DNA of 35,155 nucleotides from a virus. The notes beneath the pieces were generated by a model, which ran no database searches, was not told the origin of the DNA, and was given only the letters and a program-made list of their open reading frames with translations. The stretch covers positions 1-35,155 of IMG/VR virus record IMGVR_UViG_3300032236_000495. One strand, written 5' to 3'. The first letter of the stretch is position 1. The number at the start of each line of letters is the position of its first letter. The translations under genes and the position numbers were made by a program. Below are positions 1 through 35,155 of the stretch, piece after piece.

Positions 1-1
1 C

Positions 2-364
2 CTCATTAGCAAAGCACAGCTTGTACAAAGCCCAGAGTATTCTTGGCGCGTCCAAATCTGTGACTTAACCTACAACGCTAGCCAACAGCTCACAGCTTGT
101 CCTGTGACGGTGTTCTATCAGTCAAGTGTTACAAACAATGGTGCTTTTGTAGCTAACGTACAAAGCAATCCACAAACGCTTACAGTTGATTTAGTAGCTA
201 AGAAAGATAGCACAGTTGAATTTGGTGGTACAACATACACCTATGGACAGGCATTTGGCATTATTAATGCCATATTTGTACAAGAACGTGCTGCTCAATT
301 AGCAGACGCTGCTAAACAAGTTGCTGCTCAAGCTGCAATTACAACTAATAATGCTGCAAAATGA
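2..364 (+). CDS. Tail-associated protein, 3' part only
   Basis: The reading frame is open from the window edge, so this is the C-terminal part (about 120 residues) of a longer protein; a GTG at 104 is possible but unneeded. The visible part is polar and beta-rich (FGGTTYTYGQAFGIINAIFV) and ends in an alanine/glutamine-rich helix. No family is recognised. It overlaps the next gene by ATGA at 361-364, which suggests translational coupling. It lies just upstream of the tail spike, and the far end of the window is also tail-fibre sequence, so a tail appendage or fibre-assembly protein is the likeliest role. That role is inferred from position only. Confidence 0.6.
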   Translation, partial: LISKAQLVQSPEYSWRVQICDLTYNASQQLTACPVTVFYQSSVTNNGAFVANVQSNPQTLTVDLVAKKDSTVEFGGTTYTYGQAFGIINAIFVQERAAQLADAAKQVAAQAAITTNNAAK

Positions 365-597
365 ACAAATCATTTTTAACAGATAGCAACGGCAAACCTA
401 GTCACACAAGGTTACTTGTATCATTATGTGTTCCAATATTGGTTTTAATACCTTTGGCAGTATGGGCAATTATTTGTTTAAACAAATTATCATTTATTGG
501 TATTGACGCTACAGTTCCTTTATACATCGGAACGGCCAATGGTATTATACTTGGGTATGCTGGTTTTAAAGCTACTCAAGAACCTGATTCAAAATAA
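361..597 (+). CDS. Small two-helix membrane protein (holin-like?)
   Basis: A 78-residue protein with a polar N-terminus and two hydrophobic segments, about residues 17-41 and 51-68, followed by a short charged tail (QEPDSK). Small two-helix membrane proteins beside tail-fibre genes are often holins or accessory lysis proteins, but no specific family is recognised. The start overlaps the upstream stop as ATGA. The gene before the spike begins 15 bases after its end. A second small membrane protein lies just after the spike at 2620 and a three-helix holin candidate at 12237, so this phage has three possible membrane-permeabilising proteins. Confidence 0.65.
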   Translation: MNKSFLTDSNGKPSHTRLLVSLCVPILVLIPLAVWAIICLNKLSFIGIDATVPLYIGTANGIILGYAGFKATQEPDSK

Positions 598-612
598 TTA
601 TATCTTACTTAT

Positions 613-2616
613 ATGTCACAAATTCAAAAAGGTTTCACGTATACTTCGGGATCACCAAACAATTTGGTGACATATACGAATTTAAATCAGTTGGCCGATA
701 GTGCCATCCTGTTGCCCGGTGCAATCACTGACCAAACTTCAAAAGCTACACCTGATAAAATAGATAGCGTTTTGATTTATAGTGCATCAGATTCAGCATT
801 AAGAAAAACAACAGTTTCATCATTAATTTCTCTTACTCCTTCATATGTGTTTAATGTAAAAACATATGGTGCAGTAGGTGATGGTACTGCTGATGATACG
901 GCTGCATTTAATTCTGCTATTAATGCAGCAATTGCAGTAAATGGAACTGTAGTAATACCTGCTGGTGATTATATTGTTTCAAGTGATTTAGCATATACTT
1001 TTCAAGGTAGACTTACGATACGCGGTGAAGGAATGAATACTTCACGTATTATATATACTGGATTAGGTTATGCTCTTGATTTTGAAATGAGCATTGGAAG
1101 CTATCCAGAATTAAGTTCTGTAAACTTACATGACTTTAGCGTATTGCATGATCATCCTACAGGCGCAGCAAATTCTGGTATTACAATTCGTTATCCATTA
1201 GGTTCTATATTTTCAGAAACTCATCAAGGATGCCGTCTTGATAATCTTTATATTGGAGCAAAGTTAAATGGAACATATAGCCAATCGCACGTAAATGCTG
1301 GATTCGGATATGGATTAAAACTATTTAATGTAGGCCAAGCGAATGTAAGCAATATTTACATTTATGGTAATTTTACAACGTGTAACATCACGACAACGCC
1401 GGGAGATGGTGCAGGCGGTGCTGGTAGTGGAAAAGGTTTATGGGTACGTAATTGTGTTAATAACATTTATGAAAACATAAATGTACGTTTCTTTAGCCAA
1501 GGAATTTATTTAGATGTTACTACAGGTAACAACAATCAAGGTAATTTATTTAATCACGTTAATATATTAACTTGTCCAGAAGCATTTAGAACTGATGGAT
1601 TAGTTGATTCTTGGACGTTAGATAATTTCCAGATAGATAATGGAAATGATTTTAGCACGATTAATAAATTAAACATTCGTGGTATTGTTATTAATTCCAA
1701 TTTCACTAGCGGATACGGTGGCCGTATTTCAAATGGAACTTGTGAAGTTGGTACAACATTTGGTGGACCTGCTTTATTATTAAACGCAACTGCTGGCATA
1801 CAGGTAAGCAATTGCAGATTCTTTACATCTAATACATCTGCTGCGGTTCCATATGGTATTAAGTTAACTGGTAATACAACAGACTGCCAATTTAGTGATA
1901 TTTATGCTCAAGGCGCAGGAAGCAATTACGGAATGTATGTAGACGCAGGCTGCGCACGTAATATCATCAAAAACTTAACTACTTACGGTAGCGGTGGATA
2001 TTATGATTCTAGCGCAAATCTTACTAATAATTGCGATTATTATTTAGGTAAAGGCGCATTTGTAAATATGATGGGCGGTCCTTTTACTGTTCATCCTAAT
2101 ACAGAAACTGCTATTGTATGGAATAATGTTAAATTTGATGATTTAGGTGTTTGGAACTCATCAAATGGAGCATTTTTTACAGTTCCATATGATTGCGGAA
2201 TTAAACGAATTAGCATAAGTTCCAATTCTAATTGGTTAACTAATGGATCTTCATTTAATAGACAAATAAAGATTAAAAACATTCTTGATGAAAATTTTGC
2301 AGGAAGTTCAATTCCAGCAAGTAATAATTTTCCAACTAATTATGCTTCGTGTGGTGCAGCTTTAGTTGATTTAACTCTTATAGCAGGAAATTGGTCAAAT
2401 AGTAGTTCTTATTCAGTAGGAACAACTGTAAGATCTCCAGCAAATGGAAGATATTATATTTGTACTTCAGCAGTTAGTAGTACAACTGATCCATCATTAG
2501 ATCCTTCTCATTGGAATATGTTATATATGCAATTTAAAGTAACTGCTATTCAAGATAGTGGTATTGATGTTACATTAGTTACAAGTTCCAATTTTATTAT
2601 AAAATTTGAAGGCTAA
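613..2616 (+). CDS. Tail spike with right-handed beta-helix (pectate-lyase-like)
   Basis: A 667-residue appendage protein. Residues about 1-75 form a virion-attachment-like module (KATPDKIDSVLIYSASDSAL). Residues from about 78 carry the pectate_lyase_3 start signature VKTYGAVGDGTADDTAAFN and then a long region of short beta strands with aromatic, Asn and Gly turns, typical of a parallel beta-helix. Such spikes bind and often cleave capsule or O-antigen polysaccharide; catalytic residues cannot be assigned by eye. Near the C-terminus a module with YSVGTTVRSPANGRYYICT and a following Trp resembles a small chitin/carbohydrate-binding module, and a similar module occurs in the adaptor at 32643. 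No Shine-Dalgarno is visible before the ATG. Spike is a strong call; enzymatic activity is inferred. Confidence 0.88.
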   Translation: MSQIQKGFTYTSGSPNNLVTYTNLNQLADSAILLPGAITDQTSKATPDKIDSVLIYSASDSALRKTTVSSLISLTPSYVFNVKTYGAVGDGTADDTAAFNSAINAAIAVNGTVVIPAGDYIVSSDLAYTFQGRLTIRGEGMNTSRIIYTGLGYALDFEMSIGSYPELSSVNLHDFSVLHDHPTGAANSGITIRYPLGSIFSETHQGCRLDNLYIGAKLNGTYSQSHVNAGFGYGLKLFNVGQANVSNIYIYGNFTTCNITTTPGDGAGGAGSGKGLWVRNCVNNIYENINVRFFSQGIYLDVTTGNNNQGNLFNHVNILTCPEAFRTDGLVDSWTLDNFQIDNGNDFSTINKLNIRGIVINSNFTSGYGGRISNGTCEVGTTFGGPALLLNATAGIQVSNCRFFTSNTSAAVPYGIKLTGNTTDCQFSDIYAQGAGSNYGMYVDAGCARNIIKNLTTYGSGGYYDSSANLTNNCDYYLGKGAFVNMMGGPFTVHPNTETAIVWNNVKFDDLGVWNSSNGAFFTVPYDCGIKRISISSNSNWLTNGSSFNRQIKIKNILDENFAGSSIPASNNFPTNYASCGAALVDLTLIAGNWSNSSSYSVGTTVRSPANGRYYICTSAVSSTTDPSLDPSHWNMLYMQFKVTAIQDSGIDVTLVTSSNFIIKFEG

Positions 2617-2619
2617 TTT

Positions 2620-2802
2620 ATGCATGAGACACACGAAATGCTTGATGTTAAAGGTGGAGCAAGTGCAGTGACTTCAATTTTTGGCCTTATAGTAGGCTGG
2701 AGTGAGGTTGAGCAGTCTCTACGCATCATATCACTTATTATTTCTATAATCGCAGGAATTTACGCAATTCGTCATTATAGCAAAGCCATTAAAAAATCGT
2801 AA
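2620..2802 (+). CDS. Small membrane protein, holin-like
   Basis: A 60-residue protein with a polar N-terminus, a weak hydrophobic stretch around 16-27 (VTSIFGLIVGW), a strong transmembrane helix around 35-50 (LRIISLIISIIAGIYAI) and a basic end (RHYSKAIKKS). The pattern resembles small phage holin-like proteins encoded beside tail genes, but a holin role is not proven. It starts four bases after the spike stop and its stop overlaps the next start as TAATG, so it is embedded in the tail operon and probably coupled to the nozzle gene. Confidence 0.65.
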   Translation: MHETHEMLDVKGGASAVTSIFGLIVGWSEVEQSLRIISLIISIIAGIYAIRHYSKAIKKS

Positions 2803-4673
2803 TGCCACAACCACTTACAAACGATTATCTAGTTGAAGCCGAAAATGGATTTGTCGGTATGCAGTCGCGTACGAATCCGTTAGAGCTTCAGCCGGGGTAT
2901 CTGCAACTGTCTCAGAATATGCGTTTGGACAGAAACACCGCAGCCGTTCGTAAGGGTTTAAAGCGCATGACTCCAAATGATATTGCAGGTGCTGCAATAT
3001 ATGCGAGCAATACGTTCTTAGCGTTAGATGGCACAGAGTACATAATATTGGCCAGTTCGGATCGCCTGCACGTTTATAACATACAAACTGAATCCATTAA
3101 TGATTCGGTATTATATCCAGCAGGCCGTACAATTACCGCAAATGATCCATGCGATTTAGTACAGGCAAATAATGTACTTTATATTTTGCGTGGATCTGGT
3201 GGTGATTTAAAAACTGCACAAGGTGTTACGTTTGCATCTTCAATATCTGCTAGTACATCAAATGCGACCATTACACTTAATAATCACGGATATACTAGTG
3301 GTGATGAAGTTATTGTTAGTGGAATAACAAGTACGCCAGTAAATGCTTATAATGGATCATTTATAGTTACTGTAATCGATGTAAATACGTTTCAGTATAC
3401 GATTAATAGTATTCCTTCAATTCCAAGTACTCAACCTAATCCTATTTACTGTCAAAAGGGTAAAGCTCCATTAGTTTGGGATGGCGCAAATACAATTACA
3501 GTTACTCCACAAGGTTCTAGCTCATTAGGTTCAGCTAATATGCCTTGCGCTGACTTTGGTATTTATAGCACTAATCGTTTAATTTATAAATTAAAACGTG
3601 ATCAAATAGCTGCATCAGATTATCTCAGTTTTGATACGTGGGATCTTCAGTTTTCACAGTTTACGATTAATCTTGGTGCAAATGATTACATTGTTGGATT
3701 CCAAGACTGGCAGCAAAATCAGTTTTTAATATTTCAACGTAACTCGATTTATTATGCCTATGTTGATCCTAATGGATACACTGCTGGCGCACCCCCCGGT
3801 GGCAACACAACCATTCAAACCCTAACGTCCGAGTTTGGATGTTCCGCTAGACGTTCAATTGTACAGGCTGGTCAATACATTTTCTTTCTTTCGGACAATG
3901 GCGTGTACCTACTCAATCCTAGTCTTGATTTAAAACTACTAGGTAACACTACCCCATTGTCCAATTCTATCTCGGATATAATGGCACGCATTAATGTTGA
4001 TTACGTTAAAAATGCGGTAGGCACTGTATTCAACAATCGCTATTACTTGGCCGTTCCTATTGATGGATCTACCAGAAATAATGCAGTTTTAGTTTATTCC
4101 ATGCTTAATAAGGAATGGGAATCAATTGATACGTATCCTGCTGGAATGTACGTTGATAATTTTGTTATAGCTCTCTATACAACATCAGCAACTTCGTATA
4201 CAGGGGCTGCAAAGCGTCTATATGCTATTAATCAGGAAAAGGGAATATTCTTAACCGAAGAAAACAATTACGACGAATTTGCATTTACATATGGAACTCC
4301 AACACTTCCGTTTACAGTTCCATATACAATGACAAGCGGATTTACTCAGTATCCTATTGCTGGTAAATTAGTTACAAGACGTTACTTCTATAATAATTAT
4401 TCTGCAAAGCATTTTTCGTCAGCAGAAATGGATATACTTTGTAATGCAAGTGATTCGCTTAAAGTAACTGCAATTACGATCAATCCTGACAATTCTAAGC
4501 AAGTATTCAATTTTGCATCGTCAACATATCAAGATTACACTAAGCGTTTTCGTATAGCTAGTCGCGGATTTGGTCTTGATCTTCAAATTGAATCTTTAAG
4601 TGGTAGGCCAACAATTCGCGGATTGCGTATCACGTCTACAGTTCCCGGCCGAAACCTAATCTCAGAAACTTAA
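2802..4673 (+). CDS. Tail nozzle / tail tubular protein B-like
   Basis: A 623-residue structural protein. The N-terminal signature (GFVGMQSRTNPLELQPGYLQ followed by SQNM and RKGLKR) is the pattern seen at the start of T7 gp12-like and P22 gp10-like tail proteins. The rest is beta-rich with propeller-like repeats. Residues about 143-206 (NHGYTSGDEVIVSG, YNGSFIVTVIDVNTFQYTI) look like an inserted small beta domain of the type often labelled FCCH-like in phage tail proteins. It starts by TAATG overlap and ends overlapping the next ATG in TTAATG. It precedes a gp13-like gene and three large internal virion proteins, the same order as T7 genes 12 to 16. The nozzle call rests on order plus signature. 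Confidence 0.75.
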   Translation: MPQPLTNDYLVEAENGFVGMQSRTNPLELQPGYLQLSQNMRLDRNTAAVRKGLKRMTPNDIAGAAIYASNTFLALDGTEYIILASSDRLHVYNIQTESINDSVLYPAGRTITANDPCDLVQANNVLYILRGSGGDLKTAQGVTFASSISASTSNATITLNNHGYTSGDEVIVSGITSTPVNAYNGSFIVTVIDVNTFQYTINSIPSIPSTQPNPIYCQKGKAPLVWDGANTITVTPQGSSSLGSANMPCADFGIYSTNRLIYKLKRDQIAASDYLSFDTWDLQFSQFTINLGANDYIVGFQDWQQNQFLIFQRNSIYYAYVDPNGYTAGAPPGGNTTIQTLTSEFGCSARRSIVQAGQYIFFLSDNGVYLLNPSLDLKLLGNTTPLSNSISDIMARINVDYVKNAVGTVFNNRYYLAVPIDGSTRNNAVLVYSMLNKEWESIDTYPAGMYVDNFVIALYTTSATSYTGAAKRLYAINQEKGIFLTEENNYDEFAFTYGTPTLPFTVPYTMTSGFTQYPIAGKLVTRRYFYNNYSAKHFSSAEMDILCNASDSLKVTAITINPDNSKQVFNFASSTYQDYTKRFRIASRGFGLDLQIESLSGRPTIRGLRITSTVPGRNLISET

Positions 4674-5104
4674 TGATTGCTGAACAAGAAAAACCTAAAA
4701 TCGATTGGCTGGAAAAGCTAACCGACTTTGCCATACAAAATGGCAAGGATGGGTGTTTTTTGGACTGGCACAGAGATACAGTTAAAAACTACATTGCGTT
4801 TCACGTTTATCAAAAAACGATTGTATTTGTCATGGATGGCAATGAACCCGTGGCAATGGGCATGGGCAATCAGTGCAATGCAAACGAAGTAAGCTCATAT
4901 TTTAATTGGGAGCCTACCAATCCTAAAGGAGATACGCTGGTAATATTGGATGTAATTAGCACCAAGCCGGGCGCAATCTTATTACTCTTTTTAGAAATGT
5001 TCAAAAAGTGGCCACCGGGGTCTGTCGAAGTAGTCGGATTCCGTAAAGGCAAAAAAGTTTCAATTACCTCAAAATATATAAAACTGGCCTCAAGCCTTTG
5101 CTAA
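4673..5104 (+). CDS. T7 gp13-like internal virion/assembly protein, GNAT-like fold
   Basis: A 143-residue protein. The middle reads like an acyltransferase-type alpha/beta domain: DWHRDTVKNYIAFHV, then a strand and turn with VFVMDGNEPVAMGMG, then LVILDVISTKPGAILLLFLEMFK and a final strand VEVVGFRKGKKVSI. T7 gp13 has about the same length (138 aa) and the same position between the nozzle and the first large internal virion protein. No acetyl-CoA pyrophosphate loop (Q/R-x-x-G-x-G/A) is evident, so it may be structural rather than enzymatic. The start overlaps the previous stop by one base. Confidence 0.6.
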   Translation: MIAEQEKPKIDWLEKLTDFAIQNGKDGCFLDWHRDTVKNYIAFHVYQKTIVFVMDGNEPVAMGMGNQCNANEVSSYFNWEPTNPKGDTLVILDVISTKPGAILLLFLEMFKKWPPGSVEVVGFRKGKKVSITSKYIKLASSLC

Positions 5105-5105
5105 C

Positions 5106-6365
5106 ATGGGATCAACAACAGTACAAGCAGCACAACAACCTAATTACGCGCAGCAAACGTCTGATACGTTAGCGTCGCAGATTGCGCTTGCTCCTCAGCA
5201 GTATGCTGCCGAAGCACAATTTCAACCTCTTTATAACCAACTACAGTTACAGTTGGCCAATCAGTCATTGAATGGAACGACGGATGCGAATGGTAACTAC
5301 ACGCCCGGTTTGCTTTCCATGTATAGCAACCTTACGCCTCAATTAGGACAAATTAGCGCAGCAGCTAATAATCAGCAACGTGCTGCCGATATTGCCGACG
5401 TAAACAATCTTGGACCGCAAGCTACTCAAGCATTACTTAATGCAAATCCATTATTGGCTCAGTCATTGAATCAAGCTAATGCTTTAAATGCTCCAATTAA
5501 TAACGCACAAACCAATTTACTTAATCAGCAAGTAACTAATGGTGGTGTAACTAATTCTTTAAATCAGCAAGCACAAACGCTTTTAAATTCCAATGGTGCT
5601 TTAACACCAGAAGAACAACGTCAAGCTGATCAACAGACTCGCGCTGCTTATGCTGCTCGTGGTTTAGCGATGGGTCCACAGGCAGTTGGTGCTGAAGTTC
5701 AAAATCGTTTAATTAATCAATATAATCGCAATATACAAAATATTGGCGTAGCAAGTGGCATTAATCAAAATTATATCAATAATCTTGGTCAGGCTGCTCA
5801 ACTTAATAATGCGCAGACTGGAATGAATAGATCATACGCAACTCAAATGGTTGGCGTAAATCAGGCAGCATTAGGAGATCCTTTCCAAACGATTCTTGGT
5901 CGTCCATCAAATGCTTACAACACGATGCAAAGCACCTATAATCAAGGTCAATCAAACACCGCATCTGCTGGCCCTTCTTTATTTAATCCAGAATCAACTT
6001 ACGCTTCCAATATTTATACTAGCAACACACAGGCTCAAAACGCTGCTAATGCTGCTACGGCTGCAAATAATGCATCTGTTATTGGTGGTGCATTTAGTGG
6101 ATTAGGAGCTTTAGGCGGTGGTTTAATTAGTAAATATTGCTGGGTAGCTCGTGAAGTTTATGGCGAAGATAATCCAAAATGGATGATATTCCGTAATTGG
6201 ACACTAAACTATGGTCCAGTATGGTTTAAGAAACTTTACTTAAAGCACGGCGAACGCTTTGCAGTATTTATATCAAACAAGCCACTTCTTAAGAAAATTA
6301 TCCGTAAATGGATGGATTCTAAAGTTGAGGAAGTACAACGCATAGAAAATTTATCTCACGCCTAA
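5106..6365 (+). CDS. Internal virion protein, gp14-like, with CWVAREVYG C-terminal module
   Basis: A 419-residue protein with two parts. Residues 1 to about 335 are extremely rich in Gln, Asn and Ala, with a glycine-rich hydrophobic stretch (GGAFSGLGALGGGLI) that could be membrane-active. Residues about 340-419 form a basic, aromatic module beginning KYCWVAREVYGEDNPKWM and containing IRKWMD, found at the C-terminus of many phage tail-tip or ejected proteins. Its position after a gp13-like gene and before two larger proteins matches T7 gene 14, an ejected protein forming the outer-membrane part of the DNA channel. That function is inferred from order, low-complexity composition and the hydrophobic glycine patch. 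Confidence 0.7.
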   Translation: MGSTTVQAAQQPNYAQQTSDTLASQIALAPQQYAAEAQFQPLYNQLQLQLANQSLNGTTDANGNYTPGLLSMYSNLTPQLGQISAAANNQQRAADIADVNNLGPQATQALLNANPLLAQSLNQANALNAPINNAQTNLLNQQVTNGGVTNSLNQQAQTLLNSNGALTPEEQRQADQQTRAAYAARGLAMGPQAVGAEVQNRLINQYNRNIQNIGVASGINQNYINNLGQAAQLNNAQTGMNRSYATQMVGVNQAALGDPFQTILGRPSNAYNTMQSTYNQGQSNTASAGPSLFNPESTYASNIYTSNTQAQNAANAATAANNASVIGGAFSGLGALGGGLISKYCWVAREVYGEDNPKWMIFRNWTLNYGPVWFKKLYLKHGERFAVFISNKPLLKKIIRKWMDSKVEEVQRIENLSHA

Positions 6366-6366
6366 C

Positions 6367-7689
6367 ATGGAAAGAAGCTCATATTTTCAAAATAACGGAT
6401 CAAGTGCTGGCGTGTTGCCTGCTGGTTATTTGCAGGCTGCTACATCTGCTGGTCAAAGCATTGGCCAAGGGCTTGCGAATGTTGGTCAAGATATTTCTGC
6501 TGGAATACAAAAGTACATGCAGAATGAACAAATGCGTCAGGGTTTAGCTGGAAATAATGCAGGTGCATTAGCAGATCCTAACATACTTAAAAGTCTGCAA
6601 CAGTATGATCCTAAATTACTAGATCGTGTAAAAAACAATAAAGACACGCTTGATGATCAGCTTAAGATTTCTGGATATATTCAAGGTCAGCGCTCACAAC
6701 AACAGGCTGCTGCACAACAGGCTGCTGCTGCACAAGAAGCTGCACTTAGAGCAAATCAAATAGCATTAGGAGCAAATGAAGTTAATTTTGCATCTAAATT
6801 ATCACAACAAAAAGTTGATACAGGTAATCAAAATCTAGCAATAGGTGGCCAACAATTAACTGCGCTTACTAATCAAAATCAAACCGCGGCAGCAGCATCG
6901 GCTGCTAATATTGCTGGTAATCAAGCTGGACAAGAAAATTTATCTCCAACTCAAAGATTATCTAATTGGATTAATACTGTTAACGCTAACGGTGGACAAG
7001 TTTCAACACAAGATCTTGATGCTAAAAAAGCTGAATATGGTGTTCCAAAAAATGTTCAAGTTGGTGTTAAGAATGTTTATGATGAACAAGGTAATTATGT
7101 TGGAAGAAGTATAAATTACAACGGTATGCCTGCCGAATTTATACAAAACCCAATGAATAATCCTGCAATGCTTGAAAAAGCTATTCCGTTGGGTAATCAA
7201 ACTATTTTTGCTCCTACTAATGATGAAGCAACTAAATTTAGAAATTCTTTAAATACTCAAAAGAATTTAGCTCAACAATCTCAACAAATTGATGATTTAA
7301 TTAAACAAAATGGATCAAAAGTTGGAACATGGGGAACTGAAGCTAGAGCAAAAATGCAAAGCCTTATGGGACAATTTAGAAATAATTTAATTAGTACATT
7401 TCCATCGACTCGCATGAGTCAAGAAGTTGAAAATATCAGTAAAGAAATGACTGGTACGCCAGAAGATTTCTTTAGCAACAATACCAATGCTTTAGCTAAA
7501 ATTCATAATGTTGTTAATACTCATGCTGAAGAATTAGCAAATGCTGCTTCTACTTATTCAAATGGTGCAGCTAGAGTAAATAAATCAACTTTTGGATGGA
7601 GACAATACGGCCAAGGAAATACTAAATCTGCTCCTAGTTCCATTAGACAATTTGATACAACAGGAAAAGAGATTACCAATAATCAGTAA
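6367..7689 (+). CDS. Internal virion protein, gp15-like
   Basis: A 440-residue, largely helical protein rich in Gln, Ala and Asn, especially residues 100-200, where QQAAAQQAAAAQEAALRANQ-type sequence suggests long coiled coils. The second half is lysine-rich, with lower base GC (about 6900-7600), and has no recognisable catalytic motif. It begins one base after the previous stop with no Shine-Dalgarno and its stop overlaps the next start as TAATG. The position between a gp14-like protein and a very large gp16-like protein suggests the middle ejected protein of a podovirus DNA-translocation channel. No sequence family is recognised. Confidence 0.65.
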   Translation: MERSSYFQNNGSSAGVLPAGYLQAATSAGQSIGQGLANVGQDISAGIQKYMQNEQMRQGLAGNNAGALADPNILKSLQQYDPKLLDRVKNNKDTLDDQLKISGYIQGQRSQQQAAAQQAAAAQEAALRANQIALGANEVNFASKLSQQKVDTGNQNLAIGGQQLTALTNQNQTAAAASAANIAGNQAGQENLSPTQRLSNWINTVNANGGQVSTQDLDAKKAEYGVPKNVQVGVKNVYDEQGNYVGRSINYNGMPAEFIQNPMNNPAMLEKAIPLGNQTIFAPTNDEATKFRNSLNTQKNLAQQSQQIDDLIKQNGSKVGTWGTEARAKMQSLMGQFRNNLISTFPSTRMSQEVENISKEMTGTPEDFFSNNTNALAKIHNVVNTHAEELANAASTYSNGAARVNKSTFGWRQYGQGNTKSAPSSIRQFDTTGKEITNNQ

Positions 7690-10600
7690 TGGATACTCCA
7701 GATCAAACTGAAGATTTAACTCAACCATCAGTTTCTGATAATTCTGCCGTTCCTGATATAACGGCAGAAAATCCGAATCAAGGTTATGAGGATAAAATTA
7801 GCGTGGCATTACCGTCACGCAATGTAACACTTCATTTTGAACAAGGAACTCCTGATGATGTTATTAAAAAAGTAATTCAAAGAGAATATCCGCGTAATGG
7901 TGCTGATATTGATTATGAATTAAACAATGGTATTTTAAATCCTAAAGATGTTAGTTTAGAGGATTACAAAAAGTACGAAGAACATCGCATAGATCAAAAT
8001 AAAATAACACTTAATGGTGTTAGTAATTTTGTAAGCAATGCTCCTAGCAATTTATTAAAAGGTGCAGGAAGTTTAGTTGATTTAGCTAAACAAGTAAAAG
8101 ATGCTGCACTTGATGTTAAATCTTCTGATCAATTAGAAGCATCAGCAGTTGAAGGTATTGCTAGATCGGCAAGAAATTTATATGGAAGTATTCAGCATCC
8201 AACTGACCCGGGTTCATTTAGATTTCAACTAAATGCAGATGAAACAAATGCTGATAATACTGTAGAAAATCGTTTTAAACAGTGGAAAGAAAATGTTGCG
8301 TTTGCTCAAAGAACTCAAGAAGCACAAGAAGGTAAAAATAACTTAACGAATTATAATTCTGCTGAAGAAAATCCAATTAATAATACTGTTGCAAACACAG
8401 TAGCAGAGGTGGCCGACCCTGTTAATATAGCCATGATGGCTGCTCCAGAATTGGGTTTAGCTGATTTAGCTACTGAATCGATTGGCAAAGGTGTTGCTTT
8501 AGGTGGTAAAGTTGCAGTAGGCGTTACTAAACCAATTTTAAATGTAGCCAATAAGGTAGCGGATCAAATGGCCGAAAGAATGGGCAATGGTTCGTCTGTT
8601 TTAAAGGGAGTGGTAGCTTCTGCGGTCCCGGGCGTTAAAACCGCAGCAACCGTACTTAGTGGGGCTAAAATCGCTAATACATTAGGCGAAACGGCAATGA
8701 AAGTAGGCCAAAACATTGCTGAAGGTACTGGACGTATGGGTCCTTTAGAATCTTTAGGATTAAATCCTAATGCAGGCACGCTTGATAGAGCATTAGCAAC
8801 AACTGGCCGATTTGGTGGAGATGCTATACTTAATTTAGGATTGCGAACCGCAGGCGGTGCTGCTGAAGGTGCTACTATTGGTGGATTAGTTGGTGGCATT
8901 ACTAACGGTCCAGAAGGCGCAGTACAAGGCGCAGGAGCAGGTGGATTACTTGGCGGTGCTGGGGCTGCAATAGGTAATATAACCGCAGGCGCAACTGGTA
9001 AATTAGCAGAGGCTAATCGTCATGCTGATTTCCAAAAGTTTGTATCGAATTTAGACCCAGATACTGCTGCTAAATTTCAAACGATTTATAATCGTGATGG
9101 ATTAAATGCAGCCGTGCGTGCAATGGATACGGTTGGCCTAATTAAAGGCAATTTAAACGATGGCAATGTACTGCTTTATAACAATCAAGATGCTCCAAGT
9201 GAATTATTAGGTAATTCGCGTGGTATTAGCTTTACATCAGGTGATCGGCCAACTGTTGCGATTAATGTAGATAAAATTGCATCCGATAGAACATTTTCGC
9301 ACGAATTATATCACTTTGCTGATTCAATTGATCAATTAAGGCCACTAACTGAAGCAATTCAGCAGCATATTGTAGGTACTTGGTTAACCAACCCAGATGG
9401 TACTACAGTACAAGCAAGCAGTGGCCTATTATCTCCACAAGAAATTAGTAAAGCATTTGACGAATATAAGTCAAAAATTGGTACGCAAAATCCAGAATGG
9501 AACAATGCTACTACAGATGCTCAAAAAGCTAATTTAGTAAGCAAAGAATTAGGCGCAGAATATCTTTCCAAATTAGTTGAAGGATCAAATCCTGATTCAT
9601 TACTTCGTGGTTTTACAAGTCCAGTAAGGACAATGCTAGACCAAGTTCTAGCTAGACAATCAAATGATATTATTAATGGCCTAGCAAATCGTTTAGGCAA
9701 TGGTGCAAAGCCAGTAGATTCACTTGTATTCAATAATTTAAAAGAAGCATCGCCTGCATTAAATGCAATGCTGCGCGATTTAGTAAGAGCTAAGTACAAT
9801 TTAGATAGCAGAATAGAATTGGCCGATACTGAAGGCACAATTATTAATGCTCGTCATTTATCTAATCCAGCAATTGCTAGAACTGCATTAGATATTGGTC
9901 TTGCTAAACAAAATCCAGATGGAACGGTTAGTATGCGTTCCGATGCTGAATTAAATAAAGAAGATCATTTACAATCTCAGATACTGCACGATACGATTAG
10001 AACTGCACCAGTTCTTGATAAGAACGAACCGCAGATGCGTGTAGTTGATGGCAAATTAACTGGTGATGGTATTAGCAAATCTCAGTTAGAGGCTATTAAT
10101 AAAAATCCTTTAATTGGTGATAAGGTCAAAGAAATGTTTAATACGATTTCACAATCGTTGAACAACAGAACGAATGGCCAACCTAATACGATGTTTATCG
10201 ATTATGGTGCTGCGACCAAGAAAGCATTTAATCGTATTACTCAAAAGTATTATACCAAATATAATGATGGTATACGTAGATCTCAGCGTGAGATTATACC
10301 TTACGAATTAAACTTTAATAAAGCTAATGAGCCTTATATGCGCGCATTAGATTTAACTAAATTTCGTAAGACTGCGCAAAATCTTGCAACATCAAACAAA
10401 CTTGGCCCTTGGGGTAAAGACTTTCAAAAATTTTATAATGATGCAGTAAATTACTTTAATAACATATCAGATCCATCTGGCGTAAGAACTAGAGAATTAG
10501 CTGGTATGACTCCAGAAAAGGCCACGTTCTTAAACAACTTGGTACAATCTGCTGAAAAGGGCGGTGCTGCTTATATTCGTAGCTTTACATTGGATCGTAT

Positions 10601-12119
10601 GATTCAAGGGCATTTAACTGGTGAACGCATCGGTTATAATAATATGGCATGGCAACGCAGTAAGATTGACTGGATGCCTGATACCAAAACTCCGACTGGC
10701 AAAATAATAGATAGTAAAGAAGGTTATTCTATAATAGAAAAAAATAATAAATTTAAATTATTTTCACCTGATGGAAAACAAATAGGTATTTTTGATACTC
10801 AAGCTAATGCTGAAGCACGAGGTAATTTAGAAGCTAATAAAACAACTGGAGAAAAAGCACCTATTTATGAATTAGATAATAATGTTCCAGAAAATCAAAA
10901 AAATGATGCTGGTTATAGAGTATCTCAAAGACAACCTGATGCAGCAAATAGAACACAAGATGCATTAAAAGAAAATTTAGTTATAGATACTGATACAATT
11001 TTAAAAAATGCTAGCAAAATTAATGATGTAGCAGATTTAATAAAACAATATCCTGATTTTAAAACAGAAAAAACAGATGCTAAATCAGTAATTGAAAATT
11101 TTAAAAATCATGTAACAGATAATTTATTACTTTTGCATGATTTAATGCCAAAAATATTAAGAGATAGAGCTAAATTATGGTATGATGGTGCAAGAAAAAT
11201 TACAGATACTTTAGCAAAACAATATTCTATGCCTACTCGTGCAGTTGCTGGAGTAATGGCATCTTTATCTCCTCAAATGGATTGGTTTAAAAATGTATCA
11301 TTAGGAGAAAGAGTTATAGATATTGTAAAAAATAAACAAAATGCAATAGCTACTTCAGAAATGATGGATTGGTTAAATCAATCTAAAGATAAATTAAAAA
11401 TAGATCCAAAAATAATAAAAAATATAGAAACTAAAGAATTTAAAAATTTAGATACTTATGATAAAGCTGTTTGGGTTAGAGCTTTTGATGAATCACATAA
11501 TAATAAATCATATCATATAATAACTCCAGAAGGCAATAAAGCTGGATTACAAACTAATGATAATGGTTCACCATCAAAAATAGGATGGGGTGGTTTTGGT
11601 ACTATAGCTAAAGCAGTATCTATTATTGAAAATCCTAGTAGAATTAATATTTCAGATGAATTAGGTGGAGCGCATAAAGTTCGTAATTTTTATAATAATA
11701 TATTATTACCATCTGTTAAAAATTTTGGAGATGTAACTATAGATACTCATGCAGTAGCTGCTGGTTTATTAAGACCTTTAGCAGGAAGTGATATTGAAGT
11801 AGGTCATAATTTAGGAAGTGGTGCGCCGGGATCGGCAGTGCATGGAATATCTGGAATTTATGGAATATATGCAGACGCATATAGAAATGCTGCATTGCAA
11901 AGAGGTATTTTACCTAGAGAAATGCAATCTATTACATGGGAAGGTATTAGAAGTTTATTCAGTCCAGAATTTAAAACATCAGCCAATAAAAAAATTGTAA
12001 ATTCAATATGGTCTGAATATAAGTCAGGAAAAATATCTAAAACCGATGCAACTCAACAAATTATTAAATATGCAGGTGGAATCAAAACGCCCGATTGGGC
12101 CAGATCCAATAATCCGTAA
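7689..12119 (+). CDS. Large internal virion protein, gp16-like, with zinc-protease motif
   Basis: A 1476-residue protein, comparable in size to T7 gp16 and placed last in the internal-virion series. Residues about 240-440 are Ala/Gly-rich and amphipathic or hydrophobic, plausibly membrane-inserting. Residues 538-542 read HELYH in the context RTFSHELYHFAD, a classic HExxH zinc-binding motif; E624 in GAEYLSKL is a possible third ligand. No lytic-transglycosylase motif was seen, so peptidoglycan or envelope penetration may use the protease instead (inference). Residues about 1003-1376 (bases 10700-11815) are far more AT-rich than their flanks and contain DGARKITDTLAKQYSMPTR, SLSPQMDWFKN and TIDTHAVAAG (D1352, H1354), a domain I associate loosely with a phage domain of unknown function. 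The 3' end overlaps the next gene. Confidence 0.75.
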   Translation: MDTPDQTEDLTQPSVSDNSAVPDITAENPNQGYEDKISVALPSRNVTLHFEQGTPDDVIKKVIQREYPRNGADIDYELNNGILNPKDVSLEDYKKYEEHRIDQNKITLNGVSNFVSNAPSNLLKGAGSLVDLAKQVKDAALDVKSSDQLEASAVEGIARSARNLYGSIQHPTDPGSFRFQLNADETNADNTVENRFKQWKENVAFAQRTQEAQEGKNNLTNYNSAEENPINNTVANTVAEVADPVNIAMMAAPELGLADLATESIGKGVALGGKVAVGVTKPILNVANKVADQMAERMGNGSSVLKGVVASAVPGVKTAATVLSGAKIANTLGETAMKVGQNIAEGTGRMGPLESLGLNPNAGTLDRALATTGRFGGDAILNLGLRTAGGAAEGATIGGLVGGITNGPEGAVQGAGAGGLLGGAGAAIGNITAGATGKLAEANRHADFQKFVSNLDPDTAAKFQTIYNRDGLNAAVRAMDTVGLIKGNLNDGNVLLYNNQDAPSELLGNSRGISFTSGDRPTVAINVDKIASDRTFSHELYHFADSIDQLRPLTEAIQQHIVGTWLTNPDGTTVQASSGLLSPQEISKAFDEYKSKIGTQNPEWNNATTDAQKANLVSKELGAEYLSKLVEGSNPDSLLRGFTSPVRTMLDQVLARQSNDIINGLANRLGNGAKPVDSLVFNNLKEASPALNAMLRDLVRAKYNLDSRIELADTEGTIINARHLSNPAIARTALDIGLAKQNPDGTVSMRSDAELNKEDHLQSQILHDTIRTAPVLDKNEPQMRVVDGKLTGDGISKSQLEAINKNPLIGDKVKEMFNTISQSLNNRTNGQPNTMFIDYGAATKKAFNRITQKYYTKYNDGIRRSQREIIPYELNFNKANEPYMRALDLTKFRKTAQNLATSNKLGPWGKDFQKFYNDAVNYFNNISDPSGVRTRELAGMTPEKATFLNNLVQSAEKGGAAYIRSFTLDRMIQGHLTGERIGYNNMAWQRSKIDWMPDTKTPTGKIIDSKEGYSIIEKNNKFKLFSPDGKQIGIFDTQANAEARGNLEANKTTGEKAPIYELDNNVPENQKNDAGYRVSQRQPDAANRTQDALKENLVIDTDTILKNASKINDVADLIKQYPDFKTEKTDAKSVIENFKNHVTDNLLLLHDLMPKILRDRAKLWYDGARKITDTLAKQYSMPTRAVAGVMASLSPQMDWFKNVSLGERVIDIVKNKQNAIATSEMMDWLNQSKDKLKIDPKIIKNIETKEFKNLDTYDKAVWVRAFDESHNNKSYHIITPEGNKAGLQTNDNGSPSKIGWGGFGTIAKAVSIIENPSRINISDELGGAHKVRNFYNNILLPSVKNFGDVTIDTHAVAAGLLRPLAGSDIEVGHNLGSGAPGSAVHGISGIYGIYADAYRNAALQRGILPREMQSITWEGIRSLFSPEFKTSANKKIVNSIWSEYKSGKISKTDATQQIIKYAGGIKTPDWARSNNP

Positions 12120-12240
12120 ATTAAAAATTTTAAATAAAGCTATTACTAGAGAAAATTATTTAAAACTTATGGGAGTTGATACAACAGAACCTATAGATTT
12201 TGAAATTGAATCACAGTTGCCAAGAGAATTACAAAAATGA
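12070..12240 (+). CDS. Small conserved-looking phage protein (ITRENYLKLM / E-LP motif)
   Basis: A 56-residue protein if started at ATG 12070; an ATG at 12046 adds eight residues. It overlaps the 3' end of the large virion gene out of frame. The body KAITRENYLKLMGVD followed by an acidic IESQLPRELQ end resembles a short phage protein type with 'ITRENYL' and 'E..LP' motifs, recalled by pattern only. Its stop overlaps the holin start as ATGA, which supports real, coupled translation. Function unknown; position suggests a link to late virion or lysis expression. Confidence 0.6.
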   Translation: MQVESKRPIGPDPIIRKLKILNKAITRENYLKLMGVDTTEPIDFEIESQLPRELQK

Positions 12241-12668
12241 ATTTAGCAGATATACTTTTTAATGCAGCTAGCGGTGGCGTGGTAGGATCTTTATTACACA
12301 TCGGAACATCGATCTTTGAGACTTGGAGAAAGAAAAAAGATGCCGAGGTAGAGGTAATGCTTATGCAGGCCAAGGTTGCTGCTGCTGAAAAAGAGGCTGC
12401 TTGGAACGCATTTTCTAAGTCTGAGGAAAGCAATAACTCAATACAGATACCTGCCAATGCCTCGCCTACGATGGTAAACACCTATTTGGCGGTTGATGCT
12501 TTTAAGAACTTTACACGCCCCGGCATTACATGGGCACTTTTATTCGTACTGCTTTATGTGTTTTCCGTATCACCAGTAGACTCTCAAAAAGAGATGTTAG
12601 GCCAAATAGTATTTGGTGCATTTACTAGCTTATTCTGGTGGTTTGGTTCACGTTACCAAAAGCAGTAA
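12237..12668 (+). CDS. Holin, three-transmembrane-type candidate
   Basis: A 143-residue protein: a short hydrophobic N-terminus (about 5-27), a charged helical region (ETWRKKKDAEVEVMLMQAKVAAAEKEAAW) and two strong C-terminal transmembrane segments, about 96-112 (GITWALLFVLLYVFSV) and 122-137 (LGQIVFGAFTSLFWWF), separated by a short polar turn, ending in GSRYQKQ. This layout, with a conserved-type TRPG before the second helix and WWFGSR at the end, matches 3TM-type phage holins. It is coupled to the upstream gene by ATGA and lies two genes before the lysozyme, which supports a lysis role. Confidence 0.72.
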   Translation: MNLADILFNAASGGVVGSLLHIGTSIFETWRKKKDAEVEVMLMQAKVAAAEKEAAWNAFSKSEESNNSIQIPANASPTMVNTYLAVDAFKNFTRPGITWALLFVLLYVFSVSPVDSQKEMLGQIVFGAFTSLFWWFGSRYQKQ

Positions 12669-12709
12669 TTGACAAATCTTAATAAATGTATCAGCAGTTT
12701 TAATACTTA

Positions 12710-13579
12710 ATGAAAACTACTGGTCTTTTTACGACTCATCGCGTCGACGTAGAAGTCGAACTTGATAAGCCTTTTAAGCTCATCCCATTTGGTGATATTC
12801 ACAGAGATTCCGATATGTTTGCGGATACTCATTGGCAGGAATTTTTAGATTATGCCAAGAAACAAAACAATGCGCTATTCTTAGGAATGGGCGACTACAC
12901 AGACGGCGTATCTACGAGTGAACGCATAGTTTTAGGCGATCACAATTTACATGATACCACTAAAACAAAGTTAAAAGATGTTTACAAAGGCGTGGCAAAG
13001 ACGCTAGTAAACGAATTATCTTTTATGCGTGGCCGATTAATCGGGATGCTTGGAGGCAATCATTATTTTGATTTTGGCGATGGAGATACTACGGATCACG
13101 TACTGGCTGCTGCTTTAAACACTAAGTTTTTAGGAGTATGCTCGTTTATTAGATTATCGCTGAAATTCAAAGGCCGTAAAAATCAGAGGCATAGCTTGGA
13201 TATATTTGCGCATCATGGTAAGGGTGGCGGTGGATTGCCCGGCAGTACCTTTAACACTTTAGAAAAGATGTCTACCACCGCTATTGCGGACTTTTACTTG
13301 ATGGGCCATGACCATAAAAAGGGATGTATTCCATCAACTCCTAGGCTTGTTCTAACCACTGCTGGAAGTAATCCTGAGCTTAACGTGCGAGAGAAAACGC
13401 CATGGCTAGGACGTACAGGTAGTTTCTTAAAGGCTTATGAAAATGGAAAAGTAAGCTATAACGTAGACGCTGGACGTTCGCCTGCCACTCTAGGCTGGAT
13501 AGAATTTGAGATTACTCCAAGACGCAGACGAAAAGGTAATAGTGATTTAGTTGAGTTTGAAATTAGGGGAACTACATAA
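12710..13579 (+). CDS. Calcineurin-like metallophosphoesterase
   Basis: A 289-residue enzyme with all motifs of the dinuclear-metal phosphoesterase superfamily in order: GDIH at 28-31 (D29, H31), GD at 61-62 (D62), GGNHY at 115-119 (N117, H118), HHG at 168-170 and GHDH at 199-202. The family includes nucleases (Mre11/SbcD), 2',3'-cyclic phosphodiesterases and protein phosphatases; the substrate cannot be told here. It sits between holin and lysozyme, an unusual place for a nucleic-acid or signalling enzyme. A 41-base gap precedes it, containing TTGACA at 12669 but no well-spaced -10. Catalytic competence looks intact. Confidence 0.85.
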   Translation: MKTTGLFTTHRVDVEVELDKPFKLIPFGDIHRDSDMFADTHWQEFLDYAKKQNNALFLGMGDYTDGVSTSERIVLGDHNLHDTTKTKLKDVYKGVAKTLVNELSFMRGRLIGMLGGNHYFDFGDGDTTDHVLAAALNTKFLGVCSFIRLSLKFKGRKNQRHSLDIFAHHGKGGGGLPGSTFNTLEKMSTTAIADFYLMGHDHKKGCIPSTPRLVLTTAGSNPELNVREKTPWLGRTGSFLKAYENGKVSYNVDAGRSPATLGWIEFEITPRRRRKGNSDLVEFEIRGTT

Positions 13580-13633
13580 TTTTTCCCTCTAATAATCATT
13601 TTAATCATAAAATAACTTGACGTTAGGTTAGTG

Positions 13634-13659
13634 TATAATGTAGGGTATTAATCGTACCC
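13634..13659 (+). promoter_or_regulatory. Lysozyme leader: -10 candidate and GGGTA/TACCC hairpin
   Basis: The 80-base gap before the lysozyme gene holds TATAAT at 13634-13639. TTGACG at 13617-13622 is only 11 bases upstream, too close for a normal -35, so the promoter is tentative. GGGTA at 13643-13647 and TACCC at 13655-13659 can pair as a 5-bp hairpin with a 7-base loop that ends directly at the ATG (13660). No Shine-Dalgarno is present. If transcription starts about seven bases after TATAAT, part of the hairpin would be missing from that RNA; transcripts from further upstream would include it. Confidence 0.45.
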
Positions 13660-14031
13660 ATGAAAGCATTAATCTTATTTTTAGCTTTAGCAACGAGCGC
13701 ATCAGCTTCAGAAAAACTGATACCTGCTTTGATTGCAGTAGAATCTAGTGGTCAGAACAATTTGATTGGTGATCATGGCAAAGCATATGGCTGCCTACAA
13801 ATTCACCAAGAGGTTGTTGATGACGTAAACAGATTGTATCATATGCGATATACGCACAATGACTGCTTTAATCGTGACGCATCGATTCGCATCTGCCAAT
13901 TGTACCTTACGCACTACGCTGGAAATCGTTCCGACGAAGATCAGGCACGCATTTGGAACGGTGGCCCACTTGGTTACAAAAAGTCGGCAACCATTAAGTA
14001 TTGGAACCGCGTTAAGAAATATTTAAAATGA
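13660..14031 (+). CDS. Secreted lysozyme-like transglycosylase (endolysin)
   Basis: A 123-residue protein with a Sec-type signal peptide (MKALILFLALATSASA, likely cleaved after A16) followed by a compact lysozyme/SLT-like domain. The catalytic glutamate is probably E28 in IAVESSGQNN, followed by the family-type GDHGKAYGCLQIH segment and a C-terminal NGGPLGY. It would cleave peptidoglycan glycan strands after export, so the host Sec pathway rather than a large holin hole could deliver it. It follows the holin and phosphoesterase genes and is preceded by a possible promoter and hairpin. Its stop overlaps the next gene as ATGA. At 123 residues it contains only the catalytic domain. Confidence 0.82.
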   Translation: MKALILFLALATSASASEKLIPALIAVESSGQNNLIGDHGKAYGCLQIHQEVVDDVNRLYHMRYTHNDCFNRDASIRICQLYLTHYAGNRSDEDQARIWNGGPLGYKKSATIKYWNRVKKYLK

Positions 14032-14504
14032 GAATTACTATTGGCATAGACCCCGGGACATCAGGTGGCATCGCTTGGAACAAAGACAATCTTATCGGTT
14101 GTATTCCTATGCCTGAATCTATGCCTGACCTAATCGAGTTCTTTCGCAATTTGATCAAGGGCTGCAATGAGTGCGAGGCTTGGATTGAAAACGTGCCTAA
14201 GTTTGTGGGAAAAGCTATTCCTAGTTCTACTACGGCCGTTTTATTCCGCAACTTTGGCTACATTGAGGGCGTTATTGGAACGCTTAACATACGCACCATT
14301 CTTGTATCGCCTCAAGAATGGCAAAAGCATTTTCATTTAGGAACTAAAAAGGATTGCGCATCAACTACCGAATGGAAAAACAAATTAAAGTCCGAGGCTA
14401 TGCGTCGCTATCCTGCGCAGAAAATTACACTAAAAACTTCAGATGCTTTACTAATTTTGGACTACGCCATGAGTAAAAAGGGGCAGCAACCTGTCAGCGA
14501 TTAA
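14028..14504 (+). CDS. RuvC-like Holliday junction resolvase
   Basis: A 158-residue RNase H-fold nuclease. The N-terminus TIGIDPGTSGGIAW gives the first catalytic aspartate (D8), AWIENV gives E54, and KTSDALLILDYA gives K136 and D139 (D145 is a further candidate), the normal order of RuvC acidic residues. RuvC-type enzymes resolve branched DNA intermediates in recombination and help clear DNA for packaging. It begins by ATGA overlap with the lysozyme gene and opens the recombination/replication cluster. The last codons lie inside a long inverted repeat (14480-14532). Length fits the family. Confidence 0.85.
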   Translation: MRITIGIDPGTSGGIAWNKDNLIGCIPMPESMPDLIEFFRNLIKGCNECEAWIENVPKFVGKAIPSSTTAVLFRNFGYIEGVIGTLNIRTILVSPQEWQKHFHLGTKKDCASTTEWKNKLKSEAMRRYPAQKITLKTSDALLILDYAMSKKGQQPVSD

Positions 14505-14532
14505 ATGACTTAACTCGCAAGGCTGCTGCCCC
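14480..14532 (+). repeat. Long inverted repeat across the resolvase stop
   Basis: The arms GGGGCAGCAACCT (14480-14492) and AGGCTGCTGCCCC (14520-14532) pair at 12 of 13 positions around a 27-base loop that includes the TAA stop of the resolvase gene. On the plus strand no T run follows, so it is not a normal intrinsic terminator for these genes. On the minus strand the outer edge is followed by TTTTT (14475-14479). An ACCC-ATG-TAA start-stop unit (14535-14543) lies directly downstream. It could be an mRNA 3' end stabiliser, an attenuator or a bidirectional-type terminator. Confidence 0.6.
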
Positions 14533-14570
14533 AACCCATGTAACAAGTCAAGTCTATATCAAAACTTCCC

Positions 14571-15359
14571 ATGTCAACAATGAACTCAAGTACCTATACA
14601 AATTCGTTAGCAGTCGCCAGCGATGGCGATATTTATTCGAGGATGAATGATCCTCTGGTCGCCGTTGAAAAACTCGGCGAAATTATTGCAAGCTCTGGTA
14701 TGTTTGGATGCACTAAGATTGAGCAAGGCCAAGTGCTAGCTTTACAGTGCCTATCTGAGCGTAAACCGCCTTTAGAATTGGCTAAAACATACCATGTAAT
14801 TGATGGCAAGCTATCCATGCGTTCCGATGCTATGCTGGCCAAGTTTCAGCTTTCAGGTGGCAGCGTTAAATGGACTAGGCGCGACGATAAAGCAGTCGAG
14901 GCTACGTTCACCCTAAGAGGTAATTCTTTGGCTTTTACGGCCAAATTAGAGGACTTTGTGGCCAATGGCGTAGCAGTAACTCGTGATGGTAAACTGAAAG
15001 ACAATTGGCGCAAGTTTACACGTCAAATGCTTACTGCTCGCGTGGTCAGTGAAGCAGTTCGTCTATTAGCACCTGAAGTTGTATTCGGAGTATATACTCC
15101 TGAAGAAATCAGCGACTTTAATTCGCCTGCTCCAATTGTTGAAACAAAGCAGGTTGAAGTGCCAGTATTGGAAGTAGAATTTACCACTATACAAAAGCTC
15201 GAAGCATTACTTGAACCATATGAGGCTAAAGTAAATGCTTATCTATTATCCAAGGCGCAAATTAAGGAAGGCCAAAACTTTCGCGATGTTTCCGAAGAAT
15301 ACGCTAAGAAAATCTTAAGTAACTCAAACGCTTTTTTAGAAATCATTAACAAAAACTAA
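14571..15359 (+). CDS. RecT-like single-strand annealing protein
   Basis: A 262-residue protein. The core (GQVLALQCLSERKPPLELAK, then YHVIDGKLSMRSDAMLAKF, then WRKFTRQMLTARVVSEAVR and PEVVFGVYTPEEISDF) matches a phage group commonly annotated as RecT-family recombinases. RecT proteins bind and anneal complementary single strands. The partner exonuclease lies two genes downstream (15767), giving a RecT/RecE-type pair interrupted by a Dps-like gene. There is no Shine-Dalgarno; the start context is TCCC-ATG, with a second in-frame ATG at 14580. The C-terminal 60 residues are helical and variable-looking. Identification is by pattern memory, not alignment. Confidence 0.72.
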   Translation: MSTMNSSTYTNSLAVASDGDIYSRMNDPLVAVEKLGEIIASSGMFGCTKIEQGQVLALQCLSERKPPLELAKTYHVIDGKLSMRSDAMLAKFQLSGGSVKWTRRDDKAVEATFTLRGNSLAFTAKLEDFVANGVAVTRDGKLKDNWRKFTRQMLTARVVSEAVRLLAPEVVFGVYTPEEISDFNSPAPIVETKQVEVPVLEVEFTTIQKLEALLEPYEAKVNAYLLSKAQIKEGQNFRDVSEEYAKKILSNSNAFLEIINKN

Positions 15360-15360
15360 T

Positions 15361-15765
15361 ATGCACGACCTAGCAATAATACTACGCAGTGCGCAACTCT
15401 ATGCGCATAACGCTCACAATATGACAAAGGGTAGTACCTTTTTCTCTGATCATAAATTCTTTGGTCAGTTATATCCTGCTTACGAAGAATCTTACGATTC
15501 AGTAGTCGAGCGCATGATTGGCCTTGGTTACGATGTAGATTTAAATCGTATTACTAAGGAAGCAGGCAAAGACGCTGGAAGTTATGCATTTAAGGATGTA
15601 AATCCAGAAATGTTTTTTTCTACGCTTTATAACTTTGAGCGTAACATTTGCGATTGCATTAAGGAATATGTACCTAATATGACAGACGGAACACAAAACC
15701 TATTGCAGGGCATAGCAGACGAATCCGAAGTGCGTCAGTACAAGATCCGTCAAAGACTAGCTTAA
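15361..15765 (+). CDS. Dps/ferritin-like protein
   Basis: A 134-residue all-helical protein. Helix 1 contains AQLYAHNAHNMTKG, then FFSDHKFFGQLYPAYEESYDSVVERMIGLG. H19, H31, D46 and E50 have exactly the spacing of Dps ferroxidase residues (E. coli H51, H63, D78, E82: +12, +15, +4). The residue matching D67 is G35. Dps proteins form dodecamers that bind DNA and oxidise iron; this one is about 25-35 residues shorter than typical Dps. A C-terminal helix EYVPNMTDGTQNLLQGIADE with a basic tail (RQYKIRQRL) completes the four-helix pattern. It lies one base after the RecT-like stop and one base before the exonuclease start, so it is made with the recombination proteins. Fold call is fairly strong; function is inferred. 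Confidence 0.72.
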   Translation: MHDLAIILRSAQLYAHNAHNMTKGSTFFSDHKFFGQLYPAYEESYDSVVERMIGLGYDVDLNRITKEAGKDAGSYAFKDVNPEMFFSTLYNFERNICDCIKEYVPNMTDGTQNLLQGIADESEVRQYKIRQRLA

Positions 15766-15766
15766 T

Positions 15767-16561
15767 ATGAGTGCGACCATTAAATATGATATGCCTAGCA
15801 GCGAGTACCACGCTGCCGAAGGCTTGTCCAAATCAGGACTAGATAAGTTTAAACGCAGTCCTATGCATTATAAGCATTGGCTTACTGAAAAGTCAGAGCC
15901 TACCGAAGCCATGCGCATTGGTAGCTTGGTGCATATGGCTTTGTTTGAACCTATTAGATTTAGAGCATCAACTGCAATTGCTCCAGTAGTAGATCGCCGT
16001 ACCAAGGACGGAAAACTTGCCTATGAAATTTTCAGCAAAGAATTATTAGGCAAGGAAGTTGTTACTGCCAAAGATATGACGATGATTACAGAAATGGTAT
16101 CTGCAATCAATGCACATCGAGGCGCAAATAAACTTCTCAAAGTTGGTCATCCTGAAGTTAGCGTGTTTGCTAAGTGTCCAGTAACTGGCGTATTCTGCAA
16201 GGGTCGCTTTGACTGGCTTGGCGATGATTGCATAGTAGATTTAAAAACTACTGAAGATGCTTCGCCTTCACAATTTGGTATTTCAGTAATGCGCTACAGA
16301 TATTTGATACAGGCTGCACATTACTTGTTTCTTGCTGAACAGGCAGGACTTAAAGTTTCTAAATTCATTTTTATCGCTGCTGAAAAAGAGGCTCCGTACG
16401 GAGTTGGCGTTTATGAGGTAAGTAAGAATCAATTATTTAAACCTGAAGCTGATCGTATGATGCAGCTGAGGATGTTTAAGAGTTGCCAAGACTTTGACTC
16501 ATGGCCTGCTTACGGCAGTGATATTCAACCCATGCAACTACCCGACTGGGCGGTTGTTTAA
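15767..16561 (+). CDS. RecE-like PD-(D/E)XK exonuclease
   Basis: A 264-residue nuclease of the RecE C-terminal/DUF3799 type. Visible motifs are LSKSGLDKFKRSPMHYKHWL near the N-terminus, GSLVHMALFEP (H56), E130 in HPEVSV, GRFDWL (D149), VDLKTT (D158, K160) and a later RYLIQAAHYLFL (Q182). This is the D...D-x-K plus Q/Y pattern of 5'-3' double-strand exonucleases that supply 3' single-stranded tails for RecT-type annealing. It follows the Dps-like gene with a one-base gap and precedes an ssDNA-binding-like gene. All catalytic residues appear present. No Shine-Dalgarno is visible. Confidence 0.85.
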   Translation: MSATIKYDMPSSEYHAAEGLSKSGLDKFKRSPMHYKHWLTEKSEPTEAMRIGSLVHMALFEPIRFRASTAIAPVVDRRTKDGKLAYEIFSKELLGKEVVTAKDMTMITEMVSAINAHRGANKLLKVGHPEVSVFAKCPVTGVFCKGRFDWLGDDCIVDLKTTEDASPSQFGISVMRYRYLIQAAHYLFLAEQAGLKVSKFIFIAAEKEAPYGVGVYEVSKNQLFKPEADRMMQLRMFKSCQDFDSWPAYGSDIQPMQLPDWAVV

Positions 16562-16588
16562 CCAAAACCTAGTAACAAATATAATATT

Positions 16589-16993
16589 ATGTTCAAGATC
16601 GATAGAAAATCTGCCGAGGTTCGCTACTTTGAGAATCCCGGTCAATACACAGTTGAAATTGTCAAAGCTGAACCCGGCTTGACCGCAAAGGGCGACAACA
16701 TTGTCACTCTTTCTTTGAGGTCAGACGATGGTTGTTTAGCCACTGACAATTTCTTAAACAAGGAATCTGTTTATTGGCGCGTCAATGCGCTATTAGCAGC
16801 AGTTCCTGAAGTCACCATTCCCGAAGGTGCGGAATATGACTTTAGTAAACGACAAGTTTTTAATGATTTCTTTAACTTATTTATCGGCAAGAAAGTCGAT
16901 ATTAAGCTGGAGCCAGAAACCTATGTGAAGGATGGCGCAGAAAAGACAATCTTACGGGTTAAGAGATATTTAAAATCTAATAATCCGTTTTAA
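16589..16993 (+). CDS. Single-stranded DNA-binding-like protein (DUF669-type)
   Basis: A 134-residue beta-rich protein: PGQYTVEIVKAEPGLTAKGD, then LSLRSDDGCLATDNFL, an acidic mid-segment, then FNLFIGKKVDIKLEPETYV, ending KRYLKSNNPF. The pattern of a G-x-Y strand, a 'kGn/kGD' turn, a 'lIGK' strand and a final NPF resembles the DUF669-type OB-fold proteins found beside phage recombinases and helicases. That suggests an SSB-like role at replication forks or annealing intermediates. The leader (aaatataatattATG) is AT-rich with no Shine-Dalgarno. Family assignment is moderate. Confidence 0.6.
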   Translation: MFKIDRKSAEVRYFENPGQYTVEIVKAEPGLTAKGDNIVTLSLRSDDGCLATDNFLNKESVYWRVNALLAAVPEVTIPEGAEYDFSKRQVFNDFFNLFIGKKVDIKLEPETYVKDGAEKTILRVKRYLKSNNPF

Positions 16994-17005
16994 TGGTCGC
17001 ATAAA

Positions 17006-17053
17006 GGGTACAAGCAGGGGCGCGTCTGCTTAATAACGCGCAACCTACCCATG
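17006..17053 (+). promoter_or_regulatory. H-type pseudoknot in the helicase leader, closed at the start codon
   Basis: In the 57-base gap before the SF2 helicase, AAGCAG (17012-17017) pairs with CTGCTT (17026-17031), and GCGCGT (17020-17025) pairs with ACGCGC (17036-17041). The two 6-bp helices interleave, with loops of 2, 0 and 4 bases: a sterically reasonable H-type pseudoknot. GGGTA (17006-17010) can also pair with TACCC (17046-17050), enclosing it so that the outer helix ends exactly at ATG 17051. There is no Shine-Dalgarno. The arrangement suggests translational control (ligand, protein or autoregulation). Pairing is seen directly; function is inference. Confidence 0.6.
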
Positions 17054-18577
17054 CAACTTAGAAAATATCAACAGGACGCAATAAGTGCCATTTTAGACAA
17101 GTGGAAAACTTATAATAAGTTATTACTTGTTCAACCAACTGGTAGCGGTAAGACCATTGTATTCAGTCAGATTGCTAAAGCACGATTAGAACATGGAAGA
17201 ACGCTTATATTAGCGCACCGCGAGGAATTAATTAAACAGGCTCAGGATAAATTACAACGCACCACAGGCATCGTGGCCGACCGAGAGCAGGGCGAACATC
17301 ACGCAGGCAATGCACCGATTGTTATTGCGAGTATACAGACCATGCAGCGCAGACAGGATCAGTGGGCCAATAAATTTAGTACTGTAATTATTGATGAAGC
17401 GCATCACGTATTATCTGATTCTTATCAGCAAGTATTATCACGATTTGAAGGCGCAAAAATTTTAGGCGTTACTGCAACTCCTGATAGAGGCGACAAAAAG
17501 AATTTAGGAAGTTACTTTGACGAAGTTGCATTTGAAATTGGTTTATTAGATCTGATTAAAGAAAATCATTTAGCAAAGATCTTTGTAAAATCAGTTCCGC
17601 TTAATATTGATCTTTCAAATGTACGCACTACCGCAGGCGATTTTAATGAAGCAGATCTAGGCGAGGCACTTGAGCCTTATTTAGAAGCAGCAGCAGACTC
17701 AGTTACTAAGCACGCACAAGGCCGTAAGGTACTTGTATTTTTACCGCTTATTAAAACGAGTCAGACCTTTGCTAAGATGTGCAAAGATCGCGGTTGGAGA
17801 GCAGAACACGTAGACGGCAATTCGCCTGACCGCGTAAACATTCTTTCACGCTTCACTGGCGGTGAATGCAACCTGCTTTGCAATTCAATGTTATTAACTG
17901 AAGGATATGATGAGCCTTCCATTGATTGTTTGATGGTTTTAAGACCAACGCGCAGCCGTGCATTATATTCTCAAATGATCGGGCGTGGAACTAGAACGCA
18001 TGAAAGCAAGGATCATTTGCTCGTTATAGATCCGCTATGGCTAACAGGTAAACTTTCGCTGATTAAGCCTGCTCACTTAATTGCAGAGAGCGAAGAAGAA
18101 GCCCAGATAATGTCAGAAATGGCCAATGTACAAGAGGCTTTGGACTTGGAAGGTATGCAAGTAAACGCACAAAAGATCCGCGAGGAATCACTGCGTAAAA
18201 AGCTGGCACGCGAGGCAAGCATAGCAAAGTACCGTAGCAAGAATTTAATTGATCCAATATCCTACGCATTAGATCTGCACAACACTCAGCTTGCAGACTA
18301 TTCGGAGACGATGAAATGGCATTATCAGCCAGCTACTGAGGGTCAGCTTAAAGCACTCAAGTCATTTGGATTTGATTGCGATAAAGTTCGTAACCGTGGC
18401 CATGCATCCAAACTTCTGGATTTGCTTTTTACACGCAGCAATTCCAAGCTGGCCACTCCTAAGCAGATTAACTGGTTAAGAAAGATGGGTCATCCATCGC
18501 CTAACACCGCAACATTTACTGAGGCTAAAGACTATTTAGACAAAGTATTTAATAAGTGCATCCCCATAAAAGCATAA
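17051..18577 (+). CDS. Superfamily 2 DNA helicase (ResIII/DEAH type)
   Basis: A 508-residue helicase with Q-type start LRKYQQDAI, Walker A QPTGSGKT (28-35), AHREEL, DEAH (115-118) in VIIDEAHHV, motif III GVTATPDR (139-146) and C-terminal motif VI QMIGRGTRTH. The order matches SF2 helicases of the UvsW/RecG/type III-restriction-like group used in fork remodelling, branch migration or recombination. The last 150 residues carry a lysine-rich extension with repeated short helices (GQLKALKSFGFD, PKQINWLRKMG), probably accessory DNA-binding. The start is ACCC-ATG right behind a pseudoknot-capable leader. It sits between the ssDNA-binding-like gene and small DNA-binding genes. Confidence 0.88.
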   Translation: MQLRKYQQDAISAILDKWKTYNKLLLVQPTGSGKTIVFSQIAKARLEHGRTLILAHREELIKQAQDKLQRTTGIVADREQGEHHAGNAPIVIASIQTMQRRQDQWANKFSTVIIDEAHHVLSDSYQQVLSRFEGAKILGVTATPDRGDKKNLGSYFDEVAFEIGLLDLIKENHLAKIFVKSVPLNIDLSNVRTTAGDFNEADLGEALEPYLEAAADSVTKHAQGRKVLVFLPLIKTSQTFAKMCKDRGWRAEHVDGNSPDRVNILSRFTGGECNLLCNSMLLTEGYDEPSIDCLMVLRPTRSRALYSQMIGRGTRTHESKDHLLVIDPLWLTGKLSLIKPAHLIAESEEEAQIMSEMANVQEALDLEGMQVNAQKIREESLRKKLAREASIAKYRSKNLIDPISYALDLHNTQLADYSETMKWHYQPATEGQLKALKSFGFDCDKVRNRGHASKLLDLLFTRSNSKLATPKQINWLRKMGHPSPNTATFTEAKDYLDKVFNKCIPIKA

Positions 18578-18585
18578 ACAATTCC

Positions 18586-18735
18586 ATGAACCAAATGAAT
18601 AAAAACACCGCTAAATGCCCACATTGCGGTCACTCAATATTGCCGGGCGCGTTACTAGGCAGTATCAAAACTGAGCGTAAGGCTGCTGCTGCTCGTATTA
18701 ATGGACTCAAAGGAGGAAGGCCAAAAAAGAAATGA
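18586..18735 (+). CDS. Tiny zinc-ribbon-like protein with basic GGRPKKK tail
   Basis: A 49-residue protein. A CPHCGH motif (C11, C14) near the N-terminus could form half of a zinc ribbon; no second cysteine pair exists, so it may dimerise or not bind metal. The basic end RINGLKGGRPKKK is a motif common in small phage and plasmid DNA-associated proteins (AAR-x-NG-x-KGGRP). The start context is TTCC-ATG, with a second ATG three codons on, eight bases after the helicase stop. The stop overlaps the next start as ATGA, which supports real expression. Confidence 0.7.
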   Translation: MNQMNKNTAKCPHCGHSILPGALLGSIKTERKAAAARINGLKGGRPKKK

Positions 18736-19025
18736 GCTACGCACAAGATTGCATGAAATCTGTTGAGTATCTATTTAACAAATATTGCAAGGACCTAGAA
18801 AATCCAGTTTACCTCGGCAAGAAAACTAAACGAATCGAGATAGATAAAAAATCTAGAGGCTCTGCAAATCCAATTACCGAAGAAGAAAAAGCTAAAGTAA
18901 AAGATCTTTGGTCAAAAGGATATAAGATGAGTTCTATTGCTAAAGAATTAAAAAGATCCACAGGATCAATTTCAAATATCTGCACAGAATTAAAACAACA
19001 TGAATTACTTAAAAGAGGCCAGTGA
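18732..19025 (+). CDS. Helix-turn-helix DNA-binding protein
   Basis: A 97-residue protein. The N-terminal half is charged; residues about 47-97 (ITEEEKAKVKDLWSKGYKMS, then SIAKELKRSTGSISNICTEL) form a helix-turn-helix of the resolvase/GcrA-like or sigma-like type, with recognition helix around STGSISNICTELKQ. It overlaps both neighbours: its start by ATGA, and its 3' end by 26 bases with the next gene. It probably regulates transcription or replication; no operator was identified. GGAGG at about 18712, some 15 bases upstream, is too far for a normal Shine-Dalgarno and also encodes the previous gene's GGRP. Confidence 0.68.
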   Translation: MSYAQDCMKSVEYLFNKYCKDLENPVYLGKKTKRIEIDKKSRGSANPITEEEKAKVKDLWSKGYKMSSIAKELKRSTGSISNICTELKQHELLKRGQ

Positions 19026-19281
19026 GTTAGTTCTGGGTGATCGTAATTCTTCTTACGGTAATCCACGCGATGACTATTTAAAAACTTCTAAAATATGGTC
19101 TGGATTATTAGCGCACAAACTCAAAGAGGATATTACTCCAGAGGAGGCGATGCTAATGATGGTAGGCGTTAAAATGAGCCGTGAAGTTTATAAACACAAA
19201 GATGACAACATTACAGATATGATTGGATATATTCTTTGTTATATTTGGTCAGTAACAGGAAAGAAACCAGAAAAACCATGA
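19000..19281 (+). CDS. Small helical phage protein (DUF6378-like)
   Basis: A 93-residue protein with LVLGDRNSSYGNPRDDYLKT, then IWSGLLAHKLKEDITPEEAM, MMVGVKMSREVYKHKDDNIT and a final DMIGYILCYIW. The pattern 'GDR-x-x-x-YG-x-P' plus 'KxSRE-x-x-KxxDN-x-D-x-x-GY' is that of a phage family I associate with DUF6378, a helical fold related in look to MazG-type nucleotide pyrophosphohydrolases. The DNxxDMIGY acidic pairs could bind metal, so a nucleotide-metabolism role is possible but unproven. Its start lies inside the preceding HTH gene and its stop overlaps the next ATG. Confidence 0.68.
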   Translation: MNYLKEASELVLGDRNSSYGNPRDDYLKTSKIWSGLLAHKLKEDITPEEAMLMMVGVKMSREVYKHKDDNITDMIGYILCYIWSVTGKKPEKP

Positions 19282-19487
19282 ACGGAAAAGGTGACTCACC
19301 ACGAAATTGCTTTAGCGATCAGTTTCGTAATAACTTTGAAACAATCAACTGGGGCAAACGTGAAAGAAAACGAAAAAGATCAACTACTCAATCAAGCAGC
19401 AGACGCGATGCTTCTTTTAATGAAGAACAACGCAGGCTATCCAATGACAATGGAGGAAGCGACTCTGACAACAGACACGCTGACTAA
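19278..19487 (+). CDS. Small basic phage protein (MNGKGDSPRNCFS type)
   Basis: A 69-residue protein starting at AACC-ATG 19278, with ATGA overlap onto the previous stop. The first 27 residues (MNGKGDSPRNCFSDQFRNNF then ETINWGK) match a small phage protein type with conserved-looking MNGKGD-PRNCFS and INWGK. The rest (RERKRKRSTTQSSSRRD...) is low-complexity and polar, and this is where a second gene overlaps in another frame. The conserved head argues this is real, but the tail may be a passive by-product of the overlapping gene. Function unknown. Confidence 0.6.
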   Translation: MNGKGDSPRNCFSDQFRNNFETINWGKRERKRKRSTTQSSSRRDASFNEEQRRLSNDNGGSDSDNRHAD

Positions 19488-19554
19488 ATTAATGACCTAT
19501 AAAAAAGATGTAGAGATTTATATTATTACTCCTATAGATCCTACAAAAAACTGA
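19360..19554 (+). CDS. Small helical protein overlapping out of frame
   Basis: With the GTG at 19360 this is 64 residues; an ATG at 19291 would give 87 but would include unlikely sequence. The body DQLLNQAADAMLLLMKNNAG followed by TMEEATLTTDTLTKLMTYKK is two amphipathic helices with a beta-like end EIYIITPIDPTKN. That amphipathic pattern looks more protein-like than the other frame's low-complexity tail. It overlaps the preceding gene for 128 bases in a different frame. The GGGG at 19351-19354 could help initiation. No function is recognised. Confidence 0.5.
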   Translation: MKENEKDQLLNQAADAMLLLMKNNAGYPMTMEEATLTTDTLTKLMTYKKDVEIYIITPIDPTKN

Positions 19555-19577
19555 CGTTGTACCCGTCAAAACCCATG
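19552..19577 (+). promoter_or_regulatory. Hairpin in the primase-helicase leader
   Basis: TGACG (19552-19556) pairs with CGTCA (19564-19568), a 5-bp stem with a 7-base loop, followed by AAACCC and the ATG at 19575. This is the third replication or lysis leader (with 13660 and 17051) that combines a short stem with a CCC-ATG start. The left arm overlaps the TGA stop of the upstream small gene. A TTG at 19557 lies in the loop and is a poorer start. Confidence 0.4.
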
Positions 19578-21353
19578 CAACTATTAGACAGAGCCAGAGC
19601 TTATTTATCCAAGTGCCCACCTGCCATTTCTGGCGCAGGCGGTCATAACACTACGTTCACCGTCGCCGTTTCCTTAACGCACGGCTTTAACCTTTCGCGC
19701 GCAGACGCATTGATGCTGCTTAAGGAATATAATCTTAAATGCAATCCACCTTGGAGCGATAATGAACTCAATCATAAAATCAACGAAGCGATCAAAACGC
19801 AGCATGATAAACCTGCTGGTCATCTTAGTAATTCTGAGCATCATAAGCCTAATGTTTCGCCTTCAGGAAAGTTTATCATTCGCAGAATCGATAGTCGACC
19901 TCTGGAATCCACTTTAACAGGTGCAGAAGCAACCAAAGCATTTTTAAATGCGGTATTTACTGAGCATGACTGGATATGTATTACTACTGACGCACGCTAC
20001 GACGAGCAGCGCGGTAAATGGTTTCCAGCATCTAGCGGAACTTTCATGTCACGCGGTAAGTGGCTTGAGATGTTTCCAGATACTATGTGGAATGACAAAC
20101 CACAAGGCGCATGGATTCGTATCAATCCTACAAATACAGACAGGTACGACGGCAGTGACTCGAATGTTTCTGCTTACCGTCATGTTCTTATTGAGTTCGA
20201 CGAATTACCCAAGGAACAACAACTGGCCATTATTAATGAGTGCAGGCTGCCTATAAGCTGCGTAATTGACTCAGGAGGCAGGTCATTACATGCATGGGTA
20301 AAGGTAGACGCTACAAACAAAGAGGAATGGGAAAAGCGCAGAGATACCGTTTACGAATATCTTTCTGACTACAATCCTTGCGAATCAAATAAAAATCCTA
20401 GCAGGTTCAGCAGACTCGCTGGAATAATGCGCGGTAATACTGAGCAGAAACTTGTATCGCTTAAGATTGGATTTGATACGTGGGAAGAATGGATTGATTG
20501 GAGAGATCAAAATGAAATCACTGAGCCTAATAAACCAAGTGAATTACTTTTGTATGACACAGACAACGATCCGAATAATATTCTTGGCAGGCGTTGGCTA
20601 TGCAAAGGCGGTAGTCTAACTATTGTTGGCCAATCGGGTATTGGTAAAAGCTCATTTGCGATGCAGATGGCACTTACCTTTGCGCTTGGTAAGGATTTCT
20701 TTGGCATCAAACCAATTAAGCCACTGCGCATCGCATTAGTGCAGGCAGAAAATGATATTGGTGATTTATCCGAGGCATTTAAAGGCGTAGTAAGCGCGAT
20801 GCACATAAGCGACGCTGAAATGCAACTATTAGACGAAAACGTGCGCTTCTATGATGAAACAGTAAAGACTGGCGATGAATTTATTCGCTTGGCTCGCTCG
20901 ATCATTATCAAGCACAAGGCAGATATGATTTTTGTAGATCCGCTTTTATCTTACGCAGGCGATGATATTTCTGAGCAGAAATTCATGTCATCCTTTTTAC
21001 GCAATAAATTAAATCCAGTTCTACAGGATACAGGATGCGTCTGGGTATGGCTGCATCATATGCCTAAACCTAAGAATGATCAGCAGGCAGGCACAGTATC
21101 GGATATGGCCTACGCTGGCGCAGGATCGGCAGACTTAACGAACTGGAGCCGTGAGGTTGCGGTACTTAAACGCGAGGAAAAGGATCTGCCCATTTTTTCG
21201 TTCACCTTGACCAAGCGAGGCAAACGTGCAGGTATGACAGGTCTCGATGGAAAACCCACAACATCAATTAGGCTTAAGCACAGTGAACATGGAATATGCT
21301 GGGAATATTCTAAGTTCGTCGCAAAGCCTAAACAAAAGAATTACACCGCATGA
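19575..21353 (+). CDS. Replicative primase-helicase (RepA-like RecA-fold ATPase)
   Basis: 592 residues from ATG 19575; TTG 19557 would add six and is less likely. The N-terminus (ARAYLSKCPPAISGAGGH then CNPPWSDNELNHKINEAI) is a primase-C-terminal-like module. The middle (FDELPKEQQLAIINECRLPI, then SCVIDSGGRSLHAWVKV) resembles primase/RepB-type catalytic domains. From about residue 345 an AAA_25/RepA-like RecA-fold domain begins, with Walker A VGQSGIGKSS (about 352-361), IALVQAEND, Walker B MIFVDPLLSY and sensor-like WLHHMPKP. It likely primes and unwinds DNA at the phage fork. No DNA polymerase is in the window. The stop overlaps the next start as ATGA. Confidence 0.8.
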   Translation: MQLLDRARAYLSKCPPAISGAGGHNTTFTVAVSLTHGFNLSRADALMLLKEYNLKCNPPWSDNELNHKINEAIKTQHDKPAGHLSNSEHHKPNVSPSGKFIIRRIDSRPLESTLTGAEATKAFLNAVFTEHDWICITTDARYDEQRGKWFPASSGTFMSRGKWLEMFPDTMWNDKPQGAWIRINPTNTDRYDGSDSNVSAYRHVLIEFDELPKEQQLAIINECRLPISCVIDSGGRSLHAWVKVDATNKEEWEKRRDTVYEYLSDYNPCESNKNPSRFSRLAGIMRGNTEQKLVSLKIGFDTWEEWIDWRDQNEITEPNKPSELLLYDTDNDPNNILGRRWLCKGGSLTIVGQSGIGKSSFAMQMALTFALGKDFFGIKPIKPLRIALVQAENDIGDLSEAFKGVVSAMHISDAEMQLLDENVRFYDETVKTGDEFIRLARSIIIKHKADMIFVDPLLSYAGDDISEQKFMSSFLRNKLNPVLQDTGCVWVWLHHMPKPKNDQQAGTVSDMAYAGAGSADLTNWSREVAVLKREEKDLPIFSFTLTKRGKRAGMTGLDGKPTTSIRLKHSEHGICWEYSKFVAKPKQKNYTA

Positions 21354-21685
21354 ACCTGCGTGAATTATTTTGTAAGATGCGCCCAAGAAAGCATGACCGA
21401 GATTTTAGTAAATCTGAGGTCATCGCTTACGTCATGGAAACCTGCGACTATGATTTGGAGCAGGCCACGCAAACATTTCATTATCTGCGCAATCGTAGAA
21501 TTATCGTATTTAAACGCCCTCAGTACATGTGGCAGGGTTGCAGTTATGTTGCAGAGCAGACCATTGAGGAAACAATTGCCGACTTACTGCGCCGTATTGA
21601 TAAGCTCGAGCATGAAAACCGTATGCTAAGAAATAAGTATAACGAACACTGCAAAGAATTTCACACGAATAATGAAAACTATTAA
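21350..21685 (+). CDS. Small winged-helix-like protein with C-terminal coiled coil
   Basis: A 111-residue protein. Residues 15-65 (RDFSKSEVIAYVMETCDYDL, then EQATQTFHYLRNRRIIVFKR) look like a small winged helix, with FKRPQYMWQGCSYV as the wing. Residues about 75-100 (IADLLRRIDKLEHENRMLRN) form a leucine-zipper-type coiled coil, suggesting a dimer. It overlaps the primase-helicase stop by ATGA and the following gene by 14 bases, so it is translated as part of the operon. A replication accessory (helicase loader or initiator-like) or a regulator is possible; neither can be chosen. Confidence 0.62.
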   Translation: MNLRELFCKMRPRKHDRDFSKSEVIAYVMETCDYDLEQATQTFHYLRNRRIIVFKRPQYMWQGCSYVAEQTIEETIADLLRRIDKLEHENRMLRNKYNEHCKEFHTNNENY

Positions 21686-22376
21686 TGACTCGCGCTTTGA
21701 TGTTGCGCACACATTCAATCCAGACACGCCAGACAATTCAACCGATGGCCAGTCTGTTGCTACCTTAAATGGTGATGACTGCCCGATGGTATTTAATCGA
21801 TGCACGTTTGACGGCGCGTACATTCACTGGGGCTGCAAAGTAACCGCTTTTACTGGAAGCGATAATATTCCAGTTGTATGCACCGATATTACCTTTAATG
21901 ACTGCACGTTTATTGACGGCGTTAGCCGTGCCTATGACCAAGTGCGCGGTGGTAGAATTACCTTCAATCGTTGCAGATTCATTAGCACAGGCAGACGCAA
22001 GAGGGTAACAAGTGCCTACTTTGATTTAAGCGAGATATGCGACTGCGGATTAAAAGGTGGAGTTTTTGATGTTACCTTTAATGATTGCTCGATCAACGAC
22101 TTACTACTTGGCGACTGGACAATCTATGACCAGATAAAACGTCCAAAGACTAGGCGCATTACCTTAACCAATTGCGTCAATCCTAACGGCGGTAAAATTA
22201 TCATTCGCGGAAGATACTGCGACGGCAATACTATCGTCTTAAATAACACGCCTGCATCCACTTTCGTTTGGCCGTCATTTATTACTTGGCTATACTGGCA
22301 ATATAATAAAAGATTCGGCGATCATCGCACTGGTATCGCAGGCGAATTTACTATAACTCCAATTGAAACAATATGA
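21672..22376 (+). CDS. Small beta-helix protein with TFNxCxF repeats
   Basis: A 234-residue protein. At least five rungs share the pattern hydrophobic-T/F-F/L-N-x-C-x-F: VFNRCTF (40-46), ITFNDCTF (73-80), ITFNRCRF (96-103), VTFNDCSI (134-141) and ITLTNCV (163-169), with 22-38 residues between. This is characteristic of a parallel beta-helix with an asparagine/cysteine ladder. It is not a tail gene: it lies in the replication operon, coupled to its neighbours (14-base overlap upstream, ATGA downstream). There is no signal peptide. A cytoplasmic inhibitor, DNA mimic, scaffold or polysaccharide-acting protein are all possible; function is unknown. Confidence 0.7.
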   Translation: MKTINDSRFDVAHTFNPDTPDNSTDGQSVATLNGDDCPMVFNRCTFDGAYIHWGCKVTAFTGSDNIPVVCTDITFNDCTFIDGVSRAYDQVRGGRITFNRCRFISTGRRKRVTSAYFDLSEICDCGLKGGVFDVTFNDCSINDLLLGDWTIYDQIKRPKTRRITLTNCVNPNGGKIIIRGRYCDGNTIVLNNTPASTFVWPSFITWLYWQYNKRFGDHRTGIAGEFTITPIETI

Positions 22377-22546
22377 TTAAAGCATTTTTTAGTAACTTAT
22401 TAGCAAAGATTAAGGCATTTTTTGCACCAGTTAAAGCAGCCGAGCAGAACATTGTCGCCAAAGTGGACAAGGTCGAGGACAAGACCGAGGTAATTGCGGA
22501 CAAGGTTAAGAACGCTGCTGCCGACGTTAAAAAAGATCTTAAGTAA
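22373..22546 (+). CDS. 57-residue amphipathic helical protein
   Basis: The N-terminus MIKAFFSNLLAKIKAFFAPV is a strongly amphipathic, basic helix with repeated K-A-F-F, like membrane-surface-binding peptides. The rest (DKVEDKTEVIADKVKN then AAADVKKDLK) is a charged heptad-like helix. No family is recognised. It overlaps the beta-helix gene by ATGA and is the last gene before the operon terminator. A membrane-associated accessory or small inhibitor of a host protein is a guess. Real coding status is supported by the overlap, the amphipathic pattern and the terminator just after it. Confidence 0.68.
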   Translation: MIKAFFSNLLAKIKAFFAPVKAAEQNIVAKVDKVEDKTEVIADKVKNAAADVKKDLK

Positions 22547-22571
22547 TCCCTACTTAACAAACACACACACT

Positions 22572-22602
22572 AAAGGTACGCATTAATTTGCGTGCCTTTT
22601 TT
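22572..22602 (+). terminator. Rho-independent terminator of the replication operon
   Basis: GGTACGCA (22575-22582) and TGCGTGCC (22589-22596) form an 8-bp stem (one G-T pair) with a 6-base loop, followed by six Ts. Three As before the stem can pair with the T run. It lies 26 bases after the last plus-strand gene of the operon, a textbook intrinsic terminator. Confidence 0.9.
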
Positions 22603-22611
22603 GTTATACGC

Positions 22612-22880
22612 AATCCATGCAATCTTAAGCCTGTTTAAGACTCCATACATGACGTTTAAAATAATAGGCCAAAATGGAGTTACTGATGCCATTTTGCAAC
22701 TATTTCAAACATGGTTGCACGATGGTTGCTAAGCATGGTTGCTAAGCCCTAGTTGAAATGGCCTTTTATGGTTGCACAGTGGTTGCACAGACGTGCTAAT
22801 ACCTAGATGCTACTTACCTAAAGGTAAAGGAACGCTTACACTTTAAGCTCCTTCGGGCTTAAGGCGCGTTCAGAGACCAA
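22612..22880. other. Non-coding control region with iterons and inverted repeats (origin candidate)
   Basis: No credible gene lies here. Five copies of TGGTTGC start at 22712, 22723, 22736, 22769 and 22780, spaced 11, 13, 33 and 11 bases; the first, fourth and fifth continue CAC, the middle two CTAAGC. Flanking inverted repeats are TCTTAA/TTAAGA (22623-22640), AAAATGG/CCATTTT (22671-22695) and ATTTCAA/TTGAAAT (22702-22759). A larger hairpin with a TTCG loop lies at 22830-22871. Iterons plus palindromes beside a primase-helicase operon, between converging terminators, suggest an initiator-binding origin; an operator cluster is the alternative. Confidence 0.5.
22830..22871. other. Bulged hairpin with TTCG tetraloop
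   Basis: The outer stem GAACGC (22830-22835)/GCGTTC (22866-22871) encloses CTTTAAG (22841-22847) pairing with CTTAAGG (22858-22864), including one T-G pair. The inner CC/GG closes a TTCG loop (22852-22855), with a two-base bulge at 22848-22849. No T run follows on either strand, so it is not a terminator. It may be part of a small RNA or an origin structure. Confidence 0.45.
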
Positions 22881-22886
22881 AAAAAC

Positions 22887-22919
22887 ACAAAAAAACCGCA
22901 CTCTTTGAGAAATGCGGTT
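22887..22919 (-). terminator. Terminator for the minus-strand operon
   Basis: Read on the minus strand, AACCGCA (22913-22919) and TGCGGTT (22894-22900) form a 7-bp stem with a 12-base loop followed by a run of Ts (the As at 22889-22895), then more T-rich sequence. It lies 100 bases beyond the smallest minus-strand gene and faces the plus-strand terminator at 22572, so both operons end before the iteron region. Confidence 0.75.
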
Positions 22920-23018
22920 AAAACCTCTTATAATTGATTTTATTAAGTTACTGCTACCTTGGTATTAAAAACAAAACAAAATTGATTGTAGGGTACTTGT
23001 TGTGGCAAAGAAAGGCCA

Positions 23019-23135
23019 TCAGCGATCATCCTCACGCTCGTTTTGGTAGTAACCTAAGAAAAAGAACACTATTACCAAAGCGGTTATGATTAAAACCGCG
23101 CATATATCCGTCATGCCTTCATATATTTTTTTCAT
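23019..23135 (-). CDS. 38-residue single-pass membrane protein
   Basis: The ORF encodes an N-terminal MKKIYEGMTDI, one transmembrane helix (about residues 11-30, CAVLIITALVIVFFFLGYY) and an acidic/basic tail QNEREDDR. It is the last gene of the minus-strand operon, 32 bases after its neighbour and before a minus-strand terminator. The long uninterrupted hydrophobic run with a clean start, charged tail and correct strand supports a real gene. No family is recognised; small single-pass proteins of this kind may act in superinfection immunity or modulate host membrane enzymes (inference). Confidence 0.6.
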   Translation of the reverse strand: MKKIYEGMTDICAVLIITALVIVFFFLGYYQNEREDDR

Positions 23136-23167
23136 GTTTTTAAGCGATTAAAAGTTAAAACAGAGCG

Positions 23168-23527
23168 TTACGCGTGCGCGCGCGCGATACTTGTCGCATC
23201 AGACTTTGCGTTTAGCCAATTGACCAGACCCATCTCGCAATAATAAGGCAGATCGTCGATGTACTGATCAATTACCGTAATGCCCAATTCAGGCTTGGCC
23301 AACTTGTAATAGCCAACATCACGCAGCACGCGATGGACAAACTGCTGATGCTCGTAATTTTCTTCCTCGTTTGCGTCGATCCACATCTGCATAAATGCGT
23401 CTAGGATGTCATTGTATTCGTCGTTATCGATGCGACAGTTCAGATCGTGGCGTATAAAGTACAGACGCTCAAGCATTTCGCCCTCGAGCGCGTAAAGATA
23501 AGTGGTGATTTTGTGTCGATTGTTCAT
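23168..23527 (-). CDS. Unknown acidic protein of the minus-strand operon
   Basis: 119 residues from ATG 23527; a longer frame to 23560 would overlap the upstream gene and has a poorer start. The protein is helical and acidic (RIDNDEYNDILDAFMQMWID, then ANEEENYEHQQ), followed by VIDQYIDDLPYYCEMGLVNW and a short Ala/Arg tail encoded by an alternating GC run. No domain is recognised. The start context is TAATCCC-ATG, where the TAA is the upstream stop, four bases away. Position in a small divergent operon beside the iteron region suggests early host takeover or regulation. Confidence 0.65.
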   Translation of the reverse strand: MNNRHKITTYLYALEGEMLERLYFIRHDLNCRIDNDEYNDILDAFMQMWIDANEEENYEHQQFVHRVLRDVGYYKLAKPELGITVIDQYIDDLPYYCEMGLVNWLNAKSDATSIARAHA

Positions 23528-23531
23528 GGGA

Positions 23532-23774
23532 TTAAAATTGGTTATTAAATCTATCTTCACGCAATTGTGCTAACTCACATTGTGCCTCAAACCATCCGTC
23601 ACTGAATTGAATTGATAGTTCTTCGTAACTTACGTCACAATTTAAAGGCTGCCCGTCATTGTAAAAATTGTAATGCCGTGAGTCCGCAGATGCGCGTTCA
23701 GATTTAGATAATGATTGATAAGCCTTATAGCCTTGTTCAAACGCTACGTCGTACATTGATTTATTTGTTGTCAT
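23532..23774 (-). CDS. Unknown small protein, first of the minus-strand operon
   Basis: An 80-residue polar protein (MYDVAFEQGYKAYQSLSKSE, then RASADSRHYNFYNDGQPLNC). The C-terminal half SYEELSIQFSDGWFEAQCEL looks helical and suggests a compact domain rich in aromatic residues. It has no recognised family. It is transcribed away from the terminase genes with a 131-base divergent gap upstream. The start context, TTAATCCC-ATG, closely matches the second gene of the operon. No Shine-Dalgarno is present. Confidence 0.62.
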   Translation of the reverse strand: MTTNKSMYDVAFEQGYKAYQSLSKSERASADSRHYNFYNDGQPLNCDVSYEELSIQFSDGWFEAQCELAQLREDRFNNQF

Positions 23775-23905
23775 GGGATTAATGAGTTACACCCAATAAA
23801 AGCCATCGCTTGGTTATTGTCGATATTATTTTTAACTATTTTTTCATAGGACCTATCTTTTTATCTATTTTCTGCTACCAACTTGACCATTAACCTTACC
23901 CAACA
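23775..23905. promoter_or_regulatory. Divergent intergenic region between minus operon and terminase genes
   Basis: These 131 AT-rich bases separate two transcription units that point away from each other, so promoters in both directions are expected. I could not identify a well-spaced -35/-10 pair; TTGACC at 23883 lacks a -10 at normal spacing before the TTG start. The stretch includes T-rich runs and CCTTACCC (23895-23900 region) just before the plus-strand start. That word also occurs, tandemly, upstream of the scaffold gene. Confidence 0.35.
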
Positions 23906-24472
23906 TTGAACGACCTTGAACAAGTTGACTTGCAGTCGCCAACGCAACGGCTAAAAACTGTTAGCAGCAAGGTCTACACAACCGAAAAGCTCGACGAGGA
24001 TAAACGCGAAGCCATCATCAAAGGTCTTAAAGCTGGCGGTTCAGTCATCGGTCTAGCTCAAAAATACAAAGTATCAGACCACACAGTCACCGCAGTTAGA
24101 CGCGAACTGGAACAATCAGACCCATCAGCAGCACTCGCAATCTACAGACGATCCGCTTCGGGTACACTCGCAAGAGTCGCTGCCAAAGGCGCAGAGCTAC
24201 TGGAAAAGGCCATAGATAACATTGATCCTGCAGATCTTAAGCCCGGCAACCTAAGTGCAATCGGTCTTACAGTAGCGATCGCAGCAGACAAAGCCCTGAG
24301 TTTAGCTGGTGAAGCTCAAGTAGTTACAGAACATCGGTTAACCGTAGACGTCAATTCGGTTAACAACATGCTTAAACAGGCCAATAATAGCGTAAAAACA
24401 GTACATGACGATGATGTGATTGATATAAGTACCTCATCATCAGCAAGTAACAATTCTAGTTTCGCACAATAG
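23906..24472 (+). CDS. HTH protein, probable small terminase subunit
   Basis: 188 residues from TTG 23906; an in-frame stop at 23891 leaves no upstream ATG. Residues about 33-66 (REAIIKGLKAGGSVIGLAQK, then YKVSDHTVTAVRRELE) are a helix-turn-helix. Residues about 75-145 are helical (ASGTLARVAAKGAELLEKAI), and the tail is acidic and Ser/Asn-rich. An N-terminal HTH, helical oligomerisation core and acidic tail, plus position upstream of the large terminase, fit a small terminase that recognises the packaging site. A transcription regulator is the alternative, since five small genes lie between it and the large subunit. Confidence 0.55.
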   Translation: MNDLEQVDLQSPTQRLKTVSSKVYTTEKLDEDKREAIIKGLKAGGSVIGLAQKYKVSDHTVTAVRRELEQSDPSAALAIYRRSASGTLARVAAKGAELLEKAIDNIDPADLKPGNLSAIGLTVAIAADKALSLAGEAQVVTEHRLTVDVNSVNNMLKQANNSVKTVHDDDVIDISTSSSASNNSSFAQ

Positions 24473-24733
24473 GCATTATGTTAAATATTATTTTCGTTTT
24501 ATAACTAACACTATGCTAATCAACAACTTACAAAATTATGTGCGCATAGGGGAGGGGGGGATGCCTCGGTCTATTTTTTCACTCGGGCGCGACGCATTAC
24601 CTCACGGAAATTTTTTTTTACAAAAGCCCTTTTCACGTTTCGTACAAAGCATAGTACCTCATAGACGCCTGCCAGACGTGGTGGGGTCAATTATGAAGAT
24701 AAGAGTTGGAGCCTCTTAACGTGATGCAACTTT
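24473..24733. other. Non-coding or weakly coding gap with long homopolymers
   Basis: The gap contains GGGGAGGGGGGG around 24549-24560, a run of nine Ts near 24610 and a GTGGTGGGG segment near 24680. A 68-codon frame (24513-24719) exists but its translation looks like random basic sequence. Long G and T runs are rare elsewhere in the window. Next to a small terminase such a site could be a packaging (cos/pac) signal; no direct proof is visible. Confidence 0.35.
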
Positions 24734-24823
24734 ATGGATCACAAACTACAACTTATGGCGTTAACGATGGCAGCATTTTTCTTATTTGCGACCATTGTAT
24801 ATCTGACAATCAAAGACGAATGA
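24734..24823 (+). CDS. 29-residue single-pass membrane peptide (frame uncertain)
   Basis: From ATG 24734 the frame encodes a short charged start, one hydrophobic helix (LMALTMAAFFLFATIVYLTI) and KDE. A competing frame from ATG 24724 ends at 24828 with ATGA overlap onto the next gene and encodes 34 polar residues with CDHC. Only one is likely to be the main product; the membrane-helix version is preferred because hydrophobic patterning is hard to get by chance. No function is known. Confidence 0.4.
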   Translation: MDHKLQLMALTMAAFFLFATIVYLTIKDE

Positions 24824-24824
24824 T

Positions 24825-25343
24825 ATGAGCGAAGAAACTAAAGAGGTTGTGCAGTTTCAGATAAGCGAGCGTCAGCTTGCTAAGGATCTAGGACTTGGCC
24901 AGCCAGAATTGGCAAAGCGTCGCATTGGACAATTAGAAAAGGGCGTACATTGGGACTATCAGGGGATGCCTAAGCAGACGTTTTATCATTCAAATGGCGT
25001 GGAGGCCATGAAGGCACTGCTTAACATAAATACTGCCGTGGAAGAGCCTCAGAGTGCGCCTAATGAGGCAAAGGTGGTGCGAGTTAAGGAAATACCTAAG
25101 ATAAAGGCGAACTCGCTGATCATTAACCATGGACGCCCGGGCTGGTGGACCGACAAGGAGGCCATCGTATTTGCCAACAAATTTGCAAACAAGCGCATGA
25201 TCCTAGTCGAGTACGAGGGCAAGCGCGTGCCTTGCAGAGTTAAGATAAGTCACAATTTCACATCGGGCATGGTTATACCTGTACGCCAGTACGACAATAT
25301 CCTTGTCGCAGCCCGTCACCCAAGATTCGCAGGTATTTGGTAA
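24825..25343 (+). CDS. Unknown protein with N-terminal DNA-binding-like helices
   Basis: A 172-residue protein. The N-terminal ~65 residues (FQISERQLAKDLGLGQPELA, then KRRIGQLEKGVHWDY) look like a small HTH/excisionase-type domain. The C-terminal part is beta-rich (MILVEYEGKRVPCRVKISHN, then TSGMVIPVRQYDNILVAARH) and separated by a proline/glutamate linker. It is the first substantial gene after the small-terminase candidate. A role in packaging-site or late-promoter recognition is possible but not supported by a known family. Confidence 0.6.
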   Translation: MSEETKEVVQFQISERQLAKDLGLGQPELAKRRIGQLEKGVHWDYQGMPKQTFYHSNGVEAMKALLNINTAVEEPQSAPNEAKVVRVKEIPKIKANSLIINHGRPGWWTDKEAIVFANKFANKRMILVEYEGKRVPCRVKISHNFTSGMVIPVRQYDNILVAARHPRFAGIW

Positions 25344-25352
25344 AGGAACAAT

Positions 25353-25502
25353 ATGCCACTCAGCAAAAAAGGAAAAAAGATATTAGGTAACATGAAGGAA
25401 GAATATGGAGAAAAGAAAGCCAAACAAGTATTCTACGCCTCGATCAATTCGGGCAAAGTCAAAGGGGCCGAAAAAACAGGATACAGTTACAAAAAGAAAT
25501 GA
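25353..25502 (+). CDS. 49-residue basic phage protein (MPLSKKGKKI type)
   Basis: MPLSKKGKKILGNMKEEYGE followed by AKQVFYASINSGKVKGAE is a pattern of short lysine-rich proteins often found just upstream of phage terminase genes. Function is not established for that group. It has one of the few clear Shine-Dalgarno-like sequences in the window (AAGGA about seven bases before the ATG). It overlaps the next start as ATGA. A longer frame at 25405-25815 in another register is a shadow. Confidence 0.72.
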   Translation: MPLSKKGKKILGNMKEEYGEKKAKQVFYASINSGKVKGAEKTGYSYKKK

Positions 25503-25711
25503 TCGACCAGCCAGTGTTCAACTTTGGGGATTTGGTGTTCCACAGGACGGAGGATGCGCCGGGGATCGTCACTGGAATTCTCTATACTGCGGATGGTGGA
25601 ATTCTATACCAAGTGACGTGGCAGGGCCGACTAACGGACGAACACTATGCAACCGAACTGACCAAGGATCGACCATACTTTGTAAAATCCTCAGAGGAGG
25701 AAGAAATCTGA
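25499..25711 (+). CDS. Small SH3/KOW-like phage protein
   Basis: A 70-residue beta-rich protein: FNFGDLVFHRTEDAPGIVTG, then YQVTWQGRLTDEHYATELTK and an acidic end SSEEEEI. The pattern 'F-x-x-GDLVfHr-x-e-x-x-GiVTgi' with 'Y-x-VtW-x-gr' resembles small SH3-like barrels found near phage packaging genes. The start overlaps the upstream stop as ATGA. Likely a small accessory or regulatory protein; no function assigned. Confidence 0.62.
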   Translation: MIDQPVFNFGDLVFHRTEDAPGIVTGILYTADGGILYQVTWQGRLTDEHYATELTKDRPYFVKSSEEEEI

Positions 25712-25815
25712 TTACCAAGCCTAAGCTCTGGTTGGCCAAGTGGTATCTTTGCCGTGAGACAAAGTTTAGCGCATGGGCAATCAAGGTTATAGTTGATCAC
25801 GTACGTAATGACTAA
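25708..25815 (+). CDS. Possible 35-residue basic peptide with non-ATG start
   Basis: Between the SH3-like gene and the large terminase one frame reads ITKPKLWLAKWYLCRETKFS then AWAIKVIVDHVRND, a basic amphipathic helix-like sequence. It would need CTG 25708 (overlapping the previous TGA) or ATT 25711 as a start. It ends at 25815 overlapping the terminase start by eight bases. Composition is protein-like and the spacing fills the gap tightly, but a non-ATG start makes this tentative. Confidence 0.3.
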   Translation: MITKPKLWLAKWYLCRETKFSAWAIKVIVDHVRND

Positions 25816-27436
25816 ATCCACGGACCAGCAAATTGCAGGGTATGTTCCCACACCGCATCCTGTGCTATATGCGCCGACGCTTGACGATATTAAAGCGTTG
25901 GTGGCAAAGCATGGCGCGGAGGAAACTGCTCGCAGGTTGCAGATTCGTGAGGATAAAATACTAGCCGAAAAGATGGATCCGTTTCGGCATGGCTATGAGC
26001 CACCGCACTGGAAAGATGCCGATAAGTTGTTACTTGAATATCGTGACCTGTTGGTGATGGGTGGTAATCGTGCAGGCAAGACTGAGTATGCTGCAAAGAA
26101 ACTAAATCAGCTTATGGCCAACAAGCCAGAGGCCAGAGTGTGGTGTCTGCATACAACCAACCAAAGTTCAATTCAGATGCAGCAGAACGTGGTATGGAAA
26201 TATTTACCGCCTGAGTTTAAGAACGCCAAAAAGACAAAAATTACCAATATCTCGTATACGCAAAAAAACGGATTCTCGGATAATAGCTTTGTTTTGCCTA
26301 ATAAAAGCCAGTGCTTTTTTATGAATTATGCGCAGGACAAGCGCGTAATCGAGGGTGGTGAGTGCGATATGATTTGGTGCGACGAATTAGTACCACTCGA
26401 TTGGATTGAGACGCTCAGGTATCGTTTAGTTACTAGGAATGGACTTTTACTTGTGACGTTTACGCCTGTCACAGGTTACACGCAGACCGTAAAAGAATAT
26501 GTGTCTGGATGCAGATTTCAAAAGGCTAAGAAGGCCGAGCTATTGCCTAATAATGTAAACGTGCAAGGTCTGCCGATGGGTACTATGCCGTATACTGCTA
26601 AATGCCACGGCAAGCACGCTGCGATCATTTGGTTTCATTCCAATATGAATCCATATTCGGACTGGGAAAACATGAAGCGCACGCTGCAAGGCAGAAATAG
26701 CTATGAGTTAAAAATTCGTGCGTATGGATGGGCAGAGTCGCTTACAGGCTCACACTTTCCAAGATTTGGTGAGAATAATATTATTGCGCCTGATAAGATA
26801 CCGAGACTAGGCACAAATTACATGGTAATTGATCCTGCTGGAAGCCGTAATTGGTTCATGCTCTGGATGCGAGTCGATGAGCAGGGCAGAAAGTACGTGT
26901 ACCGCGAATGGCCTGATATATCGGTAGGCGAATGGGCAATTGCAGGTGACAAGCAAGACGGCAAAATGGGACTTGGCCAAAAGAATGGCGCAGGCCGTGG
27001 CATTGATGCGTACAAGGAATTAATACGTGAACTTGAGGGTAAAGAAATTATTTTTGAAAGATTTATAGACCCACGAGCAGGTGGAACACAGGCAGCAGGC
27101 AAAGATGGAGGCACAAGCCTTATTGAATTACTTGAGGAAGAACCGCCAATGTTCTTTACGCCAGCAGCAGGCATAAGAGTTGAGGAAGGTGTCACCATGA
27201 TAAATGACTGGCTTGATTATGATCCCTCACAACCAATTTCTACAATTAATGAGCCAAAGCTATTCGTATCTTCGGAGTGCGAAAATCTAATTTACTCGCT
27301 ACGTGAGTGGACTGGAGCAGACGGTGAAAAGGGAGCTACTAAAGATCCTATAGACTGCTTGAGGTATTTGGCCGTTATGCATCCAGAACATCATGACAAA
27401 AAATCCTTCGCCTCGGTTGGAGGCGGTTCCTACTAA
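25808..27436 (+). CDS. terL: Terminase large subunit
   Basis: 542 residues from ATG 25808; an ATG at 25793 adds five residues and overlaps the upstream frame more. The ATPase domain has Walker A GGNRAGKT (85-92), Walker B MIWCDE (188-193) and a coupling motif VTFTPVTG (216-223). The nuclease domain begins with MVIDPAGS (D342) and continues with FIDPRAGG (D421) and PIDCLRYLA near the C-terminus. This motor pumps DNA into the procapsid and cleaves the concatemer. It overlaps the next gene as TAATG and is followed by an HTH gene and the portal. Confidence 0.93.
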   Translation: MTKSTDQQIAGYVPTPHPVLYAPTLDDIKALVAKHGAEETARRLQIREDKILAEKMDPFRHGYEPPHWKDADKLLLEYRDLLVMGGNRAGKTEYAAKKLNQLMANKPEARVWCLHTTNQSSIQMQQNVVWKYLPPEFKNAKKTKITNISYTQKNGFSDNSFVLPNKSQCFFMNYAQDKRVIEGGECDMIWCDELVPLDWIETLRYRLVTRNGLLLVTFTPVTGYTQTVKEYVSGCRFQKAKKAELLPNNVNVQGLPMGTMPYTAKCHGKHAAIIWFHSNMNPYSDWENMKRTLQGRNSYELKIRAYGWAESLTGSHFPRFGENNIIAPDKIPRLGTNYMVIDPAGSRNWFMLWMRVDEQGRKYVYREWPDISVGEWAIAGDKQDGKMGLGQKNGAGRGIDAYKELIRELEGKEIIFERFIDPRAGGTQAAGKDGGTSLIELLEEEPPMFFTPAAGIRVEEGVTMINDWLDYDPSQPISTINEPKLFVSSECENLIYSLREWTGADGEKGATKDPIDCLRYLAVMHPEHHDKKSFASVGGGSY

Positions 27437-27615
27437 TGAAAGAATTTCCCCCACTAATCACACGAAAGCAGGCTAGACAACTGACTGGTTTATCAGAAAA
27501 GTATTTTGATCGACTAAGAATCGCTGGAGAGCTACGCACGTTCAAGACTCTTGGAGGATTGCATCGCTTTTACAGAGATGAGGTTTTAGAATACGTTAAC
27601 AAAAAACTTAAATAA
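27436..27615 (+). CDS. 59-residue HTH (excisionase/MerR-like) protein
   Basis: LITRKQARQLTGLSEKYFDR followed by LRIAGELRTFKTLGGLHRFY and RDEVLEYVNKKL is the 'HTH_17' winged-helix pattern used by excisionases and small regulators. It starts by TAATG overlap with the large terminase and ends three bases before the portal, an unusual site for a DNA-binding protein. No integrase was found, so excision is unlikely. A packaging accessory or a late-gene regulator is more plausible (inference). Confidence 0.75.
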   Translation: MKEFPPLITRKQARQLTGLSEKYFDRLRIAGELRTFKTLGGLHRFYRDEVLEYVNKKLK

Positions 27616-27617
27616 TT

Positions 27618-29750
27618 ATGAGTTACAACTATGAGTTCACCCCGGGCAGTCCCAACACGGATCGCTTAGTTCACTACGAGGAAAAGCCAGATATTAATTA
27701 TCTATCATGGGAATTTAGACGCTCCCTTTACTCTGGCAACAACATGAGCCGTATCGATGATAATGATGCGGTACGTTTTTGTAAGTGGTCAGGTCAAACT
27801 GATGATGGCAAAAAGTGGTCAAACACTGGCCAAGATGGTAAGCAAGTATTTCCATTTGAAGGCGCATCTGATATTCGTGTTCGTTTAATCGATAGCACAA
27901 TCAATGAGCTTGTCGCAACGCTTACCACTTCATTTGAGCGTGCAGACCTAAAGGTATCTGGCGTTGATATTCAAGACGCTGCTGCTGCTGAGGCTGCCAC
28001 GAATTTAATGACTTGGATTCGTGAAAACAAAATGAAGCAAGAACTTCAGCGCGAATCTGAACTGCTTGCACAATATTGTCAGCAGTATGGATGGGCAGTC
28101 GTACACGTTGCATGGGAACAAAAAATCTCAAAGCGTATACAGACAATTACCATGCAGCAGATTCAGCAATTGGTACAACAGACTGCTCAACAAGATCCGC
28201 AGTCACCATTGCTTCAATTGCCTGCAAAAATTATGTCCGAAGAACACGAGGACGAAGTCATTGCTATATTTGAGCAATACTTGCCAGATGTTTATAAGGG
28301 CGATCTACGCAAAATGGTACGTGATTTGCGCACAACAGGCACTGGCGAATACGAAGAAGAATATGTACAAAAGAATTTGCCTTCCGTTGCTGCATTAAAG
28401 CCATTCGACGAAGTAGCATTTCCACCTGAAACCATTAATTTACAAGACGCGCGTGTAATTTTCCGTCGTCAGTACATGACCGAAGTACAAATGCGTTCCA
28501 TGATTGTAAGCGATGGCTGGGACGAGGAATTTGTTAATCAGGCTGCGCTCACTCAAGGCAGACAGTCATGGTTTAATGATATTAATCTTGTTTCTACGGC
28601 ATTAAATACCGCAGGCGCACTACGTACTGATCATTTAATTGAAGTTGTATATGCTTATGTTCGTCAAATTGACGAAAAAGGCGTACCTGCAATTTATTTT
28701 ACGGTATTTTGTCCGCTAGTTGGTAATCAAATTTTTGGAAAACACGAATTACTTGATTATGCACACGGAAATTATCCGTTTGTAGACTATCGCCGTGAGC
28801 GTTTACGCCGTCGTATCATGGAAAGCCGTGGTATTCCTGAGCTTTCAAGCACAGACCAAGACGAAATTAAGGCTCAAGCTGACTCAATGCGTGACCGTAC
28901 CGCATTTACAACGCTTCCACCGATTAAAGTTAAGAAGCGCATCGGTATGATCAACAAAATTGGTCCTGCCGTACAACTTCCAGTTACTCAGGCCGATGAT
29001 TATGAGTTTATGACTCCACCTGCATCCGTAATTGGTGAGGCAGTACAAGTCATGGACCGCGCATATGCACGTCATGCAAACTATTTTGGTTTAAGCCACG
29101 AAGCAGTTTCGCCTGTAAAAGCACAATTAATCCAACAACAGAACTTAAACAATTGGTTTGGTACTTGGAGCATTGTATTTTCACAAGTATTCCAACTTTG
29201 CTTGCAGTATCTTCCAGAAGAAGAAATTCAAAGAGTCACTGGATCACAATTGCCAAAAAATATCTCAGATATAGCTGGCCAATTTGATTTCATCTTACGT
29301 TTTGACGTTCGTGATCTAAATCCAGACTACGTTTTAGAAAAGTTAAAAGCTATTTCTCAATTTGTAGTACCATTAGATACTGGTGGCGTAATTGACCGCA
29401 ATAAACTAATTATGGCCATCACAGAGGCTATATCTCCAACTGCTGCTACTGATCTTATTACCGATCAAACATCAGCAAGCCAAAAGATGTACCGTGATGT
29501 TCAAAGTGATATTGCTTTAATGATGCTAGGTACTGAGGCAATGTACACTCAGAATGATCCTGCTGCTCAGACAAAACTGCAATATGCTCAAGATGTAGTT
29601 ACAAAGAATCCAAAAGCACAACAGGCTGCAAAGTCTGATCCTTTATTCCAAAAGCTGATGGAAAATTACGTCAAGAACTTGCAAATGTCTATCATGCAGC
29701 AACAAAATAAACAGATCGGTGCTTACGGAGTAAAACCTGTAGAAAGCTAA
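27618..29750 (+). CDS. Portal protein
   Basis: A 710-residue protein typical in size for large podovirus portals. Supporting features: FPFEGASDIRVRLIDSTINE near the N-terminus, which resembles the surface-helix start of these portals, the acidic/helical wing region, FFGLSHEAVSPV-type clip and crown segments (YFGLSHEAVSP) and a long C-terminal helical barrel-like region rich in Gln. It lies after the terminase and before the scaffold and capsid genes, the standard head-gene order. The start has no Shine-Dalgarno. The portal call rests on size, order and sequence texture rather than one diagnostic motif. Confidence 0.85.
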   Translation: MSYNYEFTPGSPNTDRLVHYEEKPDINYLSWEFRRSLYSGNNMSRIDDNDAVRFCKWSGQTDDGKKWSNTGQDGKQVFPFEGASDIRVRLIDSTINELVATLTTSFERADLKVSGVDIQDAAAAEAATNLMTWIRENKMKQELQRESELLAQYCQQYGWAVVHVAWEQKISKRIQTITMQQIQQLVQQTAQQDPQSPLLQLPAKIMSEEHEDEVIAIFEQYLPDVYKGDLRKMVRDLRTTGTGEYEEEYVQKNLPSVAALKPFDEVAFPPETINLQDARVIFRRQYMTEVQMRSMIVSDGWDEEFVNQAALTQGRQSWFNDINLVSTALNTAGALRTDHLIEVVYAYVRQIDEKGVPAIYFTVFCPLVGNQIFGKHELLDYAHGNYPFVDYRRERLRRRIMESRGIPELSSTDQDEIKAQADSMRDRTAFTTLPPIKVKKRIGMINKIGPAVQLPVTQADDYEFMTPPASVIGEAVQVMDRAYARHANYFGLSHEAVSPVKAQLIQQQNLNNWFGTWSIVFSQVFQLCLQYLPEEEIQRVTGSQLPKNISDIAGQFDFILRFDVRDLNPDYVLEKLKAISQFVVPLDTGGVIDRNKLIMAITEAISPTAATDLITDQTSASQKMYRDVQSDIALMMLGTEAMYTQNDPAAQTKLQYAQDVVTKNPKAQQAAKSDPLFQKLMENYVKNLQMSIMQQQNKQIGAYGVKPVES

Positions 29751-29753
29751 AAT

Positions 29754-29987
29754 ATGGAGCCTAAACTCGTAGAAGCCTTTGGCTTTTCTGGCGAAAACAA
29801 CCTCTGGAACGGTATCATTCTTGTATTGAATGATGCCGTAAAAGATGAAGTTGAAACTGCCATCAGTCGTGAAACCAATGGCGAGGATCGTATCCATGCT
29901 GCTGGTCGCGCTGAAGCCTTAAATGATTTCCTGCTACTGCTTAATCAGTTGCGCGAAAAGGCCAAAGAGATCAACGGCTCGATATGA
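29754..29987 (+). CDS. Small acidic protein between portal and scaffold
   Basis: A 77-residue protein beginning MEPKLVEAFGFSGENNLWNG and continuing with helical DAVKDEVETAISRETNGEDR, then ALNDFLLLLNQLREKAKEI. It is acidic and mostly helical. Small proteins in this place are common in podovirus head clusters; their function is mostly unknown. It begins three bases after the portal stop. A 159-base gap with a tandem repeat follows. Confidence 0.65.
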   Translation: MEPKLVEAFGFSGENNLWNGIILVLNDAVKDEVETAISRETNGEDRIHAAGRAEALNDFLLLLNQLREKAKEINGSI

Positions 29988-30003
29988 TGATGCTAACAAA
30001 ACA

Positions 30004-30027
30004 TTACCCGACCTTACCCGACCTTAC
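30004..30027 (+). repeat. Tandem TTACCCGACC repeat before the scaffold gene
   Basis: TTACCCGACC occurs twice in a row (30004-30013, 30014-30023) followed by TTAC. It lies in a 159-base gap (29988-30146) that otherwise shows only a weak GCGT/ACGC stem close to the next start. The related word CCTTACCC also occurs just before the small-terminase start. It could be an operator or late-promoter element. Confidence 0.5.
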
Positions 30028-30146
30028 TATTTTTTCAAAAGATATTGAATAAATCCCAAAATTTACTCCATATCTTAAACTACGGGCTTCCCTTGTTGCG
30101 CCCTTGAGCAGCACTGATCCTTGCGTTCTTGGACGCTTTAAAAACC

Positions 30147-31247
30147 ATGACCGACAGTTCAACAAACACTCCAACACAATCTAACGGGAATGTGTCGGAA
30201 AAGCCATTAAATCCCGTGTCAGAAAAGCTCGGTCATCTTGATCAAGAAAAACTAACTTCTTTGCTCAAGAAATCTCTGATGAACGAGCCATCGGAACAGG
30301 CGACTACTAAGCCTGCTGAAGCTCCAAAAGCTGAAGAACAACAAGTAGAAAAAACTTCCGAGGAAACTGTATCAGATGATACGGCAACCGAAGAAACAAA
30401 CGATCTTTCTCAGGAACAGGCTAAAGAAGCAGCTTCCGAAAACGAAGATTCAGAGGAGAAATCCGAAGAATCCGAGCCAGAGGAAGTTACCGAAGATGAT
30501 CAAGGACTGCCTAAAGGCGTTAAGAAGCGAATCGATAAGCTCGTTGCAAAACGTAAGGAAATCGAGGAACAACTTAAAGCTAAAGAGGCAGAGATAGAGT
30601 CGCTAAAAGCAGCAAAGCCAGAAGTGGCCGATGCTCCTGTTGCGCCTTTACCTACTAATCCTTACTTGCATTTGGATAATCAGTCCGCAGTGGAATCTGA
30701 AATTCAACAAGCAAGGCGCGTTCGGAGATGGTGCGAGGAAAATCCAGATGGAGCCACAGTTGCTGGTCCAGATGGTAAAGAAGTCGATTATTCGGCTGAA
30801 CAGATTCGCGCTATTAAACTAAACGCAATAGATGCCCTTGAAGAACATCTGCCAAGACAATTAAATTATGTGCAAAACAAGTCTAAATTAGACCCAATTG
30901 CAGAATCAGAATATTCTTGGTGGAAAAACAAAGCGTCTAGGGAATATCAGCAAGCTCAGAATATGTTGAAAAACTTTCCAGAGCTTAGACGTTTCCCAGA
31001 TTATAAAATTGTCATCGGTGACTATATTCGTGGTTCAATGGAACGTGAAAACAATTACGCAAAACAAAAGCAGGCAACGACTGGTAAGACTGTAGTCAAA
31101 AAGGCTCCATCTCAACCAATCAAGCCATCTGCTGCACCAGTGCAAATGTCAAAACAAGAAATTAAAACACAGGTAGCAGAACAGAAGTTCCGTAAAACTG
31201 GTTCACAAGAAGCGTTGAAGGAATTGGTTCTTAGCAGGTTCGTATAA
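30147..31247 (+). CDS. Scaffolding protein
   Basis: 366 residues from AACC-ATG 30147; a TTG at 30129 is in frame but less likely. It is strongly acidic in the first 115 residues (ETVSDDTATEETNDLSQEQA), then has a coiled coil (KRIDKLVAKRKEIEEQLKAK), a charged middle and a basic C-terminal end (KKAPSQPIKPS, then a final helix EALKELVLSRFV), which in scaffolds often binds the capsid. It lies between portal and capsid genes. Composition and position fit a scaffold; no specific family is recognised. Confidence 0.8.
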   Translation: MTDSSTNTPTQSNGNVSEKPLNPVSEKLGHLDQEKLTSLLKKSLMNEPSEQATTKPAEAPKAEEQQVEKTSEETVSDDTATEETNDLSQEQAKEAASENEDSEEKSEESEPEEVTEDDQGLPKGVKKRIDKLVAKRKEIEEQLKAKEAEIESLKAAKPEVADAPVAPLPTNPYLHLDNQSAVESEIQQARRVRRWCEENPDGATVAGPDGKEVDYSAEQIRAIKLNAIDALEEHLPRQLNYVQNKSKLDPIAESEYSWWKNKASREYQQAQNMLKNFPELRRFPDYKIVIGDYIRGSMERENNYAKQKQATTGKTVVKKAPSQPIKPSAAPVQMSKQEIKTQVAEQKFRKTGSQEALKELVLSRFV

Positions 31248-31270
31248 TAATTAATTAGGAAAATACTACA

Positions 31271-32266
31271 ATGGCACAACTATATGAACGCACACAGGTC
31301 GGTAAGCGCGAGGATTTAGCCGACTACATTTCGCTCGTTGACGCAAAGGATACTCCTTTCGTATCAATGGCTCCAAAAGGCTCGAAACCGGGCAATACAT
31401 ACTTCCAATGGCAAGCAGATAACTTCCCAACACCAGCAATCACAGGTACGGTTGACGGTACGGATGTTCAATCAGCAGACTATCAGAATTTAAACTCTGG
31501 TCGTGCGCTATTAGCGAATTACGTACAAATCTTCCGTCGTCCAGTTCGTGTATCACCTCTATCGGTTGACGTATCAATCGTCGCTGGTCTACGTGATGAA
31601 TTAGCTGGCATGGTTGCAAAAGGTATTACGCTCATGAAGCGTGATATGGAATCCACATTCCTCTCTGCAAACGATGGTCAAGCTGATAACGGAACAGTTC
31701 CTTACTTAACAAAAGCATTAGGTTCATTCGTTAGCACAAGTGGTGGTACAGTTCCAGCAGTTCCTGCTGCTTTCCGTACTCCATCAGCAAGCATCGTTGG
31801 TACATCTGCTGCTGCAAGCACTCTTGCTGAAACAGACGTACAGGGTCTTTTAACTTCAATCTGGAGCCAAACTGGTACTTACCGTGATTATGATTGTATC
31901 GTAGGTAGCACATTAAAGCGTGCTTTCACGAACCTCATGTTCACAACTCCAAGCACTGGTTCAGCAAACACACAATCAGCAATTCGTACATTTGAACGTG
32001 AAGCTGATGCAGATGTTTATATCTCCAGCGTTGACGTATTTGAAGGTGATTTCGGTCGCTTAAAAATTCACCCAGACGCATTTGCACCTGCTGCATATAA
32101 AGGATACGTAATTCCAATGGATTTAACAGAAATCCGTTACGCAAATATGCCAGAAGTACGCGATCTTCCTGACTACGGTGGCGGTCCTGCTCGTTTAATC
32201 GAAGCAGTCGCTGGCTTAGTTGTGAAGAATCCGCTTGCCTTTGGTAAGTTTGATTTCTCATCCTAA
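31271..32266 (+). CDS. Major capsid protein (SU10/DUF5309-like HK97 fold)
   Basis: A 331-residue protein. The N-terminus (REDLADYISLVDAKDTPFVS, then MAPKGSKPGNTYFQWQAD) is the signature of the SU10-like/DUF5309 capsid family. Later segments IVAGLRDELAGMVAKGITLM (spine-helix-like) and RTFEREADADVYISSVDVFE fit the HK97-like fold. There is no long N-terminal delta domain, in line with a separate scaffold. A weak AGGA lies 11-12 bases upstream of the ATG, one of few Shine-Dalgarno-like sites. It follows the scaffold gene after 23 bases. Confidence 0.9.
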   Translation: MAQLYERTQVGKREDLADYISLVDAKDTPFVSMAPKGSKPGNTYFQWQADNFPTPAITGTVDGTDVQSADYQNLNSGRALLANYVQIFRRPVRVSPLSVDVSIVAGLRDELAGMVAKGITLMKRDMESTFLSANDGQADNGTVPYLTKALGSFVSTSGGTVPAVPAAFRTPSASIVGTSAAASTLAETDVQGLLTSIWSQTGTYRDYDCIVGSTLKRAFTNLMFTTPSTGSANTQSAIRTFEREADADVYISSVDVFEGDFGRLKIHPDAFAPAAYKGYVIPMDLTEIRYANMPEVRDLPDYGGGPARLIEAVAGLVVKNPLAFGKFDFSS

Positions 32267-32271
32267 TCTAT

Positions 32272-32640
32272 ATGATAGAAACCATCCCCCCCGATCTTTA
32301 TAAACCACTACTGGACGAATTTCGGAGGGGGTGGCATAAGGAAATGGTTTTGGGTCGCATTGAAGCTAAGAAAAATGCGGCCCTCAACCAGTCCTATCAC
32401 AAAGGTGTTGATGGTTTAGGAAAGTTAAGGGCACGTATTCCAGCTAGTGCTTACCATTTCTGGGGGCAAAAGTTAGGATACAAATGCTGGCAAGATGCCA
32501 CATTTATTAAAGAATTTTTAAGAGATAACCCCGGGCTAGAGGCCAAGGGTGGATCTACCAAGTTGATGGTCGGTTACGGAAAATCTACCAGCGATTCTAG
32601 TAAATCCGAAATATTTGATGGATTCGGAAGAAAAGTTTAA
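32272..32640 (+). CDS. Small conserved-looking head/tail protein
   Basis: A 122-residue protein. It has a basic middle (AKKNAALNQSYHKGVDGLGK, then LRARIPASAYHFWGQKLGYK) and KCWQDATFIKEFLRDNPGLE near the C-terminus, ending in a Ser-rich tail. This pattern occurs in small proteins after podovirus capsid genes. It might be an auxiliary head protein; no function is proven. The start is five bases after the capsid stop, with no Shine-Dalgarno. Confidence 0.6.
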   Translation: MIETIPPDLYKPLLDEFRRGWHKEMVLGRIEAKKNAALNQSYHKGVDGLGKLRARIPASAYHFWGQKLGYKCWQDATFIKEFLRDNPGLEAKGGSTKLMVGYGKSTSDSSKSEIFDGFGRKV

Positions 32641-32642
32641 TA

Positions 32643-33413
32643 ATGCGTACAACTGATTTTAGTTCATTGTTATTTCGCTGGATGCAACTAGCAGGGTTGG
32701 ATCGTACATCGATTACATCCTTAAACTTTAGTACGTTTAGAGATTTCGCTAATGGCCGATTAGAAATCATCTGGAAAAGCGAATTATGGCCAGATTTGAT
32801 TAGAGTTACCACGCCACCGGGCGATGATGTAACAACCGATGGTTACGGAGTAAGGTCGTACCAATTAGATAATACCGTGGGAGAAGTTCTTGGCGTTTAC
32901 GACCAAAACCCACGCCTTACAACACGCGCACGTTTACTTAAATATTTTCTCTATGAGGACTCAACAGGACGTTATGTCAACGTCATGGAGAATACTACCC
33001 CAATTTTTATAGAGTATCGTATTGTCAAAACTGATATATTCGGAGACTTATACGATCCCACAGTTTCTTATCAAGTAGGATCACAAATCTATTTTGATAC
33101 ATCAAATCCAACAGGCGGTACATACATACCTAGCACTGGTGCATTATCACAAGGTAATTTTTATACCTGCATCAATGCTTCTGTAGGATTTAATCCAATT
33201 ACTGCACCTCAAAACTGGCAAATAATACCGATGCCTTACTTTATGGGCGAATATCTTGTTCGTTCATGTTTAGCGGATTATTTAAGAAGTGAAGGTCAGT
33301 TTGAACAAGCTCAGTTGGCTGAATCTGATGCAGAAGGCGCACGCGAATTAGAAGTAGATCGCGTACTACGTCAAGAAGGTCAGATTCCTCGCCTCAATAT
33401 GTTTACTTATTAA
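32643..33413 (+). CDS. Head-tail adaptor / tail tubular protein A-like, with inserted module
   Basis: A 256-residue protein. The N-terminal helices (FRDFANGRLEIIWKSELWPD) and the C-terminal helices (EYLVRSCLADYLRSEGQFEQ, then AQLAESDAEGARELEVDRVL) form the two-part helical adaptor typical of T7 gp11-like or P22 gp4-like proteins that sit below the portal. Residues about 140-195 (VSYQVGSQIYFD, NFYTCINASVGF, APQNW) look like an inserted carbohydrate-binding-type beta module. A similar module is at the C-terminus of the spike. Placement between capsid and tail genes supports the call. Confidence 0.72.
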   Translation: MRTTDFSSLLFRWMQLAGLDRTSITSLNFSTFRDFANGRLEIIWKSELWPDLIRVTTPPGDDVTTDGYGVRSYQLDNTVGEVLGVYDQNPRLTTRARLLKYFLYEDSTGRYVNVMENTTPIFIEYRIVKTDIFGDLYDPTVSYQVGSQIYFDTSNPTGGTYIPSTGALSQGNFYTCINASVGFNPITAPQNWQIIPMPYFMGEYLVRSCLADYLRSEGQFEQAQLAESDAEGARELEVDRVLRQEGQIPRLNMFTY

Positions 33414-33418
33414 TCGCC

Positions 33419-33727
33419 ATGCTCAATAATACAAAAGCAGTTAACTTATACCCAAAACCTAATAAAGGTTTTCCGCTAATTACATTAGCCGTTTCTACAA
33501 CCCCAGTATCTCCAGCTACATTAGACGTAACAACGTACTATGTTTTAGTTGAAGTACAAGGAAACAGTGTTTACGCAACTTTCGATGGCAGCACTCCTTC
33601 ATCAACTAATGGCCATATTTATGCTGCTGGTTATCGTGATTTCTGGAGCCGTCAAATGATTGATGCTGCAACCTTCTTGCAAAACTCTGGTGCAGCTAAA
33701 ATTGTAATGTCACCATTCGCTGACTAA
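33419..33727 (+). CDS. Small beta-sandwich virion protein
   Basis: A 102-residue protein starting at CGCC-ATG. The body VYATFDGSTPSSTNGHIYAA followed by DFWSRQMIDAATFLQNSGAA is beta-rich with a 'T-DGS-P' turn seen in small phage decoration or fibre-base proteins. No catalytic residues are seen. It follows the adaptor by five bases and precedes a 40-residue gene and the tail fibre, so a virion (decoration or fibre-attachment) role is likely. Confidence 0.6.
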   Translation: MLNNTKAVNLYPKPNKGFPLITLAVSTTPVSPATLDVTTYYVLVEVQGNSVYATFDGSTPSSTNGHIYAAGYRDFWSRQMIDAATFLQNSGAAKIVMSPFAD

Positions 33728-33732
33728 TAGTC

Positions 33733-33855
33733 ATGTTAGCACCTCTTTTAAACCAAGCATATAAGAGGGCTTTACAATTCGTAAACACCCTCTTAGCGCA
33801 AGAAACTGGAGCGCGTTTACTTTTTGAAGATGGCTCGTACATAATCGTCGAATAA
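33733..33855 (+). CDS. 40-residue small phage protein
   Basis: MLAPLLNQAYKRALQFVNTL followed by LAQETGARLLFEDGSYIIVE. The C-terminal ETG-x-LLFEDG-x-IIVE pattern occurs in small phage proteins located before tail-fibre genes. It starts five bases after the previous stop and ends nine bases before the next start, which supports it being a gene. Function unknown. Confidence 0.62.
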   Translation: MLAPLLNQAYKRALQFVNTLLAQETGARLLFEDGSYIIVE

Positions 33856-33864
33856 AGTAACATC

Positions 33865-34917
33865 ATGGCTTCAGAAAAGAAAATCTCGCAGCTTACACCA
33901 GCTACTATTGTCAATACTAATGACTTTACAGTCTTAGTAGACGGTGGCTCATCACAAAATAAACGCGCTACCATAGCTCAAATTATGGCAGTCGCTGGCG
34001 GTGGAACTGTAACTAATGTTAATGTTTCTGGAAGCCAAGGCGTAACAATTAGCGGTGCGCCTATTACAAGCGCAGGCACGATTAATGTAGGGCTGGGCAA
34101 TATTACGCCCGGCTCTATTACGGCAACTGGCGCAATTACTGGCACTAATCTTTCTGGTACAAATACTGGTGATCAAACAATTACACTTACTGGCGATGTA
34201 GGTTCTAATTCTGGCACTGGTACGCTTACCACAACAATTGGAGCAGGCGCAGTAACTAATACAAAATTGGCCAATATGTCTGGCTCGTCTCTTAAAGGAC
34301 GTGCTAGTGGGGTAGGATCTCCACAAGACTTATCGATGTCAGATGTCAATAATATGCTTCCGATTATGTCGGGAGATAGCGGTGCAGGTGGCGTAAAAGG
34401 ATTAGTTCCTGCTCCTGCTGCTGGCAAAGCTGCTGCAAATACTTTTTTAAAAGCAGACGGCACTTGGACTGCTCCAGATATTAATAATCTTTTACCAACG
34501 CAGGCTGGTAATACTGGAAAAGTTCTTCAGACAAATGGAACTAGCACAAGCTGGGTATCTACAATTTTAAGCCCAGTATCCAGAAATGCTCAGACTAATT
34601 CAACGTCTACGGCAACGATTACGCCAACAAGTCAATTACATACAGAAAAAATTACATTTGCTGGATCATCTGGTACAAGATCCTGTACAGTATCAAGCAC
34701 GGGCCTTTTTGCTGGTGCTAGAATTTTAATTAGACTTAGCACATCAGGCGTATACGGAATTACATTTAATATTTACGATACAAGTACCTCTGGAACATTA
34801 CTCGCAACTTTTATTACTGATCAATACACACCATCTGGTGTTGTAGAATTAGGATTTAATGGTACGGCTTTTGAAGTAAATTACGTGATTGTACCTGCTA
34901 ACGGAACTCAAGGATAA
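33865..34917 (+). CDS. Tail fibre protein
   Basis: A 350-residue appendage protein. Residues 1-45 (KKISQLTPATIVNTNDFTVL, then VDGGSSQNKRATIAQI) are a virion-binding module like the one at the start of the spike (613). The middle is Gly/Thr/Ser-rich with fibre repeats (NLSGTNTGDQTI, LVPAPAAGKAAANTFLKADG, GNTGKVLQTNG), typical of trimeric fibres. The C-terminal ~120 residues form a beta-rich tip (TEKITFAGSSGTRSCTVSST). It lies before a second fibre-like gene with a signal peptide. Fibre is a strong call; receptor is unknown. Confidence 0.8.
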   Translation: MASEKKISQLTPATIVNTNDFTVLVDGGSSQNKRATIAQIMAVAGGGTVTNVNVSGSQGVTISGAPITSAGTINVGLGNITPGSITATGAITGTNLSGTNTGDQTITLTGDVGSNSGTGTLTTTIGAGAVTNTKLANMSGSSLKGRASGVGSPQDLSMSDVNNMLPIMSGDSGAGGVKGLVPAPAAGKAAANTFLKADGTWTAPDINNLLPTQAGNTGKVLQTNGTSTSWVSTILSPVSRNAQTNSTSTATITPTSQLHTEKITFAGSSGTRSCTVSSTGLFAGARILIRLSTSGVYGITFNIYDTSTSGTLLATFITDQYTPSGVVELGFNGTAFEVNYVIVPANGTQG

Positions 34918-34918
34918 A

Positions 34919-35155
34919 ATGAAACTTACTAAATTAGCTGCTTTATTTATTTTACCGCTTGCTTTGTTTGCACAAGTAAATGTGCAAAAGCAGCAAGGTA
35001 CTTATTTACTTACTAATGGTCCTATTGTTGTAGGTAATAGTAACTCAATATCAGTAACTGGTAATGGTTCAATAACTGCAACAGCTTATAGTGGAACACT
35101 TCCTGTAGCTAATGGAGGTACAGGTGTTACTACATCATCTGGTGCTAATAGCGTA
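34919..35155 (+). CDS. Fibre-like protein with N-terminal signal peptide, 5' part only
   Basis: The frame starts at ATG 34919 and runs off the window after 79 residues. The N-terminus MKLTKLAALFILPLALFAQV is a clear Sec signal peptide (two lysines, 12-residue hydrophobic core, cleavage likely after FA). The following sequence (TGNGSITATAYSG then LPVANGGTGVTTSSG) is the repeat style of phage tail fibres. A signal peptide on a virion-style protein is odd: it may be secreted from the infected cell, or be a host-derived fusion. Confidence 0.65.
   Translation, partial: MKLTKLAALFILPLALFAQVNVQKQQGTYLLTNGPIVVGNSNSISVTGNGSITATAYSGTLPVANGGTGVTTSSGANSV

Follow-up and report, generated by a model that had tools for sequence, protein, structure and literature searches.

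The leader pseudoknot of phage T4 gene 32 is of the H type, lies within the leader of a gene for a single-strand DNA binding protein (SSB), and is bound by that same SSB. The preQ1-I, SAM-II and guanidine-III riboswitches are also small H-type pseudoknots, and pseudoknot PK1 of tmRNA is compact, has an A-rich third loop and lies shortly 5′ of the codon where translation begins. A motif reportedly named ssNA-helicase in a 2017 survey was set against the element described here through Rfam scans only. Finally, STAXI (RF01728) is a pseudoknot found near SSB and other DNA-handling genes in mobile elements, whose authors (Weinberg 2010) left undecided whether it acts as RNA or as single-stranded DNA (PMC2864571).

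Here we describe an evolutionarily conserved and apparently undescribed class of phage RNA pseudoknots. Like the T4 gene 32 leader, the founding example is an H-type pseudoknot in a phage mRNA with an SSB gene nearby, but it follows the SSB stop codon, and most other copies have no SSB neighbour; where T4-type autoregulation has the pseudoknot in the leader of the binding protein's own gene, we find it before genes that fall into 71 different clusters. It resembles the three riboswitches in size and topology, but has no Rfam sequence match to them, no pathway theme and no conserved expression platform. With tmRNA PK1 it shares compactness, an A-rich third loop and a site upstream of the codon that starts translation; it sits, however, in mRNA gaps, and we do not claim homology. 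The likeness to STAXI lies in the pseudoknot and in the SSB and DNA-handling neighbours, whereas STAXI occurs in Enterobacteriales as two to three tandem units with UUCG-capped hairpins, and its sequence and architecture are unlike those of the phage element. We rejected STAXI as its identity: its model gave no match in the window phage at E ≤ 10, each stretch examined holds a single copy, and the consensus differs. STAXI was also sought in plasmids F, R100 and ColIb-P9, and none was found.

The initial annotation had recognised no known riboswitch class at this site, and the Rfam 15 search agrees, giving no family match. The window yielded no matches at gathering score, the element alone at E ≤ 10 gave just chance miRNA matches, and locus L096 and six other loci had no match at the element. 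Nor did the open-licence PMC literature hold a matching phage pseudoknot motif; since that search covered open-licence papers only, a description elsewhere is possible.

A pseudoknot in the SSB–helicase gap

The window is the whole 35,155-nt stretch of viral DNA that was analysed (IMG/VR record IMGVR_UViG_3300032236_000495). All features below are on its given (+) strand. An SSB gene (phrog_378, 16589..16993, ending NNPF and a stop codon) is followed after a 57-nt gap by a superfamily 2 DNA helicase gene (phrog_16, ResIII/Helicase_C, 17051..18577), whose start agrees with its homologues. Most of the gap is taken up by a pseudoknot of about 30 bases. Two interleaved helices had been proposed here, and all of their arms are present: S1 pairs AAGCAG (17012..17017) with CTGCTT (17026..17031), while S2 pairs GCGCG (17020..17024) with CGCGC (17037..17041), followed by a conserved A at 17042. 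The original S2 had six pairs, with loops of 2, 0 and 4. S1 holds as drawn, but comparison with other copies leaves S2 with five pairs, its sixth giving way to an unpaired junction base at 17025 (L2), so that the loops become 2, 1 and 5: L1 is GG (17018..17019) and L3 is AATAA (17032..17036). The junction accepts any base (A in 109, G in 27, T in 21 and C in 8 of 165 copies); it is T in the window.

A descriptor asking for S1 of at least six pairs, S2 of at least five and short loops found three distinct pseudoknots on the given strand of the window, against a mean of 0.27 per strand and a maximum of two in its dinucleotide shuffles. With pseudoknots forbidden, the minimum free energy competitor is a long bulged hairpin (z = −1.2), which likewise uses the GCGCG/CGCGC pairing. 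Because this nested fold competes, energy alone is indecisive for the window pseudoknot, and sequence comparison decides.

The nearest relative is viral contig G001 (L003; IMGVR 3300015368_000138), collinear with the window at about 80% nucleotide identity. The SSB–helicase gap is 92% identical between the two, against 55% at third codon positions of the helicase gene, and is thus under constraint. Five differences separate the gaps: G001 lacks one A ahead of GGGTA, carries T17025A and has three further changes within 17043–17047. T17025A removes the sixth S2 pair, while S1 and the other five S2 pairs, which form the core, are unchanged. A third helix, GGGTA (17006..17010) with TACCC (17046..17050), had been drawn as wrapping the pseudoknot and sealing the helicase ATG. 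Both arms are present in the window, but the second reads ATCCC in G001, which breaks two of the five pairs without compensation; the helix is not conserved, and we do not count it as part of the element. Across 100 copies, flanking complementarity is in weak excess, with 4 of 200 shuffles equally high.

The same two arms recur at 13643–13659, where a GGGTA-N7-TACCC hairpin abuts the ATG of ORF 13660. In G001 its stem is identical while most of its loop bases have changed, and it is possibly a separate start-codon hairpin or operator. A start-stop, ATG TAA (14538–14543), lies in a strongly conserved leader stretch of the RecT-like gene at 14571. Downstream of the helicase, an unlisted 49-residue ORF (18586–18735) encodes a CxxC motif and a C-terminal GGRPKKK; G001 has a homologous frame.

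Consensus and covariation

Collected copies follow the consensus S1-GG-GYGCG-N-S1′-(L3, ending AA)-CGCRC-A, which the window matches throughout: S1/S1′, GG, GYGCG, N and CGCRC, with AA before the last arm and A after it. S1 has four to six pairs in the class, S2 five. A covariation check across the copies found compensatory changes in both S1 and S2. The inner pairs of S1 swap with compensation (CAG/CTG, CGG/CCG, AAG/CTT, GAG/CTC), and its fourth pair occurs in all Watson-Crick forms (GC, CG, AT and TA). The second S2 pair was left open as Y..R, and among the matches listed it was C..G in 112 (a count that includes copies from earlier scans that demanded C..G), T..A in 47, T..G in one and C..A in none; among the matches listed for loci new to the Y..R scan only, the counts were 46, 46, one and zero. 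Crass-like relatives carry GCGCG/CGCGC or GTGCG/CGCAC at one shared site, and in phage EastView9101 one copy is altered in both helices.

Among 40 representatives, standard pairs fill 99.2% of pair cells, both-side changes number 35 cells against 8.8 in shuffles, and the covariation score is 0.275 (shuffles, 0.084; slid structures, 0.054 at most). All three measures exceed 500 of 500 shuffles and every slid structure. These counts ignore phylogeny, although the same changes recur in unrelated phages. Coding chance matches (L095, L204, L209, L231, L237) were excluded from the structural alignment (A3), and some may persist among the 165 descriptor matches. On this comparative evidence the pseudoknot is almost certainly real and under selection.

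The search patterns largely fixed the other four S2 pairs, whose constancy therefore does not count as independent evidence; likewise, L1 is GG in every copy, but GG was specified in the searches. A descriptor with S2 left free, run over the loci known at that stage, found S2 other than GYGCG at background level only. L3 differs in length among copies, yet ends in AA in 57 of 58, and A follows S2 in 50 of 58, at positions wholly or partly unspecified in the search. Covariance model R1 scores window positions 17011–17044 at 41.2 bits (E = 2e-8), the window being among the 40 sequences used to build the model; its best background score was 13.9 bits in 317 kb. By eye, an additional short hairpin, CCGAA/TTTGG or TCGAA/TTCGA, lies directly 5′ of the pseudoknot at four loci (L178, L181, L188, L190), and GC-rich hairpins lie 5′ of it at three others (L187, L195, L202).

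Distribution among phages

At least 165 distinct copies were found, in unrelated phages. A 20-base core pattern led to the same structure in a gene gap of the unrelated high-GC phage L096, before an exonuclease-like gene. With the pattern relaxed step by step, the tally of stretches in viral contigs rose to 17, to 62 and to more than 120. Annotated records, reached via similarity searches with short leaders, include Corynebacterium phages phi673, phi674, BFK20 and PSonyx, Mycobacterium phages LilMcDreamy, EastView9101, Vincenzo, Arib1 and Arbiter, Microbacterium phage Pumpernickel, the crAss-like phages cr50_1, cr55_1 and cr1_1, the Escherichia coli Phapecoctavirus phAPEC8, one Microviridae record, and the Corynebacterium plasmids pCGR1 and pCRULAC1; many uncultured phages also carry the element. 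Two more gene gaps of pCRULAC1 (L250), around 384 and 2790, contain GGGGCGCG and are pseudoknot-like but differently arranged. Just one of 388 Verrucomicrobiota genomes has the element, in a prophage (L254) where it follows a phage-type SSB gene, one gene before a helicase; given this rarity and phage-type setting, it is a phage rather than a bacterial element there. Whole-record searches found one to four copies per genome; phage lambda and plasmid F had none.

The Microviridae copy, and the many neighbours with roles in DNA metabolism (SSB, helicase, RecT, exonuclease, DNA polymerase), invite the idea that the element works as a folded ssDNA structure in replication or recombination, as suggested for STAXI. 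We consider this quite improbable, as the copies are confined to gene gaps in sense orientation to both neighbours, some lie 3–5 nt before tRNAs, and many neighbours are not DNA genes.

Placement at gene boundaries

Neighbouring starts and stops were called by a mechanical ORF rule. A sense start codon lies within 120 nt downstream in 146 of the 165 copies, at a median of 19 nt (65 on the opposite strand), and a sense stop lies upstream in 158, with a mode of 5–14 nt (94 on the opposite strand). Copies lie between genes and read in the sense direction. The 146 downstream proteins fall into the 71 clusters, whose products include helicase, RecT, DNA polymerase, exonuclease, an endonuclease VII-like protein and many unknown proteins. 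At five loci from different phages (Pumpernickel, three crAss-like phages and L234), the element instead stands 3–5 nt before a tRNA, and in phAPEC8 it follows a tRNA array. The tight spacing to the tRNA 5′ end (L374, L243, L256, L257, L234) may bear on how that end matures. What the copies share is a boundary in the transcript rather than a particular gene.

The initial annotation saw a translational switch at the helicase start codon. A switch specific to the helicase does not survive the comparison: the element precedes the 71 gene clusters and tRNAs, and a search of distant helicase relatives found it absent from them. The accompanying remark that the helicase start lacks a Shine-Dalgarno (SD) sequence is true but not distinctive, since 30 of 34 genes checked in the window phage have no SD-like 4-mer. 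One of the four that do, ORF 18732, owes its 4-mer to the small ORF at 18586–18735, whose overlap with the start of ORF 18732 accounts for the window's strongest SD-like site.

More generally, the element could promote, insulate or couple initiation at the next cistron, as a standby site, a stand-in for the SD helix, or through termination-reinitiation. The 146 sense starts at close range speak for this, as does the low G content (7.6%) of the 12 nt after the element; in the window no SD is present, 9 nt separate the end of S2 from the ATG, and a conserved three-codon minicistron overlaps the SSB stop. This minicistron (ATG GTC GCA TAA, 16992–17003, overlapping as TAATG) is kept in G001 and ends just before the element. 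But the distance between element and start codon is highly variable, copies also stand before tRNAs or after a tRNA array, about a quarter of the downstream starts (38 of 146) possess their own SD-like site, and the distant helicase relatives manage without the element. As the whole explanation, a translation element is possible but somewhat unlikely.

Regulation by a ligand fares worse. Here the pseudoknot would be an aptamer that binds a small ligand or a phage or host protein, such as the SSB encoded upstream, and so controls the downstream gene. S2, GG and the AA/A positions are highly conserved, and this near-fixation, though partly imposed by the search, could signal binding of a specific protein or ligand; an SSB gene is also the upstream neighbour in the window, G001, L189 and the Verrucomicrobia prophage. 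Yet the downstream clusters share no common pathway, most copies are not beside an SSB gene, and we found none in the SSB gene's own leader. The start codon may follow as little as 5 nt or more than 40 nt after the element, and an SD, where one exists, falls outside it, so there is no sign of a conserved expression platform: the SD is not sequestered, and terminator-like sites occur within 120 nt after just one of 156 copies. Such an aptamer would be improbable on these data.

That same terminator count bears on a cis-acting antitermination or pausing RNA that would, like HK022 put, act on RNA polymerase. Copies do lie in untranslated gaps, and terminator hairpins follow the element in L187 and phAPEC8, but with terminator-like sites so rare we regard this role as very unlikely. 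Least credible of all is a recoding signal that would make ribosomes read through the upstream stop or shift frame by −1. An H-type pseudoknot 5–14 nt past a stop could suit such a role, the window gap is in frame and open, and gap length is 2 modulo 3 in 44 of 95 non-redundant cases (the other classes holding 26 and 25, among copies that are not fully independent); against this, the 1-nt deletion in G001 shifts the frame, openness of the downstream frame across gaps is close to that of shuffled gaps (26 vs 22.8; 13 vs 11.5), and homologous helicases start at ATG.

Proposed role and significance

Sense orientation, gene-boundary sites, recurrence and covariation of both helices are features of the sequences themselves; what the element does must be put more tentatively, and no single function reaches even odds in our estimation. 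The readings as a ligand- or SSB-controlled switch, an ssDNA structure, a recoding signal or an antiterminator are disfavoured, each by the specific contrary evidence given above. Our leading suggestion, to which we give a probability of about 40%, is that the element is a self-contained mRNA pseudoknot that punctuates phage transcripts through RNA processing or stability. It would form where a polycistronic phage transcript passes untranslated from one gene to the next, folding immediately upon transcription and acting in cis regardless of the gene that follows. The folded knot could then stably block, or be recognised by, some host activity in RNA processing or decay that is widely conserved, and so define or protect the end of the downstream unit, whether cistron or tRNA; in the window that unit would begin with the helicase cistron, 9 nt past S2. 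As a side effect, the G-poor start region downstream would stay unpaired. That the next feature is a start codon in most copies fits translation models equally well, and a local role in insulating or assisting initiation is almost as probable as punctuation and compatible with it.

For annotators, the motif and its covariance model give content to gaps now labelled empty, and since the element occurs in phages of the laboratory hosts C. glutamicum, M. smegmatis and E. coli, direct functional testing is feasible. That a short, near-fixed pseudoknot recurs across unrelated phage lineages means that it probably engages a factor common to very different hosts. More specifically, though at below even odds, it may be a gene-boundary module in phages of at least four bacterial phyla, apparently including ssDNA phages, that engages a universal host machine, be it ribosome, RNA polymerase or RNase; it could, for example, be a bacterial counterpart of exoribonuclease-resistant RNAs.
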